Source: Alphaproteobacteria bacterium (GTDB taxonomy: Bacteria > Pseudomonadota > Alphaproteobacteria > Micropepsales > Micropepsaceae). From it: 64,000 nt of DNA. This document shows positions 1-64,000 of the stretch, piece after piece. How positions within the stretch are numbered: the first letter of the stretch is position 1; every line of letters starts with the position of its first letter. The DNA lies in the NCBI GenBank assembly GCA_028871345.1, contig JAGWNK010000001.1, positions 62,001-126,000 of the forward strand, read 5' to 3'. The position numbers and the translations under genes were made by a program. The notes under the pieces were generated by a model that was not told the DNA's origin, ran no database searches, and was given only the letters and a program-made list of their open reading frames with translations.

Positions 1-227
1 ACGACAGATTGAGCGAGCACCTCTTTCTCGGCTGCAAAATCAACACCGTACGCGATCTCAAGCGCCTTCAGCGCCATATACACGCTGTAGGCGTCCATCT
101 CCATCGGGGTGCCGTTGCGAGGATCCACGGGGACGCCGTCCTTCACCATCGCCCGCAGACCATCGGGAATCCGCCGTCGCTCGAACGAACCGATCACAGA
201 TACTTCACAGTTGGGTGGCAGCTCCAT
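1..227 (-). CDS. 5' part of an unidentified gene at the distal visible end of the polysaccharide operon
   Basis: An open minus-strand frame of 75 codons starts at an ATG six bases after the stop of the methyltransferase gene and runs off the left edge without a stop. The peptide begins MELPPNCEVSVIGSFERRR and later reads GVPVDPRNGTPMEMDAYSVY. I see no signal peptide and do not recognise the family. The tight spacing to the gene before it, on the same strand, is the main reason to treat it as real and as part of the operon. Its function is unknown. Confidence 0.5.
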   Translation of the reverse strand, partial: MELPPNCEVSVIGSFERRRIPDGLRAMVKDGVPVDPRNGTPMEMDAYSVYMALKALEIAYGVDFAAEKEVLAQSV

Positions 228-233
228 TTCGCC

Positions 234-929
234 CTATCGAGAATAGAAGAAGAAATCCGACCAGGACGTCTGGTCCGGACAGGCCGCATCGGGCGGATAA
301 GCGTTGGGAATGTGCCGCATCAAGTGCCATGCGGAGGCGTGATCCGCCATCCATTTCGTGATGTGGCGATGGCGTACATGCCGAGCAGGGCCCGGACCAT
401 CGAAGTCGCTTGAATATATGCAGATGCCTCTCTCGGCGGCGCCGATCAGACGTGCCATGTACTCACAGAAAGTGCTGTCTTCTATCAAGTGGTACACGAC
501 GTCGAGTGAAAGAACGAGTTCGGCCAATTCCGCGTTCTGATCGTATTCTGTCACGTGCATGAAACGCTTAGCGGGGTCGGTACCGAACCTATTACGACAG
601 AGCCTCAGTGCCTCATGAGAGACATCTATTCCGAGGTAACGCGGGTATTTCGCCAGTGCGAGTTGGGCGCCATCGCCGCAGCCGAATTCAAGGACGGTCT
701 GGACATGATGTTCGCCTACGAAGTCGTTTATGACGTCGGCCTTGAAGCGCGATAAGCGTCCATAGGAACCGGCGCCAGAATTGCCACCGCCTTTGTAACG
801 GTCCTCCCAGTATTGAGGTGAATTGCGGAAAGCCGCCGGTTCTGGCGAGCCGAAGAGCCGACGCAACACGCTCTTGCCCACACCGATAAGAGGACCCGAA
901 ATTGTCTTGTCTGCGCGTTCATTGAACAT
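234..929 (-). CDS. SAM-dependent methyltransferase of the polysaccharide cluster
   Basis: This 231-residue protein has a class I SAM-methyltransferase core. The glycine-rich motif VLEFGCGDGAQLALA is near residue 80, followed by YLGIDVSHEAL (acidic motif II) and LSLDVVYHLIED. It probably methylates a sugar or lipid intermediate of the surface polysaccharide; the substrate is inferred only from context. I chose the ATG at 929 because AGCAGGAGCAAACAAC lies just upstream and the protein reads MFNERADK from there. The longer frame back to 1055 has no comparable ribosome site. The start overlaps the end of the preceding glycosyltransferase by 11 bases, so the two are likely translationally coupled. 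Confidence 0.82.
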   Translation of the reverse strand: MFNERADKTISGPLIGVGKSVLRRLFGSPEPAAFRNSPQYWEDRYKGGGNSGAGSYGRLSRFKADVINDFVGEHHVQTVLEFGCGDGAQLALAKYPRYLGIDVSHEALRLCRNRFGTDPAKRFMHVTEYDQNAELAELVLSLDVVYHLIEDSTFCEYMARLIGAAERGICIYSSDFDGPGPARHVRHRHITKWMADHASAWHLMRHIPNAYPPDAACPDQTSWSDFFFYSR

Positions 930-2124
930 GTTGTTTGCTCCTGCTGAACGTGAACGCGTCGGCGCCCGATTTCGTTTTCGCTGGCACTGCCATGCAATCG
1001 TAAAGCCATTCCAGTTCTGACGTGCATCGCGCAAGGTCGAAGCGAGCTCGCACAAAGCGCGGCCCCTCGGCGGCCATTTGTGTCGCCAATTGATCGTTTA
1101 GGAGAATCTCCGCGAGGCCGTTTGCGAGTGTCTCAACGTTGTTCTCCGGAACACGAAATCCCGTCTTGCCGTCCAACAGCCCCTCGTCGCTGCCACCCAG
1201 GGCGGAACTGACGACGGGAACGCCACAGGCTTGTGACTCGAGCAGGACAAGACCGAAGCCTTCTGCATCTCCATTGGACGCTCGAATGCTGGGAAGGCAA
1301 AATACGCGGGCCCGCGCCAGCTCCTCCTTGACCCTATCGTGGTTCTGCGCTCCGAGAAACTGGACACGGCCGCCACAACTTCGAGCCAACAGCTCGAGAT
1401 TCAAACGCAGCGGACCGTCACCGATAATTACGGCCTGGGCGTCCGGTACCTTGTGAAGAACCTTCGGCATTGCCCGCAGCATAAGCTCGCAACCCTTCTT
1501 CTCCACCAGACGACCCACGAAGAGTATGCGACGGGATCGTTGTGTAATCGGCGTGGGACCCGGACGGAACGCATCCGGATCGATCCCGATGTAGTGGACG
1601 CTGATTTTGCCCGATGGAATTCCGAACTCGAGTGCAGCGTGTCTGACCGCTTCAGAGACGGCAACAAAATGCACGTTTGATTGACTCGCCAATCGAAGCA
1701 ACGCGGCAGGGTAGTTGCGCATCGACGGCCCGCTCCGCCCGTCCTCCCACCAACGCCGATCCGTCATGATGTCAAAGCCGTGCAGAGTCACAATCATCGG
1801 AATGCCTAGAGCGCTTGCGATGACTGCCGCTTCTATGGCATCCGGTCCGAAGTGGGCGTGAAGAAGGGAGGGAATGTCCCTCCGCAGGAGCGCGATCCCC
1901 TCCGGGTGCCCAAGGGCATTTCGTAGCTTTACTGCAATGCGATCGCGAACAGCCGTTGGTCGCGGCCCTAGTATACGCACCGCTACGGGTTCCAACGGCA
2001 CCTCATCGAGCTTCTGTCGGCCCACCAGGATCGGTCGCCAGGATCGACAGGCTTGTGCTTGGTCTCGAATGAAAACTTCGGAGTACGGGAGAAGCAATGA
2101 CCGATAAACGAGCACGTTGCGCAT
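919..2124 (-). CDS. GT4-family glycosyltransferase
   Basis: This 401-residue GT-B enzyme has a Glyco_transf_4 N-terminal half (LLHAHFGPDAIEAAV, VTLHGFDI) and a Glycos_transf_1 C-terminal half (RRILFVGRLVEKKG, VIIGDGP, then the E-x7-E motif in EGFGLVLLESQACGVPVV). These are the hallmarks of retaining sugar transferases that build lipid-linked repeat units at the cytoplasmic face of the inner membrane. The ATG at 2124 follows the stop codon of the GT2 gene by two bases; sequence before it lacks family resemblance. Donor and acceptor sugars cannot be read from the sequence. Confidence 0.9.
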   Translation of the reverse strand: MRNVLVYRSLLLPYSEVFIRDQAQACRSWRPILVGRQKLDEVPLEPVAVRILGPRPTAVRDRIAVKLRNALGHPEGIALLRRDIPSLLHAHFGPDAIEAAVIASALGIPMIVTLHGFDIMTDRRWWEDGRSGPSMRNYPAALLRLASQSNVHFVAVSEAVRHAALEFGIPSGKISVHYIGIDPDAFRPGPTPITQRSRRILFVGRLVEKKGCELMLRAMPKVLHKVPDAQAVIIGDGPLRLNLELLARSCGGRVQFLGAQNHDRVKEELARARVFCLPSIRASNGDAEGFGLVLLESQACGVPVVSSALGGSDEGLLDGKTGFRVPENNVETLANGLAEILLNDQLATQMAAEGPRFVRARFDLARCTSELEWLYDCMAVPAKTKSGADAFTFSRSKQHVQ

Positions 2125-2126
2125 GG

Positions 2127-3314
2127 CTAGCCCGGGAGCTCCCGTTCTCCGCGCACCCAGCGTCGTTGACGCGCGACAACGAACTTCAAATAGAGCGGCA
2201 GTTTCGAAAGAGCGTATAACGGCGCCATGAGAAGTGCACTGAGAGGCAGGAGATCGCGCCCGTGCCCCAGCCATGCAAGAAATATCGCACTGACGAACAG
2301 AGCGCTGAGGCAGAGGGCCGCAATGAGCGGCGCCAACAAACCGGTCGTCGCAGCGAACAAGGTCGCCAAGGTGGTGTAGATGCCTAACGCCAAAGCCAAC
2401 AGCGCCAACGGCGGTACGGTGATATCGAGCGTAACGGCAGCCAGGCTGAGACTTGGTAACTGCAGCCACCGGACGACAAGCCGCGGCGGATAGGTCGTGA
2501 GGAGGTGCAGTGCCCCATGCTCCCAGCGCGTACGCTGCGATTTGCTGGGCCCCGCACCCGTGAAGACCTTGCTGGTAACAACTGCGTCCGGGCAGAAGCG
2601 CGGGAACTTCCCGAGCATGGCCAGATCAATCCCGAGTTTGATGTCTTCCGCGAGATGATCGCTTGCCAGATCGACGAGATTGATCACGCTACGGGGAAAC
2701 GCCATGCCGCTGCCGGCAAGCTGGCATGGTAGATTGAGGTGGTGCCAACCCAGCGGTCGCACGAAATCCTTTACCTTCCAGGCGAAAGAGACGAGAGCAG
2801 CCGTTTTTCCAGAACGAGGCGGTTCCATGACATAGGCTGCCTGCACAGGACAGTTCAACTGCATGGCTGCTCGTGCCAAGCAGTCGATGCATCCCGGCAT
2901 CGCACGGCAGTCGGCATCCACAAAAACAACGACGTCGGGACACGTGCTGTCCTCAAGATGACGCAACCCATGTGCCAGCGCGTAACCCTTCCCCCGACAC
3001 GCATCGTCGAAACGCTCGGTCACCTCGGCTCCCACACGACGCGCCACGACCGCTGTATCATCGCTGCAATTGTCGGCCACAACAACCAATCGATCTTCAC
3101 TCGCCATTTGGGGAGCAATCGAAAGAACTGTGTTTCCGATCGTCCTCTCTTCGTCATGTGCCGGGATAACGACCGCCATGGAAGGCCGCGGTACCGAAAC
3201 AACCAGCTTTCGCCGCACCGAACAGCACGCAGCGGTGATCTGGGTAACAAGAACGATTACCGGCAGTGCGAGCAATATCCCCACTGTGAGAAGCACGACG
3301 AAGGGAATGATCAT
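2127..3314 (-). CDS. Membrane-anchored GT2 family glycosyltransferase
   Basis: This 395-residue protein has an N-terminal membrane segment (residues 1-25), then a GT-A domain with VVIPAHDEERTIG, NCSDDTA, the metal-binding VDADC and the acceptor-site QRTRWEHG. At least three hydrophobic segments follow in the C-terminal third. The order resembles processive or polyprenyl-phosphate-dependent GT2 enzymes such as those acting in polysaccharide synthesis or cell-envelope glycan transfer. Its ATG overlaps the TGA of the preceding GT4 gene (ATGA), a sign of coupled translation. The sugar specificity is unknown. Confidence 0.88.
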   Translation of the reverse strand: MIIPFVVLLTVGILLALPVIVLVTQITAACCSVRRKLVVSVPRPSMAVVIPAHDEERTIGNTVLSIAPQMASEDRLVVVADNCSDDTAVVARRVGAEVTERFDDACRGKGYALAHGLRHLEDSTCPDVVVFVDADCRAMPGCIDCLARAAMQLNCPVQAAYVMEPPRSGKTAALVSFAWKVKDFVRPLGWHHLNLPCQLAGSGMAFPRSVINLVDLASDHLAEDIKLGIDLAMLGKFPRFCPDAVVTSKVFTGAGPSKSQRTRWEHGALHLLTTYPPRLVVRWLQLPSLSLAAVTLDITVPPLALLALALGIYTTLATLFAATTGLLAPLIAALCLSALFVSAIFLAWLGHGRDLLPLSALLMAPLYALSKLPLYLKFVVARQRRWVRGERELPG

Positions 3315-4621
3315 TCGGTCCCCTCGAGGATGGCTTCGAACAGCGCGGATAAAGATCGCGCCTGGGCGTCAAGGTCGTGAAGCAGTTGCACACGTTCCCG
3401 CGCGCGCATCCCCATCGCCAGGAGATGCTCGGGCGTGGAATCGAGACAAGCGCGCATGGCGTTAACGAGATCGTCCGTAGATCCGGCAGGGAATAGCCAA
3501 CCTGTCTCGGGCGTAACGAGTTCCGGGATTCCAGCTACGTAGGTCGTCAGAACGGGTCGACCGAGGCGCATTGCTTCCATCAGAGCGATGGGCAGTCCCT
3601 CGGCCAAGCTGGGTAGCACAAGAGCGCGAGCCGCTAGAATCTCGCTCCGGACACGAGCCTCGTGCGCCCAACCGGTGATTTCGATAATATTGCCTAGAGA
3701 GTACTTGGCGATCTGCTGCTCGATGACTGGCCTGTCATCTCCGTCGCCGACGATTACAAGCTTGAATTCGCGACCTTCAGCCGCCAGCGCAGCAGCAGCC
3801 TGCGCAAGTAGCAGCTGCCCCTTCTGCTCGCAAAGCCGGCCGATGCAAACGAGGCGCGCTTGTGCGGAGGGTATCACCGGTCCGGCTTCTACATAGTCCC
3901 GCGGCAGGCCGCATCGGATCACACTAATCTTGGGCCAGTCCTCCATGTCCGCGTTTCGCAACAACTGACTGCGGCAATAGAAGGAAATAGCGACGACAAA
4001 GGCCGCACGGCCGACCTTTTCGCGCAGGCGGATCGCGCGTGCGCGGTCGAACTCCTCGGGACCGTGGATGGTGATGCTATAGCTGATGCCGGTGAGTGCG
4101 CTGATCAGCATCGCGACTTCTGCGGGGTTGCTGCCAAAATGGACGTGCAGGTGAGACACATTCTGATTCGTCAGCGTGTTTGCGAACCAGCACGCCTCCG
4201 CGAAGTAGGCAACATGCCAAGCCATCGGCTTGTCGGAACAACGGATGGCCAGCAGTGCAAGGCGCAGCGTCGCAAAGAAGCGTATGGGCTGCCGTTTCAA
4301 CGCCTGCATAACCCCCAGTAACAACGAACCGGCCCCTCCTTTCAGCGCAAAGATCGTGCGGGGTAGCTCCGCCTTGTCCTCGGGGTCGACGAGTTCCGCG
4401 TCCCAGCCGCGGACGGCAAGGCGAACGATGTCCCAGCCCTGCCGTTCCATCGCCTGAATTTCGCGTCGGATGAATGTATGACTGACCTTGGGGTATTGGC
4501 TTGTCAGATAGGCCAACCGCCCTCGCTTGCGGGCCGGGCATACTCGCGGCAATGCGGGCGCCGTCTTGCGGTCAAAAGTGCGGAATTGCAGGTCCTTCAG
4601 CATCCGGTCATGAATGTCCAT
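3311..4621 (-). CDS. GT4-family glycosyltransferase
   Basis: This 436-residue GT-B protein starts its conserved part at RLAYLTSQYPKVSHTFIRRE. It continues with HLHVHFGSNPAEVAMLI, ITIHGPEEFDRA, ARLVCIGRLCEQKGQ, VIVGDGDDRP and the nucleotide-sugar motif AEGLPIALMEAMRLGRPVL. I place the start at the ATG at 4621, preceded by AAGGACT and overlapping the end of the upstream gene by 14 bases. An in-frame ATG at 4603 is the alternative. The long open extension to 4816 is antisense-like and not family-related. It likely adds a sugar to the growing lipid-linked repeat unit. Confidence 0.88.
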   Translation of the reverse strand: MDIHDRMLKDLQFRTFDRKTAPALPRVCPARKRGRLAYLTSQYPKVSHTFIRREIQAMERQGWDIVRLAVRGWDAELVDPEDKAELPRTIFALKGGAGSLLLGVMQALKRQPIRFFATLRLALLAIRCSDKPMAWHVAYFAEACWFANTLTNQNVSHLHVHFGSNPAEVAMLISALTGISYSITIHGPEEFDRARAIRLREKVGRAAFVVAISFYCRSQLLRNADMEDWPKISVIRCGLPRDYVEAGPVIPSAQARLVCIGRLCEQKGQLLLAQAAAALAAEGREFKLVIVGDGDDRPVIEQQIAKYSLGNIIEITGWAHEARVRSEILAARALVLPSLAEGLPIALMEAMRLGRPVLTTYVAGIPELVTPETGWLFPAGSTDDLVNAMRACLDSTPEHLLAMGMRARERVQLLHDLDAQARSLSALFEAILEGTE

Positions 4622-5600
4622 AGTCCTTGGGGAGGAACTGCAGTCTGTTCCACGGAAAACCCGCGAGAATGCGGTACGACGGTGTTCCGTTCCAAAGCGC
4701 GTCGTAGGGATTGGGTTCACCGAGCAGGATGAAAGCCTTTGGATTCTCCGCTCGAAGCGAAATACCTCCCGCTTTGTCCCAGACAACGAAGCCGTAGGTT
4801 TGCGCAGCCTTGCCAATGATCCTCGCCACCGGGTGCAGGGACAGAGAATTAAGGTTTATGGAAGGATCGAGACGGAAGCGCGTGCCTTCTGGTATCCGAT
4901 TTGGATCATTCTTGGGATTCCAGCCGTCGGAGCGGTTGGCAGGCCAGGAGTATGTGCGCCAGTGCTCCAATTCAACAAGCGAGATACCGATTACGTGATG
5001 GATAGCGCCTCCACGCAGCTCCGGCACATTGATCTCGCCGCCAGCAAATGGTAGTCCCGTCGCGGTAGCGCCGTAATGCGGAGGCCAAATACCGTCGCTG
5101 GTCGACACGTTGTCCATCCGCCCGCCCCAGCAGGCCTGCCAGGCACCGCTCTCATGACGCGCCCGCCAGAATTCCCACATCCGGTCAGTTGACGGCTGGT
5201 AGATCGTCATTTCGGCGTCCGTACCATCGGCCGAGCTTGCGTAAGTAGGAACGGGCACCGACGCCCACTGCTCCGCGAGCCCGCGGTCAAAATGTCCCGA
5301 GTGGCAATCCCACTGCGTTACCCGAACTGTCGCCACCCGGGGGCCGACAACATAGATGGGACTCGAGTAAGCAAAGGTGTTGATGCCGACGTTGCCGTCA
5401 TGTCGCGCCAACTGGCGAAGGAAATCATCGACATAGGCGGGTGATTTCGGATCCAACAACGCGCTTCGCGGTACGGGGACGTACCAGAAGCTGTTCTGCG
5501 CAAAATGGGGATAAGGGCCCGCCGCTCGCGCGGCGGGTGACAGCACCACGATGAGGACCATCACAAACCATATGGTTCGCCTACTGCAGAGTCGGGACAT
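4608..5600 (-). CDS. Secreted protein of unknown function in the polysaccharide operon
   Basis: This 330-residue protein has an N-terminal signal peptide (hydrophobic IWFVMVLIVVLSPAARA, cleavage near residue 26). The mature part is rich in Trp, Tyr and Pro and contains YQPSTDRMWEFWRARH, WQACWGGRMDN and WPANRSDGWNPKNDPNRIPEG. I recall similar uncharacterised exported proteins, mainly in actinobacteria, but know no assigned activity. The Trp-rich motifs and location among glycosyltransferases suggest a glycan-binding or glycan-modifying periplasmic role; that is inference. The gene overlaps both neighbours by 14-20 bases, so it belongs to the operon. Confidence 0.75.
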   Translation of the reverse strand: MSRLCSRRTIWFVMVLIVVLSPAARAAGPYPHFAQNSFWYVPVPRSALLDPKSPAYVDDFLRQLARHDGNVGINTFAYSSPIYVVGPRVATVRVTQWDCHSGHFDRGLAEQWASVPVPTYASSADGTDAEMTIYQPSTDRMWEFWRARHESGAWQACWGGRMDNVSTSDGIWPPHYGATATGLPFAGGEINVPELRGGAIHHVIGISLVELEHWRTYSWPANRSDGWNPKNDPNRIPEGTRFRLDPSINLNSLSLHPVARIIGKAAQTYGFVVWDKAGGISLRAENPKAFILLGEPNPYDALWNGTPSYRILAGFPWNRLQFLPKDYGHS

Positions 5601-6693
5601 CGCTATGAACGCCGCCTCCCGGCGTCACCTCGTCGTCTCGATAAACATATTTGCCGCGGCGCACCCCGCGCAGTAGCCAGTTGCGTACAGTGCGTCTCTC
5701 AGCGGGTGTGGCTCCATAGCGCATTTCAAAATCGACATAGCGTCGGATCATGGGTGCATGCCGGCGATTGGCCAATACCCAGCGAAAGGCGAGTTCTCGC
5801 TCCAAATCTGGAGACGGACCCAGCCCTTTGCGCATAGCCTGAGCCATCACGCGAAAATCACCAGAATAGTCATCGGCGCGAAAGTCAAAGACATAATCAG
5901 CGTGGTTGCAGAACGGCGCGGGATCGAAGGCTAGCTTGTCCCCGTTCCTGAGGCAGAATGACCGCGCCAGGAAGCGCGAGATACGTAGTGACAGATTAAT
6001 CTGCTCAGCGATGCTTGATTTGCTCACGCTGGCCTCATGCAGGCGGTATTTGATGAGCGGAGCCCGCAGATTGGCGCAAGGTCCCAACAGCGCCATCTGC
6101 CCAAACAGGACGTAGTCCTCCGCCAGGCCCGGAACGACAATACTGTCGTTGGCGGGCAGAAGGTGCAAAATGTCCTTGCCGTAAACCCCTCCCACCCGAT
6201 TGAGTGCCTCGAAATTCATGGTCGCCGCGGGATGAAGAATTGGGTTGTAGAAAAAACTCGCCGCGGTAATGGCGGTTGGACTGCTTGGCTTACGCAGATA
6301 TCCGATTTGACGGCCCCGCGAATCGATCGCTGTGGCCTCGCCTCCAACAACAAGCAAGCGGGGGCTATTGGTGAACACCCGCAACACGGTTTCCATGCGT
6401 CCACCCAGCGAAACATCATCCGCGTCTTGGCGCATTACGTAACGACAATCGCACAGAGCAAGGCCAGCGTTCAGAAGTTCGGCTAGGCCGCCGGCGTGAG
6501 GCATGGAATGCACTTCGATCCGTTTATCGCCTTCCGCGAATATGTGAGCGAGTCGATCAGAGCCGTCATCCGATCCATGGTCCAATATGAGCAGGCGCCA
6601 ATCCTTGAAAGATTGCTCTTGAATGCTCCGGACAGCATCGACGAGATATGCGCCGCCATTCTTCACGGGCAGGATGACGTCAAATGTTGCCAT
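5581..6693 (-). CDS. GT2 family glycosyltransferase
   Basis: This 370-residue protein has an N-terminal GT-A fold: FDVILPVKNGGAYLVDAVRSI, LILDHGSDDGSDRL and the DXD-like RQDADDVSLGGRM. In place of the usual VDDGSxD motif it has LDHGSDDGSD, which is a normal variant. There are no membrane segments, so it should act in the cytoplasm. The start overlaps the end of the upstream GT2 gene by 14 bases and its end overlaps the secreted-protein gene by 20 bases. Probable role: addition of one sugar of the exopolysaccharide repeat unit. Confidence 0.88.
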   Translation of the reverse strand: MATFDVILPVKNGGAYLVDAVRSIQEQSFKDWRLLILDHGSDDGSDRLAHIFAEGDKRIEVHSMPHAGGLAELLNAGLALCDCRYVMRQDADDVSLGGRMETVLRVFTNSPRLLVVGGEATAIDSRGRQIGYLRKPSSPTAITAASFFYNPILHPAATMNFEALNRVGGVYGKDILHLLPANDSIVVPGLAEDYVLFGQMALLGPCANLRAPLIKYRLHEASVSKSSIAEQINLSLRISRFLARSFCLRNGDKLAFDPAPFCNHADYVFDFRADDYSGDFRVMAQAMRKGLGPSPDLERELAFRWVLANRRHAPMIRRYVDFEMRYGATPAERRTVRNWLLRGVRRGKYVYRDDEVTPGGGVHSDVPTLQ

Positions 6694-7729
6694 GCTTCGA
6701 TTGCAGCCTATTCTCCAACGGAGTCGAAACAGCCGCCGCCTTTGCAGGAAGATAGGCGGCTTGACGAATCCCGACGGTGAACCTCAGGAGCCGAAAAAGG
6801 CCCTTTGGCCGCCCACCCCATTTTAAGAGACGCAACCAATCATGAAGCGTGGGCTTGATGTTGTAATAATCGTTGAACATCTGAAGAAAGAGCGCCCGCT
6901 CCCGGCGCGCGTCGCCACCTGCGTGCTTACGCGCCACGATTTCAAACGCGAGCCGAATATTTTTTTCCTGGGCAGATATTCTGTCAGCCCGCAAAGTGGC
7001 GCTGTGATAATAGGTTGGCATATCAAGAAGACGCGCTTCGCCAAACCGCCCCAGCACGCGAATGAACAGCTCCAGGTCCTGCCAGGCGGGAAGCTCTTCA
7101 TCGAATAGACCCGCCTCGATGAAGCGGCTACGGGGAGCGAATATCTGGTTGCCGATGTAGTTGCCCCGAAAGAGTTCATTTGCCGTAACCGCACTCTTTT
7201 TCTGTGATACCCATAAGTGCGCGCCGCTGTCATTAACGAGAATATCCTGTGAATAAAGACAAGCCGGGCTCTTGTTGCGCGATTGCAGAAGACGCCAGTA
7301 GTCAACGAAGGCACCTATTCGCTCGCGGTCGAATGCGTCGTCGTCATCCAACCCTGTGAGAAATTCACCCTTTGCGCCTCGAATTGCGATGTTGCGCGAC
7401 GCTGGCGCGCCTCGGGGGGCGGGATTGCTGACGTAATGCAACCGCGGATCAGCGCTGGCGACGGAGCGCAAGTAGGATTCGGTACTGTCAGACGATGCGT
7501 CGTCGACAACGATCAGCTCGATGTTGCCATAGGTTTGCTGCAGCACGGACTCTACTGCTCGCGCGAGAAGATACTCACGGTTTCTGGTCGGCATGTAGAC
7601 AGAGACCAGGGGACTTTGGTTGTCCCGCAGTGTCGCCGGTCTCGAGGTTCCCAGGACATGTATCTCCGAAATCTGCTTCGTGACAGAGACTTCCGCTGTG
7701 CTGTCCGGCAGGTCCCTTGCAGTTTCCAT
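6680..7729 (-). CDS. GT2 family glycosyltransferase
   Basis: This 349-residue GT-A glycosyltransferase shows VSVYMPTRNREYLLARAVESV, IVVDDASSDSTESYL and the metal-binding GLDDDDAF, as in EpsE/WcaA-type enzymes. The last 100 residues are basic and hydrophobic without a clear membrane helix. I use the ATG at 7729, preceded by GGAAAGGTC; an in-frame TTG at 7789 would add 20 residues that look unrelated to the family. It overlaps the next GT2 gene by 14 bases. About 236 bases separate it from the polymerase gene upstream, the longest gap inside the operon. Confidence 0.87.
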   Translation of the reverse strand: METARDLPDSTAEVSVTKQISEIHVLGTSRPATLRDNQSPLVSVYMPTRNREYLLARAVESVLQQTYGNIELIVVDDASSDSTESYLRSVASADPRLHYVSNPAPRGAPASRNIAIRGAKGEFLTGLDDDDAFDRERIGAFVDYWRLLQSRNKSPACLYSQDILVNDSGAHLWVSQKKSAVTANELFRGNYIGNQIFAPRSRFIEAGLFDEELPAWQDLELFIRVLGRFGEARLLDMPTYYHSATLRADRISAQEKNIRLAFEIVARKHAGGDARRERALFLQMFNDYYNIKPTLHDWLRLLKWGGRPKGLFRLLRFTVGIRQAAYLPAKAAAVSTPLENRLQSKHGNI

Positions 7730-7965
7730 GACCTTTCCAGTGATGACCGACACAGAACCTCCGCTGCAACGCCTCCACAACGGACGCAAGCAGGTTACGG
7801 TGCCGGGACTGCAGAGTTCGACGACGGTGCGGTCAGTCTGCGTTCAGGGACCCTGTTCTACGCGGACGTGACAGCACGCGGCCGCTGCGCTTGCCAGGGC
7901 GACATGCTCGAATCGAACAATGAAACTCCTTCTCGGCAAAAGCTCGAGTATCGCTCGGGGCCAGT

Positions 7966-9321
7966 TCATTCTGCCACGCTGGGCCGCGTCTGCCTCACAC
8001 CCATCACCGCCTCCACATCCAACGCGAGATAGGACCTCTGGCCCCTGGTTTGCTGCAACATGCGCAGGTGGGATCGATAGGCGGACATGTACGCAAACAT
8101 CAGCCCCACACTGAACCAAAACGCCCAGTTGAAGGAGATGTATTCGAGAAGATTGTCGGACCAGCACACCACGAGGTATCCCACAACGATGGCAACCACC
8201 ATTGCGACGGCTTGCCGGTCGTACCTCGAATAGAGCGCAATCCAGGACAATCCCCTGACGTAGATCCAAAGATAGCACAGGAGGCCGACAAATCCGGTTT
8301 CAAAGGCAAGCTGCACAAAAACATTATGGGCGTCCACGCCATGCGCTCGCTCGAGCGGAAAAAATTGCGGAGAATAGTAGGGAAATGAGTACAGACCCCA
8401 GCCCTGGAGCGGCTTCTTGAGTATCCACGGGAACGCATCATGCCACAGGAGATTGCGCCAGGCGTAAGCGTTCACCTGCTGCACCCAGCCCACGTAGTTG
8501 TTGCCCGTTTCCAGGTCCATGATACGCGAACGGATCTCCGGTATCGCCAGCGCGAGTATGGGCGGCAAACCAAGGGCGAAAACGAGCACACGTCTGTCAT
8601 AGACAATCCCATAGCTCAGCAGCAGTAGCAGGCAGGCAACCCAGGCGCTCCTCGTCTTGGTCATCACCAGCATAAGGAAGAGAGGAACCAGATACACGGC
8701 GGCGATCGCGAGGTACGACCGGCGCGCCCGTATCGTGCGCGACGCGTGGAGAAATAGGACTATGCCGATGTTGAGCAGAAGATAGAACGCAAAGATATTC
8801 GGGTGTGAGAACGTGGATTGGATGCGTCCTCCGGGGTAGATGTCGGTGCGGCTGACGAGTTCGTAGGCGCCGTAGAGCACCGGTATCAATGACGACAGCA
8901 AAATCATTTTCAGATAGTGCCGCAAATCGGCGCGGGTTCGTATGAGTACAAAGGCGAGCAAGAATATTGACCCGCAAGTCACATAGGTGAGGAATTTGCG
9001 AAAGGCATCCCCTGGAACAGGCGAATAGACAGTCGCCAGAAGGGTCATCAGCAGGAACGGCGGCCACATCACAGCGAGCTTGGGCGGTACCCGCTCCCTC
9101 ACCCTAGGGAGGTTCAGGATCAGCGTGCCGATCACAATGGCGTTTAGGACCGCACCGAAGCTGAAGTCATGGCTTGCGACATGGAAACGGCCGGCCTCGA
9201 AGATTCGATCACAGGCCGGACGCAACACAATCAATGCGCTCATGCCCGGTCGCAGGCCGCGGATGAAAGCCGCGGTGATCACGGTCGTCACCGCCAGTCC
9301 AACAAAGTCGGAAATGCTCAT
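7966..9321 (-). CDS. O-antigen ligase / Wzy-type polysaccharide polymerase
   Basis: This 451-residue polytopic membrane protein has about 10-12 hydrophobic segments and a large periplasmic loop around residues 300-345, with WGLYSFPYYSPQFFPLERAHGVDAHNVFVQLAFETG. The HNVFVQLAFETGFVGLL motif is the signature of the Wzy_C/O-antigen-ligase superfamily, whose members polymerise or ligate undecaprenyl-linked glycans at the periplasmic face. Beside so many glycosyltransferases it is most likely the repeat-unit polymerase. The ATG at 9321 opens a hydrophobic first helix. No flippase (Wzx) or export gene lies inside the window. Confidence 0.85.
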   Translation of the reverse strand: MSISDFVGLAVTTVITAAFIRGLRPGMSALIVLRPACDRIFEAGRFHVASHDFSFGAVLNAIVIGTLILNLPRVRERVPPKLAVMWPPFLLMTLLATVYSPVPGDAFRKFLTYVTCGSIFLLAFVLIRTRADLRHYLKMILLSSLIPVLYGAYELVSRTDIYPGGRIQSTFSHPNIFAFYLLLNIGIVLFLHASRTIRARRSYLAIAAVYLVPLFLMLVMTKTRSAWVACLLLLLSYGIVYDRRVLVFALGLPPILALAIPEIRSRIMDLETGNNYVGWVQQVNAYAWRNLLWHDAFPWILKKPLQGWGLYSFPYYSPQFFPLERAHGVDAHNVFVQLAFETGFVGLLCYLWIYVRGLSWIALYSRYDRQAVAMVVAIVVGYLVVCWSDNLLEYISFNWAFWFSVGLMFAYMSAYRSHLRMLQQTRGQRSYLALDVEAVMGVRQTRPSVAE

Positions 9322-9343
9322 GCCTGTCGTTGCACCGAGGACT

Positions 9344-10201
9344 TCACGCTGTGCCTTGTTCGATTAGAGCCTTTACTTCCCGTAGATTGGCCGGGGTGGA
9401 CGCTCCAAATACGATCGATTCTATACGGGGCTGCGAACATACATAGGCGATGGCCTCAGCCGGTGGGATGGCGCCAGAGGCCAGTACCGACATGGCGATC
9501 GGGCGAAACCGCCGGTCGGCGATGGCTTCCTCGTACGCGGCAATCCCTCCGCACATGCGAAAACCCGCCTTGTTGATGCTGCTGCATATGATCGGGTTGT
9601 CTATGCCGCAACCCTCCAGCGCATCTAATAGTCTTGGAAGGTTCATCGTGATGAAACCCGGCTCGGCGCCGTAGCGCTTCTGTACGTGATCGGCGAACAT
9701 GCGGAACACGTCTTTCATGCCCATGCCCAGAAGCAGATCCGTCATCACGTTTTGCAGGAAGATGATGGGCGTGTTTAATCCGTGAAATACCTTCATTTCC
9801 GCATCGATCAGGAGGCCGGCGAGGCTTTCGATGTCCTTGCGGGCAAAGGCAAGACCGCCCCGCATGGCGGCGCCCACAGCGCCATCCTCCGGCAGAAAAG
9901 ACTTCAGCGCGCCCAGCAATCCGAGCTCGGTCACCGCATTGGCGTATTTGTGCGCGTAAGGCATGCAGGGCAGGAATTCCAGTTCGCCGTAGCGTCGCGG
10001 CTGGGCGCGAACGTAGTCGCAGATGTCTTTGAGCCTCTCGTGCGTCGTGCACATGAACGCCCTGATGCCATCGCCATACGCCACATCCAGCATCTCCATG
10101 ACCGCTTCGAGGTCCTGGAATTTGATGGCCTGCGCCCTCGCCTTGTCTTCGGACATGTGATTCACGCCGAAGAACTGGTTGTCTCCAAACAGGATTTTCA
10201 T
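9344..10201 (-). CDS. TIM-barrel, aldo/keto-reductase-like protein of a polysaccharide cluster
   Basis: The 285-residue protein starts MKILFGDNQFFGVNHMSEDK. It ends with IPPAEAIAYVCSQPRIESIVFGAS, which looks like the C-terminal strand and NADPH-phosphate-binding turn of aldo/keto reductases. The usual N-terminal Asp-Tyr-Lys-His catalytic pattern is not obvious. The ATG at 10201 follows GGGAAGAAG. It lies 26 bases after the oxidoreductase gene, and the two may act in sequence on a nucleotide sugar. The longer frame to 10621 is a shadow of the oxidoreductase gene. Activity is unproven; an isomerase or a non-enzymatic relative is possible. Confidence 0.68.
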   Translation of the reverse strand: MKILFGDNQFFGVNHMSEDKARAQAIKFQDLEAVMEMLDVAYGDGIRAFMCTTHERLKDICDYVRAQPRRYGELEFLPCMPYAHKYANAVTELGLLGALKSFLPEDGAVGAAMRGGLAFARKDIESLAGLLIDAEMKVFHGLNTPIIFLQNVMTDLLLGMGMKDVFRMFADHVQKRYGAEPGFITMNLPRLLDALEGCGIDNPIICSSINKAGFRMCGGIAAYEEAIADRRFRPIAMSVLASGAIPPAEAIAYVCSQPRIESIVFGASTPANLREVKALIEQGTA

Positions 10202-10227
10202 CTTCTTCCCGGAATTCGAACAGAGGC

Positions 10228-11352
10228 TCAACGAACGGCCGCCGGGCTTTCGGGCCGCGGACACGGGCTGGCGAGCGACCGCAATCCGGCTTCTTGCGGT
10301 TGCGATCTTGCTGCCCACCCAAGCTCCCTCGCTACCGCACTTTCGGCGTCGCGGATCATCGAGTCGATGACGACCTGTGTTTCGGCAGCGGAGCGGAACG
10401 TGCTGCGCGTGATGGCGTGTCCAGAGGTAATCGCGTCGACGAAGTGGCCGATCTGCGCCGAGTATTCCTCCCCACGGAGGTAGAACCACACCGGTGACGT
10501 GACGTCCATTGTCCGGATAACGTTCCAGCCCTTCCTGAAGTTCGTTGGCAGGCCTTCCGTGCGGCGGAGATAGACGAATAGCTCCTGTCGATCGGCGACG
10601 ACCCGTCCGTTTGCCCCCCACAAACTGATCTTCATCGACATCTTGCGTGTGCTCTCATCGCTCCAGTTCGCCGCAAGCGTGCCCGTCGCGCCGTTGCCAT
10701 AGTTGAATGTGGCATACACTTCATCTTCGACGTCCTGGGAGTACAGGCGCCCGAACAGTGTGCCACGCACGGATTGCGGGGGTCCAAGCAGGTAGTTTAA
10801 CAAATCGATGGCGTGACTTGCATAGTCGTGGAGGCAACCTCCTCCCTCGATCTTCTTGGAGCGCCATGTGATGATCTTGGGCCGCAGGACCACGGGGCCG
10901 AAGGCCTCCGCCCTGACGTGATGTACCTTTCCGATGGTTTTGCAGTCAAGCAGCCGCTTCAATTCATGAAACACGCCGATGAAGCGGTAGTGGTAGCCCA
11001 CTTGATTGACACGCTTCGCAGCCTCCGCCTGGTCCGCCAGCTGAAAGCCGACCTCGGCGCCAAGGCAAAACGGCTTCTCGCAGAAGACATGGAGCCCGGC
11101 CTCGAGCGCAGCCCGCACAATCTCGACATGCGTGCTCGACGGCGTCGCGACGACCACCGCGTCGAGCTCTTCAGATGCAAGAAGCTTGCGATAGTCGACG
11201 AAGGTCGATACGCCCGCGTGCTTTGCGAGCACGCTCAGCACGTATTCAGAGGCATCGCAGACCGCCACAAGTTTGACGTTCGGATGCGTGTTCACAATGG
11301 CGTAGTGGGAAAGCCCCATCTTGCCAAGACCGATCACTGCAATTCGTAACAC
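10228..11352 (-). CDS. Gfo/Idh/MocA-family NAD(P)-dependent sugar oxidoreductase
   Basis: The 374-residue protein opens with the Rossmann motif IAVIGLGKMGLSHY. It continues with VVVATPSSTHVEIVRAAL and HVFCEKPFCL (the EKP motif with its catalytic Lys), then a C-terminal GFO_IDH_MocA_C domain including GGGCLHDYASHAIDLLNYLLG. Enzymes of this family oxidise or epimerise nucleotide sugars. The start is a GTG at 11352, preceded by AAGGAG at five bases and one base after the TGA of the WecG-type gene. The family assignment is clear; the substrate is not. Confidence 0.88.
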   Translation of the reverse strand: MLRIAVIGLGKMGLSHYAIVNTHPNVKLVAVCDASEYVLSVLAKHAGVSTFVDYRKLLASEELDAVVVATPSSTHVEIVRAALEAGLHVFCEKPFCLGAEVGFQLADQAEAAKRVNQVGYHYRFIGVFHELKRLLDCKTIGKVHHVRAEAFGPVVLRPKIITWRSKKIEGGGCLHDYASHAIDLLNYLLGPPQSVRGTLFGRLYSQDVEDEVYATFNYGNGATGTLAANWSDESTRKMSMKISLWGANGRVVADRQELFVYLRRTEGLPTNFRKGWNVIRTMDVTSPVWFYLRGEEYSAQIGHFVDAITSGHAITRSTFRSAAETQVVIDSMIRDAESAVARELGWAARSQPQEAGLRSLASPCPRPESPAAVR

Positions 11353-11353
11353 A

Positions 11354-12253
11354 TCAACTCCTTGTGTTCTGAAAATTGGGCTTTGGCCCCTCCTGCCTTC
11401 TCCAAGTGATACTCGGAGACGCACCTATGCGAGGGGGACGAAGGAATTGTGCAGTCACGACCCCTCTGGAAAGGGTCTGCGCGACATAGATCGCCGATCG
11501 GAGATAGCGCTTAATCCGCTGTCGCGGTTGTAGCGCCAATTGGAATATCCACTCCAAGCCCAGTTTGCGAAGTGGCGCCGGCGCCCACGGTACTGCTCCT
11601 GAATGAAAATCGAACGCCGCGCCGACACCGATCATCCATGGTGCCTTCACACGGCCAAGGTGCGCCGTAACCCACCGCTCCTGCTTCAAAAGACCAAGCC
11701 CCACCCACACGATATCCGGTTCGGTCGCGTTGATTAGGTCAATAATGGCGTCATCCTCTTCGGCCGTCAGTGGGCGAAACGGCGGGCAATAGCAGCCGCA
11801 GATGTTCATGCCGGGAAACTTCGCGCACAGCCTGGCTGACATCGCGTCCGCCACACCGGGTTTCCCCCCATAAAGGAAATGGCGCCAGCCGCGCTCAACA
11901 CCATGGCGCGAACACTCCAACTGCAATGTCGGTCCCGGCAACCGGTGAATACGGTGCCCCCAGGCGCAGGCGGCAACGCTGACGCCGACGCCATCGCACA
12001 CGGAAAAGTCCGCAGCCGAGATGTAGCGACCGTGTGTCTTGTCGCGCAGGCCGTGGTACATCGATTCTGTGTTAGTAATGGCGATGTAATGGCCGATCTC
12101 TCCGGCTCCAATGGCACGATCCATTTCGGCGAGAATCTCATCGCGGCTCGCCAGGCTGATCGGCAAACCGTCTATCAAAGCCGCGCGGCAGGCTCGCACG
12201 GATGCAGCCTTTCCAGATGCCGATCCGACATCGCCGAGCTGTAAATCGGGCAC
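11354..12253 (-). CDS. WecG/TagA/CpsF-family glycosyltransferase
   Basis: This 299-residue protein matches the GT26 family. It has SVCDGVGVSVAACAWGHRIHRLPGP, then FLYGGKPGVADAMSARL, PDIVWVGLGLLKQERWV and IGVGAAFDFHSG, in the family order. GT26 enzymes add the second sugar (for example ManNAcA or GlcA) to a polyprenyl-linked primer. The start is a GTG at 12253 with a strong GGAGGT eight bases upstream. It is the first biosynthetic gene after the antiterminator, 112 bases downstream of it. Residues 1-35 are variable, the usual pattern. Confidence 0.9.
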   Translation of the reverse strand: MPDLQLGDVGSASGKAASVRACRAALIDGLPISLASRDEILAEMDRAIGAGEIGHYIAITNTESMYHGLRDKTHGRYISAADFSVCDGVGVSVAACAWGHRIHRLPGPTLQLECSRHGVERGWRHFLYGGKPGVADAMSARLCAKFPGMNICGCYCPPFRPLTAEEDDAIIDLINATEPDIVWVGLGLLKQERWVTAHLGRVKAPWMIGVGAAFDFHSGAVPWAPAPLRKLGLEWIFQLALQPRQRIKRYLRSAIYVAQTLSRGVVTAQFLRPPRIGASPSITWRRQEGPKPNFQNTRS

Positions 12254-12302
12254 GATGATACACCTCCGCGTATGGCCGCCCCGTCGCCGTCATTGCAGTC
12301 TT

Positions 12303-12316
12303 CCAAGCTGCCGCCC
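12303..12316 (-). promoter_or_regulatory. Candidate ops-like antiterminator recruitment element
   Basis: On the transcribed-sense (minus) strand this reads GGGCGGCAGCTTGG. Against the enterobacterial RfaH ops element GGCGGTAGCGTG, 10 of 12 positions agree and the core is 7 of 8 (GGCGGCAG versus GGCGGTAG). It also keeps the GC...GC pairs that form the ops hairpin. It sits between the NusG-paralogue gene and the first glycosyltransferase gene. Its role is inferred from position and resemblance; chance similarity in GC-rich DNA is possible. Confidence 0.35.
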
Positions 12317-12365
12317 TTCGGGTGAATCGCGTCCACCCGTCCAATCGCATTTCTCTTGCCCCGTA

Positions 12366-12923
12366 CTATTGGGCGAGCGAAACCACCTCGTCGTTCAGCG
12401 TCACGGACACCGACCGCCCCAACAACTGGAGAAGAACATGTACGCGACCGCGCTCGTCCAGGCGTTCGAGCGTCGCCGTCAGACCCGCGAAAGGACCTTC
12501 CGCAATATGAATTTTCTGACCGATGCAAATTGGTTGTGCGATATTCCCTGCCTGCACTGTCCTCTCAACCAGCGCCTCAACGACGCCACGCGGGACCGGC
12601 ACCGGCCCGTCGCCCTGCATGATGAGGCGCACGACACCACTTGTGCCGTTAATGCTTCGCCACTGCTGGCGCGAAATGTCGAGTCTTACAAAGATGTATC
12701 GCGGGAAGAACGCGGTATGTGCGATCGAAACCCGACGCGCATGGCGCACGACTTTGCGTAGCCGGGGGCAAAAAGCGTAATACCCCTGGGCCTGCAGACG
12801 CTGAAACGCACGATTCTCGGCGTGCGGTTGGGTGTGGACGACGTACCAGCGGTCGTGTGCCGGCGACGCGGACACGCTGTCGCACCGAAATTGAGTGGTG
12901 CCAGCAGCACGAATCGCGCTCAT
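12366..12923 (-). CDS. NusG-paralogue transcription antitermination factor (RfaH/UpxY-type)
   Basis: This 185-residue protein has an N-terminal NGN domain (residues 25-125). Motifs include WYVVHTQPHAENRAFQRLQAQGYYAFCPR, a basic RKVVRHARRV, LFPRYIFV-like AFFPRYIFVRL and NGTSGVVRLI. A C-terminal KOW domain follows (GQKIHIAEGPFAGLTATLERL). Specialised NusG paralogues bind paused RNA polymerase and suppress termination across long polysaccharide operons. It is the first gene of the minus-strand operon, and the 12 kb after it consist of polysaccharide genes. The ATG at 12923 is preceded by GAGGGTGG. A general nusG normally sits beside secE and rplK, which are absent here. Confidence 0.9.
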   Translation of the reverse strand: MSAIRAAGTTQFRCDSVSASPAHDRWYVVHTQPHAENRAFQRLQAQGYYAFCPRLRKVVRHARRVSIAHTAFFPRYIFVRLDISRQQWRSINGTSGVVRLIMQGDGPVPVPRGVVEALVERTVQAGNIAQPICIGQKIHIAEGPFAGLTATLERLDERGRVHVLLQLLGRSVSVTLNDEVVSLAQ

Positions 12924-13267
12924 CGACCACCCTCGCTAAGAAATGATCGCGCGCGCCATGATGCAAATACGTAAGCCGGAAGTGCCGTCTCAAACCTGCC
13001 GCCCGACATGAATTCCGGCGCCTGTTCACCTCTCATCGCAGGGCTCCCATTGTCGCGCGCCATAAAGACGGACGTCGTCGTTGCACTTCCACGGTCCATC
13101 CCATCATCTGGCAGCACTGTTTCATCGCCGGATGGGAGAAACGCCTGCGCGGTCGGATCAATCAGGAAATCGAGGCCGATAAGCTATCAATGCAGTGCAC
13201 AATGGCTTGTGATAAGGTTGTGAAAAACAAGGGAGCCGGCGTGCAGCGGGTTCTGTAACGGTCGCAT
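12924..13267 (-). other. Non-coding leader/promoter region of the polysaccharide operon
   Basis: About 344 bases lie between the antiterminator gene and the next gene on the same strand. They should hold the promoter of the polysaccharide operon. I see AT-rich stretches around 13195-13235, where the minus strand reads TTGTTTTTCACAACC, but no convincing -35/-10 pair. A small minus-strand frame (12920-13117) ends on the antiterminator's start codon; I do not call it a gene. Confidence 0.4.
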
Positions 13268-13735
13268 TCACCGGTCGCCGAGTTCGATTACTTCGACGCG
13301 ACCACGACAGTTCTGCAACTGCGCAGCACGGTGCTCGTCGATCTGCTCGAAGCCCGCTCGGGGATCGCTCGGAACCATGGTTGATCCTGGCGGAACCTTG
13401 ATGGTCTCTCGCGACGCGTCGCTTTCCGCCTGATCCGAATCGTTGGCAGCCGACCACGCAAAGTATACCGGCACGTCGGTCTCGTTCGAAACCCGATAGA
13501 CCGGCGCACACCCCGACGGTCCACCCATTGGTGCGTAGGATGACACACGCAGCACGACAGGATGGGCCGAGCGCCGCGCGTTCAGCCCAAATGATAATGT
13601 CCCGTCATCCGTGAAGCGAAGGTGCCGTATGTCGTCCAGGTATGAGGGTAGCTGCTGGGCGAAGCCACTCATATAGGCGCCGGCGGCAAAACCGACGCCG
13701 ATCAGGAAGACCACGATCGATCTCAAGATATGCAT
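13268..13735 (-). CDS. Small exported or membrane-anchored protein of unknown function
   Basis: The 155-residue protein has a single N-terminal hydrophobic segment (HILRSIVVFLIGVGFAAGAYMSG), either a signal anchor or a signal peptide. The soluble part has two cysteines (SGCAPVYRV and LQNCRGRVEV) that could form a disulfide. I do not recognise a family. The ATG at 13735 has GGGGAG six bases upstream. It is the last of three small exported-protein genes in a row on the minus strand, 36 bases after the Cys/Asp-rich gene, so co-transcription is likely. Confidence 0.65.
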   Translation of the reverse strand: MHILRSIVVFLIGVGFAAGAYMSGFAQQLPSYLDDIRHLRFTDDGTLSFGLNARRSAHPVVLRVSSYAPMGGPSGCAPVYRVSNETDVPVYFAWSAANDSDQAESDASRETIKVPPGSTMVPSDPRAGFEQIDEHRAAQLQNCRGRVEVIELGDR

Positions 13736-13771
13736 GGGTCACTCCCCAAAGCTACCCCTCCCGGATCACCG

Positions 13772-14140
13772 TCACCATTCTCGATAACCTTCGTGACGCA
13801 TATAGCAGTCGTCCGCGTCATGATCACAGTCGTAATGCCACCGGCTGTAAGCCTCGTCGTCGCCGTAGAAGGCAGGCCGCACGTCGTATGAGCGGTCGTC
13901 CCAACTCTGTTCATAGTGCCGCAGATAATGGTGATGGTATTCCTCGCGGGAGCGGTCTCCATCGTAGAAGCGATGGCACTGATCGCCGGTCCGGTTGCAT
14001 TCGATGTGAACGCATCCGTACTCGGTGCAGCGCGTGGCTATCTCGCCAGCGACGGCTGGATAGGAAACCGCGACCATCGAGCTTGTGGCCACTAGGGCCG
14101 AAAAGACGCCCACACCCAGGAGGTGGTCCAACTTCGTCAT
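13772..14140 (-). CDS. Small secreted Cys/Asp/His/Tyr-rich protein, paralogue of the next gene
   Basis: The 122-residue protein has a clear signal peptide ending SYPAVAGE. The mature part is rich in His, Tyr, Asp and Arg. It has cysteine-bounded acidic loops CNRTGDQCHRFYDG near residue 45 and DCDHDADDCYMRH near the end. The layout mirrors the neighbouring paralogue, but the DxDGD loops are degenerate. The ATG at 14140 has GAGGAGAACACAG upstream; the in-frame TTG at 14155 is less likely. The acidic loops could bind calcium or another metal; this is inference. No known family comes to mind. Confidence 0.7.
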   Translation of the reverse strand: MTKLDHLLGVGVFSALVATSSMVAVSYPAVAGEIATRCTEYGCVHIECNRTGDQCHRFYDGDRSREEYHHHYLRHYEQSWDDRSYDVRPAFYGDDEAYSRWHYDCDHDADDCYMRHEGYREW

Positions 14141-14167
14141 CTGTGTTCTCCTCAAAGCTTGCCGACG

Positions 14168-14512
14168 TCAATCATCCCAGTGATAGCCATGCCGACGGTA
14201 GTATTCGCGGTAGTTCCAGTACGGCTCGCGCGACAGATAGCAGCGATCACCATCCGAGTCACAAACCCGATAGGTGCCGCGGTCATTGTCGAAATCCTGA
14301 TAGAACCGATAATGGTTACGGTCGGAATAGTCGCTGTCGTAGTAACCGCCTCGATCGTAACGCTCGACGCGATAGCAATGGTCACCGTCATTGTCGCAAT
14401 AGAGGCGACCATCGCTGGCCGCCAATGCCGGAGGCGCACTTGCACCCATAGTGACCAAGGTCAGGAGTCCACTGAATACGGAGAGTTTCAGAGTGTGCGT
14501 CAGGTTCAGCAT
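14168..14512 (-). CDS. Small secreted protein with two Cys-bounded DxDGD loops
   Basis: The 114-residue protein has a signal peptide (TLKLSVFSGLLTLVTMGASAPPALAA). It carries two copies of a C-D-x-D-G-D-x-C-Y motif, YCDNDGDHCYRVERYD and VCDSDGDRCYLSREPY, separated by an Asp/Tyr-rich linker. DxDGD resembles the calcium loop of EF-hand-like repeats, here closed by a possible disulfide. The ATG at 14512 has GGAGAAGGAT upstream. It lies 27 bases before its degenerate paralogue and is the first gene of the three-gene minus-strand group. Function unknown; a periplasmic metal-binding or stress role is a guess. Confidence 0.72.
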   Translation of the reverse strand: MLNLTHTLKLSVFSGLLTLVTMGASAPPALAASDGRLYCDNDGDHCYRVERYDRGGYYDSDYSDRNHYRFYQDFDNDRGTYRVCDSDGDRCYLSREPYWNYREYYRRHGYHWDD

Positions 14513-14564
14513 ATCCTTCTCCAACGTGACGCCCCCGACCGCTACACGATCCTGTGTTCAGCAA

Positions 14565-14594
14565 GGTGAACGCAAACCAAACAAGCCGTTCACC
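14565..14594. repeat. 8-bp inverted repeat upstream of the secreted-protein genes
   Basis: GGTGAACG (14565-14572) and CGTTCACC (14587-14594) are perfect arms around a 14-base loop, 53 bases upstream of the ATG at 14512. It could be an operator or a 5'-UTR hairpin. Confidence 0.5.
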
Positions 14595-14737
14595 AACTTG
14601 GCCAATCTGTGACGGTGTGCGTCCCGGCAATTTCAATCGGCAACCATCTCTTGAACTTGCGGAGGGAAACATCGCACACGGATGATCCGATTGCGGATAA
14701 TCATCACAGGTATGTCACAGGAAAGGTCGGCCCAAGA

Positions 14738-14792
14738 AGATGCAGCCGGAGAACGGGGCTGGGGGGCAATGTGGATTTCCCCGGCTGCATCT
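14738..14792. repeat. 12-bp perfect inverted repeat
   Basis: AGATGCAGCCGG (14738-14749) and CCGGCTGCATCT (14781-14792) are perfect 12-bp arms around a G-rich 31-base loop. It lies about 280 bases upstream of phhA. No run of T follows on either strand, so it is not a simple terminator. Confidence 0.6.
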
Positions 14793-14834
14793 AGGCCATT
14801 CGCACTATTGCGTGCTTTTGCGCGAATGTATCGT

Positions 14835-14847
14835 TCTAATGATTAGA
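14835..14847. promoter_or_regulatory. Palindrome, candidate operator upstream of phhA
   Basis: TCTAATGATTAGA is a perfect palindrome (6-bp arms, one central base) about 224 bases before the phhA start. Its size and AT-rich arms fit a protein-binding site. No regulator gene lies next to it. Confidence 0.35.
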
Positions 14848-15070
14848 CGGCGTCCAGGTTCCCTAAGGTGTTATTTTCCTGGGGGCTTCCGGGACGGTCC
14901 CATTAGTGCGCCGTTGGTCAACCCGGGCGTCTAGCTCAATCGGCGCCACCGGCCCGGACATGGTGCCGGTCGGTCGCCTGACTGTTGCGCAAGACCACTG
15001 CGAGCAGCCGCCGTATTTCGCAACTTTCTCGGCCTTTACAGTTCCATGCAACCGCCGCTCTAATTGCTGC

Positions 15071-15943
15071 ATGTCCACACTTGACGAACTGCGCACAACC
15101 CATCCGGAAATCGCGGCGGACTTCACGATCCCGCAACGCTGGAACGATTATCGGGCGTCGGAACACGGAATTTGGCGCACGCTTTTCACGCGACAGGCGG
15201 AGGTGCTGAGCGGGCGCGCGTGCCCGGAGTTCCTCGAAGGTCTCACCAAGCTGACATTGAATTCGGATGCCATACCGAATTTCGAGCAGCTGTCCGAGCA
15301 GCTCTCGCGCCTGACGGGGTGGCGGGTCGTCGCCGTGCCGTCCCTCGTGCCGGACGACGTCTTTTTCGACCACCTCGCCAACCGCCGCTTCCCGGCAGGA
15401 CAGTTCATCCGCCGTCCTGAACAGCTCGACTACATCGAGGAGCCCGACGTCTTCCACGACGTGTTCGGGCATGTGCCGATGCTGGCGCACCCCGTGTTTG
15501 CGGATTACATGCAGGCCTACGGAAAGGGCGGCCAGCGCGCACTCAAGGAGTTCGGCGCGTTGAAGAACCTCGCGCGGTTGTATTGGTACACGGTCGAATT
15601 CGGTCTCATCGCATCGTCTGAGGGATTGCGGATCTACGGCTCGGGAATCGTGTCGAGTCGCGCGGAATCCATCTATGCCTTGGAGAGCAAGTCGCCCAAT
15701 CGGATCGGCTTCGATCTGGAGCGCGTGATGCGCACGGACTACCGCATCGATGACTTCCAGGAATCTTACTTCGTCATCTCGTCGTTCGAAGAATTGTTTG
15801 CCGAGACCTACAAGGATTTTGCCGCGATCTATGCCCGGCTGGCGGAGGGACCCGTCCACCGCCCTGGAGACGTGCTGCCGGAAGATCGGATCGTCTGGCG
15901 CGGCACCCACGCCTACCGTGCCGGCAGTCACGCCGTCGCCTAG
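15071..15943 (+). CDS. phhA: Phenylalanine 4-monooxygenase
   Basis: This 290-residue aromatic amino acid hydroxylase converts L-Phe to L-Tyr using tetrahydropterin, O2 and non-haem iron. The iron ligands are visible in FHDVFGHVPMLAHPVF (both His) and WYTVEFGLI (Glu). YGSGIVSSRAESIYAL matches the family C-terminal part. The ATG at 15071 (MSTLDELRTTHPEIAADF) fits monofunctional bacterial enzymes; the frame open to 14906 is not conserved-looking. No pterin-4a-carbinolamine dehydratase gene lies beside it. Its stop overlaps the stop of the convergent DsbD-family gene. Confidence 0.95.
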   Translation: MSTLDELRTTHPEIAADFTIPQRWNDYRASEHGIWRTLFTRQAEVLSGRACPEFLEGLTKLTLNSDAIPNFEQLSEQLSRLTGWRVVAVPSLVPDDVFFDHLANRRFPAGQFIRRPEQLDYIEEPDVFHDVFGHVPMLAHPVFADYMQAYGKGGQRALKEFGALKNLARLYWYTVEFGLIASSEGLRIYGSGIVSSRAESIYALESKSPNRIGFDLERVMRTDYRIDDFQESYFVISSFEELFAETYKDFAAIYARLAEGPVHRPGDVLPEDRIVWRGTHAYRAGSHAVA

Positions 15944-18024
15944 GGCGCCACCGCCCTGATCACTTCGCCCTCCGTCAAAATCTGGGGCAGGACACGCGGC
16001 TCGTCGGCGCCCGGCGCATAGTAGAGGTAGAGCGGCACACCTGGACGACCGTGCGCCTGCAACAGGGCGGTGACTTGCGGGTCGCGATTGGTCCAATCGG
16101 CAACCAGGAAGGCGACGTGGTGCTTTTCGAAGGCGTCGCGCACCGCAGGATGCGACAGTGCGGCCTCTTCGTTGACCAGGCAGGTGATGCACCAAGAGGC
16201 CGTCGCGTCGATGAAAATCGCGCGATGTTCCCGGCGCAAGTCCGTCAGCTTGGCCACCGAATAGGGCATGACCTTCATGCCCGCGTAATGGACGATTGCG
16301 GCGGGCGCGGCAGACTTCGCGGTGGCGACTAGACCTACCGCATACAGCGCCCCGAGAAAAACCAGCAGCGCCGCAAAGGCCCCTGCCCCTCGGATCGAGC
16401 TGCTGGCAGCGCGGGTGAAACCCCACACCGCAAGCGCCGCGCCAAGCGCGGCGACCGCAGCCAGCGCGGCAATCAGGCCGGCGCGGTCTACCTGCTGTCC
16501 CAGAACCCACAGCAACCACGCCGCGGCGCCGTACATCGGGATGGCGAGAATCCGCTTCAGCCACAGCATCCAGGGTCCCGGTTTTGGCAGTATGCGGTGC
16601 ATTGACGGCCAGAAGCCCAGGAGCAGGAAGGGCAGCGCGAAGCCCAAGCCCAGCGCAAGAAATATAGCTAGCACGACCGGTGTGGCCTGCGTGAAGCCGT
16701 AGCCGATGGCTGCAGCCATGAAAGGCGCCGTGCACGGCGCAGCCACGGCGACCGCCAATACGCCGGTGAAGAACGCGCCCGCCATCCCTCTCTTGCGGGT
16801 CAGACTCTCGCCGGCTGTCACGGCTCCCACCTCGTAGACTCCCGAGAGGTTGAGCCCCACCGCAAACATCACCAGCGCCAGCGCCACGACGACGACCGGC
16901 TCCTGGAGTTGGAATCCCCAGCCAATAGAGGCGCCGCCGGCACGTAGAGCGACGATCAACAATCCGAATACTACGAAGCTGAGTATGGCACCGAGGCTGT
17001 ACGAGAATGATTCCGCGCGGGCATGGGCCTTGTCGGCACCGGCATGACCTGCAAGCGCCAGAGCCTTCATCGCCAACACGGGCAGCACGCATGGCATGAT
17101 GTTGAGAATCAATCCGCCGAGGAAGGCAAACAGCAGCGCCAGCAGCAGCGAGAGTTCGCCGACGCCGTTGAAATCCGCGGGAGGCACGATGCCGGGCGCC
17201 GCATGGACTTCAATCGCCTGAACCGACTTGTCGGCCGAGGTGAGAACCACGATACCGTCAAGACCCGACAGGCCTGCCGCCTTGGTCCCCGGGGGCAGAC
17301 GCAGCACGAGGCCGTCCTTGGCGAAGCCGAACGCCTGCGGCTTCGGGTCGGCGATCTCGCCAGCGCGCGCCGGAAAGAACTGGGCATCAACGGGTTTTGC
17401 GGCACCCGCCAGGGCCGGCGATCTTATGTAGAGGTTCAGTCCGTTCGACCGCGCAAAGGTCATCGGCCAGGGAGAGGCCACCGGGAGCCTGGCACGAGCG
17501 GCGGCGAATCGCTCGGCTGTGATGCGGTCGGGGGCCCCGGCCTTGGGGTCGATGAAAACCGTAAGGTTCAGCGCGGCTTCTTCGGGCACGCAGACTTCCG
17601 CGCACACCAGCCAAGTGACGTCCGCCCTGAGGTTCACCGGCCCTGCAGCAGCGCCAACCGGCGCATGCAGGTCCATCAGCAGCCACACAGTGTTCTCGTA
17701 CCCGTAGTCCATCAGTGGGCCGACTGGCTCGCGCTGCGGGTAGGGCCATTGGATGGGGCCTGCCGTCCAGCCGCTGGGCAAAGACCACTTGACCTCGGTT
17801 GGCGCACCGGCGTCGCCCGGGTTGAGCCAGTAGGTATGCCAGCCGGGCCTGATATTCTCTTCCAGGGCCACTGCGAACGTCCCGCCGGGACGGACGGCGT
17901 CGCGGTCCGAGATCAGCCGCGCATGGACTTTTGGCTGCTGGTCGATCTGCGCCACGGCCGGGACGAGCATGGCGATAACTACACTGAGAATAAGGAGAAT
18001 CCGTCGGCCCATGGAACCGCTCAT
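15940..18024 (-). CDS. DsbD-family protein-disulfide reductase (ScsB-like)
   Basis: This roughly 694-residue membrane protein carries electrons from cytoplasmic thioredoxin to the periplasm. It has a signal peptide (LLILSVVIAMLVPAVAQ) and an N-terminal immunoglobulin-like domain with a CxxxC pair (WLVCAEVCVPEE). Next come eight or so membrane helices with the two redox cysteines in MPCVLPVLAMK and APCTAPFMAAAIGY. The C-terminal thioredoxin domain has the WCITC active site. I use the ATG at 18024, close to the signal peptide; ATGs at 18075 and 18012 are in the same frame. It is divergent from rsmD. Confidence 0.92.
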   Translation of the reverse strand: MSGSMGRRILLILSVVIAMLVPAVAQIDQQPKVHARLISDRDAVRPGGTFAVALEENIRPGWHTYWLNPGDAGAPTEVKWSLPSGWTAGPIQWPYPQREPVGPLMDYGYENTVWLLMDLHAPVGAAAGPVNLRADVTWLVCAEVCVPEEAALNLTVFIDPKAGAPDRITAERFAAARARLPVASPWPMTFARSNGLNLYIRSPALAGAAKPVDAQFFPARAGEIADPKPQAFGFAKDGLVLRLPPGTKAAGLSGLDGIVVLTSADKSVQAIEVHAAPGIVPPADFNGVGELSLLLALLFAFLGGLILNIMPCVLPVLAMKALALAGHAGADKAHARAESFSYSLGAILSFVVFGLLIVALRAGGASIGWGFQLQEPVVVVALALVMFAVGLNLSGVYEVGAVTAGESLTRKRGMAGAFFTGVLAVAVAAPCTAPFMAAAIGYGFTQATPVVLAIFLALGLGFALPFLLLGFWPSMHRILPKPGPWMLWLKRILAIPMYGAAAWLLWVLGQQVDRAGLIAALAAVAALGAALAVWGFTRAASSSIRGAGAFAALLVFLGALYAVGLVATAKSAAPAAIVHYAGMKVMPYSVAKLTDLRREHRAIFIDATASWCITCLVNEEAALSHPAVRDAFEKHHVAFLVADWTNRDPQVTALLQAHGRPGVPLYLYYAPGADEPRVLPQILTEGEVIRAVAP

Positions 18025-18108
18025 AGCGCTGTTGCCGCGGCTCCGCCAGCGGCCCTCGCGCAGCTGTGACGCCATGGGCTACGGTCCCCCCGGATTCGGG
18101 GACCCTGC

Positions 18109-18675
18109 ATGCGCATCACGGGCGGCATTTTCGGCGGGCGGACCCTGGCGACACCGCGCGACGACCGGGTGCGGCCGACCTCCGACAAGGTGCGCCAGGC
18201 GGTGTTCAACATCCTCCTCCACAACGACTTCGGCCGCGCATTCACCCTGGAGGGCGTGCGCGCCGTCGACCTGTTCGCCGGCACGGGTGCCATGGGGGTC
18301 GAAGCCCTGAGCCACGGCGCGGCGTTCTGTCTCTTCGTGGACGACACAGCCGAAAGCCGCGCCCTTATCCGCCAGAACATCGAGGCCCTGGGCCTCACCG
18401 GCGCCAGCAAGATCTGGCGGCGTGATGCGACCCGGCTCGGTGCCATGTCGCCCGGCGCCGGGGGGCCGTTCGGGCTTGTCATCCTCGACCCGCCCTACCG
18501 CAAGAGCCTCATCCCGCCGGCACTCGCCGGCTTGCGCCAGAGCGGCTGGCTGGCCGAAAGAGCCGTGCTCGTCGTCGAAACCGCCGAAGATGAGACTCGT
18601 CCGCAGACGGAAGGACTCGAGGTCCTCGACAAACGGGTCTATGGCGACACGCGGGTCTTCTTTCTCGGATATTGA
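18109..18675 (+). CDS. rsmD: 16S rRNA (guanine(966)-N(2))-methyltransferase
   Basis: The 188-residue protein is full length for RsmD. It begins MRITGGIFGGRTLATP and has the diagnostic RPTSDKVRQAVFNIL. The SAM motif is VDLFAGTGAMGVEALSHGA, and the catalytic motif IV is ILDPPYRKSL. It methylates G966 of 16S rRNA in the small-subunit head. It starts at 18109, divergent from the DsbD-family gene. Close homologues often sit beside coaD, but not here. Confidence 0.95.
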   Translation: MRITGGIFGGRTLATPRDDRVRPTSDKVRQAVFNILLHNDFGRAFTLEGVRAVDLFAGTGAMGVEALSHGAAFCLFVDDTAESRALIRQNIEALGLTGASKIWRRDATRLGAMSPGAGGPFGLVILDPPYRKSLIPPALAGLRQSGWLAERAVLVVETAEDETRPQTEGLEVLDKRVYGDTRVFFLGY

Positions 18676-18736
18676 AGCGTCCACACCCGATTCTACCATC
18701 CCTTGATCTTTGATGTACGGAATCCGCACCTGGGTG

Positions 18737-18760
18737 GGAGGGGGCCCCCTCCACTCTTTT
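18737..18760 (+). terminator. Palindrome with T-rich tail after rsmD
   Basis: GGAGGGGGCCCCCTCC (18737-18752) is a perfect palindrome followed by ACTCTTTT and more T-rich sequence. It lies 61 bases after the rsmD stop and fits a rho-independent terminator with a four-base loop. Confidence 0.55.
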
Positions 18761-18966
18761 CTCTTAGCCCCTCCCGCGCCGCCATGACCGAATGGACTTA
18801 AGCATGGTTGACGACCCTGCCAAGGGCGCGGCAGCCCGGAGGAAGATGTTATTTTGGGCTCGCGCGCGCCACAAAATGGCGATGCGCTTCTGCGTCGCTT
18901 TCTCCCCTCGCTTGCGGCCTAGCCGGCAAGCCTTATTGTTCGCGGGTCACCCTTGGGGAAGCAAGC
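18761..18966. other. Leader region of the first PsbP/Mog1-like gene
   Basis: No gene is supported here. A hairpin-capable segment lies at 18851-18877: ATTTTGGGC and GCC(A)CAAAAT form nine pairs with one bulge around a GC-rich loop. It may be a 5'-UTR structure of the following gene. Confidence 0.3.
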
Positions 18967-19473
18967 ATGTCGATGATCAAGCTGGCAGCCGGCATCGCGG
19001 CCGCCGTCGCGTTGGCGTGTAGCGCACAGGCGGAGCCGTTGAAGGCGATGGGGCTTCAGGCCTCGTTCCCGTGTCAGACCAAGCAGGCCAAGCAGCCGGT
19101 CAAGACTCCGATCGGCAACATCCCGGTGACCACCTATCGCTGCAGCGCCGGCGATTACGCCTATTACGTGGCGATCAGCGATTACCCGAAGAGCTACATC
19201 GCCAAGCGCACCATCGCGGCCTCGCTGCAGGACGCCATCACGGGCGCCTCCGACAACGTCAAGGGCCACGTGCGCTCCAACCATCCGTTCGATCTCGGCA
19301 AGGCGCCCGGCCGCGACGCGGTCATCGACGTGTCGTCGGACAAGATGACCGTGCACATGCGCGTGTTCTTCGTCGGCGACCGGCAATACCAGGTGATGGT
19401 GCTGGCGCCCGAAAAGGCGGAGAACGCCAAACCGGTCACGGACTTCCTCGGCTCGGTGAAGATCGAGACGTAA
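18967..19473 (+). CDS. Secreted PsbP/Mog1-like protein (first of three paralogues)
   Basis: The 168-residue protein has a signal peptide (LAAGIAAAVALACSAQA). Its mature domain follows the pattern LQASFPCQTKQ, GNIPVTTYRC, YYVAISDYP, a central helix, GRDAVIDV, VGDRQYQVMVLAP and a terminal FLGSVKIET. That order resembles the PsbP/Mog1-like alpha-beta sandwich of small exported proteins; the fold call is inference. Two cysteines (SFPCQ and YRCSAG) are shared with the paralogues. The ATG at 18967 follows GGGGAAGCAAGC. Function is unknown. Confidence 0.72.
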   Translation: MSMIKLAAGIAAAVALACSAQAEPLKAMGLQASFPCQTKQAKQPVKTPIGNIPVTTYRCSAGDYAYYVAISDYPKSYIAKRTIAASLQDAITGASDNVKGHVRSNHPFDLGKAPGRDAVIDVSSDKMTVHMRVFFVGDRQYQVMVLAPEKAENAKPVTDFLGSVKIET

Positions 19474-19502
19474 CGGGGGGGCCACTCGTCCGGATATCGC
19501 CC

Positions 19503-20195
19503 GTGCGATCTGCGCGGTTTGTGCGTGTCGCGATCATTGCGCTTGTTACCTGCTCCAGTCCCAGTGCAGCAAGCGCCATAGAATGCGACAAGCAGCGATC
19601 GCTGGGGGACCCGTTACCGCCTGCAATCCAACTTGAGATCGAACCCGACGGCCGCGTTTATCGAGACGACAAGCCGTTGAACATGACCGAGCAGGTCACC
19701 CTGGCCGACGCCGCCGCGGATTCCGATCCACAGCCGTTCATTTGCATTTTCAAGACCGACAGGCGGATGCCGTTCTCTTCCGTGCTGCCCGTATTGCACG
19801 TGATGCGCGACCATGGCGTGCGTGCGCTCTGGTTCGAAAGCTTCCACTACCGGTCCGTTCCCGACGAGCCCACGGTGAAGATGGATGCACCCATCATGTG
19901 CATCCAACCAATGGGGCCATGGGCTCCGGACCGGCCGGTGATTGTAATCGGACTCGGGAACAACGGCCGTACGACTTGGAACGGCATCGAGGTTGCAGCA
20001 GATGCATTTGAAGTCCGACTTGCTGCGGCCAGCAAGAATTTGCCGCAGCCGGCGGTTCATGTCCGTATCGCTTCGAAGGTTTCGTATCAATCGGTCACGT
20101 TCCTACTGTGGTTGATTCAATACGACCGCCGCTTCCGCTGGACCTCGTTCGACCGCGAGCAAGGCACTAGCGACGCCGCGGGCATGCCCCGGTGA
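19503..20195 (+). CDS. Secreted protein with two TolR/ExbD-like repeats
   Basis: This 230-residue protein has an N-terminal signal sequence (VRVAIIALVTCSSPSAASA). Residues about 35-110 show the ExbD/TolR periplasmic pattern: IQLEIEPDGRVYRDDKPL, then FICIFKTDRRMPFSSVLPVL and MRDHGVRALWF. The second half repeats it: VIVIGLGNNGRTTWNGIEV, then PAVHVRIASKVSYQSVTFLL. True ExbD/TolR proteins have a transmembrane anchor with a key Asp; that is missing here. The start is taken as the GTG at 19503, 29 bases after the upstream gene, preceded by GGAT. It sits between PsbP/Mog1-like paralogues. Function unknown. Confidence 0.6.
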   Translation: MRSARFVRVAIIALVTCSSPSAASAIECDKQRSLGDPLPPAIQLEIEPDGRVYRDDKPLNMTEQVTLADAAADSDPQPFICIFKTDRRMPFSSVLPVLHVMRDHGVRALWFESFHYRSVPDEPTVKMDAPIMCIQPMGPWAPDRPVIVIGLGNNGRTTWNGIEVAADAFEVRLAAASKNLPQPAVHVRIASKVSYQSVTFLLWLIQYDRRFRWTSFDREQGTSDAAGMPR

Positions 20196-20380
20196 CCCGA
20201 ATTCGCATGCGAACCCTTCTGTCGGGGGTTGCTCTCATCGCCTAGGTTTGTCTGCACAGCTGCCTCGCCCGCGTATTGCCAGGCAGACACGGGGAAGCAA
20301 GAGCAACGCTGCCGGCTTGGTTGCCGTAACGGTGAAACCATCATAGCATGCCGGCATCGGTCGGGCCGTGGGGGATATTC

Positions 20381-20905
20381 ATGCTTTCAATCGGTCGCGC
20401 GCTGGGCGCGCTCTTCATCGCTGCGTCGATCGCGGTCGGTGCCCATGCGGAGGCCCTGAACGCCCCGCAGTGGAAATTCAGCGCCACATTCCCTTGCCAA
20501 TCCGAGCTGTCGGGCGATTCGACCGACACCGACATCGGGAAGATCGCGATCACGACATACGGCTGCGCCACGAAGGATGTCGACAACTACTTTGCCGTCG
20601 CCATCAGCGACTATCCTTTGGGGTCCATAAAGCCGGACAACATCGATTCCGTCTACGCCGGTGGGGTAAGCGGCGGTGCGACGGCGATGGGCGGCACGAT
20701 CCGCAATGTGATGCCCATCACGCTCGGCAAGATCACGGGCCGTGAGGCGATCATCGACATTCCCGACAAGAAGCTCGTCGCTCGGACCCGCCTCTTCATC
20801 ATCGGCGACCGCATGTACCAGGTCATAGTCGTCGGCGCTCCGGGGATCGAAACCAGCAAGGACTGTCTCGACTTCCTGGACTCGTTCAAACTCCTGGACG
20901 GTTGA
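20381..20905 (+). CDS. Secreted PsbP/Mog1-like protein (second paralogue)
   Basis: The 174-residue protein has a signal peptide (LGALFIAASIAVGAHA) and then WKFSATFPCQSELSG, GKIAITTYGC, YFAVAISDYPLGS, GREAIIDIP, IGDRMYQVIVVG and FLDSFKLLDG. It is much closer to the third paralogue than to the first. The ATG at 20381 follows GGGGGATATTC, and the same GGATATTC sequence precedes the third copy, suggesting recent tandem duplication. An ATG at 20348 in frame is less likely. Function unknown. Confidence 0.75.
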   Translation: MLSIGRALGALFIAASIAVGAHAEALNAPQWKFSATFPCQSELSGDSTDTDIGKIAITTYGCATKDVDNYFAVAISDYPLGSIKPDNIDSVYAGGVSGGATAMGGTIRNVMPITLGKITGREAIIDIPDKKLVARTRLFIIGDRMYQVIVVGAPGIETSKDCLDFLDSFKLLDG

Positions 20906-20968
20906 ACCTCGAGCATCGATTTTGGAAAAGTTGGGATCGCATTGCCCCGGGGGACAGAGAGGATATTC

Positions 20969-21490
20969 ATGTGGTCGATCCGCGCGGCTCTTGTCGCACT
21001 CGTCTGCGTTCTCATTGCCGGCACCGCTTATGCGGAGGCGGTCAGCGCACCTGCCTGGAAGTTCAGCGCCACCTTCCCCTGCCAGTCGCAAATTTCGACC
21101 CAGACCGTCGATACCGCAGCCGGCAAGATCGCCGTCACGCAGTACGTCTGCGACGCCGACGACGGCAATGCGGCGTTCATCGTCGCCATCAACGATTATC
21201 CCTCGGGCAGCGTGACGGAAGCCAACGTGAATTCCGTCTATTCCGGCGGCGTCAACGGCTTCGCCGAAGGCGTCAAGGGCACCATCCGCAACAGCACAGA
21301 TTTCGCGCTCGGCAGCATCACCGGACGCGAAACGATCATCGACATTGGCGAGCCCAAAGGCGCCGCGCGCGTGCGCGCCTTTCTGGTCGGCGACCGCCTT
21401 TATCAGGTGGTGGCGATCGGCGTTCCCGGCACCGAGAACAGCAAAGCTGCGCTCGATTTCCTGGATTCCTTCAATCTCACGACGCCGTAG
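20969..21490 (+). CDS. Secreted PsbP/Mog1-like protein (third paralogue)
   Basis: The 173-residue protein has a signal peptide (LVALVCVLIAGTAYA), then WKFSATFPCQSQIST, GKIAVTQYVC, FIVAINDYPSGS, GRETIIDIG, VGDRLYQVVAIGVPG and FLDSFNLTTP. It starts 63 bases after the second copy with the same GGATATTC leader before its ATG. The three copies keep two cysteines near the N-terminus. They may be periplasmic binding or stress proteins; nothing in the neighbourhood fixes the role. Confidence 0.75.
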   Translation: MWSIRAALVALVCVLIAGTAYAEAVSAPAWKFSATFPCQSQISTQTVDTAAGKIAVTQYVCDADDGNAAFIVAINDYPSGSVTEANVNSVYSGGVNGFAEGVKGTIRNSTDFALGSITGRETIIDIGEPKGAARVRAFLVGDRLYQVVAIGVPGTENSKAALDFLDSFNLTTP

Positions 21491-21510
21491 CCGGGACTGC
21501 GCCCCGCCGG

Positions 21511-21774
21511 TCAGGAAGCAGCTTTCTGTTGCCTTGCGATGAGATTATAGATCCACGCGATCACGACACCGGCGACCAATCCATCGAGGAAGGCCCACAG
21601 CGCGCCGATCACGGCCCCGGCAATCGTGGCGGCGTATCCGATATAGAGGGCCGCGAGCAGCGGAATGAGCGGGGTTCCCCACCCGAACATGGCCATGATC
21701 GCCATGCCTCCGATATAAAGAGCCCACAAGACGCCGATGGCGACGCCCAAGGCGAGCGGCTGACATCTGTTCAT
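21511..21774 (-). CDS. Small holin-like membrane protein
   Basis: The 87-residue protein has two to three hydrophobic segments with glycine-zipper spacing: LGVAIGVLWALYIGGMAIMAMFGWG, then LYIGYAATIAGAVIGALWAFLDGLVAGVVIAWIYN. Proteins of this kind are widely annotated as bacteriophage-holin-family in non-phage contexts, where their role is unclear. No endolysin or phage gene lies nearby, so a phage origin is unsupported. It is convergent with the third paralogue and divergent from the next gene. Confidence 0.7.
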   Translation of the reverse strand: MNRCQPLALGVAIGVLWALYIGGMAIMAMFGWGTPLIPLLAALYIGYAATIAGAVIGALWAFLDGLVAGVVIAWIYNLIARQQKAAS

Positions 21775-21918
21775 GGCGGTTTCCCTCCTCTCGTACCATC
21801 GCGTTGCGCGACGGCGATGACGTTAACGCCGGACGGTGGAACACCTCAAGCGCGCGAGTGACCAAATGGCGGATTCTTGCGTCCGGTGATATTCTCGAGC
21901 GTCGGAGGGGGGATGGGA

Positions 21919-22896
21919 ATGCGTGGACTCGTTTGGGCGCTCGCTGTTGCGTTGCTCGTAAGTGCATCGGCGGCGGCAGAATCCGATGACTGCGCCAAGA
22001 TCAAGGGCTTCGCCATCGGTTTGAATCCGACCGAAGATGGCTATCTCATGCCTCTGGGCGTTGCCCGAACGCCACGACAGTTCCTGCTTGATCTGGGCGC
22101 CGCTTACACGAAAATGGATGAAGCGATCGCCGTGAGTTTGAATTTTCCCACCAAATCGTTGCCGTACGGATTGCATGTTCAGGACAGCGGTGGACGGTTC
22201 ACCAAAATCGCCGTCGTTCCCACACTCGAAATTGGCCCTATTACTCGGAAGGACGTGGAAGTTCTGATCGGAGCTCACCGTAATGGCTGGGGTCCCGCTG
22301 CTGACGGCGTTGCCGCGATAAATATTTTCTACGGTCTCGATATTGAACTCGATTTAGCCCACAACCGGCTTGGCCTATATCTGCCGCGCGATAATTGCGC
22401 ATTCGCGCCGTTCTGGCCGGCCGTCGAATGGGGCAGCGGCGACTTCATGACCGCTCCGACCGGAGGCATGTACACTCCCATGAATCTCGACGGTGCCCAG
22501 CTTATCGTCACGTTCAACACAACTGAGGGGCGGACCTATATGCCGTTCGACGCGGCGCATAGGTTGTTTCGAATCGAAGAAAATGACCACCGCCTGGTAC
22601 CGGTCGGCGCTCGGGCTTCGGATGGGAAGGCGGTCTATCGCTTTCCATTCACGTCGCTATCCGGCGGACATAACGTGACGGTCCAGGATCCGGAAATCTA
22701 TATCGTAAAGGGCGAGACGAGCTGCGGTGGCACCCGCGATCTCAATAACTGGAAATGGGGCGAGGCAAGTACTTACTGTTTTGGCGGCGGCGATCTGCAG
22801 CTCGGCATCAATTTGCTCAAGAAGCTGCACTTTTTCTTCTCGTTCAAGGACAAGAAGGTCTATTTCACGCTTGCCGAACCGCCAGCGGCCAAGTAG
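21919..22896 (+). CDS. Secreted retropepsin-like protein, probably degenerate
   Basis: The 325-residue protein has a signal peptide (WALAVALLVSASAAAES). FLLDLGAAYTKMDEAIA aligns with the pepsin/retropepsin flap-and-active-site region (D-T/S-G-A), but the usual second residue is Leu. A second related half includes LIVTFNTTEGRTYMPFDAA without a clear DTG. C-terminal cysteines (GETSCGGTRD, YCFGGGDLQLG) may pair. I use the ATG at 21919 with GGAGGGGGG upstream; an ATG at 21913 is in frame. The protease-like fold is inference, and activity looks doubtful without canonical DTG. Confidence 0.5.
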   Translation: MRGLVWALAVALLVSASAAAESDDCAKIKGFAIGLNPTEDGYLMPLGVARTPRQFLLDLGAAYTKMDEAIAVSLNFPTKSLPYGLHVQDSGGRFTKIAVVPTLEIGPITRKDVEVLIGAHRNGWGPAADGVAAINIFYGLDIELDLAHNRLGLYLPRDNCAFAPFWPAVEWGSGDFMTAPTGGMYTPMNLDGAQLIVTFNTTEGRTYMPFDAAHRLFRIEENDHRLVPVGARASDGKAVYRFPFTSLSGGHNVTVQDPEIYIVKGETSCGGTRDLNNWKWGEASTYCFGGGDLQLGINLLKKLHFFFSFKDKKVYFTLAEPPAAK

Positions 22897-23000
22897 CGCA
22901 TCGCAAGACGGGCCGTGAAAAGGCGAATGCACACAACGTTCGTGACATGCCCCCCACCCGACCCCTGAAGAAGGGGGAGAAACTGACAAGCGGCGAGTCC

Positions 23001-24803
23001 TCACCGCCGGCCGAACAGCCTCTCGATGTCTGAAAGTTTGAGCTCGACGTAGGTCGGGCGACCGTGATTGCACTGGCCGGAATGGGGCGTGGCTTCCATC
23101 TCGCGGAGCAGCGCGTTCATCTCATCGGCGGTGAGACGGCGGCCGGCGCGCACCGAGGTGTGGCAGGCCAACGTGCCTGCGACCTCTTCCAGCCGCTCCT
23201 TAAGCGACAATGCCGCGCCGCTCTCCGCGATGTCGTCGGCCAGGTCGCGCAACAGACCCTTGAGATCCATCTGCCCCAGCATGGCCGGGGTTTCCCGTAC
23301 CAGGACGGCGTCGTGACCGAACGCCTCCACCACGAGGCCGAGTTCGGCGAGCTCGCCCGACCGCGCGACGATGCGCTCCACTTCGGCCGGATCAAGATCG
23401 ACGACCTCGGGCACCAAGAGCGGCTGGCGCGCGATGCCACCTTCCGCCATCGCCTTCTTCATGCGCTCATAGGTCAGCCGCTCGTGCGCCGCATGCTGAT
23501 CGACGATGACGATGCCGTCGGCCGTCTGGGCGACGATGTAGGTCTCGTGCAGCTGGGCACGCGCCGCCCCCAACGGGCTGGAAGATGCGGTATCGGCCAC
23601 CTCCACGCGCGCGGCCAGCGGGTGGCCGGTAAGCAGTGGCGCCTGGAAATCGCGCGCGGCTTCGAAGGCGGCAGGGTAGCCTGACCCCTCCCCGAACGTG
23701 CTGCGCGCGTTCGGCCCTCCCCATTCAGGGGAGGGAGTGAATCCCGCGTGCGGCCGCAGGGCCTCGAGAGCATCGCCAGCCACCGTCGTCGAGGCTTTGT
23801 GGCCCGCGGCGTGCAGCGCCTGCTTCAGTGCGAAGACGATGAGGCCGCGCACCAGGCCCGGATCGCGGAAGCGCACCTCGGTCTTGGCCGGATGCACGTT
23901 GACGTCCACGAAGGCCGGATCGCAGTCGAGGAACAGCGCCAGCGCCGGATGGCGGTCGCGCGCCAGGAAATCCGCGTAGGCGCCGCGCACCGCGCCCACC
24001 AGCAGCTTGTCGCGCACCGGCCGGCCGTTGACGAAGAGAAACTGCATCTGGGCGTTGGCGCGGTTGTAGGTCGGCACGCCGGCGAAGCCGCGCAATCGAA
24101 CCCCTTCGCGCAAGGCGTCGACCGGCACGGCGTTGTCGGAGAATTCGCGGCCCATCAGGCGCGCCAGGCGCTGCAGGCGGCCTTCGAAGAGATCGGCCTC
24201 GGCGGCAAGATCGAGAATGCGGCGGCCGTCGAGCGTGAGCGCAAAGGCCACATCGGGACGCGCCATGGCCAGGCGCTTCACCGTGTCGAGGGTGGCGAGA
24301 TCTTCGGAGCGAACGGATTTGAGGAACTTGAGGCGAGCTGGAGTGGCAAAGAACAGCTCGCGCACTTCCACGCGCGTGCCCGACTGGCCGGCAGCGCGGA
24401 AGCCCGCCGGCATCGGGCCATCGATACGGCCGGCTTGGACGCGCACTTCATGGGCCTCCCCCTGCGCCGTGCGACTGACGATGGAAAGCCGCGCCACGGC
24501 GCCGATCGAGGGCAGAGCCTCGCCCCGGAAGCCCATGGTGGTGATGTGCGAAAGATCGTCGGTCAGCTTGGAGGTGGCGTGGCGTTCCACCGCCAGCGCC
24601 AGATCGTCGGCTTCCATGCCTTCGCCGTCATCCTCGACCAGCACGAGACCGCAGCCGCCGCCGGAAGCGGCGACGTCGATGCGCCGCGCGCCGGCGTCAA
24701 GGGCGTTTTCCACGAGCTCCTTGACGGCGCTGGCGGGGCGTTCCACCACCTCGCCCGCGGCGATGCGGTTGACGGTTCCTTCGGAAAGCCGGCGGATCTT
24801 CAT
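23001..24803 (-). CDS. mutL: DNA mismatch repair protein MutL (endonuclease type)
   Basis: This 600-residue MutL couples MutS mismatch recognition to strand nicking. The GHKL ATPase motifs are [21 protein letters not shown] and [36 protein letters not shown] follows. The C-terminal endonuclease motif [12 protein letters not shown], with ACHTSVRAG and [12 protein letters not shown], marks it as the nicking kind used in bacteria without MutH. Residues about 352-374 ([18 protein letters not shown]) are encoded by a palindromic element in the flexible linker (see 23692-23735). It is the last gene of the minus-strand block, 33 bases after the M16 peptidase gene. Confidence 0.96.
23692..23735. repeat. 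Palindromic repeat element inside mutL
   Basis: Two adjacent perfect hairpins lie within the mutL linker. CCGAACG/CGTTCGG (23692-23698 and 23708-23714) is followed directly by CCCTCCCC-ATTCA-GGGGAGGG (23715-23735). This structure is typical of intergenic REP-like elements, and a related-looking CCCCTGAAGAAGGGG stem lies in the gap just downstream of mutL (about 22954-22970). The frame stays open through it. Confidence 0.6.
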
Positions 24804-24836
24804 GGCGCAAGTGTAGCGGATTCGCCCGGCCGCCGC

Positions 24837-26150
24837 TCAAGGCTCTGAATAAGGCCGCCGCTCCTGGGGGATGGACCCGGCCACCACCACCGTCAACTTC
24901 GCGGGATCGAAATAGCGCCGCGCCGCGCGGCGCACGTCATCGGCGCTGACGGCATCGATGAGCCGGCTGCGCTTTTCGAGATAATCGAGCGGCAGCCCTT
25001 CCTGCTGCAGTTCATTGAGCTGGGCGGAAAGTCCGGCGTTGGTGGTAAAGGCCCGCGGGAACGATCCGTTGAGATAGGCCTTGGCGTCGGCAATCTCGTC
25101 GTCGGTCGGACCATCGGTCGCGAAGCGGCGCATGGTGTCGCGGATCGCGGCGATCGCCTGGCGCACGGCCTCGCGACGCGAAGACGTCTCGCCGAGGAGC
25201 ATGCCGACACCGCGATAGGGCACGAGATCCGTCGAGACGTCGTAGGTGAGGCCGCGCTTCTCGCGCAATTCGGCGCCAAGGCGCGCGTTCTCGCCGCCGC
25301 CCAGGATGTAGTTGGCGATCATGGCGGCGAGGTAGTCGGGATTGCCGCGCTTCAGGCCCGGCAGGCCGAACAGCACCGCCGGCTGGGATACCAGCATCGG
25401 GAAGACGTGCAGGCCGGGCGCCCCTATGCGCGGCGGGGCTGCCGGCTCCGGCGGAGCATCGGGCGGCAACGATCCGAAGGCGGCGCGCAGCACCGCCGCC
25501 GCCGCGAGAGGATCGATGTCGCCGGTGAGCGCGATCTTGAGGCCGCCGCGCACCCAATGACTGCGCACGAAGGCCCGCAGGTCCTGCTGGCTGACGGCGA
25601 CCAGGCTCGCGGGGTCGCCGTCAATCGGACGGCCGTAGCTGTAGGGCCCGAAAAACAGGCTGTAATAGGCTTTCTCGGCTACCGCCTCGGGATCGCCGCG
25701 GTCCTGCTCGATGTCCTGCAGCATCTCCACGCGCACCCGCGCCATGGCGTCGGGATCGAAGCGCGGGTGCGCCAATGCCAAGCCCAAAAGGCGGAAAGCT
25801 TCCCTGACGTTCGACGACAAGGTGATGAGCGTGATGGTCATCGAATCGCGGCCCGGCGTAACGGAAAGCTCTATGCCGTGGTCCGCCAGCGCCGCCTGGA
25901 AGGCGAGGAAATCGAGATTACCCGCGCCTTCATCGAGCAGTCCGGCGGCGTAGGTGGCGGTGCCCGCCTTGCCGTAGGGATCATAGATCGAACCCGCCGG
26001 GAACGAGGCGGTCAACGCCACCACGGGAACGGTGTGATCCTCCGCGTACCAGACCTGGGCGCCTTTGACGGCGTCGAGCGTCCTGACGGCCGCCTGTGCG
26101 CCGCAGGCAAGCGCGACGACGGTGGCCAGGATCGCGGCGAGGCGCATCAT
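24837..26150 (-). CDS. M16 family peptidase-like protein, non-catalytic partner
   Basis: The 437-residue protein has a signal peptide (AAILATVVALACGAQA) and two M16 halves. It lacks the HxxEH zinc motif. It keeps the C-terminal-half features: NYILGGGENARLGAELREKRGLTYDVST and the glycine-rich loop region. In alphaproteobacteria such genes pair with a catalytic M16 protein and together form an active heterodimer, as in mitochondrial processing peptidase relatives. Its ATG overlaps the TGA of the catalytic partner (ATGA), supporting coupled synthesis. Periplasmic location is predicted. Confidence 0.9.
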   Translation of the reverse strand: MMRLAAILATVVALACGAQAAVRTLDAVKGAQVWYAEDHTVPVVALTASFPAGSIYDPYGKAGTATYAAGLLDEGAGNLDFLAFQAALADHGIELSVTPGRDSMTITLITLSSNVREAFRLLGLALAHPRFDPDAMARVRVEMLQDIEQDRGDPEAVAEKAYYSLFFGPYSYGRPIDGDPASLVAVSQQDLRAFVRSHWVRGGLKIALTGDIDPLAAAAVLRAAFGSLPPDAPPEPAAPPRIGAPGLHVFPMLVSQPAVLFGLPGLKRGNPDYLAAMIANYILGGGENARLGAELREKRGLTYDVSTDLVPYRGVGMLLGETSSRREAVRQAIAAIRDTMRRFATDGPTDDEIADAKAYLNGSFPRAFTTNAGLSAQLNELQQEGLPLDYLEKRSRLIDAVSADDVRRAARRYFDPAKLTVVVAGSIPQERRPYSEP

Positions 26151-27481
26151 TTCGCGGGCGTCAGTGTGGCCGTCACCGATTCCGGGCGGACGAGATCGGC
26201 GGATGCCGCGGCGAGAACGTCCTTCGGCGCCACGGCCTGAATGCGCGAAGGCCATTGCTGCACGTCGTAGGGCGTAAGCCCCACCCCCAGAGCGCCGGCA
26301 TAGGCTTGCGCCATGTCGAAGGGGCTGTCGCGCCGGAAGGTGGCGCCGGCGATCAGCAGCGCTTTGGCGCGTGCCAGCTCCGCCTTGTTCGGCGCGCGTT
26401 TGAGGTACGGCGCCAGTGCATCGTCCATGGCGCGCTCCACCGCGTCGAGGGAAGCGCCCGGGCGCGGCTGGACGGAGATGCTGAAGGCGCCGGCATCGCG
26501 CCGGTAACCGTCATAGGTCACCGAGACGTCGGTGGCCATGTGCCGCTCGACCACCAGCTTGCGGTATAGCACCGAGGTGGCGTCGCCGCCCAGCAGCCGC
26601 GCCAGCACCTCCAGCGCCTCGGCCCGGCCCGGCGCCGCATCGCCGTAGCTCGGCACGCGGTAGATGCGCAGCAGCATGGGCACCTTCGCGTCGGGCCGGA
26701 TGATGGCGAGGCGCGTCTCGCCCAACCGCGGCGGCTGCGCGTAATCGGCGCGAGGCTGCAATTCGCGGGCGGGCAGCGTTCCGAATTCCGATTCCGCCAC
26801 GGCTCTCACGTCGTCGACGGTGACGTCGCCCACCTCGATCAGGATGGCGTTGTTGGGCGCGTAATGGTGCTTGTAGAAGTCGTCGGCTTCGCTGCGGCCG
26901 ATATGGCGGATCTCGTCGGGCCAGCCCACGATGGGCCGCCCGTAAGGATGGGACAGATAGAGCGCCGCGTCGGCCTGTTCTTCGGTCAGCGCTGCGGGAT
27001 CGATGTCGACGCGCAGGCGCCGCTCCTCGAGCACGACGTCGCGCTCGGTCGCCACCGCCGAGTCGGAAAGGTCGAGGTTGGCCATGCGGTCGGCTTCCAG
27101 ATGCATGACGAGGCGCAGCTTGTCCCTGGAAACTTGTTCGTGGAAAACGGTGTAGTCGCGCGTGGTGAAGGCGTTGTCGTCGCCGCCGTTCCGGGCGATG
27201 GTCTGCGAAAAGCCCTCTCCCGGCACGGATTTCGTGCCGCGGAACATCATGTGCTCGAAGAAATGCGCCAGCCCCGAGGTGCCGGGCGGGTCGTCCACGG
27301 CGCCGACCTTGTAGACCAGCATCTGGGTGACGACCGGCGCGCGGTGATCGGGGACCACCACGACCTGCAAGCCGTTCTGCAGCACGAACTGGAAGGCCTT
27401 CGGCGGCTGCGCGCGGGACGGCGCCGTGAGGACCGCAGCGAAGAAGAACGCCACGACCATCAAGGGGTATCGTTTCAACAT
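26147..27481 (-). CDS. M16 family zinc metallopeptidase, catalytic subunit
   Basis: The 444-residue protein has a signal peptide (LMVVAFFFAAVLTAPSRA). The inverted zinc motif HxxEH is in LAHFFEHMMFRGT near residue 80, with the downstream Glu in TERDVVLEERRLRVD. The PYGRPIVGWPDEI region is also typical. It should degrade or process peptides in the periplasm together with the partner encoded directly downstream. I use the ATG at 27481; the frame also opens at a TTG at 27496. It follows the DUF3035-type lipoprotein gene by 56 bases. Confidence 0.92.
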   Translation of the reverse strand: MLKRYPLMVVAFFFAAVLTAPSRAQPPKAFQFVLQNGLQVVVVPDHRAPVVTQMLVYKVGAVDDPPGTSGLAHFFEHMMFRGTKSVPGEGFSQTIARNGGDDNAFTTRDYTVFHEQVSRDKLRLVMHLEADRMANLDLSDSAVATERDVVLEERRLRVDIDPAALTEEQADAALYLSHPYGRPIVGWPDEIRHIGRSEADDFYKHHYAPNNAILIEVGDVTVDDVRAVAESEFGTLPARELQPRADYAQPPRLGETRLAIIRPDAKVPMLLRIYRVPSYGDAAPGRAEALEVLARLLGGDATSVLYRKLVVERHMATDVSVTYDGYRRDAGAFSISVQPRPGASLDAVERAMDDALAPYLKRAPNKAELARAKALLIAGATFRRDSPFDMAQAYAGALGVGLTPYDVQQWPSRIQAVAPKDVLAAASADLVRPESVTATLTPAK

Positions 27482-27537
27482 CACCCCGTGCCCCAATGAT
27501 CCCTCTGCCGGCCGCCCCTATGCGCTGGGCCGGGGCT

Positions 27538-28149
27538 CTAGAGCCAGTCGAACAGTCCGCCGAACCAGCCGCTGTCGTCCTTCTGCTCGGGCTTCTGCGC
27601 ATCCGGCTGGGCGGTGTCGGGCTTCGGCGCGGAGTCCGGCGACGCGATGCCGGCCTTCTGCTGGTCGAGCCGCTGGGCTTCCGCGTCGGCGTTGACGGGC
27701 GTGCCGGTGTCGGGCTTCGGGCCCTTCCAGAACAGGATCTCGTTGGTGAAATCGTCGTCGGCGCCCATCATCGATGCGCGATCGGACTGCAGGTGCTGGC
27801 GGATGTCGGGATCGCTGTTCTGGATGCCGGCGCTGGCCAGCAGCATCTTTTCGCCCGGGCTGTAATTGCCGCTCATGCTCGCGGCGACCGTCGCCGGGTC
27901 GTTGCCGAACAGGGTCTGTTCGGCCGCCTGCGTCGGCTCGACCTGGTTGGTCGGCGCCGCGCCGGGACGCGGCGGGCGCAGGTTGTAGTCGGGCGGGATC
28001 ACCAACGGCGCCTTCGTCAGCACGGCGAACTCGTCGGGCGGTTCCTTTTCCATGCCGGCGGCCTCGCGAAGGGTCGAGCAGCCCGACAGCGCCATAGCGG
28101 TGCCCATGACAGCCACGCCCAGAATTACGCGAGAGGTGCGAAGGTTCAT
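27538..28149 (-). CDS. DUF3035-type (BamF-like) lipoprotein
   Basis: The 203-residue protein starts with a lipoprotein signal (VAVMGTAMALSGC, lipobox LSGC, modified Cys at 24). It contains the family signature APLVIPPDYNLRPPRPG, followed by a Pro/Asp/Gln-rich tail ending SGWFGGLFDWL. Proteins of this family are outer-membrane lipoproteins of Alphaproteobacteria, and the Caulobacter member is linked to the BAM outer-membrane assembly complex. It sits three bases after lspA, whose product would process its signal peptide. Confidence 0.88.
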   Translation of the reverse strand: MNLRTSRVILGVAVMGTAMALSGCSTLREAAGMEKEPPDEFAVLTKAPLVIPPDYNLRPPRPGAAPTNQVEPTQAAEQTLFGNDPATVAASMSGNYSPGEKMLLASAGIQNSDPDIRQHLQSDRASMMGADDDFTNEILFWKGPKPDTGTPVNADAEAQRLDQQKAGIASPDSAPKPDTAQPDAQKPEQKDDSGWFGGLFDWL

Positions 28150-28152
28150 CGA

Positions 28153-28653
28153 TTACTCCTTGCCGGACTCGCGCGGCGGGTCGGGCTTCAACAACGCATC
28201 ATATACCAGAGCGAAGACGCCCAAAGTGATGGCGGCATCTGCGACATTGAACACATACCAGTCGTAGCCGAGGCCGTAAAAGTGGAAAAAGTCCGCGACC
28301 TTACCGTAAACGAGGCGGTCGATGAGATTGCCCAGCGCCCCGCCGATCACCAGACCCAGGCCTATGGCCAGCGTCCGGCTCTTCACGAACCACAACCACC
28401 AGCCCAGGACGCAAATGGCCAGGAGCTGGAAAGTGGCCAGAAAGACCGTGCCTTCCGGCCCGGTGGCCGGGAAAAGGCCGTAGCTGATGCCCGGATTCCA
28501 GACCATCACAAGATTAAAAAAGGGCAACACGGACACGCCCTGGCCGGGAGGCATATTGGCGAGGCCCAGCCCGTACAGCAGGCCCATCTTGCTCAGCTGA
28601 TCGGCCAGGAAGGTCGCACCCGCGACAGCCAGTCCGAATTCGCGGGAATTCAT
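28153..28653 (-). CDS. lspA: Lipoprotein signal peptidase (signal peptidase II)
   Basis: The 166-residue inner-membrane aspartyl protease has four hydrophobic segments. The two catalytic Asp motifs are visible in IGGALGNLIDRLVYG and FNVADAAITLGV. It removes signal peptides from diacylglyceryl-prolipoproteins. Its ATG overlaps the stop of ileS by four bases, the classic ileS-lspA arrangement. At least three predicted lipoproteins are encoded in this window, so substrates are at hand. Confidence 0.96.
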   Translation of the reverse strand: MNSREFGLAVAGATFLADQLSKMGLLYGLGLANMPPGQGVSVLPFFNLVMVWNPGISYGLFPATGPEGTVFLATFQLLAICVLGWWLWFVKSRTLAIGLGLVIGGALGNLIDRLVYGKVADFFHFYGLGYDWYVFNVADAAITLGVFALVYDALLKPDPPRESGKE

Positions 28654-31535
28654 GCCCCCTCCACCGCTTCGGCGCAGCGATCACAGAGATCGGGCCGGCT
28701 CGGGTTCTTCCCCACCTCGGGCAGGACCATCCAGCAACGCGCGCATTTCTCGCCCTCCGCATGATGGAAGACAGCGGCAACACCCGCAACATCCGCCAGA
28801 CGGAAGGCCTCGGCCGGCGGCTCCCGGGTCGAGACGTGAGCGGCGGACGTGATGGCGATCTCCGCCAGGTCGATGCTCCTGAGAATGGCATCGTCCGATG
28901 CCTCGGTCACGTAGAGGACGGGCGCGGCTTCGAGGCTGGCGCCGATCACCTTGTCGCGGCGGACCACTTCGAGGGCTCCGGTGACCACACGGCGCAGCGT
29001 GCGCACGCGATTCCACTTTTCGACCAGCCCCGGGGCATGCCACCCCGCCGGCACCTCGGGGAAGAGCTGGAGGTGGACGCTTTCGCCCTCGCCGGGGAAG
29101 CGCAGGGTCCAGGCCTCCTCCATGGTGAAGCAGAGGATCGGCGCCAGCCACGTCACCACGCGACGGAACAGCTCGTCGATCACCGTGCGCGCGGCGCGCC
29201 TGCGCGGCGACGTTGCCCGGTCGCAGTAGAGCACGTCCTTGCGGATGTCGAAGTAGAACGCCGACAGTTCGTTGGTGCAGAAGTTGAACAGAGCGGCGAA
29301 CACGCGGTTGAAGTCGTACTCGGCGTAGCCGTGGCGCACCATGGCGTCGAGCTCGGCGAGCTTGGCCAGGACGTAGCGCTCCAGCTCGGGCATCTCGGTG
29401 GCGGCGATGCGCTCCTTCTCCGAGAAGCCCGAAAGGTTCGCCAGCATGAAGCGGATGGTGTTGCGCAGCCGGCGGTAGGCGTCGACATTGGCCTTGATGA
29501 TGTCGGGGCCAAGGCGCAGGTCCTCGGTAAAGTCGGACGACGCCACCCACAGGCGCAGGATGTCGGCGCCGTTCTTCTCGGCGATGGTCTGCGGCAGGAC
29601 CGTGTTGCCGAGCGATTTCGACATCTTGTAGCCCTGCTCGTCGAGCACGAAGCCGTGAGTCAGGACGGCATCATAAGGCGCGCGGCCGCGCGTGGCGCAG
29701 CTTTCCAGCAGCGAAGACTGGAACCAGCCCCGGTGCTGGTCGGAGCCTTCCAGGTAGAGATCGGCGTGCGCCTTCTGCGGCCAGCTCGGCTCGATGGGCT
29801 TCTCGACTGTGAAGACGTGGGTCGAGCCTGAATCGAACCAGACGTCGAGGATGTCCTTCACCTGCTCGTAATCATCGGGATCACGGCCCGCGCCCAGGAA
29901 GCGCGCGGCCGAGCCGGACTTGAACCATGCGTCGGCGCCTTCCCGCTCGAAGGCCTCGACGATGCGGGCGTTGACTTCGACGTCGTTGAGGATCTCTCCG
30001 GTCTTCTTCTCGACGAAGATGGCCAGCGGCACGCCCCAGGCGCGCTGGCGCGACAAGACCCAGTCGGGACGGCCTTCCACCATCGAGCCGATGCGGTTGG
30101 CACCCTGCGGCGGAAACCATCTGGTGTCGGCAATGGCCTGCATGGCGAGCTGGCGCAGCGTGTCGCCGTTGCGCACAGGCTTATCCATGGCCGCAAACCA
30201 TTGCGGCGTGGCGCGGAAGATCACCGGCGCCTTGGAACGCCAGGAATGCGGGTACTGGTGGCGCAGCGTGCCCTTCGCCAGAAGCGCGTTCGCCGCGATC
30301 AGCTCCTTGATGACGGCGCCGTTGGCGTCGCCGTCCTTCTTGCCGTCGCGCGACAGAATATATTTGCCGGCGAACAGCGGCACGTGCGGCGCGAAGGCGC
30401 CGTCCGGCGTGATGACGTTGAACGCGTCAGGATGCTTGACGGGGTAGTCCCTGCCGAGTTTTTCCAGCACGATCTCGAAGTCGTCCTCGCCATGACCGGG
30501 GGCCGTGTGGACGAAACCTGTGCCGGTGTCGGCCGTGACGTGCTCGCCCGGCAAGAGCGGAACCTCAAAATCGAAATCCTGCCCGTGGAAGGGATGGGCG
30601 CAGACCAGGCCCTTGGGATCGAATGGCCCCAGACGGTTCAGCGTAACCTTGGCGTGCTTGGCCGTCTGCTCCGCGAGCACGTCCGCCAAGGCTATTTTGT
30701 CGCCAAGCGCGGCGAGTGCGCCGTCGTGCGCAACCGTGACCTCGTAAAGGCCATAGTCCAACGTCTCCGAGTAGGCGATGGCGCGGTTGCCCGGAATCGT
30801 CCATGGCGTCGTCGTCCAGATGACAACGGACACGCCGCGCTGATCGCCCTTCGCAACCCGAAACTTCACGTAGATCGTCGGGCTCGTTTTCTCGTGGTAT
30901 TCGATCTCGGCCTCGGCCAGCGCCGTCTTCTCGACCGGCGACCACATCACGGGGCGGAAGCCGCGGTAGAGCAGCCCATTGGCGACGAACTTGTGCAGCT
31001 CGGAAGCGATCGTCGCCTCGGCGCGGTGGTTCATCGTGGTGTAGGGATGCTCCCATTCGCCCATGCAGCCCAGGCGCTTGAACTGGTCGCGCTGCACATC
31101 GATCCATTTGAGCGCGAAGTCGCGGCAATCCCGGCGCAGCTGGTCGATCGGCACATCGTCCTTCGACTTGCCTTCGGCGCGGTACTTCTCCTCGATCTTC
31201 CATTCGATCGGCAGGCCGTGGCAATCCCAACCGGGCACATAAGGCGCGTCCTTGCCCAGCATGCCCTGGGAGCGGACGACGAAATCCTTGAGGATCTTGT
31301 TGAGGCCGGTGCCGGAATGAATCTCGCCATTGGCGTAGGGCGGACCGTCGTGAAGCACGAACAAAGGGCGGCCTTTGGCCGCGGCGCGGATGCGCCCGTA
31401 GAGTCCCATCGAGTCCCAGCGCGACAGCCATTTGGGTTCCGCCTCCGGCAGGCCGGCCTTCATGGGGAAGTCGGTCTGGGGCAGGAACAGGGTGGCGCGA
31501 TAATCCTTAGCGGGCTCGTCAGACTTGCTGGACAT
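28650..31535 (-). CDS. ileS: Isoleucyl-tRNA synthetase
   Basis: This 961-residue class Ia synthetase has the N-terminal PPYANGEIHSGTGLNKILKD at about residues 65-84. This is a variant of the HIGH motif reading HSGT. Also present are the family motif WDCHGLPIEWKIEE, the editing domain with TTPWTIPGNRAIAY, the KMSKS motif in GYKMSKSLGNTV, and a C-terminal zinc site (CARCW...CDRC). Sequence and length fit the bacterial type. It is followed by lspA with a four-base overlap. A 274-base gap without a supported gene precedes it. Confidence 0.97.
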   Translation of the reverse strand: MSSKSDEPAKDYRATLFLPQTDFPMKAGLPEAEPKWLSRWDSMGLYGRIRAAAKGRPLFVLHDGPPYANGEIHSGTGLNKILKDFVVRSQGMLGKDAPYVPGWDCHGLPIEWKIEEKYRAEGKSKDDVPIDQLRRDCRDFALKWIDVQRDQFKRLGCMGEWEHPYTTMNHRAEATIASELHKFVANGLLYRGFRPVMWSPVEKTALAEAEIEYHEKTSPTIYVKFRVAKGDQRGVSVVIWTTTPWTIPGNRAIAYSETLDYGLYEVTVAHDGALAALGDKIALADVLAEQTAKHAKVTLNRLGPFDPKGLVCAHPFHGQDFDFEVPLLPGEHVTADTGTGFVHTAPGHGEDDFEIVLEKLGRDYPVKHPDAFNVITPDGAFAPHVPLFAGKYILSRDGKKDGDANGAVIKELIAANALLAKGTLRHQYPHSWRSKAPVIFRATPQWFAAMDKPVRNGDTLRQLAMQAIADTRWFPPQGANRIGSMVEGRPDWVLSRQRAWGVPLAIFVEKKTGEILNDVEVNARIVEAFEREGADAWFKSGSAARFLGAGRDPDDYEQVKDILDVWFDSGSTHVFTVEKPIEPSWPQKAHADLYLEGSDQHRGWFQSSLLESCATRGRAPYDAVLTHGFVLDEQGYKMSKSLGNTVLPQTIAEKNGADILRLWVASSDFTEDLRLGPDIIKANVDAYRRLRNTIRFMLANLSGFSEKERIAATEMPELERYVLAKLAELDAMVRHGYAEYDFNRVFAALFNFCTNELSAFYFDIRKDVLYCDRATSPRRRAARTVIDELFRRVVTWLAPILCFTMEEAWTLRFPGEGESVHLQLFPEVPAGWHAPGLVEKWNRVRTLRRVVTGALEVVRRDKVIGASLEAAPVLYVTEASDDAILRSIDLAEIAITSAAHVSTREPPAEAFRLADVAGVAAVFHHAEGEKCARCWMVLPEVGKNPSRPDLCDRCAEAVEGA

Positions 31536-31809
31536 TCAATCAGGCCTTGCAACAAACGGAAAATCGGGTGCCGGGGCGCCGCGGGCATGACGCACCCGCC
31601 TGCGGGGTCGAGGCGCACAACTCCGCCCAAAACCTGCATGATTCCGGCCCACACAGCGGAGTCCTTCTAACAGCCGAGGGGGACAGGGTCCAGCGGGCGG
31701 GGGCCGCGCCTAGGGCGGGGCGCAGCAACCCTTCCGCTTCGGCCGCCTCTTCGAGAGAGGGGCGCGAGCGTGCCGGCTTCCGTTTCAAAGGGGGTGGGCA
31801 AAGCGGACC
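31536..31809. other. Intergenic region between ribF and ileS
   Basis: These 274 bases hold no gene I can support. They are GC-rich with short inverted repeats such as CCTCTTCGAGAGAGG around 31748. The ileS promoter or leader is expected here. I see no T-box element, which is expected because T-boxes are mainly a Gram-positive feature. Confidence 0.4.
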
Positions 31810-32757
31810 CTAGGGGTGCCGCGCCAGAATCTCCCGCGCGGTGGCGGCGTCCTTGCTCATCTGGGCCTTGAGCTCGTCGATGCTGGCGAATTTCGCTTCA
31901 GGGCGGATATAGGCGTGGAGCTCGACGGCCATGTGCTTGCCGTAGAGATCGCCCGAGAAATCGAACAGGTGGGCTTCGATCAGCGGCACCGGGCTTTCGA
32001 ACATCGGGCGGATGCCGAGATTGGCGACGCCGTCATAGGTCGAGACGACCTTCTCGTTCTCGAGGATCGAGGCGCGCACGGCATAGATGCCAAGCGCCGG
32101 CCGGATATAGCCGTCGATCTGCATGTTGGCGGTCGGGAAGCCCAGCGTGTGGCCGCGCCGGTCGCCGTGTTCGACATGGCCTTCGATGGTAAAAGGATGA
32201 CCGAGCTGACGCGCGGCCTCTTCCGGGCGGCCCTCCTTGAGCGCGGTGCGGATCGCAGTAGAGGAGATCTTGTCACCCGATGTGCCGGGCACGGTCGGCA
32301 GGATCACCACCCCGAAGCCTTCCATCTCGCCCATATACGACAGCACCGAGGCGTTGCCGGCGCGGCCGTGCCCGAAGCGGAAATCCGAGCCGACCACGAC
32401 GCAGCCGACGTCGAGACCGCCCACCAGCACCTCCAGCACGAACTCCTGCGCGCTGCGATGGGCCATGGCGTCATCGAAAGGCAGCGCGAAGAGAGCATCG
32501 GCGTCGAGCGAGGCGATCAGCCGCGCCTTGGCGCGGAAGGGCGTCAGACGGAACGGCTCGGCGCCGGGCCGGAAGAATTCCTTGGGACAGGGTTCGAAAA
32601 CGAGGACAGCGAGCGGAGCGCCGCGTTCGACGGCGTTGCGGCGCGCCTCTTCGATCAGGGCGCGATGGCCGCGATGGACACCGTCGAAATTGCCGATCGC
32701 GACGACGGCTCCCTTGAAGGATTCCGGCACGTCGGCGATGTGGCGGAAAATCTTCAT
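31810..32757 (-). CDS. ribF: Bifunctional riboflavin kinase / FAD synthetase
   Basis: The 315-residue enzyme makes FMN and then FAD. The N-terminal nucleotidyltransferase domain shows VVAIGNFDGVHRGHRALIEEA and later CVVVGSDFRFGHGRAGN. The C-terminal riboflavin kinase domain has GHTLGFPTANMQID and a terminal EAHLFDFSGDLYGKHMAVEL. The ATG at 32757 (MKIFRHIADVPESFKG) gives the usual length; the frame beyond it is shadow. It lies five bases after the MaoC-like gene. Confidence 0.96.
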   Translation of the reverse strand: MKIFRHIADVPESFKGAVVAIGNFDGVHRGHRALIEEARRNAVERGAPLAVLVFEPCPKEFFRPGAEPFRLTPFRAKARLIASLDADALFALPFDDAMAHRSAQEFVLEVLVGGLDVGCVVVGSDFRFGHGRAGNASVLSYMGEMEGFGVVILPTVPGTSGDKISSTAIRTALKEGRPEEAARQLGHPFTIEGHVEHGDRRGHTLGFPTANMQIDGYIRPALGIYAVRASILENEKVVSTYDGVANLGIRPMFESPVPLIEAHLFDFSGDLYGKHMAVELHAYIRPEAKFASIDELKAQMSKDAATAREILARHP

Positions 32758-32762
32758 GGAAC

Positions 32763-33185
32763 TTAGGCGGCGGGACGCGGCGGCGCCATCACGGTCGCTT
32801 CGCCTTCCACGACAACGGTGTCCTTGACCTTGCAGACGCAATCGAAGACGACGCGCCGCTTCGGGACGATGACTTCGCGCACCGTACAGGTGGCGGTGAC
32901 CGTGTCACCGATGCGCACCGGCGCCTTGAAGCGCGTGACCAGGCTGAGGAAGATAGTGCCGGGTCCCGGCATCTTCATGCCGAACACGGTCGAGATGTAG
33001 CTGGCGGAGAGCACGCCGTGGGCGATGCGGCCGTTGAATACCGTGGACTTGGCGAAGGTCTCGTCGAAGTGCATGGGGTTGGTGTCGCCGGAGACCTCGC
33101 CGAACTGCTCGATGTCGCGCTCGCTAACCGTGCGCGCGAAGCTTTCGGACATGCCCGGCTTCAGTTCGTCGATGTAATAGGTCAT
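32763..33185 (-). CDS. MaoC-like (R)-specific enoyl-CoA hydratase family protein
   Basis: The 140-residue hot-dog-fold protein carries the hydratase 2 motif FGEVSGDTNPMHFDETFA, followed by RIAHGVLSASYISTVFG. The Asp and His of this motif are the catalytic pair in PhaJ-like hydratases. It could supply (R)-3-hydroxyacyl-CoA for polyhydroxyalkanoate, or act in fatty-acid turnover; the physiological substrate is not shown. It starts the ribF-ileS block on the minus strand. A MaoC gene next to ribF or HAD genes recurs in Alphaproteobacteria. Confidence 0.9.
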   Translation of the reverse strand: MTYYIDELKPGMSESFARTVSERDIEQFGEVSGDTNPMHFDETFAKSTVFNGRIAHGVLSASYISTVFGMKMPGPGTIFLSLVTRFKAPVRIGDTVTATCTVREVIVPKRRVVFDCVCKVKDTVVVEGEATVMAPPRPAA

Positions 33186-33207
33186 CCGGAAGTCCTTCGT
33201 CGCTTTT

Positions 33208-34053
33208 CTACCATGCCAATGCGCGCATCGCGGCCCGCGCCGAGACCCCCCTGCCGGCGAACAATGCCGCCAACGCTTCGGGCGTCAATCCATCCACTTC
33301 TCCCGCATGGACGCCATGCACGACGAACAACGCATCAAAACCCGCGCGGTTGGCGCCGCGGATGTCGGTCTCGAGGCCGTCGCCGACGACCAGCGGCTGC
33401 CGGGGGGCGCCGGCAGCTTCCAGCGCCACCTTATATATGGGCAGATGCGGCTTGCCGTAATACGCAACTTCCCCACCAAGCTGCTCGTAGGCGCGCGCCA
33501 GTCCGCCGGCGCAGTACAGCAGGCGGCCGCCGCGCGGCACCAGGACGTCGGGGTTGGCGCAGATCATCGGCAGTCCGCGGGCCCGCAGCGCCGCAAGCAC
33601 CTCGCGGTAGTGTTCGGGAGTTTCCGTTTCGTCATCGAACAGACCTGTGCACAAGACGACGTCGGCCGCGTCCGGCCCCACGAGCGATACGTCCAGTCCT
33701 TGGTAGAGAGCCTGGTCGCGCTCGGGGCCGAGATGGAACATGGCAACGCGGCCGTGCCCGGCACGCGACGCGAGATCGGCGCGCGCGGCTCCGCCCGAAG
33801 TCACAACGTGGTCATAGCAATCGGGCGGCACACCGATGCGGGCGAAGGAGGCGACGATCTCGGCCGCCGGGCGCGGCGCGTTCGTCAGCAGCACCACAGG
33901 CCCCTGCTGTTCGCGAAATCGCCGCAGCGCTTCGATCGCGGGCCAGAACGGCGTCACCCCGTCGTGCACGACGCCCCACACGTCACACACCAGCGCATCG
34001 TACGGGCCGGCGATCTCGCGAAGGCCGGCAATGATCCGCGGAAGCTCGGACAT
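33208..34053 (-). CDS. TIGR01459-type HAD-superfamily hydrolase
   Basis: The 281-residue protein is a HAD-IIA sugar-phosphatase-like hydrolase. The nucleophile motif is VCDVWGVVHDG (first Asp at about 24), motif II is VVLLTNAPRP, and the C-terminal motifs are YYGKPHLPIYKVALE and LVVGDGLETDIRGANRAGF. TIGR01459 proteins are found almost only in Alphaproteobacteria and have no settled substrate. It lies 22 bases upstream of the MaoC-like gene on the same strand. Confidence 0.9.
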   Translation of the reverse strand: MSELPRIIAGLREIAGPYDALVCDVWGVVHDGVTPFWPAIEALRRFREQQGPVVLLTNAPRPAAEIVASFARIGVPPDCYDHVVTSGGAARADLASRAGHGRVAMFHLGPERDQALYQGLDVSLVGPDAADVVLCTGLFDDETETPEHYREVLAALRARGLPMICANPDVLVPRGGRLLYCAGGLARAYEQLGGEVAYYGKPHLPIYKVALEAAGAPRQPLVVGDGLETDIRGANRAGFDALFVVHGVHAGEVDGLTPEALAALFAGRGVSARAAMRALAW

Positions 34054-34097
34054 GGTCTAGCGGTTAGAGGCCCGGACGGGCGCGGTCAAGGCCCGCC

Positions 34098-35339
34098 TCA
34101 GCCCGCGCGACGCAACGGAATGACGGGTGCCGGTGCAGCGGGCTTGTCGGCATTTTCGGCAGGTTTGCGCTCATCGCGCACCGCCCGCGGCTCGCCGAAC
34201 AGGTAGCCCTGGGCGTAATCGACGGCGTAATCCAGGAGTTGCAGGACCGTCTGCTCCTCCTCGACGCGTTCGGCGATGAGATTGAGGCCATGTCGCTCCA
34301 ACAGCGCCTTGAAGTCCTCGGCGGCAACCGCGGCCTGGGCCGTGCCCATGCCCTTGGTCAGTGTTTCCGCCCTCACCTTCAGATATCGGAAGCCTATGGT
34401 CTTCAGCTTGCCGAAATCGAGCGCCAGCGTCGCGATGTGATCCATCGACAGGGCGAAACCCAGGCCTGCAAGATAGGAGAGATTCGCCTCGCCGTCGGCG
34501 CCGGCCTTCAAGACCGCGTCCTGCGCGAACTCGAACACGATCTGCCCCGCCAGATCGCGGTTGTGGTGCATGTATTCGAGGAACTGCGGAAAGAATTCGG
34601 CGTCGCGCAGCGTGTCGCCGGAAATGTTGCAGAACACGCCGACGCCCTTGTTCTTGGGTGACAGCTTGCGGACGATCTGCACGCAACGGAACAGCAGCAG
34701 ATTGTCGACGACCGACATCAGGCCCGCGGGTGCCGCGATCTTGATGTACTGCGCCGGCATGATCACCGAGCCGTCGACGGCCCTCAGCCGCGACAGCGCC
34801 TCGTAGAAGCGCAGCTTGCGCTGCGGCAGGCTGACGATCGGCTGAAGATAGAGGTCGACACGGTTCTCCTCGAGGGACGCGCGAATGGTCTCGAGCAGCT
34901 CTGGTTCGCCAAGGCCGCTGACGTAGCCGGGCATCGGCACGTGCGGCACGGCGGCCGGCGCGGCCGGCCGCTTGGACTTCTCCGAGATGCGCCCGGCGAA
35001 TTCGCGCATCAGGCTTTCCAGCATCTGCAGTTCGGAAACGATCTTCCTGCTCTGGGCGTTGGCGCGGGCTTCGACGGCCTTGGTCACCTCGTCGATGCGG
35101 CCGCGGGTCTCGTCAAGCGCCTTCTGGATGGCGACACCATTGCGCTTCAATGTCGCGATCTCGGAGCGGTGGAGCCTGCGGTCGCGCCGACGCACCAGGG
35201 CGGCGTCGATCTGCAGCGCCATGAGGAAGAGGATGGAGCCGCAGAACAGCCCGGTCGACAAACCTTCGACCATGCCGGCGAGAATGCCGATCGTGGTGCT
35301 CGACAGCGCATAGATCGCAATCAGCAGAATCCTGACCAT
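34098..35339 (-). CDS. TipF-like membrane EAL-domain protein, probably catalytically impaired
   Basis: The 413-residue protein has two N-terminal membrane segments (ILLIAIYALSSTTIGILAGM and LSTGLFCGSILFLMALQI). A coiled coil (residues 50-125) and a C-terminal EAL domain (from DLYLQPIVSLPQRKLRFYEALSRLR) follow. EAL itself is kept, but the metal-site DDFG is replaced by MDHIATLALDFG and FEFAQDAV lacks the usual acidic pair. This layout matches Caulobacter TipF, a c-di-GMP receptor needed for flagellum placement; the identity is inference. The ATG at 35339 is chosen to open the first membrane helix. No flagellar gene is in the window. Confidence 0.78.
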   Translation of the reverse strand: MVRILLIAIYALSSTTIGILAGMVEGLSTGLFCGSILFLMALQIDAALVRRRDRRLHRSEIATLKRNGVAIQKALDETRGRIDEVTKAVEARANAQSRKIVSELQMLESLMREFAGRISEKSKRPAAPAAVPHVPMPGYVSGLGEPELLETIRASLEENRVDLYLQPIVSLPQRKLRFYEALSRLRAVDGSVIMPAQYIKIAAPAGLMSVVDNLLLFRCVQIVRKLSPKNKGVGVFCNISGDTLRDAEFFPQFLEYMHHNRDLAGQIVFEFAQDAVLKAGADGEANLSYLAGLGFALSMDHIATLALDFGKLKTIGFRYLKVRAETLTKGMGTAQAAVAAEDFKALLERHGLNLIAERVEEEQTVLQLLDYAVDYAQGYLFGEPRAVRDERKPAENADKPAAPAPVIPLRRAG

Positions 35340-35465
35340 GGAACGGTTTCCGGCCATTTCGACCGGCAACAATTGCCCATCGCCCCCTTCCAAAGCGTTA
35401 ACCTAAACAAGCCTTGGCAGCGGATTCCCGGCGAAAAGCTTACGGCGCCGCGGCGCGCGCCTGGA

Positions 35466-36839
35466 TCATAGCGATTTCGAGTAGCTCTTTACCCGCATGG
35501 TGACGAGCTCTTCGGCGGCCGAAGGATGCAGGGCAATGGTGGAGTCGAACTGCTTCTTGGTGGCGCCCATCTTCATGGCGACGGCCGCGAGCTGGATCAT
35601 CTCAGAGGCGTCATCCCCGAAGACATGGCACCCCAGCACGCGGTCGGTATTCTGCTCGACGACCAGCTTCATCATGATGCGGTCGCCCCGTTGCGCCAAG
35701 GTCTGCTTGAGGGGGCGGAAGGTCGACTTGTAGACGTCGACGGCATGACCGAGCTCGAGCGCCCTGGCTTCGGCGAGGCCGACGGTGCCGATCTCGGGCG
35801 TCGAGAACACGGCGGTGGGCACCAGCGCGTGGTCGGGCCTAGTCGGTTCGCCGCCGAACGCCGTCTTTACGAAGCAGGTCGCCTCGTGGATGGCGACAGG
35901 CGTGAGCGCCAGGCGATCGGTGACGTCGCCGACGGCGTAGATATTGGGTACGCTGGTGCGCGAATACTCGTCCACCACGACCTTCCCGTTGGCCGCCGTC
36001 TCGATGCCGGCGCGTTCCAATCCGAGGCCTTCGGTGTTGGGCGTGCGCCCCCAGGCCAGCATAAACTTGTCGGCCGCGATCTCGTCGCCTGAGGCGGTGC
36101 GGATGTTGAGGTGCTTGCCTTTCTTGGACACTTCGGCGATCTGGCGATCGGGCATCACCTTGATGCCGCGCCGGCCCATGGATTCATGCAGGGCGTCGCG
36201 CAGATCCTCGTCGAAGCCGCGCAGGACCTTGGGCTTGCGGAAAATCAGCGTCGTGTCGACGCCGAGCTCGTTGAAGATGTGGGCGAATTCCACGGCGATG
36301 TAGCCGCCTCCGGCGATGGCGAGGCGCCGCGGCAGCTCTTTCCAGTCGAACGCCTCGTCGGAGGTGCAGCAATGCTCGACGCCCGTGCCGCCGAGCAGAT
36401 CGCGGGTCGGGCGCGCGCCGGTCGCGATCAGGATCGTGTCGGCGGTGATGGTGCGCCCGCGCGAGGTGCGCAACCTGTGGGCGTCGACAAACTCGGCGCG
36501 TTCATAGAGAACCGTGCCGCCGGCGTTCTCGACCGCCTTGAGGTAGACGCCCTCAAGGCGAGAGATTTCCATGTCCTTGTTGGCGACAAGCGTCTTCCAA
36601 TCGAAGGTGGCCGGGCCGAGGGTCCAGCCGAAACTGGGTGCCAGCTCGAACTCGTCGGCGAAACGACTGGCATAGACGAAGAGCTTCTTGGGGATGCAGC
36701 CGCGGATGACGCAGGTCCCCCCCATGCGGGATTCCTCGGCCAGCCCCACTTTGAGGCCCAGAGCCGCGGCCAGGCGGGCGGCGCGGACGCCGCCAGAACC
36801 GCCGCCGATTACAAAGAGATCGTAGTCATACCCGGCCAT
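35466..36839 (-). CDS. gor: Glutathione-disulfide reductase
   Basis: This 457-residue FAD flavoprotein reduces oxidised glutathione with NADPH. It has the FAD-binding YDLFVIGGGSGGVRAA, the redox-active disulfide GGTCVIRGCIPKKL and the NADPH-binding IAGGGYIAVEFAHIFNELG. It also has GDVTDRLALTPVAIHEA and the C-terminal catalytic HPSAAEELVTMR. The Arg pair typical of NADPH selectivity is seen in RKPKVLRGFDE. Two adjacent start codons exist (36842 and the ATG at 36839). It is divergent from the lipoprotein hydrolase gene. Confidence 0.95.
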   Translation of the reverse strand: MAGYDYDLFVIGGGSGGVRAARLAAALGLKVGLAEESRMGGTCVIRGCIPKKLFVYASRFADEFELAPSFGWTLGPATFDWKTLVANKDMEISRLEGVYLKAVENAGGTVLYERAEFVDAHRLRTSRGRTITADTILIATGARPTRDLLGGTGVEHCCTSDEAFDWKELPRRLAIAGGGYIAVEFAHIFNELGVDTTLIFRKPKVLRGFDEDLRDALHESMGRRGIKVMPDRQIAEVSKKGKHLNIRTASGDEIAADKFMLAWGRTPNTEGLGLERAGIETAANGKVVVDEYSRTSVPNIYAVGDVTDRLALTPVAIHEATCFVKTAFGGEPTRPDHALVPTAVFSTPEIGTVGLAEARALELGHAVDVYKSTFRPLKQTLAQRGDRIMMKLVVEQNTDRVLGCHVFGDDASEMIQLAAVAMKMGATKKQFDSTIALHPSAAEELVTMRVKSYSKSL

Positions 36840-36909
36840 CATTTCGCCTCGGACTTGCCAGCCATCGCTTAACCGAGCTTTGATGGGGCATCAACGCCGA
36901 GGGGGCACT

Positions 36910-38103
36910 TTGGCGAAGAGCCATGAATTGATCAAATTCGCGAAATCGCTTGCCATTGTGCTGGCCGTGGCGGCGGCCGGCTGCGCCGACGATTCCGGCC
37001 CCGTGCGCTCGGTCTGGCGCCCGGAAAGCGGCAAACCGACCTATACGAACGTCGTCTATGTCACGGATCGCGAGCCGGACGCAGCTGCAGCGGGCGGTTT
37101 TGGCCACCGCTGGGCCGACAAGGATTCGTGCGGCACGGCCGAGACGGTAGTTCCCGCAGCGCTGGCGCCGGGCGAGAAGCCGCTTTGGGGATATATCGCC
37201 AAGACCACGCCGACCGCCTGCCGGGGGTCCCTGCCCTATTCGGGCGCGGTCGCGCTCGTCGAGGCCCAAGCGAAGGAACACCACTGCAACACGGTGTTCC
37301 TCTTCGTGCACGGCTTCCATACCGGCTTCGACGGCTCCGTGCTGCGCGCCGCGCAGGTCTCGCACGACACCCAGACGAACTGCGCCGTCCTCTCGTTCAG
37401 CTGGTCGAGCGAAGTGTCGCTCGACCGCTATGCCGCCGACATCGAGCACAGCTCCTACGCCGTGCCGATGCTCTCCGAGCTGCTGCGGGAGCTGGCCGAC
37501 TCCGGTTTGCGCGTCACGATCCTCGGCCACAGCTCCGGGGCGCGGATGCTGCTGGCGTCGCTGTCGGGGTTCGCCCACAGCCGATTTCCCGTGCGCGGCA
37601 GCTTCATTGACGAACTCGTGTTGGCGGCGCCCGACGTGGGCGCCGAGAAGGGCGATGACGATTTCGCGCATCTGCTGGCCGACGCCTCACCCTACGCCAA
37701 GCGGATCACCATTTACGTTTCGCACCTCGACGGCGTGCTGCTGGCATCACAATACGCCCATGGCGGCGTGCCGCGCGCCGGCACGACGGCGGATCTTTCG
37801 TTCCGCGGCGATGACAAGGATCATGTCATCGACGTGATCGAATCCTCGCAGCCGCCAGCCGATCTCCTCGACCACAGCTATTTCGCGATGTCCTACGAGA
37901 CCATCGCCGACATGACGATGGTGCTCGACGGAGTGCCGACGGCGGACCGGATGAAGCCATGGGAGGGCTGGAAACCGACGCTCACCTGCGGCGCGACGAC
38001 AGGCTGCGGCAACGGGGCGCTGTCGGTGGCGACGACGCGCGAGCCGCGCCTCGTGACGCGCATCCTGCATGCCGTGATGCCGCTGATCCCGTTCCTGCGG
38101 TAG
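36910..38103 (+). CDS. DUF900-type alpha/beta hydrolase lipoprotein
   Basis: The roughly 397-residue protein has a lipoprotein signal (LAIVLAVAAAGC). Its alpha/beta-hydrolase domain shows VFLFVHGFHTGFDG, an oxyanion-type motif, and the nucleophile elbow ILGHSSGARMLL. The catalytic Asp and His lie probably in the last third (DHVIDVIESSQPP and LDHSYFA). The DUF900 family is uncharacterised; a serine-esterase role in the envelope is inferred. I prefer the TTG at 36910 with CGAGGGGG just before it, although an ATG at 36883 is in frame. Confidence 0.78.
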   Translation: MAKSHELIKFAKSLAIVLAVAAAGCADDSGPVRSVWRPESGKPTYTNVVYVTDREPDAAAAGGFGHRWADKDSCGTAETVVPAALAPGEKPLWGYIAKTTPTACRGSLPYSGAVALVEAQAKEHHCNTVFLFVHGFHTGFDGSVLRAAQVSHDTQTNCAVLSFSWSSEVSLDRYAADIEHSSYAVPMLSELLRELADSGLRVTILGHSSGARMLLASLSGFAHSRFPVRGSFIDELVLAAPDVGAEKGDDDFAHLLADASPYAKRITIYVSHLDGVLLASQYAHGGVPRAGTTADLSFRGDDKDHVIDVIESSQPPADLLDHSYFAMSYETIADMTMVLDGVPTADRMKPWEGWKPTLTCGATTGCGNGALSVATTREPRLVTRILHAVMPLIPFLR

Positions 38104-38115
38104 GCGGAACGGACG

Positions 38116-38820
38116 CTATTTCCTGCCCTGGATCACCTCGACGCCGCATTCGCGCGCGATGATCAGCAGGGAGGCAATGCCGACATAGAGCCCGTGATCC
38201 ACCACGCCCGCGATTTGCGACAGCGTCGCGGCGAGCCTGGGGACATCGGTGATGGCCCCGAAGGAGCAGTCGTAGATCACGTTGCCGCTGTCGGTCTTGA
38301 ACACGGCGTCGCCCTTGTGGCGCAGGACGGGCGCCAGGGCGGGGTAGCCGAGTGTTGCGGCGGCAGCCGCAAGGCGCGCCGAGGTCGTGCCGTGGCCGAA
38401 AGCGAGCACTTCCACCGGCAACGGGAAGCGGCCGAGGCGGTCGACATACTTGCTGCCGTCGGCGATCACCAGCATCCGTTTCGAGGACGTGGCGACGATC
38501 TTCTCGCGCAGCAGCGCGCCGCCCCCGCCCTTGATGAGATTGAGATCGGGATCGGCCTCGTCGGCGCCGTCGACATCGATGTCGAGCGGCGCCGCAGCGT
38601 CCAGTTCGCTCAGCGCGATTCCATAACCTGTTGCCAGCCGGGCGATGCGCTCGGAAGTCGGCACGCCGATGATCTTCAAACCGCCTCGCACGCGCGTCCC
38701 GAGCAGTTCGAGGAATATTTCCGACGTCGTGCCCGACCCAAGCCCCACTTTCATGCCGGACTCGATGAAATCCAAGGCGCGCAGGCCCGCGGCTCGTTTG
38801 AGGGCGTTGGAATCGGTCAT
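38116..38820 (-). CDS. rpiA: Ribose-5-phosphate isomerase A
   Basis: The 234-residue enzyme interconverts ribose 5-phosphate and ribulose 5-phosphate in the pentose phosphate pathway. Diagnostic motifs are VGLGSGTTSEIFL, IGVPTSERIA, DIDVDGADEADPDLNLIKGGGGALLREK (catalytic Asp and Lys) and FGHGTT near PVEVLAFGHG. The ATG at 38820 gives the usual length; the frame to 38862 would add 14 residues. It ends 12 bases from the convergent hydrolase gene and lies 38 bases downstream of the XRE regulator on the same strand. Confidence 0.95.
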   Translation of the reverse strand: MTDSNALKRAAGLRALDFIESGMKVGLGSGTTSEIFLELLGTRVRGGLKIIGVPTSERIARLATGYGIALSELDAAAPLDIDVDGADEADPDLNLIKGGGGALLREKIVATSSKRMLVIADGSKYVDRLGRFPLPVEVLAFGHGTTSARLAAAAATLGYPALAPVLRHKGDAVFKTDSGNVIYDCSFGAITDVPRLAATLSQIAGVVDHGLYVGIASLLIIARECGVEVIQGRK

Positions 38821-38858
38821 GGCGGCAATGAAGCCGATCCAGGCCACGAGGTCCAGCC

Positions 38859-39068
38859 TCACCCCGGCAGCGCGAACAGGTCTTCCACCTTGCTGCCCAA
38901 GGCTGCAGCCAGTTTGAGCGCCAGGATCGTGGAGGGCACGAAAACGCCATTCTCGACGGTGTTGATGGTCTTGCGGGAAACGCCGATCCGGGCGGCCAGC
39001 TCGGCCTGGGTCAAGCCGAGTTCGGCACGCACCTCCTTCATGCGGTTGATAAGAACCACTTCGCTCAT
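38859..39068 (-). CDS. Small XRE-family transcriptional regulator
   Basis: The 69-residue protein is a single helix-turn-helix domain: RMKEVRAELGLTQAELAARIGVSRKTINTVENG, then LALKLAAALGSKVEDLFALPG. Such mini-regulators (YozG/Cro-like) usually pair with a small membrane protein and repress their own promoter. It follows the membrane-protein gene by five bases and would bind the TAACCTATAGGT repeat upstream of that gene. The gene-pair role is inferred from position. Confidence 0.88.
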   Translation of the reverse strand: MSEVVLINRMKEVRAELGLTQAELAARIGVSRKTINTVENGVFVPSTILALKLAAALGSKVEDLFALPG

Positions 39069-39073
39069 ATCAT

Positions 39074-39529
39074 TCAGCCGGTCGTGTCGCGTTCGAACCA
39101 AACGAAGGCCAGCATCGGCACGCTGACCGCGACCATCATCAGCATCTGCGTCACCGCGAGCGCATCGACCACCTGGAAGGCGGCCGCAACCACGGCGGGG
39201 ACGAGCGCCAAGAGAAACGCGAAATAGCCGAGCGTCCAGCAGCGCCGGCGGTTGGCGACAGCCAATTCGTCGTTGAGAATGCCCGCGATCGCTCGGTTGC
39301 GGCGCATCACGGCGATAAAGCGGAACGTCAGGAGCAGCGACAGGAACCAGGCGCCGAAGCCGACACCCTGGACTGCCAGGACGGGAACCCCCGTCGACAC
39401 CGCCCATCGCGCCACCGGCTCGATGGCAAGGATCTGCCAGACGAACCAGCCCACCACATAGGCCAGCATCAGCCACCAGCGCTGCCGCAATGCTCTTCGG
39501 ACCTGTCTCTCGAGCCCGACTTGGCTCAT
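39074..39529 (-). CDS. Small membrane protein paired with the XRE regulator
   Basis: The 151-residue protein has four hydrophobic segments (WLMLAYVVGWFVWQILA, VLAVQGVGFGAWFLSLLLTF, CWTLGYFAFLLALVPAVVAAAF and MLMMVAVSVPMLAFVWF). It keeps basic residues in the loops. I do not recognise a named family. The ATG at 39529 has GGAGGCCGGC immediately upstream. It is the first gene of a two-gene operon with its regulator, and its promoter carries a symmetric operator. Membrane sensing that feeds the regulator is a possibility, not shown. Confidence 0.75.
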   Translation of the reverse strand: MSQVGLERQVRRALRQRWWLMLAYVVGWFVWQILAIEPVARWAVSTGVPVLAVQGVGFGAWFLSLLLTFRFIAVMRRNRAIAGILNDELAVANRRRCWTLGYFAFLLALVPAVVAAAFQVVDALAVTQMLMMVAVSVPMLAFVWFERDTTG

Positions 39530-39542
39530 GCCGGCCTCCATA

Positions 39543-39574
39543 TAACCTATAGGTGACATGATACCTATAGGTTA
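39543..39574. promoter_or_regulatory. Symmetric operator of the XRE/membrane-protein operon
   Basis: TAACCTATAGGT (39543-39554) and ACCTATAGGTTA (39563-39574) are perfect 12-bp inverted arms around GACATGAT. Each arm contains the self-palindrome ACCTATAGGT, with centres 18 bp apart, on nearly the same face of the helix. They flank the -10 box of the minus-strand promoter, an arrangement that fits repression by the XRE protein. Confidence 0.75.
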
Positions 39575-39587
39575 CATCAAGGGTCAA
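39558..39587 (-). promoter_or_regulatory. Sigma-70-type promoter of the XRE/membrane-protein operon
   Basis: On the minus strand TTGACC (39587-39582) and TATCAT (39563-39558) are separated by 18 bases. The start of transcription would fall near 39551, inside the downstream operator arm, with a leader of roughly 20 bases before the ATG at 39529. Confidence 0.6.
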
Positions 39588-39633
39588 GAGACATCCGGTC
39601 GCAGCGCGACGGCACGGCCCGCGAATTCGACGG

Positions 39634-41463
<1,830 letters not shown>

Positions 41464-41464
41464 G

Positions 41465-42811
41465 CTATTTGTCCTTCTTCGCGGACTTCTCCGCCTTCTT
41501 CCGTGTACGGAATTCTTCCGCCCAGCCGGGCTTCTCCACCTGCGGCGCCCGCGTCAGCGCCAGAGCGTTGGCCGGAACGTCCTTCGTGATCACCGATCCC
41601 GCACCGGTAATCGCGCCATCACCCACCTTGACCGGCGCCACCAGTGCGGTGTCGGAACCGATGAAGGCGCCCGCGCCGATATCAGTCCGGTACTTGCCGA
41701 AGCCGTCATAGTTGCAGGTGATAGTGCCAGCGCCGATGTTGGCCCCCGCGCCCACGCGGACGTCGCCCAGATAGGTCAGGTGGTTGGCCTTGGCGCCCTT
41801 CTCCAGGCGGCCGTTCTTCACTTCAACGAAATTGCCGACATGGACGTTGCCTTCGAGCACCGCGCCGGGACGCAGGCGGGCATAGGGACCGACGATGGCT
41901 CCAGGGCCCACCTCGGCGCCTTCCAGGTGCGAAAAGGCGCGGATCTGCGCGCCCGAACGGATGGTAACACCCGGTCCGAACACGACATAAGGCTCGATCT
42001 GGCAATCCGGCTCCAGCACGGTGTCATAGGCAAGGAACACTGTTTCAGGCGCCGTCAGGCCGACCGCATTGGCCAGCGCGTCGGCGCGCAGACGCGCCTG
42101 CATCGCTGCCTCGGCACGCGCCAACTCGGCGCGGCTGTTGACGCCCATCATCGAGACTTCGTCGGCTTCCACCACCGCGCAGCGCACGCCGTTGGCCTTG
42201 GCGAGCTGCGGCACGTCGGTCAGATAGTATTCCTTCTGGGCATTGTTGTTTTCGAGCCGGCAGGCCCAACCGAAGAAGCTCCGCGCATCGGCGGCGAGGA
42301 TGCCCGCGTTGCACAAGGTGACGGCGCGCTGGGCGGTGTCGGCATCCTTGAATTCGACGATGCGGTCGAGAAGCCCCTTCTCGTCGAGGATCATGCGGCC
42401 ATACGAGGCGGGATCGGCCGGGCGAAAGCCCACCATCGCCATACCAGTCCGCTCCTGCGCGGCAAACGAGGCCTTGAAGGTCTCAGGGCGCATCAGCGGC
42501 ATGTCGCCATAGGTGACGATCACGGCGCCGGAAAAACCCGCCAGCGACGGCGCAGCACAGGCCGCGGCGTGTCCGGTACCGAGCTGTGGTTCCTGGATGG
42601 CGCTCTCGGCGCCTTGCTTCGCCGCGTAGGCGCGCACAGCGTCGCCTTCCCGGTGGGTGACGACCACAATCCGCTCGACGCCGGCCGCACGCATCGCCGC
42701 GATGACATGCCCCAAGATGGGCAGCCCCGCGACCAGGTGCATGACCTTCGGCGTCGCGGATTTCATCCGCGTGCCCTGGCCTGCCGCCAGGATGATTCCC
42801 GCTCGTGCCAT
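41465..42811 (-). CDS. glmU: Bifunctional GlcNAc-1-phosphate uridyltransferase / GlcN-1-phosphate acetyltransferase
   Basis: The 448-residue enzyme has an N-terminal nucleotidyltransferase domain (ILAAGQGTRMKSATPKVMH, with QLGTGHA). Its C-terminal left-handed beta-helix has repeats such as VGPGAIVGPYARLRPGAVL and the acetyltransferase-site HLTYLGDVRVGAGANIGAG. It completes UDP-GlcNAc synthesis for peptidoglycan, lipid A and polysaccharides. It precedes glmS and is divergent from gph, from which it is separated by 83 bases. Confidence 0.97.
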   Translation of the reverse strand: MARAGIILAAGQGTRMKSATPKVMHLVAGLPILGHVIAAMRAAGVERIVVVTHREGDAVRAYAAKQGAESAIQEPQLGTGHAAACAAPSLAGFSGAVIVTYGDMPLMRPETFKASFAAQERTGMAMVGFRPADPASYGRMILDEKGLLDRIVEFKDADTAQRAVTLCNAGILAADARSFFGWACRLENNNAQKEYYLTDVPQLAKANGVRCAVVEADEVSMMGVNSRAELARAEAAMQARLRADALANAVGLTAPETVFLAYDTVLEPDCQIEPYVVFGPGVTIRSGAQIRAFSHLEGAEVGPGAIVGPYARLRPGAVLEGNVHVGNFVEVKNGRLEKGAKANHLTYLGDVRVGAGANIGAGTITCNYDGFGKYRTDIGAGAFIGSDTALVAPVKVGDGAITGAGSVITKDVPANALALTRAPQVEKPGWAEEFRTRKKAEKSAKKDK

Positions 42812-42894
42812 GCTTGTTCGATAATCCCTTATGCCGTAAGGGTAAAGTGACGATTTGCGACGTTATGTTGCCAGGGTTCAGGACCTCCTAACCG

Positions 42895-43569
42895 ATGACC
42901 ACGCCCGCCCTCGTGTTCGACCTGGACGGGACGCTTGTGGATACGGCCCCCGACCTTCTTGCGGCCCTCAACACGGCGCTTGAGGCAGAAGGCCGCCCTC
43001 CGGTCGATCCCGGGGATTTGCGCCGGCTGGTCGGCCGGGGCGCGAGAGTCCTGATCTCGGAAGCCTTCAAGATGGTGGTCGGACCCGCCAACCCGGATGC
43101 CCAGGCCCGCATGCTGGCGTGCTTTCTGGCGTATTACGAAGAGCATGTGGCAGACCGCAGCCGGCCCTTTCCGGGCGTGGTCGAGACGCTGACGGCACTC
43201 AACGCACAGGGCGTTCGCCTGGGTGTGCTTACCAACAAGCCGCATGAGATGAGCATCAGGCTTCTGGAAGCCCTGGGGCTGTCTCCGCTGTTCCGGGCCA
43301 TCTACGGCCAGGGGCGGAAAACGTACCTCAAGCCCGACCCGCGCCTGTTCGCCGACGTGGTGCACGACCTGGGCGGGCCGGGGCGCGGCGCGGTGATGAT
43401 CGGCGACAGCATCACTGACGTGGAGACGGCCCGCGGCGCCGGCGCCCCGGTCATCCTGGTGTCATACGGCTATACGCCCGAACCGGCCCATAGTCTCGGG
43501 GCAGACGCGGTGGTGGATGCCTTCGGGGACATCCCGGCGGCGGTGGCCAAGCTGCTGCAAAGGCCGTGA
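42895..43569 (+). CDS. gph: Phosphoglycolate phosphatase (HAD family)
   Basis: The 224-residue HAD hydrolase has the nucleophile motif VFDLDGTLVDTAPDLL, LGVLTNKPHEMS, YLKPDPRLFADVV and MIGDSITDVETARGAGAPVI. This fits Gph, which clears 2-phosphoglycolate formed in DNA 3'-end repair; family members can have other substrates. The ATG at 42895 is clear. It is divergent from glmU, and the tRNA-Val gene lies 55 bases after its stop. Confidence 0.9.
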   Translation: MTTPALVFDLDGTLVDTAPDLLAALNTALEAEGRPPVDPGDLRRLVGRGARVLISEAFKMVVGPANPDAQARMLACFLAYYEEHVADRSRPFPGVVETLTALNAQGVRLGVLTNKPHEMSIRLLEALGLSPLFRAIYGQGRKTYLKPDPRLFADVVHDLGGPGRGAVMIGDSITDVETARGAGAPVILVSYGYTPEPAHSLGADAVVDAFGDIPAAVAKLLQRP

Positions 43570-43624
43570 TGCCCGCCTTGCGCGGACGGGCGACGGGCTT
43601 TATAGGCTCTCTCCCCCAGGGCAC

Positions 43625-43699
43625 GGGCGCGTAGCTCAGCGGGAGAGCACACCCTTCACACGGGTGGGGTCATAGGTTCAATCCCTATCGCGCCCACCA
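43625..43699 (+). tRNA. tRNA-Val (anticodon CAC)
   Basis: The 75-base gene folds into a complete cloverleaf: acceptor GGGCGCG/CGCGCCC, D-arm GCTC/GAGC, anticodon stem CACCC/GGGTG with loop TTCACAC (anticodon CAC), T-arm ATAGG-TTCAATC-CCTAT and an encoded CCA end. It reads GTG codons. No integrase or att repeat is visible beside it. Confidence 0.95.
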
Positions 43700-43851
43700 C
43701 TGCCTTCGACAGCTGGCCCGACATCATCGCGCGCCTTTCCTGTGGGACAGCCGCGCAACGTCACAATTCGATCTGCTCGCTCTGAGAGAACCACTCTGTT
43801 GCCGCGGCCCGATTGCGCCAGCCAAGAGTCGTGAATGCGGCCAACAGGTTC

Positions 43852-46074
43852 TCACGCGCCGGCGCGAGCTTGCCGGACCGGTTCGCGCTCCTCCCTGTCG
43901 CGCTGTTTGGCCAACGCCCGATAGTGGTGGAGGAGCAGTTCGGTGTAGCCGTTGGGCTGCCTGGCGCCTTCAAAAACCAAGGCTGCGGCGGCCTGGAACG
44001 CGAGGCCGTCCCACGCGCCCGCCATGGGGCGATAATTGCCGTCGGCCGAATTCTGTTCGTCCACGACCTTCGCCATCCGCCTGAGCGTCGCCATCACCAG
44101 CTCGCGGTCGCAAATGCCATGGCGCAGCCAGTTGGCCACATGCTGGCTGGAGATGCGCAGCGTCGCTCGGTCCTCCATCAATCCCACGTCGTTGATGTCG
44201 GGGACCTTCGAGCAGCCAATGCCCTGGTCGATCCAGCGCACCACGTAACCGAGGATGCCCTGCAGATTGTTCTCCAGCTCGTCTTGGATTTCGCCTGCTG
44301 CGGGGCCGGCGCCGCGCATGAGCGGAATGTCGAGAAGCTCCTCGACCGGCGGGCACGGAGCCTTGTGCATCGCCGACTGGACCGCCGAGACATCCACGTC
44401 GTGATAATGCAGCGCATGCAGGACGGCCGCCGTAGGGGACGGAACCCACGCCGTGCTCGCGCCGGATCTGGCGTGCGCGATCTTCTCCTCATAGAGCTCG
44501 GCCATGCGGTCCGGCTTGGCCCACATGCCCTTGCCGATCTGGGCGCGGCCCTCGAAGCCGCAGCGCAGTCCGACGGCGACGTTGCGCGCCTCGTAGGCCT
44601 TGATCCAGCGCGTGCCCTTCATGTCGTTCTTGGGGATCATCGCGCCGGCCTCGAACGACGTGTGGATTTCGTCGCCCGTGCGGTCCAGAAAGCCCGTATT
44701 GATGAACGCCATGCGATGGCGCGCGGCCCGGATGCACTCCTTGAGATTGGCCGAGGTTCGCCGCTCCTCGTCCATGAGCCCCATCTTGATGGTGCGGCAG
44801 GGAAGTCCGAGCGCCTCCTCCACGCAGTCAAACAGCCGGTCGGCAAAACCCACTTCTTCCGGGCCGTGCATCTTCGGCTTCACGATGTAGATCGAGCCGG
44901 CCGCAGAATTCCGCCCAGCGCCGGCGCGCCGCCGCAACCCGTGAATCCCGATGGCGGCCGTGATCATCGCATCGACGATGCCCTCCGGCGCGGGACTGCC
45001 GTCGTCCAGAAGGACGGCATCGGTCTGCAGCAAATGCCCCACATTGCGCACCAGGAGCAGCGCCGTGCCAGGCAGAGAAAGCGTCGATCCGTCGGGCGCC
45101 GTGTACGGGCGATCCCCGTTCAGGACGCGGGTCAACAAGCGGCCGCCTTTTTCGAATTGCGCGGTCAAGGTGCCGGTCATCAGACCGAGCCAGTTCCGAT
45201 AAGCGGCAACTTTGTCTTCCGCATCCACGGTGGCGACGGAATCCTCCAGATCCATGATCACCGTCGTCGCCGCTTCGAGAATGACGTCGCTGACGCCTGC
45301 GGGATCCGTGGCACCGACCGGATGGTTGCGGTCGAGCCGGATTTCGATATGCAGGCCGTGGTGCGCGAGCAGCACGGTGTCGGGCGCCTCCTGCCGTCCG
45401 GTGTGGCCCGCGAACTGCGCGGCATCGGCGAGTGCGGAGATTCGCTCGCCGGACAGGCCGATTGCGAGCAAACCGTTCTTGATGGCGAACCAAGCCGCGT
45501 CGCGCCAGGAACCGGCTGCAAGCGGCGCGGCCCGGTCGAGAAAGTCGCGGACGAAAGCGATGACCTCGGCACCCCGAGCCGGATCGTACCCCCGACCGGG
45601 CCGCAGTCCGGGCAGCATGTCGGTACCGTAGACGGCGTCGTAGAGGCTGCCCCAGCGCGCGTTGGCCGCATTCAAGGCATATCTGGCGTTGGTCAGCGGC
45701 ACGACGAGCTGGGGCCCCGCAATCGTCGACATCTCCGGATCGAGGCCTTCGGTGGCGATCGAAAAGTCCGGGCCTTCGGCCTCGAGATAGCCAATGCCCT
45801 TCAGGAAATCCCCGTATGCGGCGACATCGAACGGTTCGGAGCCGCGGTCGCGGTGCCAATCGTCGATCTGCGATTGGAGCCGCTGGCGCCGCGCCAGCAA
45901 GGCGGCATTCTCGGGCGCCAGCTTGTGCAGGATGGCGTCGAAGGCGGCCCAAAAATCCAGCTCGGGCACGCCGGTCCCCGGAATGACTTCGTCGTTGACG
46001 AAATCATGCAGCGCCTTCGAAACCTGCAGCCTGCGCCGACGGATGCGTGGCGTGCCTATGATCGAGGTATCCAT
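43852..46074 (-). CDS. glcB: Malate synthase G
   Basis: The 740-residue enzyme condenses glyoxylate with acetyl-CoA to malate. Length and motifs fit isoform G: VIMDLEDSVATVDAEDK, VRNVGHLLQTDAV, GSIYIVKPKMHGPEEV, MDEERRTSANLKECI and INTGFLDRTGDEIHTSFEAG with the metal-binding Glu/Asp. The ATG at 46074 follows GGGAGAAGTTG. It lies 107 bases downstream of isocitrate lyase on the same strand, so the two glyoxylate-shunt genes are likely co-regulated. Confidence 0.97.
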   Translation of the reverse strand: MDTSIIGTPRIRRRRLQVSKALHDFVNDEVIPGTGVPELDFWAAFDAILHKLAPENAALLARRQRLQSQIDDWHRDRGSEPFDVAAYGDFLKGIGYLEAEGPDFSIATEGLDPEMSTIAGPQLVVPLTNARYALNAANARWGSLYDAVYGTDMLPGLRPGRGYDPARGAEVIAFVRDFLDRAAPLAAGSWRDAAWFAIKNGLLAIGLSGERISALADAAQFAGHTGRQEAPDTVLLAHHGLHIEIRLDRNHPVGATDPAGVSDVILEAATTVIMDLEDSVATVDAEDKVAAYRNWLGLMTGTLTAQFEKGGRLLTRVLNGDRPYTAPDGSTLSLPGTALLLVRNVGHLLQTDAVLLDDGSPAPEGIVDAMITAAIGIHGLRRRAGAGRNSAAGSIYIVKPKMHGPEEVGFADRLFDCVEEALGLPCRTIKMGLMDEERRTSANLKECIRAARHRMAFINTGFLDRTGDEIHTSFEAGAMIPKNDMKGTRWIKAYEARNVAVGLRCGFEGRAQIGKGMWAKPDRMAELYEEKIAHARSGASTAWVPSPTAAVLHALHYHDVDVSAVQSAMHKAPCPPVEELLDIPLMRGAGPAAGEIQDELENNLQGILGYVVRWIDQGIGCSKVPDINDVGLMEDRATLRISSQHVANWLRHGICDRELVMATLRRMAKVVDEQNSADGNYRPMAGAWDGLAFQAAAALVFEGARQPNGYTELLLHHYRALAKQRDREEREPVRQARAGA

Positions 46075-46099
46075 CAACTTCTCCCGTGATGCGAAGCCC

Positions 46100-46164
46100 G
46101 GAGCAAGTACGACCGGACGACATCATTAGCCTTGGAGTTCCCCCCCGTCGCGCCGACTTGCTCC
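46100..46164. repeat. 9-bp inverted repeat between the glyoxylate-shunt genes
   Basis: GGAGCAAGT (46100-46108) and ACTTGCTCC (46156-46164) are perfect arms around a 47-base loop in the gap between the isocitrate lyase stop and the malate synthase start. It could partly uncouple expression of the two genes. Confidence 0.45.
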
Positions 46165-46181
46165 TGGACGAGACGGGTCAT

Positions 46182-47459
46182 TCAGGCGACCTCTCTCGGC
46201 GCTGCAACAAACTGGGCCGCTTCCGTCGACCGGGCCATCGCCGTGGTGCTCGAAGCGCCGTTCGAGATTGCTACGGATACGGCGTCGAAATATCCCGTGC
46301 CCACCTCGCGCTGGTGGCGCGTCGCCGTATAGCCGTGACGCTCGGCGGCAAACTCCGCCTGCTGCAATTCCGCGTATGCCGCCATTCCCGTCTTTCCATA
46401 GTCGCGCGCCAGACGGAAGGTTGCCAGGTTGAGACTATGGAAACCCGCCAGCGTGACGAATTGGAACTTGTATCCCATTTCGCCCAGCCGTTCCTGGAAG
46501 CCGGCGATCGACTTCTCATCGAGCCTTGCACGCCAATTGAAGGAGGGCGAGCAGTTGTAGGCCAGCATCTTGTCCGGGAAGTGGCGGTGAATCTCCTCGG
46601 CGAATTCGCGCGCCTCGCCCAAATCGGGATGGGACGTTTCCCACCATAACAGGTCGGCATAAGGCGCATAGGCGAGCCCGCGCTTGATGGCATGGGCCAG
46701 CCCCGACCGCTCCTTCAAGCGGAAGAAGCCTTCCGGAGTGCGCTCTCCGGCCAAGAATTCCACATCGCGCTCATCGAAATCGCCGGTGATGAGCTGAGCG
46801 GATTCCGCGTCGGTTCGGGCGATGAGAACGGTCTCCACGCCCAGCACATCGGCTGCAAGGCGGGCGGCGTTGAGCGTGCGGATGAAGTTTTCGGTGGGCA
46901 CGAGCACCTTGCCGCCCAAATGGCCGCACTTCTTCTCCGAAGCCAACTGATCCTCGTAGTGCACGGCCGCTGCGCCGGCTTCGATCATCGCCTTCATGAG
47001 TTCGAAGGCGTTGAGCGGTCCGCCAAATCCCGCTTCGGCATCGGCGATGATCGGCACGAACCAGTCGATGTCATGCCGGCCCTCCAGGTGCTCGATCTGA
47101 TCGGCGCGCTGAAGCGTGCGATTGATGCGGCGGACCACCTCGGGAACGCTCGAACTCGGGTACAGGCTTTGGTCGGGATACATCTCGCCGGCGTTGTTGG
47201 CGTCGGCGGCGACCTGCCAGCCCGAGACATAGATCGCCTCAAGCCCCGCCTTGGCCATCTGCATGGCCTGGTTGCCGGTGGAGGCCCCCAGCGCCCGCAG
47301 GAACGGTTTCGCCTGGAGCGCCCGCCGCAGCCGGGCGGCGCCGCGTTCGGCGAGCGTATGAGCGACCCGCACCGAGCCCCGCAGCTTCTCGACATCTGCC
47401 GTCGTGTAGTTGCGCCGAATGCCTGCGAAACGGCCTCTCACGGGGATCTGGACATTCAT
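46182..47459 (-). CDS. aceA: Isocitrate lyase
   Basis: The 425-residue enzyme splits isocitrate into succinate and glyoxylate. The catalytic loop motif [14 protein letters not shown] is in [34 protein letters not shown] and [15 protein letters not shown] are also typical. An ATG at 47459 has GGAG six bases upstream; an in-frame ATG at 47471 lacks a ribosome site and would lie in a hexamer repeat. It is divergent from the RamB/ScfR-type regulator, with the control region between them. Confidence 0.96.
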
Positions 47460-47471
47460 CGTGCGCTCCAT

Positions 47472-47495
47472 GCAATTGCAATTGCGATTGCGAAC
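47472..47495. repeat. Hexamer tandem repeat before isocitrate lyase
   Basis: Four hexamers in a row: GCAATT, GCAATT, GCGATT, GCGAAC (plus strand). They fall in the leader of the isocitrate lyase mRNA just upstream of its two candidate start codons. Confidence 0.45.
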
Positions 47496-47551
47496 GAGTA
47501 TCTAGATTTTCCCCAAACTCACAATAAGTGATTGTTTTTCAAATGAGAATT

Positions 47552-47567
47552 TGTGATTTACATCACA
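47552..47567. promoter_or_regulatory. CRP-type binding site in the aceA/regulator divergent promoter
   Basis: TGTGATTTACATCACA matches the CRP consensus TGTGA-N6-TCACA exactly and is palindromic over both arms (TGTGAT/ATCACA). It lies 93 bases from the aceA start and 47 from the regulator start. Nearby are two more symmetric motifs: ACAAT-AAGTG-ATTGT (47521-47535) and AACTT-GTA-AAGTT (47573-47585). The latter is a candidate site for the regulator itself. Confidence 0.65.
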
Positions 47568-47613
47568 TCGCAAACTTGTAAAGTTGTAAGTGTGTAAACT
47601 AGACAGGTACCGC

Positions 47614-49056
47614 ATGGTGCAGACCCGCCTTGGAGCCAAGCTCCGCCGGCTGCGCGTCGAGCAGAAGCTCACGCAAGCGCAGATGGCGCAGCGGCTGGAG
47701 ATCAGCCCCACCTATCTCAATCTGCTGGAACACAACCAGCGTCCGGTGACGGCATCGGTGCTGCTCAAACTGGCGCAGCGATTTGCCGTCGACATTTCCC
47801 TGTTCAATCAGGACGACGAACCGCGGCTGTTGTCCGATGTGATGGAGGCCCTCTCCGATCCCTTGTTCGACGTGCACGGCATCAAGGCTGCGGAAGTGAA
47901 GGATATGATCACCGTATCGCCAGCGATCGGGCGTGCCATCCTGACCCTCTATCACGCCGCTCGGGGCGCCCACGCTCGTCCTGAAGAACAGACAGGCCCC
48001 CGCAACATCGATACGACGAATGACTTGAGCACCATCGCGGCCGGAATGCCGTCGGAAGAGGTTTCCGATTTCGTCCAGGCCAACAACAACTACTTCCACA
48101 GCCTCGAGCTTGCCGCCGAAGCCTTGTGGAAGGACCACGAACTTTCCCTGGAACACCTGTACGAAGGCTTGGTGCGGACGCTGGCGACCCGATTCGCGGT
48201 GGACGTCGCGCTGCTGCCCGCCGACGTGATGGGGGACACGCTGCGGGAGTACCGCCCGTTGCAGCGCCAACTGCGCATCTCCGAGATGCTTCCCCTTTCC
48301 AGCCGCGTCTTCCAGCTGGCGTGTCAGATTTCACTTCTTGGTTGGGGCGATGAACTCACAGCTTTGGCGGCGCGCGGCAAGTTTACGACCGGCGAGTCGG
48401 ACCCGCTCGCCAGGACGGCGCTCGCCAATTACTTCGCTGCAGCCGTGATGATGCCCTACGCACGGTTCCTGGAGGCGGCGCAAAACACGCGCCACGACCT
48501 CGACGTGCTGCAGCATCGCTTCGGCGCCAGCTTCGAGCAGGTCTGCCACAGGCTGACGACGCTGCGCCGGCCGAATTCCGAGGGCATACCCTTCCACCTC
48601 ATCCGCGTCGATGTGGCCGGCAACATCTCCAAGCGCTTCAGCGGTTCGGGAATCCACATCGCCCGCTTCGGGGCCGCCTGCCCGCGCTGGAACGTCTACG
48701 ATGCCTTTGCCACGCCCGGAATGCTTCGCGTGCAAGTGAGTCAAACCCCGGACGGCTCCACGTATTTCTGCGTCGCCAAGGCAATCAGCCCGATCGGACG
48801 GCAAACCCGGTTTCATCCCTACGGCGGCCGGATCACCCGCCTGGCGATCGGGCTCGGCTGTCCTCTGTCCCTCGCGCGCGACATCGTCTATGCGGACGGG
48901 CTCAATCTCGACGATCCAAAGATCATCACACCGATCGGCGTCAGCTGCCGGATCTGCGAACGCACCAATTGCCCGGAGCGCGCCATGCCATCACGGAACT
49001 ACCGGCTGAAGATCGACGAGAACCGCCGGGGCCTATCCGCTTACAGTTACCCCTGA
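47614..49056 (+). CDS. RamB/ScfR-type XRE regulator with IrrE/ImmA-like domain
   Basis: The 480-residue protein has an N-terminal helix-turn-helix (GAKLRRLRVEQKLTQAQMAQRLEISPTYLNLLEHNQ). A central IrrE/ImmA-like region follows (residues 150-320) without a clear HExxH, then a C-terminal DUF2083 domain with a Cys cluster (VSCRICERTNCPERAMPS). Regulators of this type (RamB, MccR, ScfR) respond to short-chain acyl-CoA and control glyoxylate-shunt or methylcitrate genes. Its divergent position next to aceA fits this role. The ATG at 47614 is used. Confidence 0.9.
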   Translation: MVQTRLGAKLRRLRVEQKLTQAQMAQRLEISPTYLNLLEHNQRPVTASVLLKLAQRFAVDISLFNQDDEPRLLSDVMEALSDPLFDVHGIKAAEVKDMITVSPAIGRAILTLYHAARGAHARPEEQTGPRNIDTTNDLSTIAAGMPSEEVSDFVQANNNYFHSLELAAEALWKDHELSLEHLYEGLVRTLATRFAVDVALLPADVMGDTLREYRPLQRQLRISEMLPLSSRVFQLACQISLLGWGDELTALAARGKFTTGESDPLARTALANYFAAAVMMPYARFLEAAQNTRHDLDVLQHRFGASFEQVCHRLTTLRRPNSEGIPFHLIRVDVAGNISKRFSGSGIHIARFGAACPRWNVYDAFATPGMLRVQVSQTPDGSTYFCVAKAISPIGRQTRFHPYGGRITRLAIGLGCPLSLARDIVYADGLNLDDPKIITPIGVSCRICERTNCPERAMPSRNYRLKIDENRRGLSAYSYP

Positions 49057-49250
49057 CGCCGCGAGCGGTGCGCCTCGACAAGAGGTGGGCCCTTTGGCCG
49101 ATACGAAGCTGTAGTGGTTCGGCAAATGACAGTCATTCGCTTCGATCACCTGCTCAAGGCTCGTTCTCCGCGCGTGACGCGCGTCGGCTAGAGATCCGCC
49201 GTGACAACTTTCGTGTGCGAGGCGTCGAAATATCGGATTTCGCTCGCTGA

Positions 49251-50245
49251 ATGTCGTTCGCCCGCGCCGGTCCGCGTCGCCATCGATCGAAGGCACAACA
49301 AACCCAGACCATCGTCGACAGCATCGGGGCCGGCCTCGATTCGCTGGCGAAAGGCGACTTGACCCATCGGGTGACCGCCGACCTCCGAGGCCCATTCGCC
49401 AAGCTGAAGAGCGACATCAACACGGCCATGTCTCGTCTCCACGAGACGATAAGGTCGTACTGCAGGCGACGAGCGGCATCACGACCGGTGCCGGCGAAAT
49501 CTCGCAGGCTGCCGACGATCTTTCGCGCAGGACCGAGCAGCAAGCCGCGAGTCTGGAGGAAACTGCTGCGGCTCTGGAGGAGATCACCACAACGGTCACG
49601 AAGACAGCCGCCAACGCGAGACAAGTCAGTTCGAGCGTGGCGACAGCCAGGACCGCGGCCGAGGACGGCGGACACGTCGTCGAAAGTGCCGCGGCCGCCA
49701 TGGGGCAGATCGAACAGTCATCCAGGCGGATCACCGATATCATTGCCGTGGTCGAAGAGATCGCCTTCCAGACCAACCTGCTGGCGCTCAACGCGGGTGT
49801 TGAGGCGGCGCGGGCCGGCGACTCCGGTCGCGGCTTCGCTGTCGTGGCAAGCGAGGTGCGGGCTCTTGCCCAGCGTTCGAGCGAGGCGGCTCGCGAGATC
49901 AAGTCACTCATCAAGGTGTCCGGCGACCACGTGGGGGCGGGCGTCAAATCCGTCGGCGAGTCGGGCGAGGCGCTGAAGCGCATCATCGACCAGGTGATGC
50001 GGATCAGTGCGATCATCGGCGAGATGGCCCAGGCCGCGGAACAACAGGCCAGCGGCATCGCGCAGGTCAACGTCGCTGTCAACGAGATGGACCATGTTAC
50101 GCAACAGAACGCGGCCATGGTCGAGCAGAGCACGGCGGCAGCGCGCAATCTGGCGGCCGAGACCGAATCCTTATCGCAACTTGTCGGCTTCTTCTCGGTG
50201 GGCGGACTGGCCCAGCCCGCAACGCGCAGGCTGCACGCGGCATGA
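49251..50245 (+). pseudogene. Frameshifted, 5'-truncated methyl-accepting chemotaxis protein
   Basis: Two frames together encode a HAMP segment plus a methyl-accepting signalling domain. Frame one (from 49251) reads [20 protein letters not shown] through AMSRLHETI. The second frame continues from about 49451 with [38 protein letters not shown] and [21 protein letters not shown] to a stop at 50245. A single missing base near 49450 explains the shift. The usual membrane sensor part is absent upstream, where a stop precedes the first frame. A sequencing error could explain the frameshift but not the missing N-terminus. Confidence 0.75.
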
Positions 50246-50383
50246 ACGACGCGAGGGACGGGACTGCCATCGCTCCTCCCGCAAGTTCGAGCCTAATTCT
50301 AATCAATTGCTCACGCCGGCTTTCACAGTGGCAAAAGGTGCTTGGGGCGACACTGGAAGCGCAATTCGCCGCGCGGTTCCACG

Positions 50384-51295
50384 GTGTATACAATCGTTAC
50401 AGCATCGCAGAAGGGTGGATCCGGCAAGACGACACTGTCCGGCCATCTCGCCGTGGAGGCGGACAGGGCCGGTGCCGGCCCCGTCGCACTCATCGACACG
50501 GACCCGCAGGGAAGCCTGGCGCAGTGGTGGAACGCGCGCGCCCAGCCCACTCCGCATTTCGTGAAGGTCGGTCTGCTCGATCTCGGCGAGGCGCTGACGC
50601 ATCTGAGAAAGGCCGGTTTCCGCCTGGCGGTGATCGACACGCCACCGGCAATCACCGCGTCCATCTCGCATGTCGTCGGCTTTGCCGACCTCGTCATCAT
50701 CCCAACGCGACCGAGCCCTCATGATCTGCGCGCGGTCGGCGCGACGGTCGACATCGCAGAGCGGCACGAAAAGCCGGTTATCTTCGTGCTCAACGGTGCC
50801 ACTGCGCGGGCGCGCATCACCGGCGAGTCAGCCGTCGCGCTGTCCCAGCACGGCACCGTCTCGCCGGTGACCATCCATCACAGGGTCGATTTCGCGGCCA
50901 GCATGATCGACGGACGAACGGTCGGCGAGGTCGTGCCGAATTCATCGTCGGCGCGCGAAATCACACAGCTTTGGCTCTACGTCCAGGGCAAGCTCTCGCG
51001 GTTGATGCGCGATCCCTCGCTGATCCCGGAGTTCCAGCCGGAGACCTTCCCGGTCAGTTCGCTGCTCATCGAAGATGAAGAGGGGGATACGGGCGAAGCG
51101 GAGCTGCCCGAGGAAACCATCCCGCAACTGGTCGTCGAGCCGCCGCCGCTGGTGTCGCCCCACACGGGGCCCGAGCGACGAATTAATCCGCCGGGCACGC
51201 GCTACAGCGGCCCGGAGCGCCGCACGGTCGCCTTCGGGCGGCGCGCGACCGCCGCCTATCCGCGCTTGGTCGATGACACCGGGGAACGCAAGTGA
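50384..51295 (+). CDS. Orphan ParA-family ATPase with GPERR-repeat tail
   Basis: The 303-residue protein has the deviant Walker A motif in IVTASQKGGSGKTTLSGHLA, Walker A' VALIDTDPQGSLAQW and Walker B-type LAVIDTPPAITASI. These define ParA/MinD-type ATPases that position plasmids, chromosomes or protein arrays. The C-terminal 60 residues are unusual: acidic, then two GPERR motifs (TGPERRINPPGTRYSGPERR) and a basic end. No ParB gene follows. I start at the GTG at 50384 to fit the family; a TTG at 50342 with AAAGG upstream is an alternative. Confidence 0.85.
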   Translation: MYTIVTASQKGGSGKTTLSGHLAVEADRAGAGPVALIDTDPQGSLAQWWNARAQPTPHFVKVGLLDLGEALTHLRKAGFRLAVIDTPPAITASISHVVGFADLVIIPTRPSPHDLRAVGATVDIAERHEKPVIFVLNGATARARITGESAVALSQHGTVSPVTIHHRVDFAASMIDGRTVGEVVPNSSSAREITQLWLYVQGKLSRLMRDPSLIPEFQPETFPVSSLLIEDEEGDTGEAELPEETIPQLVVEPPPLVSPHTGPERRINPPGTRYSGPERRTVAFGRRATAAYPRLVDDTGERK

Positions 51296-51645
51296 GCCGG
51301 TTTGCGTCCATCACCTCCGAGCTTCTGGCTCGCAAGGGCGACGCCAAACCCTGGCAGCCGGCCACCTTCGCCGAACCCATACGGGTTCAACTGGACGCCG
51401 ATCACAAGGACGCATATCCCCCCGGCCCATCGGCGAAGCCAGAGAAGGCGGCCCCCAGCAAGCGCTACGCGTTGAAATTGACGGCGTCGGAGTACGAACG
51501 ACTCGGCATCATCGCCGTCAAACAGAACCTGTCGCGCCAGACGGTCCTGCGTCACGCGGTGCAAGACTATATGGGCCGTATCGAAGCAAAATATGCGGGC
51601 CGCTGCGGCTGCCTCACCGACAAGCCCTGCAAGCACGCGGATTGA
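51292..51645 (+). CDS. Small partner protein of the ParA gene, ribbon-helix-helix-like
   Basis: The 117-residue protein starts at a GTG that overlaps the ParA stop (GTGA), so translation is coupled. A segment near residue 60-95 (RYALKLTASEYERLGIIAVKQNLSRQTVLRHAVQDYM) looks like a ribbon-helix-helix DNA-binding fold, and the C-terminus has a short Cys cluster (GRCGCLTDKPCKHAD). It may serve as the DNA-binding or cargo adaptor for ParA. The fold and role are inferred. Confidence 0.7.
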   Translation: MSRFASITSELLARKGDAKPWQPATFAEPIRVQLDADHKDAYPPGPSAKPEKAAPSKRYALKLTASEYERLGIIAVKQNLSRQTVLRHAVQDYMGRIEAKYAGRCGCLTDKPCKHAD

Positions 51646-51650
51646 GCCCG

Positions 51651-51980
51651 TCAGTGGGCGCGATCATCCTCCTGTCCGGCAGACAGAACGTCGTAAATCA
51701 TCGCCGCCTTGCCGGTCAGCGGATGGCCAGTCTTGGACAGAAGGTCGCCGTCGCCTTCGGACCACGCCCGCGCTTCTTCCACATCGGCGAGCGTCGGCTT
51801 GATCGCCAGAATGGCCTGCACCTTGGCGGACGCGATGTCTCCGAGGAGACGACGCAGATCTGAAGCTGATGCGGCGGCCGAATTGAACCGTTTCCCCTTC
51901 TCAGATTCACGCTGCAGTTGACGGTTAATGACCTCTTCAGAGCCTTCCGCCGGGTCTTGCTGAATTCGTGGAGCAGCCAT
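51651..51980 (-). CDS. Small hypothetical protein
   Basis: The 109-residue protein starts MAAPRIQQDPAEGSEEVI and is polar and helical (RESEKGKRFNSAAASASDLRRLL, then SAKVQAILAIKPTLADVEEARAW). It has no signal peptide or membrane segment. I do not recognise the family. The ATG at 51980 is preceded by GTGAGAGTG; the frame open further up lacks support. It is convergent with the ParA partner gene, whose stop is five bases away, and divergent from the GH3 gene. Confidence 0.6.
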   Translation of the reverse strand: MAAPRIQQDPAEGSEEVINRQLQRESEKGKRFNSAAASASDLRRLLGDIASAKVQAILAIKPTLADVEEARAWSEGDGDLLSKTGHPLTGKAAMIYDVLSAGQEDDRAH

Positions 51981-52169
51981 GTGTTCACTCTCACCTTTGA
52001 TCCACCCTCTGTACGAGTAACCACCGGCGGTGCCATAGGTTCCGAAGCGGAATTTTCCGACGGGCGTGACCGCCGCCATCTCACCGCACCGGGCCGGTTC
52101 TGTCGCGGACGGAGCCTTAGACAGCGGCGTTACGACAAATTATTCTCTGATTTGCAGAGGGGGAGCCGT

Positions 52170-54437
52170 ATGGACGGCAAGAGTCTCGCCGTAGCAATAT
52201 TTTGCGCGGCAGCCGGCATGGCCGTGGCCCAGCCGCCGGCCGGTCAGCCCTGGATGAACACCGCGCTGACGGCTGACGCGCGCGCCGACCTCGTCCAGGC
52301 GCAGATGACCCGCGACGAAGAGCTGACGCTGGTCCACGGCTTCCTCGGCACGGCCTTCGCGCCGGGATTCCGAGGAAACATCCCCAACTGGATCCGTCCC
52401 TATCTGCCCGGGTCCGCCGGATTTGTGCCGGGTATCCCGCGCCTCGGCATTCCGCCGCTCAACGAATCCGACGCCAGCCTCGGTGTGGCCAACGGCAATC
52501 ACATGAGACCGGGCGATACGGCCGTCGCGCTGCCTTCTTCGATCCTGACGGCCGCGAGCTGGAATACAGACGTCGCCTATGCGGGCGGCGCCATGATCGG
52601 CTCGGAAGCCCGCAACAAAGGCTTCAACGTGCTGCTCGCCGGCGGCATCAATCTGATGCGCGAGCCGCGCAACGGACGCACCTTCGAGTATTCGGGCGAG
52701 GATCCCCTCCTGGCCGGCGTCCTGGTGGGCGCGTCGATCCGAGGCATCCAGGACCAGCACATCATCTCGACGATCAAGCATTTTGCCTTGAACGATCAGG
52801 AGACGGCGCGAACCGTGATGAGCTCGGACATCGCCGATGCCGACGCGCGGGAAAGCGACCTCCTCGCCTTCGAGATCGCCATCGAGCACGGCGACCCAGG
52901 GGCCGTGATGTGCTCCTACAACCGCCTCAACCGTGTCTATGCCTGCGAAAACAACTATCTCCTGAACGAGGTACTCAAGCAGGACTGGGCCTACAGAGGT
53001 TTCGTTCTTTCTGACTGGGGCGCGGTACATTCCACGGTGGACTCCGCAAATCACGGCCTCGACCAGGAATCCGCCAACGGCTTCGACAGCCAGGATTTCT
53101 TCGGTGAACCGCTGAAACAGGCCGTGGCGCTCGGCGCCGTGACACCAACGCGGCTGCACGACATGGTGCATCGCATTCTGCGCAGTATGTTCGCCAAAGG
53201 GCTGGTCGATCACCCGCCGGGCAAGCGCCCGATCGACCTCGATTCCGACCTGATGGTGGCGCAGCGCGCTGCGGAAGAAGGCATCGTGCTCCTCAAGAAT
53301 GCCAACAACCTCCTACCGCTTCCGGTGAAGCCTAAGCACCGACAGACCATCGCCTTGATCGGCGGGCGCGCCGACACGGGCGTCTTTTCGGGCGGCGGCT
53401 CCTCGCAGGTGATCCCTATCGGCGACAGCCAGTCGAGTGAAATCCTCATGGGCGGCGCGGTTACGGTGATCCAAGGGCAACCCTGGCAGATACCGAAGCA
53501 GACGATCGTGCTCGACCCGCCGGCACCTCTGGATGCCATCCGCGAGGAATCGGGCAACGCCAGGGTGCGCTACGACGATGGTGACGACATCGCCAGCGCC
53601 GTCGACCTGGCGAAGAAGTCGGACGTCGCCATCGTCTTCGCGAGGCAGTGGATGCGCGAAGGGATCGACGCCAGCGACCTCTTGCTGTTCGGCAACCAGA
53701 ACGACCTGATCGAGGCGGTTGCGGAAACGAACCCCAACACCATCGTGATCCTGGAGACCGGCGGCCCCGTCGTGATGCCGTGGCTCGACAAGGTCTCGGC
53801 CGTGCTCGAGGCCTGGTATCCGGGAAATCGCGGCGCAAATGCCATCGCCCGCATTCTGTTCGGCGCCGTCAATCCCTCCGGGCGGCTGCCTGTCACGTTT
53901 CCGGCGGCCGAGAGCCAACTGCCGCGCCCGATCATCACCGGCCAGAATCCGATCGGGCGAACCATTGCAACCTACGGGACGCCCACCGCCTACGACGTGA
54001 TCTACAGCGAGGGCCCCAACGTCGGGTACAAATGGTTCGAGCAGCAGAGAACCGAGCCGCTGTTCCCGTTCGGCTTCGGTCTTTCCTACACGACGTTCGC
54101 TTACGACGGATTGAAGATCACGGGCGGCCGGACGATCTCGGCCAGTTTCGACATCCACAATCTCGGCGACCGGGCCGGCAAGGCGACAGCCCAGGTCTAT
54201 GTGAAGCCGCCGGTGGGCGCATCGCGGCTCATCGGCTGGAGCAAGGTGGACCTGGGACCTGGCGAAACCAAGCACGCGACGGTCACCGCCGACCCGCGAC
54301 TGCTGGCTCTGTTCGATTCCGATGCCAATCTCTGGCGGGTGGAGGACGGCGACTATCGCGTGACCATCGGCGGCTCGTTCGCGGACAAAGCGGCCGCGGC
54401 CGTAGTGCACGTGACCGAGAGCACGATCAGGCCCTAA
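52170..54437 (+). CDS. Secreted glycoside hydrolase family 3 enzyme (beta-glucosidase/xylosidase type)
   Basis: The 755-residue protein has a signal peptide (SLAVAIFCAAAGMAVAQ), a GH3 N-terminal barrel and a C-terminal sandwich plus fibronectin-III-like domain. The nucleophile Asp is in YRGFVLSDWGAVHS near residue 282; KHFALNDQE and MCSYNRLN are also family motifs. The C-terminal part has TAYDVIYSEGPNVGYKWFEQQ and FPFGFGLSYTTFAYD. It should act on beta-linked glucosides or xylosides in the periplasm or outside. The ATG at 52170 has AGAGGGGGAGCC upstream. Its end overlaps the convergent lipase gene by 11 bases. Confidence 0.93.
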   Translation: MDGKSLAVAIFCAAAGMAVAQPPAGQPWMNTALTADARADLVQAQMTRDEELTLVHGFLGTAFAPGFRGNIPNWIRPYLPGSAGFVPGIPRLGIPPLNESDASLGVANGNHMRPGDTAVALPSSILTAASWNTDVAYAGGAMIGSEARNKGFNVLLAGGINLMREPRNGRTFEYSGEDPLLAGVLVGASIRGIQDQHIISTIKHFALNDQETARTVMSSDIADADARESDLLAFEIAIEHGDPGAVMCSYNRLNRVYACENNYLLNEVLKQDWAYRGFVLSDWGAVHSTVDSANHGLDQESANGFDSQDFFGEPLKQAVALGAVTPTRLHDMVHRILRSMFAKGLVDHPPGKRPIDLDSDLMVAQRAAEEGIVLLKNANNLLPLPVKPKHRQTIALIGGRADTGVFSGGGSSQVIPIGDSQSSEILMGGAVTVIQGQPWQIPKQTIVLDPPAPLDAIREESGNARVRYDDGDDIASAVDLAKKSDVAIVFARQWMREGIDASDLLLFGNQNDLIEAVAETNPNTIVILETGGPVVMPWLDKVSAVLEAWYPGNRGANAIARILFGAVNPSGRLPVTFPAAESQLPRPIITGQNPIGRTIATYGTPTAYDVIYSEGPNVGYKWFEQQRTEPLFPFGFGLSYTTFAYDGLKITGGRTISASFDIHNLGDRAGKATAQVYVKPPVGASRLIGWSKVDLGPGETKHATVTADPRLLALFDSDANLWRVEDGDYRVTIGGSFADKAAAAVVHVTESTIRP

Positions 54438-55368
54438 TGTGCTGGTCGATCCAGGTCTGGATGTCCTTCCAGACGGACGGTCCGTCCAGATCGCGCAATA
54501 GCATGTGGTAGCCCTTGGGATATTCGTGCGCCTCGACGCGCGGGCCCAACGCCCGGATGACCGCTTCCGTCGGCGCGCGCGGGATGATCTGGTCATGCGC
54601 GCCGTAGTCGAGCAGGATCGGCGGCGGATCAGGTGGCAATCGCCCAGGCGCCTTGCGCGCCGCGTCCATCAGATCGACGAGTCCCCAGACGGCGTCGGCC
54701 CGGGTCTCCTTTTGGAAGAGCGGATCGCGCGATAATTTCTTCAGCATCTCGATGTTGTCGGACGGCCAGATATTGAGCCCTCTCCCCGTGAGCCGCAGCC
54801 ACGGCACGGTGTGGGCCGTCAGCCAGAGCGCTAAGCGATAGGACACGGGCATGTCTTCCCGCGCCCACACCGCCGGCGCCACAAGGATCACGCCGTCGAC
54901 GCGAGGCGGCGACGGGGCGGCCAACGCCGACAGAACCACGGCTCCGCCCATGCTTTCGCCGAGGGCGAAGACCGGCAGGCCCGGATGCTGCTTGCGCACC
55001 GCATCGACGCAGTCGTCCAGGTCCTGGCGCAACGCGTCACCCCCCGGCCAGATGCCGGGATCGGGGGACCGACCGAAGCTGCGCTGATCGTAGGCATAGG
55101 TCGTGATGCCGTGCTCTCCCCACCAGGATGCCGGCATGTCGAAGGCATTGGAGTAGTCGCTCATGCCGTGCAGCGCGACGACGATGGCGCGAGGATGGGC
55201 GGCATCCCAATGCCGCAACGGCAGACGCAGACCATCGCGGGTGAGGAAATAGTCAGATTCCAGCACGGGCGCATCGTTCGCGAGGCCCCGTTCCGCAACC
55301 ACGGGGGCGCAGGCGCAGAGCGACCACGCCAGTGCCGCCAGGCACAAGAAAATTGTCGCTCTTTTCAT
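54427..55368 (-). CDS. Lipoprotein alpha/beta hydrolase (monoacylglycerol-lipase-like)
   Basis: The 313-residue protein has a lipoprotein signal with lipobox LCAC (FLCLAALAWSLCAC). It is a serine hydrolase of the lysophospholipase/monoacylglycerol lipase kind: VVALHGMSDYSNAF, the nucleophile elbow ALGESMGGAVVLS, the Asp in ILLDYGAHDQIIPRAP and the His in YPKGYHMLLRDL. It is anchored to a membrane and probably cleaves esters at the cell surface or in the periplasm. It is divergent from the sialate O-acetylesterase gene, from which it is separated by 85 bases. Confidence 0.88.
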   Translation of the reverse strand: MKRATIFLCLAALAWSLCACAPVVAERGLANDAPVLESDYFLTRDGLRLPLRHWDAAHPRAIVVALHGMSDYSNAFDMPASWWGEHGITTYAYDQRSFGRSPDPGIWPGGDALRQDLDDCVDAVRKQHPGLPVFALGESMGGAVVLSALAAPSPPRVDGVILVAPAVWAREDMPVSYRLALWLTAHTVPWLRLTGRGLNIWPSDNIEMLKKLSRDPLFQKETRADAVWGLVDLMDAARKAPGRLPPDPPPILLDYGAHDQIIPRAPTEAVIRALGPRVEAHEYPKGYHMLLRDLDGPSVWKDIQTWIDQHIRA

Positions 55369-55453
55369 CCTCGTCCGGCGGCAGGTTCTGGAAATGAGAT
55401 CGTGATAGCGGTATCAGAGGAACAGGCACAGAAAGAATATAGGGGAAACGGGA

Positions 55454-57520
55454 ATGGGCAAGCCTTGCTGGATGGCCGCCGTGGGATTGCTTGTGTTCGG
55501 GCTCTGCGGCTGCGCCTCCAGGCCGGAACTGTCCCCTCTCAAGCCGGTCGTCATGGCCCCCAAGCCGGGCCTCCTGAGCCTGACGTTTCAGGATCATGCG
55601 GTTCTGCAGCGCGACAAACCGATCCATGTCTGGGGCACGACCAAACCCGGCGCGACCGTAACCGTCGCGTTTGCGGGTGAACAGAAAACCGCCACAGCCG
55701 ACGCTACCGGAGGATGGCAGACCATCCTGCACGCCATGCCGGCGGGCGGCCCGTACGTGCTCTCCGCGAAGAGCACGAGCGGCGAGAAGGCGACACGCAG
55801 CGACATCCTGGTCGGCGATGTCTACCTGTGTTCTGGCCAATCCAACATGGAGTATCCGCTGCGTCTGGCCTCGGACTACGACGCCGATCTCAAGGGCGCG
55901 ACCAATCCCAACATCCGCCTCTTCCATGTCGAGCGATTTGCCAGCGCCCTCCCGAAGACCCATTTTGGCGCTTCCGCGACATGGAGCATCACGACCCCGG
56001 AAACGGCCAAGGAGTTCTCGGCGGCGTGCTACTTTTTCGGGCGCGATCTGCAGCCCGCCGTGAACGTGCCGATCGGCCTGATCGAAGATTCATGGGGCGG
56101 TTCGGTCATCCTCACCTGGCTCGCCAGCGACAAAATCCGCGCCATCGGCGGTTACGAGCATGAACTCGCCGTGATGGACCAGTATGTGCGCGACCCCGCC
56201 GGCTCGAAGAAGGAATGGATGGACTACACGAATACCTGGTGGAAGGCGCACGATCCGGGCACGATAGCGAACCCTGCGTGGAGCGACCCCGCATATGACG
56301 ACTCCGCCTGGGCCCAGCATATCGCCGCAGGCGACTGGGAAGGCTGGGGCGTTCCGGCGCTGAGCGCATTCGACGGCATCGTCTGGATGCGCAAGACCGT
56401 GACCCTGACGACCGCCCAGGCGAAGGGAGCCGCGGTGCTGTCTATCGGCCCGGCCGACGACATCGACACGACCTGGGTCAACGGCGTGCAGGTCGGCGGC
56501 GAGGAAGGCTGGGACAGACCCCGCGTCTACACCGTCCCGGCGGGTGTGCTGCACGAAGGCGTCAACACGATCGCCGTCGGCGTGCTCGACACCGGTGCCG
56601 GCGGTGGCATCTGGGGACCGGCCGAGGCCAAGACCATCACCTGCGCCGACGGCAGCATCGTCAAGCTCGATACGCCGTGGCGCTACAAGATATCGGCGCC
56701 GCTGACCCAGACCGGCACGATGCAGCATGCACCCTGGCTCAACGAAAGCGGGTTGTCGATGCTGTACAACGGCATGCTCCTGCCCTTGGGACCCACGGCC
56801 TTGCGCGGGATCATCTGGTATCAGGGCGAATCCGATGCCGCCAAGCCCAAGGAATATGCGCGCCTTCTACCAGCCCTGATCGCTGACTGGCGCCAGCAAT
56901 TCGGTGCCGACGTCCCGTTCTTCGTCGTGCAGCTACCGGGATACGGGATACCCACAACGACGATCAAGCACTCGGACTGGGCAGAGTTGCGCGAAGCTCA
57001 GCGCAACGTCGTCGACAGCACGCCGAACACGGCACTGGCGGTCACCATCGATGTCGGGGCCCGCAACACGATCCACCCGACTGACAAGCAGGATATCGGG
57101 CTCAGATTGGCTCTGCTGGCACGCAAGCTGGTGTACGGTCAGGACATCGTTGCGACGGGGCCGACGCCGATCGACGCGGTGCGCAACGGCAAGACCATCA
57201 CCGTCCACTATGCCAATCGCGGTCAAGGTCTCGTCGTCTATGAATCCAACCGCCCAATGGGATTCCAGCTCTGCGCCATGGCCGACCACTGCCAATACGC
57301 CGACGCCCGACAGAATGGAGACAGCATCGAGATAGACGCGTCCTCAGCCGTCGACGCCACGCTGGTGCGCTATTGCTGGAGCGACAGCCCGATCTGTAAT
57401 GTCTACAACACAGCCGATCTGCCGGCGGTGCCGTTCGAGCTGCCGATCACTCAGGGTCAACCGACGGAAGGTAAACACACACGCAAGCCGCGACATCGCG
57501 GCTTGCGCCGCCGCGGTTAG
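55454..57520 (+). CDS. Sialate O-acetylesterase family protein (lipoprotein)
   Basis: The 688-residue protein has a lipoprotein signal (AVGLLVFGLCGC). Its SASA esterase domain carries the catalytic serine in VYLCSGQSNMEYPL, and the domain continues with GLIEDSWGGSVILTWL and RGIIWYQGESDAAKP. A galactose-binding-like insertion lies in the middle (IGPADDIDTTWVNGVQVGG). The catalytic His is expected in VGARNTIHPTDKQDIGLRL. Such enzymes deacetylate sialic acids or acetylated xylan. The C-terminal tail is basic and overlaps a strong hairpin, so the natural end may have been extended. Confidence 0.9.
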   Translation: MGKPCWMAAVGLLVFGLCGCASRPELSPLKPVVMAPKPGLLSLTFQDHAVLQRDKPIHVWGTTKPGATVTVAFAGEQKTATADATGGWQTILHAMPAGGPYVLSAKSTSGEKATRSDILVGDVYLCSGQSNMEYPLRLASDYDADLKGATNPNIRLFHVERFASALPKTHFGASATWSITTPETAKEFSAACYFFGRDLQPAVNVPIGLIEDSWGGSVILTWLASDKIRAIGGYEHELAVMDQYVRDPAGSKKEWMDYTNTWWKAHDPGTIANPAWSDPAYDDSAWAQHIAAGDWEGWGVPALSAFDGIVWMRKTVTLTTAQAKGAAVLSIGPADDIDTTWVNGVQVGGEEGWDRPRVYTVPAGVLHEGVNTIAVGVLDTGAGGGIWGPAEAKTITCADGSIVKLDTPWRYKISAPLTQTGTMQHAPWLNESGLSMLYNGMLLPLGPTALRGIIWYQGESDAAKPKEYARLLPALIADWRQQFGADVPFFVVQLPGYGIPTTTIKHSDWAELREAQRNVVDSTPNTALAVTIDVGARNTIHPTDKQDIGLRLALLARKLVYGQDIVATGPTPIDAVRNGKTITVHYANRGQGLVVYESNRPMGFQLCAMADHCQYADARQNGDSIEIDASSAVDATLVRYCWSDSPICNVYNTADLPAVPFELPITQGQPTEGKHTRKPRHRGLRRRG
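57482..57507. terminator. Strong hairpin between convergent genes, likely bidirectional terminator
   Basis: CGCAAGCCGCG (57482-57492) and CGCGGCTTGCG (57497-57507) form 11 perfect pairs around an ACAT loop. On the minus strand it is followed by TGTGTGTTTACC. It lies inside the last codons of the esterase gene and 21 bases beyond the stop of the convergent gene. Confidence 0.7.
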
Positions 57521-57527
57521 CACTCAT

Positions 57528-58112
57528 CTAGCGCAGCGCCGCCTTCACGCGCCGACGCAGATAGGGCAAGAGTTCGTCGGCGAACCATGGATTCTTCTTG
57601 AGCCAGACGTTGTTGCGCCACGACGGATGGGGCAGCGGGATGATTTGCGGCCTGTATTCGCGCCACGCTTTGACGGTGTCGGTGACGTTGCCCTTGGCGC
57701 GGCCGCGAAGATGCCACTTGAACGAATAGGTACCGACCAAGAGGGTCAGTTTGAACGGCGGCAAAGTGGCGAACAGCTTGTCTTGCCAGGCCGGAGCGCA
57801 CTCCTTGCGGGGCGGCAGGTCTCCGCCATGCACGTCATAGCCGGGAAAGCAGAATCCCATGCCAAGGATCGCCACGCGGCTCTCGTCGTAGAACACGTCG
57901 CGGTCGATACCCATCCACTCGCGCAGACGGTCGCCCGATGGATCGTTGAACGACAAACCTGTCTCGTGGACGCGGATGCCCGGCGCCTGGGCCACGATGC
58001 ATATCTTCGCTTTGGCGCTGGCGCGGATGATGGGCCGCACGCCATGCGGCAGGTGCGCTTCGCAGATGCGGCACGCCCGGATATCGCGCAACAGCGCGGC
58101 TAGTGGATCCAT
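57528..58112 (-). CDS. Uracil-DNA glycosylase superfamily protein
   Basis: The 194-residue protein has an N-terminal cysteine pair (CRICEAHLPHG), AKICIVAQAPGIRVHETGLSFNDPSGDRLREWMG and a C-terminal PLPHPSWRNNVWLKKNPWF. These fit the UDG family whose substrate is uncertain (sometimes family 5-like or predicted DNA-binding). The usual GQDPY-type loop reads AQAPG. Motif 2 His-Pro-Ser is kept. I use the ATG at 58112; a TTG at 58148 that overlaps the upstream stop is possible. It follows the PAS gene on the minus strand. Confidence 0.8.
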   Translation of the reverse strand: MDPLAALLRDIRACRICEAHLPHGVRPIIRASAKAKICIVAQAPGIRVHETGLSFNDPSGDRLREWMGIDRDVFYDESRVAILGMGFCFPGYDVHGGDLPPRKECAPAWQDKLFATLPPFKLTLLVGTYSFKWHLRGRAKGNVTDTVKAWREYRPQIIPLPHPSWRNNVWLKKNPWFADELLPYLRRRVKAALR

Positions 58113-58144
58113 GCGGCGGTAATTGCGGGCGGAGCGCTCCCGCG

Positions 58145-58711
58145 TCAAGCCTCGTGATGACCCGAAGGCTCCGTCCAGCCTGTCTTCTCGCGGGGGTGGT
58201 AGACGGCGAACACCAGGATATGATCCACGCCGCCGGCTTCGCCGCCGAGCGGCAGAAACACGTATTCGCTATAGATGTATTCCAAACGCCCGCCGCCGCG
58301 CTCGATCCACCCCTTGGTCGCCAGAGCCGCGGCCTCGCGCACAACGCGATCGTAGGTCGACTTGATCATCGCGCTGTAACCCGGCGAGAGCTTGGACGTC
58401 TCGCTCCACCGCCTGCCCTGGAATGATATGCCGTGGGCCATGACATAGGCATCGCCCACGATGCGGTATTCATAGTCGGCGCCGTTGTCGATCACGCGCA
58501 ACAAGGTCGTGTTGCGCAACAAAGTACCCAGCCCACGGGGCGTAACGTCCGAGCGCGATGGGATTTTGCGGTCGCCAGCGAGCTGACGCCAGTACTGCAA
58601 TCCCTGGAGGAGGACAGGGTTGTCGACTTCTTCGAGCGGCACCAGGGTACTGAGATTGGCCTGTGCCTCCGCGGAGAGCATCGGCCGGGCCATGTGGTCG
58701 TCGGTCGACAT
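58145..58711 (-). CDS. PAS-domain protein (PAS_5 type)
   Basis: The 188-residue protein fits the PAS_5 family: VLLQGLQYWRQLAGDRKIPSRSDVTP, LLRVIDNGADYEYRIVGD, and later LEYIYSEYVFLPLGG. PAS_5 proteins are small stand-alone sensors common in Alphaproteobacteria, with no known output domain. No haem or flavin cofactor residues are obvious. It sits just upstream of the UDG-family gene with overlap or near-overlap, but a link between them is not shown. Confidence 0.85.
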   Translation of the reverse strand: MSTDDHMARPMLSAEAQANLSTLVPLEEVDNPVLLQGLQYWRQLAGDRKIPSRSDVTPRGLGTLLRNTTLLRVIDNGADYEYRIVGDAYVMAHGISFQGRRWSETSKLSPGYSAMIKSTYDRVVREAAALATKGWIERGGGRLEYIYSEYVFLPLGGEAGGVDHILVFAVYHPREKTGWTEPSGHHEA

Positions 58712-58778
58712 CGTTCCCGTAGCAAAATCGCACGTCCAATACTGAGACTTGCGCGCGGACGGTTAAGGCAAAGTTACG

Positions 58779-58796
58779 AAAACCGCCTAAGGCGGC
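58779..58796 (-). terminator. Rho-independent terminator of the nucleoside-transporter gene
   Basis: On the minus strand CCGCC-TTA-GGCGG is followed by TTTTCGTAAC, 20 bases after the stop at 58815. Confidence 0.6.
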
Positions 58797-58814
58797 AAGC
58801 AGGCGCCATTCTTC

Positions 58815-60101
58815 TCACGTTACGGGCAGCAGCCCGATCATCGAGGCCGTCAGGCCGCTGGCCATTGTCCCCGAGAGGATGGCTTTCATGACAAGGGGCA
58901 CCACCAAATCCCTGCGCGCCGGCTCGAGCGCGCTCATGCCGGCGATGACAATTCCCGCCGACGAAAAGTTGGCGAAACCGCACATCGCGTAGACGATGAT
59001 CAGCATGGAGCGCGGATCGAGTGTCCCCGCCGGCAGGGCGGACAAGTTGATGTAAGCAATCAGTTCGTTCAGGATCGTCTTGGTCCCAAGCAGGCTGCCG
59101 GCGACGCCGGCCTCGCTCCATGGCACACCGTAAAGCCACACGACCGGCGCGAAGACCCAGCCAAGCATCCGCTGCAGCGTGACGGGAGCGCCCCATACTG
59201 CCGGCAGGTGCGCCAGAATCATGTTGGCGAGCGCCACAATGGCCACGACCACCACCAGCATGGCGATGATCTGCCAGTAGATCTTCAGCCCGACCTCGGT
59301 ACCGTGAGAGATCGCGTCCATGCTGGAATGGTATTTGAGCTCGCTTTCCTCGGCGGTGTCAGTCGCGGCATCGCCCGGGACCATGATCCGCGCCACGACG
59401 ATGGCGGCGAACAACGACATCATCGAGGCGATGAGAATGTGGCCCAAGGCTCCCGGCAGCACGGGGCTGAGGATCGTCGCATAGAGAACGAAGACCGTGC
59501 CGGCCACAACCGACATGCCCACCGTGAACATGACGAACAGCTCTGCGCGATTGAGCTTACCGAGATACGGGCGGATGACGAGCAAACCTTCGACGTTGCC
59601 GAGGAAAACCGTCGCGGCACCGCCGAGTCCTATAGCGCCGCCGACGCCGAGCAGCTTGCGCAGCGCGAAGGCGATCGCCTTCACAATCACCGACAGGATC
59701 CGCCAGTGCCAGAAGAGCGCCGAAAGCGCCGAGATGACGATGACGAGCGGCAGAACACCGAACGCAAAACTCACCATGCCTCTCGGGTTCGTCACGGTGA
59801 ACGGCGGCTCGCCACCACCGGTGAACCCAAAGACGAAGGAGGTACCGGCCTTGGTCGCTTCCGTGAGGGCCGTCACCACGCCGTTGAGGGCGAACAGTCC
59901 GTCGCGCGCGGCCGGTACCCTGAGCAGCAGCAGCGCCAGCGCGACCTGCACGGCGAGGCCCGCGACGACCGTGCGCAGCGGGAAGGCGCGCCGGTTTTCC
60001 GACAACAGCCAGGCCACCAGGAGGATGGCGATGATCCCAAGCAGGGATTGCGGATGAAAATGCGCCCAAACGCCTGTCAGGTATGGCAAAGTCCGCCCCA
60101 C
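58815..60101 (-). CDS. nupC: Concentrative nucleoside transporter (CNT/NupC family)
   Basis: The 428-residue membrane protein has about ten hydrophobic segments. Family motifs include GFVFGFTGGGEPPF-like FVFGFTGGGEPPFTV, LGGAATVFLGNVEGLLVIRPYL, LVPWSEAG-like YGVPWSEAGVAGSLLGTKTILNELIAY and MCGFANFSSAGIVIAGMSAL. It should import nucleosides with a proton or sodium gradient at the inner membrane. The start is a GTG at 60101. A terminator-like hairpin follows. It is divergent from the acyltransferase gene. Confidence 0.95.
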   Translation of the reverse strand: MGRTLPYLTGVWAHFHPQSLLGIIAILLVAWLLSENRRAFPLRTVVAGLAVQVALALLLLRVPAARDGLFALNGVVTALTEATKAGTSFVFGFTGGGEPPFTVTNPRGMVSFAFGVLPLVIVISALSALFWHWRILSVIVKAIAFALRKLLGVGGAIGLGGAATVFLGNVEGLLVIRPYLGKLNRAELFVMFTVGMSVVAGTVFVLYATILSPVLPGALGHILIASMMSLFAAIVVARIMVPGDAATDTAEESELKYHSSMDAISHGTEVGLKIYWQIIAMLVVVVAIVALANMILAHLPAVWGAPVTLQRMLGWVFAPVVWLYGVPWSEAGVAGSLLGTKTILNELIAYINLSALPAGTLDPRSMLIIVYAMCGFANFSSAGIVIAGMSALEPARRDLVVPLVMKAILSGTMASGLTASMIGLLPVT

Positions 60102-60158
60102 GCTGGCCCCACTGATTGCCCCCGGGTTAGACTCTTACGCTGATTCGAAGGACGCGCC

Positions 60159-61334
60159 ATGCGATCCCAAAACCGCCCCGCCGAAATCAAGGCGCTGGCG
60201 GGGGCCCGCTCCATTCCGCCGCTGATCCTGGTCCTTTTTCACTTCTGCGAGGGCCACGGCTATCGCGGTGCCGCCTGGTTCGATCAGCCGGTGGGCCACG
60301 GCTATCTGTGGGTGGAGTTCTTCTTCGCCCTGTCTGGTTTCATATTGATCCACGTCTACGGCGATCGCGCCTGGCAGTTCTGGCGCGGCAAGGCATACCG
60401 ACCGTTCCTGGAAGCGCGCCTGGCGCGCCTCTATCCCCTGCAGCTCTTCACCCTGCTGTCCATGCTTTACCTGATGGTGATGCTGAACTGGCTGGCGGAC
60501 CTCGGCCACTACACGTCCATCTACCATCAGCCCTGGCATCCCATAAACACTTGGCCGAGCTTCGTGGCGAACCTCTTCCTGGTGCAGGCCTGGAACCTGT
60601 TTCCATGGCTGACCTGGAACGGCGCCTCGTGGTTCGTCAGCGTCGAATTCCTCCTGTGTCTGCTGTTTCCGATCTATGTGCTGCTGTCGCGCGGCGGCCC
60701 CTGGCGCGGCCTGGCGATGCTCGGCGCCGGATTGGCAGGCCTCACGTTCATGGCCGAGACCTCGCAGCACGGCCTCGACATCACCTTTCACAACGGCATT
60801 TTCCGCGGCATGGCCGGTTTCGCGACCGGAGTCGGCCTCGCCATGCTGTTCCGCGCGGCAAAAGCCGCCGGCGCGGATCGTTTGCCCGAATGGGTTCATT
60901 CCGCCGGACAAGCCGGGCTCCTCGCGTTCTTCCTGTGGGCCACCTACCGAACCGGCTGGTCGCACTCGCCGCGCGACATGTGGACCGTCCTGGCCCTCGA
61001 CGGGCTGATCTTCACGCTCGCCTTCGACCGTGGGTTCCTGGCACGGGCTTTCTCCTCGCGCGTTCCCATGAAGCTCGGCGAGTGGTCCTACGCCATCTAC
61101 ATGGGTCAGACGTTCTGGCTCCAGCTCGTGCGCTATTTCGAGCAACGCCATTATCCTTCGAACGACACGATGATCCTGGGCCTGCGCTTCGGCGACGTGA
61201 TGTGGTGGCTTGAGCCCTTCCTCTTGGTTCTCGTTTGCACGGTCTGGGGGGCGCTGCTCGCCATCTACATCGAGCATCCGGTCAACAAATTCCTGCGCCG
61301 GATGTTTGCCCAGCGGAAAGCGAACAGAGCTTGA
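60159..61334 (+). CDS. Membrane acyltransferase family 3 protein
   Basis: The 391-residue protein has about ten membrane segments. It contains VLFHFCEGHGY (with the catalytic His), HGYLWVEFFFALSGFILIHVYG, RLARLYPLQLFTLL and LGEWSYAIYMGQTFWL, all typical of the OafA/ExoZ family. These proteins O-acylate sugars of lipopolysaccharide, exopolysaccharide or oligosaccharides at the inner membrane. No other glycan-assembly gene lies close. The ATG at 60159 follows the divergent transporter start by 57 bases. A 701-codon open frame on the opposite strand is a shadow. Confidence 0.9.
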   Translation: MRSQNRPAEIKALAGARSIPPLILVLFHFCEGHGYRGAAWFDQPVGHGYLWVEFFFALSGFILIHVYGDRAWQFWRGKAYRPFLEARLARLYPLQLFTLLSMLYLMVMLNWLADLGHYTSIYHQPWHPINTWPSFVANLFLVQAWNLFPWLTWNGASWFVSVEFLLCLLFPIYVLLSRGGPWRGLAMLGAGLAGLTFMAETSQHGLDITFHNGIFRGMAGFATGVGLAMLFRAAKAAGADRLPEWVHSAGQAGLLAFFLWATYRTGWSHSPRDMWTVLALDGLIFTLAFDRGFLARAFSSRVPMKLGEWSYAIYMGQTFWLQLVRYFEQRHYPSNDTMILGLRFGDVMWWLEPFLLVLVCTVWGALLAIYIEHPVNKFLRRMFAQRKANRA

Positions 61335-61388
61335 CGCATCCGCCACGCAAGGCATTCTCTTGCCGAAAATATCCACGAGGAGATGACC

Positions 61389-62300
61389 ATGGCCATTCGC
61401 TTCGACGGCAAAGTCACGATCGTCACCGGCGCCGGCGGCGGCCTGGGGCGCGCGCATGCACTCGAATTCGCGTCCCGCGGCGCCAAAGTGGTGGTCAACG
61501 ATCTTGGCGGCGCCGTTGACGGCACCGGCGGCAGCAGCGCTGCCGCGGAAGCCGTAGTCGCCGAGATCAAGTCCAAGGGCGGCACGGCGATCGCCAACGG
61601 CGCCTCGGTGACCGACGACGCAGGCGTCGCTCATCTCGTCAAGCAGACCATGGACGCTTTCGGACGCATCGACATCCTCATCGCCAACGCCGGCATCCTG
61701 CGCGACAAGAGCTTCGGCAAGATGGACCTCAAGGATTTCGAGGCCGTGATGGCCGTGCATCTGATGGGCACGGTGAAACCCTGCAAGGCGATCTGGCAGA
61801 TCATGCGCGACCAGCAATACGGCCGCATCGTCGTCACCACGTCGTCGACCGGGCTGTACGGCAATTTCGGACAGACGAACTACGGCGCCGCAAAGCTGTC
61901 GCTCGTCGGCTTCATGAACTCGCTGAAGCTCGAAGGCGCCAAGGACAACATCAAGGTCAACGCCGTCTGCCCGGTAGCCGCGACGCGCATGACCGAAGCC
62001 ATCATGCCCCCGCCGATGCTGGAGATGCTGAAGCCGGAATATGTCACGCCGGGCGTCGTGTTCCTGGCGAGCGAGGAGGCGCCGACAGGGGCGATCCTCA
62101 CGGCGGCGGCGGGCGCCTTCGCCGCAGCGCGGATCGAAGAGACCGAGGGCGTTCATCTGGGGCACAAGGCCACCGCCGACGACGTCGCCGCCAACTGGGC
62201 GAAGATCGCCGACTTCTCGAACGCGCGGCCCTACCTGCAAGGTAGCGAGCAGTCGCAGAAATTCTTCACCCGACTGCAGGAAAAGCCGGTGGTGGGCTGA
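61389..62300 (+). CDS. Short-chain dehydrogenase/reductase (3-hydroxyacyl-CoA dehydrogenase-like)
   Basis: The 303-residue SDR has the NAD(P)-binding VTGAGGGLGRAHALEFASRG and VVVNDLGGAVDG. LIANAGILRDKSFGKM and the active site (Ser in TTSSTGLYGNFGQTNYGAAKLSLVG, Tyr and Lys as YGAAK) follow. The long DLGGAVDGTG insertion and a tail after the Rossmann domain match the MFE-2 peroxisomal-type dehydrogenase group used in beta-oxidation. I start at the ATG at 61389 with GAGGAG upstream; an ATG at 61383 is in frame. Confidence 0.92.
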   Translation: MAIRFDGKVTIVTGAGGGLGRAHALEFASRGAKVVVNDLGGAVDGTGGSSAAAEAVVAEIKSKGGTAIANGASVTDDAGVAHLVKQTMDAFGRIDILIANAGILRDKSFGKMDLKDFEAVMAVHLMGTVKPCKAIWQIMRDQQYGRIVVTTSSTGLYGNFGQTNYGAAKLSLVGFMNSLKLEGAKDNIKVNAVCPVAATRMTEAIMPPPMLEMLKPEYVTPGVVFLASEEAPTGAILTAAAGAFAAARIEETEGVHLGHKATADDVAANWAKIADFSNARPYLQGSEQSQKFFTRLQEKPVVG

Positions 62301-62326
62301 GTTCTACCAACCGAATAACGCGACTC

Positions 62327-63091
62327 TCAAGACCCCGAACGATCGTGCTTGGACTGCGCAGCGCCCCCCTGTTCTCCCTGACGAATAGGAGCGATGACCT
62401 TCAGTATTTCCTGCACTCCATGTTTGCCCTGTGTGTAAGGACAGAATACGGGATTGAGATGTTCCTGATGGTCCTCAATGCAGACCTTCTCGTGAATACC
62501 GAAGGCACTCACGAAAGTAGCCAGGAGCGAAAGTGCGAAACCTATGAGAATTAGAAAACGGATCGGCGCAAAAAGAAACCGCAGACCGAAAGCGCGCGCG
62601 ATCTTCCAGCTCCAGGTTCGGCCCTTCGCGGCTATACGAAACTCAGGCATTTTCAGCCAGTCTGAGATTACGCTCTGGAGCCTTACTAAGGCGTCATAAT
62701 CGAAATCACTGGCTTTTGTGTCCCTAACGTCCATCCAAAAGAAGAGTAAAGCCAGCAGACATCCTGCTGCTGACGCGATCAACGCAAACAGGGGCTGGCC
62801 AACGGCATAGGCCTCGCCGAAGCCGGCCATGAGCGCGCCGATCACAAGCAAGAAGAAGCGCAGATGAATTACACGCTGAGCGCCGTGATATGTGAGATCC
62901 TTCCAAACATGGTCCAACGCGGCGAAAGTGAGTTCTCGTTCCAAAAGATTCTTGTTCCCGACCTCGCCGGTTTTGGTGCCCGTGTCTTCGCCAGGATCGA
63001 TATCGGTGACTTCCGTAAGCGGTGTCTCCTCGCCGCTTACGTCACGGCGGTTTAGGACACGCAGTGGCGCGCTCCAGCCCCTCCGCACCAT
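62327..63091 (-). CDS. Hypothetical membrane protein of lower GC
   Basis: The 254-residue protein has two membrane pairs: LRFFLLVIGALMAGFGEAYAVG with LFALIASAAGCLLALLFFWMDV, and LFAPIRFLILIGFALSLLATF. The N-terminal 60 residues and the tail are charged. I recognise no family. The ATG at 63091 has GGGGGATCGTGA upstream. Base composition is visibly less GC-rich than the flanking genes, which hints at recent acquisition. No mobile-element gene is adjacent. Confidence 0.65.
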   Translation of the reverse strand: MVRRGWSAPLRVLNRRDVSGEETPLTEVTDIDPGEDTGTKTGEVGNKNLLERELTFAALDHVWKDLTYHGAQRVIHLRFFLLVIGALMAGFGEAYAVGQPLFALIASAAGCLLALLFFWMDVRDTKASDFDYDALVRLQSVISDWLKMPEFRIAAKGRTWSWKIARAFGLRFLFAPIRFLILIGFALSLLATFVSAFGIHEKVCIEDHQEHLNPVFCPYTQGKHGVQEILKVIAPIRQGEQGGAAQSKHDRSGS

Positions 63092-63245
63092 TCACGATCC
63101 CCCAATGTCTGCCCCCCGACACTCTCGCGCCAACGGAAAGAGTTTTCAATTCGCAGTAGTAACACGCGTTCCGCTGGTAATGGCAACATGCACTGTCTGA
63201 AATCATTCCGAACAACGCCGTATTGACCTGACCATAAAGGTCTAA

Positions 63246-63287
63246 CTTTGATGTCGTGTCTAAAAGCTTTGATGTCGTGTCCAAAAG
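63246..63287. repeat. Tandem 21-bp repeat upstream of the hypothetical gene
   Basis: Two adjacent copies, CTTTGATGTCGTGTCTAAAAG and its one-mismatch copy, lie in a gene-free stretch (63092-63339). The exact 21-bp period is two helical turns, so it could bind a protein on one face of the DNA. Confidence 0.55.
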
Positions 63288-63339
63288 GCGGCACATGCTT
63301 GAATGGGTTCACTCTCCTTCGTGGACATCAAACAGGATG

Positions 63340-64000
63340 TTATCGGACCCCAGGCGTGCGAAATCTGCGAAAGTATTCGCCGATGTCTTCGGCCAGGAGT
63401 TCCGGCTGCTCGGCGGCGAGGAAGTGGCCGCCCTTCGCCGCCGTTCCATAGGACAGGTCGGCATAGCCGCGCGCGGCGTATTCCGGCGGACAGAGTTCGA
63501 CCGCTTCGCGCGTCAAGAAGAGCCGCGCGGGAACTTCGATCCTGTCCTTGGCGTCGGCTTCCCGGCAATGCGCCGACTCGTAATACAGCCGCATGGATGA
63601 GCCGATCGTCTGCGTGAACCAGTAGATCGATACGTTGGTGAGCAGCTCATCCACCGTGAAGCGCGACAACACATCGCCGCCGCAATCGCTCCAGGCACGC
63701 CATTTCTCGATAATCCAGGCGGCCAGACCCGCAGGAGAATCGTTCAGCCCGAAGGCGAGTGTCTGCGGCCGTGTCCGCTGCTGGTGCCCGTAGGCGCCCT
63801 CGTCCAGTTCCCAGCGATCGACGAGATCGAGCCAGGCGCGCTCGGCATCCGACAGATCGGGCGCCGTCCTGTCGGCGACAAGGGCCGGCTGCATGGAGTG
63901 GATGGCCACGACACGATCGGAGCACCGCCGGCCGAGACGGTTGGTGATGCCGCCGCCGATGTCGCCGCCGTGTGCGGCAAAGCGGCGATAACCCAGCATG
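63340..64000 (-). CDS. Epoxide-hydrolase-like alpha/beta hydrolase, 3' part
   Basis: About 220 residues are visible; the gene continues off the right edge. FAAHGGDIGGGITNRLG holds the nucleophile Asp of the epoxide-hydrolase (EPHX1-like) family. Further C-terminal motifs include DSPAGLAAWIIEKWRAWSD and the His in AAKGGHFLAAEQPELLAEDI. The N-terminal part, with the EHN region typical of the family, would lie outside the window. It opens an epoxide or a similar substrate; the exact substrate is unknown. Confidence 0.88.
   Translation of the reverse strand, partial: MLGYRRFAAHGGDIGGGITNRLGRRCSDRVVAIHSMQPALVADRTAPDLSDAERAWLDLVDRWELDEGAYGHQQRTRPQTLAFGLNDSPAGLAAWIIEKWRAWSDCGGDVLSRFTVDELLTNVSIYWFTQTIGSSMRLYYESAHCREADAKDRIEVPARLFLTREAVELCPPEYAARGYADLSYGTAAKGGHFLAAEQPELLAEDIGEYFRRFRTPGVR

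Follow-up and report, generated by a model that had tools for sequence, protein, structure and literature searches.

A conserved, putatively autogenous double operator on the promoter of an XRE regulator and membrane protein operon in an alphaproteobacterium

The operon and the doubled palindrome on its promoter

The window (the whole stretch of 64,000 nucleotides that was analysed) carries a minus-strand operon in which a GGAGG sequence precedes the gene for a 151-residue membrane protein, followed by that for a 69-residue XRE regulator, with the ATG of the second gene lying 5 bp past the stop codon of the first (Table 1). On the same strand, the pair is flanked by what we take to be glmS upstream and rpiA downstream. 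An earlier note, written from the letters alone, had described the products as a 69-residue XRE regulator and a four-helix membrane partner, and the open reading frames, a match of the regulator to PF01381 (HTH_3; 56.3 bits against a curated cutoff of 23) and the structure model of the membrane protein (pLDDT of 90.4, four long helices) agree with this. Its placement of the −10 box TATCAT in the middle of an inverted repeat, with the −35 box TTGACC 18 bases upstream, was borne out by a promoter scan, which on the minus strand matched the two boxes to the consensus at 10 of 12 positions across an 18-bp spacer. One further 10/12 site, on the plus strand, was found in the scanned 1.1 kb (shuffle mean, 0.2). 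The spacing between the −35 and −10 boxes is 18 bp in the window versus 16 bp in five relatives of the same family.

Table 1. Positions of the operon features in the window, and of one operator from another locus
Feature	Position	Strand	Basis or remark
−35 box TTGACC	39582..39587 (read 39587-39582)	−	promoter scan and sequence
Operator site 1, GTAACCTATAGGTATC	39560..39575	−	between −35 and −10
−10 box TATCAT	39558..39563 (read 39563-39558)	−	between, and partly inside, both operator sites
Operator site 2, GTCACCTATAGGTTAT	39542..39557	−	over expected transcription start; centre 18 bp from that of site 1
Shine-Dalgarno-like GGAGG	39535..39539	−	read directly
Membrane protein, 151 aa, four long helices	39074..39529	−	D87-E88 conserved in helix 2-3 loop (predicted inside)
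XRE (Cro/C1-type) regulator, 69 aa	38859..39068	−	recognition helix SRKTINTVEN
L097/L115 operator	L153 minus strand, 2457 of reverse complement	−	before five tandem membrane genes

The promoter is overlaid by TAACCTATAGGT-N8-ACCTATAGGTTA at 39543-39574, the arms of which (39543-39554 and 39563-39574) are perfect 12-bp reverse complements around an 8-bp loop, as the earlier note had stated. Its further claim that each arm is itself palindromic does not hold for the whole 12-bp arms, but it does for the 10-bp palindrome ACCTATAGGT contained in each of them (39545-39554 and 39563-39572). Read on the minus strand, the element consists of GTAACCTATAGGTATC AT GTCACCTATAGGTTAT laid over TTGACC-N18-TATCAT. 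It can thus be described as two 16-bp palindromes resembling GTNACC-N4-GGTTAC, whose centres are 17-18 bp apart and which fit between the −35 box and the start. Since the two sites extend from just behind the −35 box to about the start, their place is one fit for repression.

With up to one mismatch, ACCTATAGGT has two matches in the window, both belonging to the operator, against a shuffle mean of 0.23 and two or more matches in 3 of 100 shuffles. It is also the only 10-bp palindrome in the window that is repeated at a distance of 12-30 bp, and any such repeated pair arose in 2 of 150 windows simulated with a first-order Markov model, so that the probability of a chance occurrence, judged from the window only, is about 1-3%. 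The window has three perfect 12-bp inverted repeats whose loop is 20 nucleotides or shorter, the operator among them. In the 3.9-Mb genome the double site is single-copy, both for exact arms with a 4-14 bp gap and for an 8-bp gap with up to three mismatches. We thus regard the doubled palindrome as uncommon, the window by itself as not decisive, and conservation as the decisive evidence.

Conservation and distribution of the double site

A search for the membrane protein in 147 related genomes returned matches in six, namely the window's own genome and five others with proteins at 25-34% identity. The double site, with a spacing of 18 bp, is present in all five of these same-family relatives. 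It lies directly upstream of the membrane gene in four, and in the fifth (G081), whose assembly is fragmented, it is found on a different contig, followed by the start of a membrane gene. The check put forward in the earlier note, a search upstream of homologous XRE/membrane pairs, therefore gave the site in 5/5 relatives. Between the window and five relatives (four whose membrane proteins are 25-34% identical, plus L049), the 34-bp operator is 88-97% identical; the 40 bp further upstream are 25-35% identical in ungapped comparison with the same five. When 96 genomes of the order were scanned allowing up to three mismatches, seven had a match: the window's, the five relatives and G056, which has three mismatches and whose locus holds no XRE of the window's family by profile search. 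A reversed control pattern matched 9 of the 96 genomes, and three-mismatch matches therefore mean little.

We also scanned a collection of 84,980 species with the pattern TAACCYNNRGGT-N7..8-ACCYNNRGGTTA, and searched the loci with a profile of eight XRE sequences, at a domain threshold of at least 40 bits. The scan found 62 places. In 45 of these an XRE-family domain lies 0-1.7 kb downstream on the correct strand, and elsewhere in the 462,944 bases fetched no domain reached 40 bits. Four further places (L074, L078, L097 and L090) bring those belonging to the XRE/membrane system to 49 of 62. The L074 locus is contig-cut, with the membrane gene and XRE following in L116, and L078 is the G081 contig mentioned above. 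At L097/L115 the operator is followed by five tandem membrane genes of ~210-243 residues and then by an XRE gene 3.4 kb downstream.

The XRE-linked operators read GTAACC-N4-GGTNNY-N2-GTMACC-N4-GGTTAC. The search pattern is flanked by G...C in all 45 of them, in two of the four further system members and in none of the 13 unrelated places, and a TTGAC sequence starts within 14 bp upstream of it in 39/45 linked operators. Centre-to-centre spacing is 18 bp in 42 of the 45 and 17 bp in the other three, although the pattern allowed only 17-18 bp; because they were imposed by the pattern, neither this spacing nor the YNNR centres of the 62 matches are independent evidence. Most of the named hosts belong to Sphingomonas, Brevundimonas, Caulobacter or unclassified Alphaproteobacteria, with one case in Luteibacter, a gammaproteobacterium. 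Adjacent, co-directional genes for an XRE protein and a multi-pass membrane protein recur across genomes, the window pair included. The usual order is membrane gene, then XRE; it is reversed in L056, where the membrane gene follows the XRE, and in L059 the XRE comes first and no partner was identified. The nearest possible XRE start overlaps the stop of the partner by 1-11 bp in 35 of 43 loci, a figure that the choice of the nearest start favours.

The 13 places outside the system comprise six in Chitinophaga together with L069, L048, L073, L095, L100, L057 and L066. In the six Chitinophaga loci (L051, with the operator at 2534, L071, L080, L091, L098 and L101) the double palindrome is a look-alike, an operator of an unrelated regulator family; that of L051 lies between presumed HxlR-like regulator and NmrA-like genes, which are divergent. 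Candidatus Aegiribacteria (L069, operator at 1512) likewise has a double operator of look-alike kind, with TTGACA, ahead of what reads as a RelE/HigB-like and HigA-like pair.

The spacing was also followed at XRE loci found without the operator, where doubled palindromes were sought 14-25 bp apart. This gave 18 bp at five loci, the window included, and 17 bp at L024, and a spacing of 17 bp was read by eye at L017, L022, L025 and L027. With free spacing, TAACCYNNRGGT-N0..28-ACCYNNRGGTTA matched in 4 of 385 genomes of the class, the window's and three GC-rich ones, of which one has 17 bp with the hairpin-like L095 sequence and two have other spacings; a profile search found no XRE of the window's family at the three GC-rich loci. 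The test says little on spacing, as only one true operator is present in the 385-genome sample.

In Caulobacter ginsengisoli (L090) a double site precedes a membrane gene, and the 8-kb locus contains no XRE. The closest XRE of this genome (63% identity, against 45 and 35% for the other two) is encoded on another contig, just behind GTAACCTTGACGTTAC, which is one mismatch from the palindrome. That a separated XRE gene and membrane gene share one site argues that the XRE binds it; single sites of this kind are no commoner in this genome than the reversed control (8/8 versus 12/11). Brevundimonas intermedia (L136, 1501 and 2283) carries another double operator at a distance of 9 kb from the first, and a second RK-type XRE gene lies 0.8 kb behind this additional operator.

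Single-site targets in the window genome were searched with GTNACC-YNNR-GGTTAC, allowing one mismatch and using a reversed pattern as control. The search returned the operator's own two sites and two further places, and the reversed control gave the same counts. One of the two, GTGACCTTCAGGTTAT (L106 at 1501, G000 contig C20; also in G482 and G483), was rejected as an operator, as it lies within a tRNA-Met gene, and the other is a lone site. A looser pattern, applied to six further genomes, was no commoner than its control in five and gave 14/8 versus 12/7 in G483. Neither the window genome nor these six yielded another type of target gene. A mobile origin of the system was rejected: viral contigs had no match to the operator, plasmids had none to the XRE or the membrane protein, and three weak phage matches were at 44-53% identity.

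The XRE regulator, its specificity and the membrane partner

Among solved structures, the best match to the window XRE is a PbsX-family regulator (PDB code 9k3w; E = 2e-13, residues 8-66), a protein of 65 residues that resembles it but is of the RQ type in its recognition helix. For the CylR2 chain 1utx, phmmer aligned residues 6-66 with E = 2.2e-10. A single close XRE is encoded in the window genome, the other three matches being 30-37% identical. With the XRE as query, PADLOC and PHROGs matched nothing beyond generic regulators; the membrane protein drew one weak match in PADLOC (E = 0.0063) and none in PHROGs.

The recognition helix and the operator were compared in a contrast sample of 15 RK-type and 15 RQ/RN-type XRE loci of the same taxonomic group. 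A GTAACC palindrome matching at 11/12 positions or more was found within 1 kb upstream at 12/15 RK loci versus 0/15 RQ/RN loci (Fisher 1e-5, relatedness ignored), whereas a palindrome like GTAAAG-N4-CTTTAC was found at six of the 15 RQ/RN loci, all SRQ, versus none of the RK loci (Fisher 0.017, again ignoring relatedness). The three RK loci without a full palindrome within 1 kb are L023, where the operator lies 3.4 kb upstream, ahead of a five-membrane-gene operon, L026, and L126, which has a half-site only; L124 and L125 have a single full palindrome, not two. Of the 15 RQ/RN rows, three (L028-L030) fall within long open frames and are not membrane pairs. At three SRQ-type pairs (L034, L041 and L042), two GTAAAG-N4-CTTKAC sites, counted by eye, are located 37 bp apart upstream of the membrane gene, at the −35 box and near the −10 box, which is a different operator layout.

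A Foldseek search with the membrane protein model returned no match at E ≤ 0.001, and comparison of the model with VIA yielded Z-scores of up to 7.2, which in helical bundles may mean a common arrangement only. An assignment to DUF2178 (PF09946) was rejected at 10.8 bits against a curated cutoff of 22.8. For the short partners, DUF6442 (8/26, best E = 0.0029), DUF350 (2/26, best E = 2.8e-5) and other Pfam families, which appeared singly, were not used. We aligned 25 short partners, 12-27% identical to the window protein, with the window's own. Among these 26 RK partners, D87 is common to 26, E88 to 24 and R94 to 24, in the helix 2-3 loop, and this loop and the N-terminus are predicted to be inside from their basic residues. 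The domain of the short partners recurs in the C-terminal portion of the longer ones (hhalign 99.4%, E = 1.9e-21). A D-[E/D] pair stands at the equivalent place in 10/10 RQ/RN-type partners. Overall homology between RK and RQ partners is not claimed, hhalign having aligned only 17 columns around the DE motif with a probability of 8.9%.

A probable autogenous switch and its alternatives

Judged from its sequence and conservation, TAACCTATAGGT-N8-ACCTATAGGTTA is a conserved operator linked to the XRE family of the window and placed on the promoter. We consider it probable that it serves a two-gene switch as autogenous operator, in which case XRE dimers on both palindromes would repress their own operon and the membrane protein would be the likely input. 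The self-regulated switch proposed in the earlier note is thus supported: self-regulation is very likely because all five relatives keep the double site and because the scan leads back to the XRE/membrane system at 49 of 62 places. The 69-residue XRE would bind each 16-bp palindrome as a dimer, and two neighbouring dimers, probably binding cooperatively, would occupy the DNA between the −35 box and the transcription start. The bound dimers would exclude RNA polymerase, and by keeping it off the operon would repress itself. We infer dimer binding, repression and cooperativity, and we hypothesize that the membrane protein, tied to the regulator by gene linkage, is the signal input. An envelope signal might cause the four-helix protein to alter the free or DNA-competent XRE, by sequestering or releasing it. 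The outcome would be a membrane-coupled on/off switch without phosphorylation.

An RNA hairpin, acting as terminator or attenuator, or a chance palindrome would also give an inverted repeat, since a perfect one can fold, and four of the 13 unrelated scan matches (L048, L073, L095 and L100) do look like plain inverted repeats. We regard this as highly improbable for the window, where the site lies between −35 and start and tracks helix 3 of the XRE; moreover, at five XRE loci found without the operator (L017, L022, L024, L025 and L027) it still consists of two distinct palindromes whose centres vary. A toxin-antitoxin module, in which the membrane protein would be the toxin and the XRE the antitoxin that represses the operon, is an unlikely reading of the pair. 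Two-gene autoregulated operons with an XRE protein are typical of such loci, and L069 joins a look-alike operator to a RelE/HigB-like and HigA-like pair. The authors' reply accompanying Makarova et al. 2009 allows, in the portion available, that membrane-protein pairs could be new toxin-antitoxin systems (PMC2701414). The same portion, however, leaves XRE-membrane pairs out, stating that a type II system with a membrane component had never been detected (PMC2701414). The two genes stand at separate loci in C. ginsengisoli, one XRE is common to five membrane genes at L097, and neither the XRE (E 1e-10) nor the membrane protein (E 1e-5) had a match among 72,556 plasmids.

Slightly less likely still is an activator or dual regulator resembling the controller proteins of restriction-modification systems, with one site for activation and a second for repression. 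According to the excerpted text on C.Esp1396I, its 35-bp operator has two adjacent dimer sites with TATA centres (PMC4041747), and C.AhdI matches the window XRE weakly in sequence (E = 4.5e-4). Both controllers are, in that excerpt, small XRE-type dimers, as predicted for the window protein, with two adjacent TATA-centred sites within 35 bp (PMC4041747). In the window, however, both sites fall within the core promoter and none upstream of the −35 box; as both are downstream of −35, there is no activating site. No restriction or methylase gene was recognised by eye among the open reading frames listed beside the window pair.

The autogenous switch has its closest parallel in CylR1/CylR2 of the Enterococcus faecalis cytolysin, where, in the passages available, a promoter kept off by a small XRE repressor needs a suspected membrane protein for its induction (PMC3709268). 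In both cases a small XRE-type repressor is encoded beside a membrane protein, and the two regulators are homologous, with RQTIN in the recognition helix of CylR2 versus RKTIN in that of the window XRE. As described in the available passages, CylR1/R2 are divergent from, and control, a toxin operon, whereas none was seen beside the window pair, and CylR1 has three predicted membrane helices against four in the window partner (PMC3709268). Pairs of XRE and membrane proteins (YoaS-like, PA2784-like and PA4076-like) were listed by Makarova et al. 2009 as a conserved association; this is the same two-gene association of XRE repressor and membrane protein, and the portion available describes no operator (PMC2701414). 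Autoregulation of XRE proteins through palindromes is common according to the accessible part of a 2025 catalogue, which defined autogenous operators by comparison and found 9 of 10 tested to be bound (PMC12565409). By the same accessible part, the catalogue used 200 bp upstream of the XRE gene only and so misses operators one gene further upstream, such as that of the window at ~0.5 kb; it may nevertheless hold a related motif (PMC12565409). Our literature search gave no description of this operator among the matches listed, and ACCTATAGGT occurs in at least four papers, unrelated by title. As far as the literature listed shows, novelty lies in the operator and its geometry on the promoter, in its tie to a single XRE-membrane family, and in the contrast between RK and RQ types.

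As a tentative extension, it is possible that an XRE protein and a four-helix membrane protein with D-E in an inner loop form a general phosphate-free signalling unit, in which the loop would dock the XRE and one residue of helix 3 would largely set the operator of the subfamily (GTAACC for RK, GTAAAG for RQ). The difference between RK and RQ types suggests that the specificity of small XRE repressors may follow a readable code. XRE-membrane pairs have been a recurrent association without known function since 2009, set aside in the available portion of that survey (PMC2701414). A conserved operator, present in dozens of other bacteria, gives them a concrete handle and would offer a direct assay for what the membrane protein senses.
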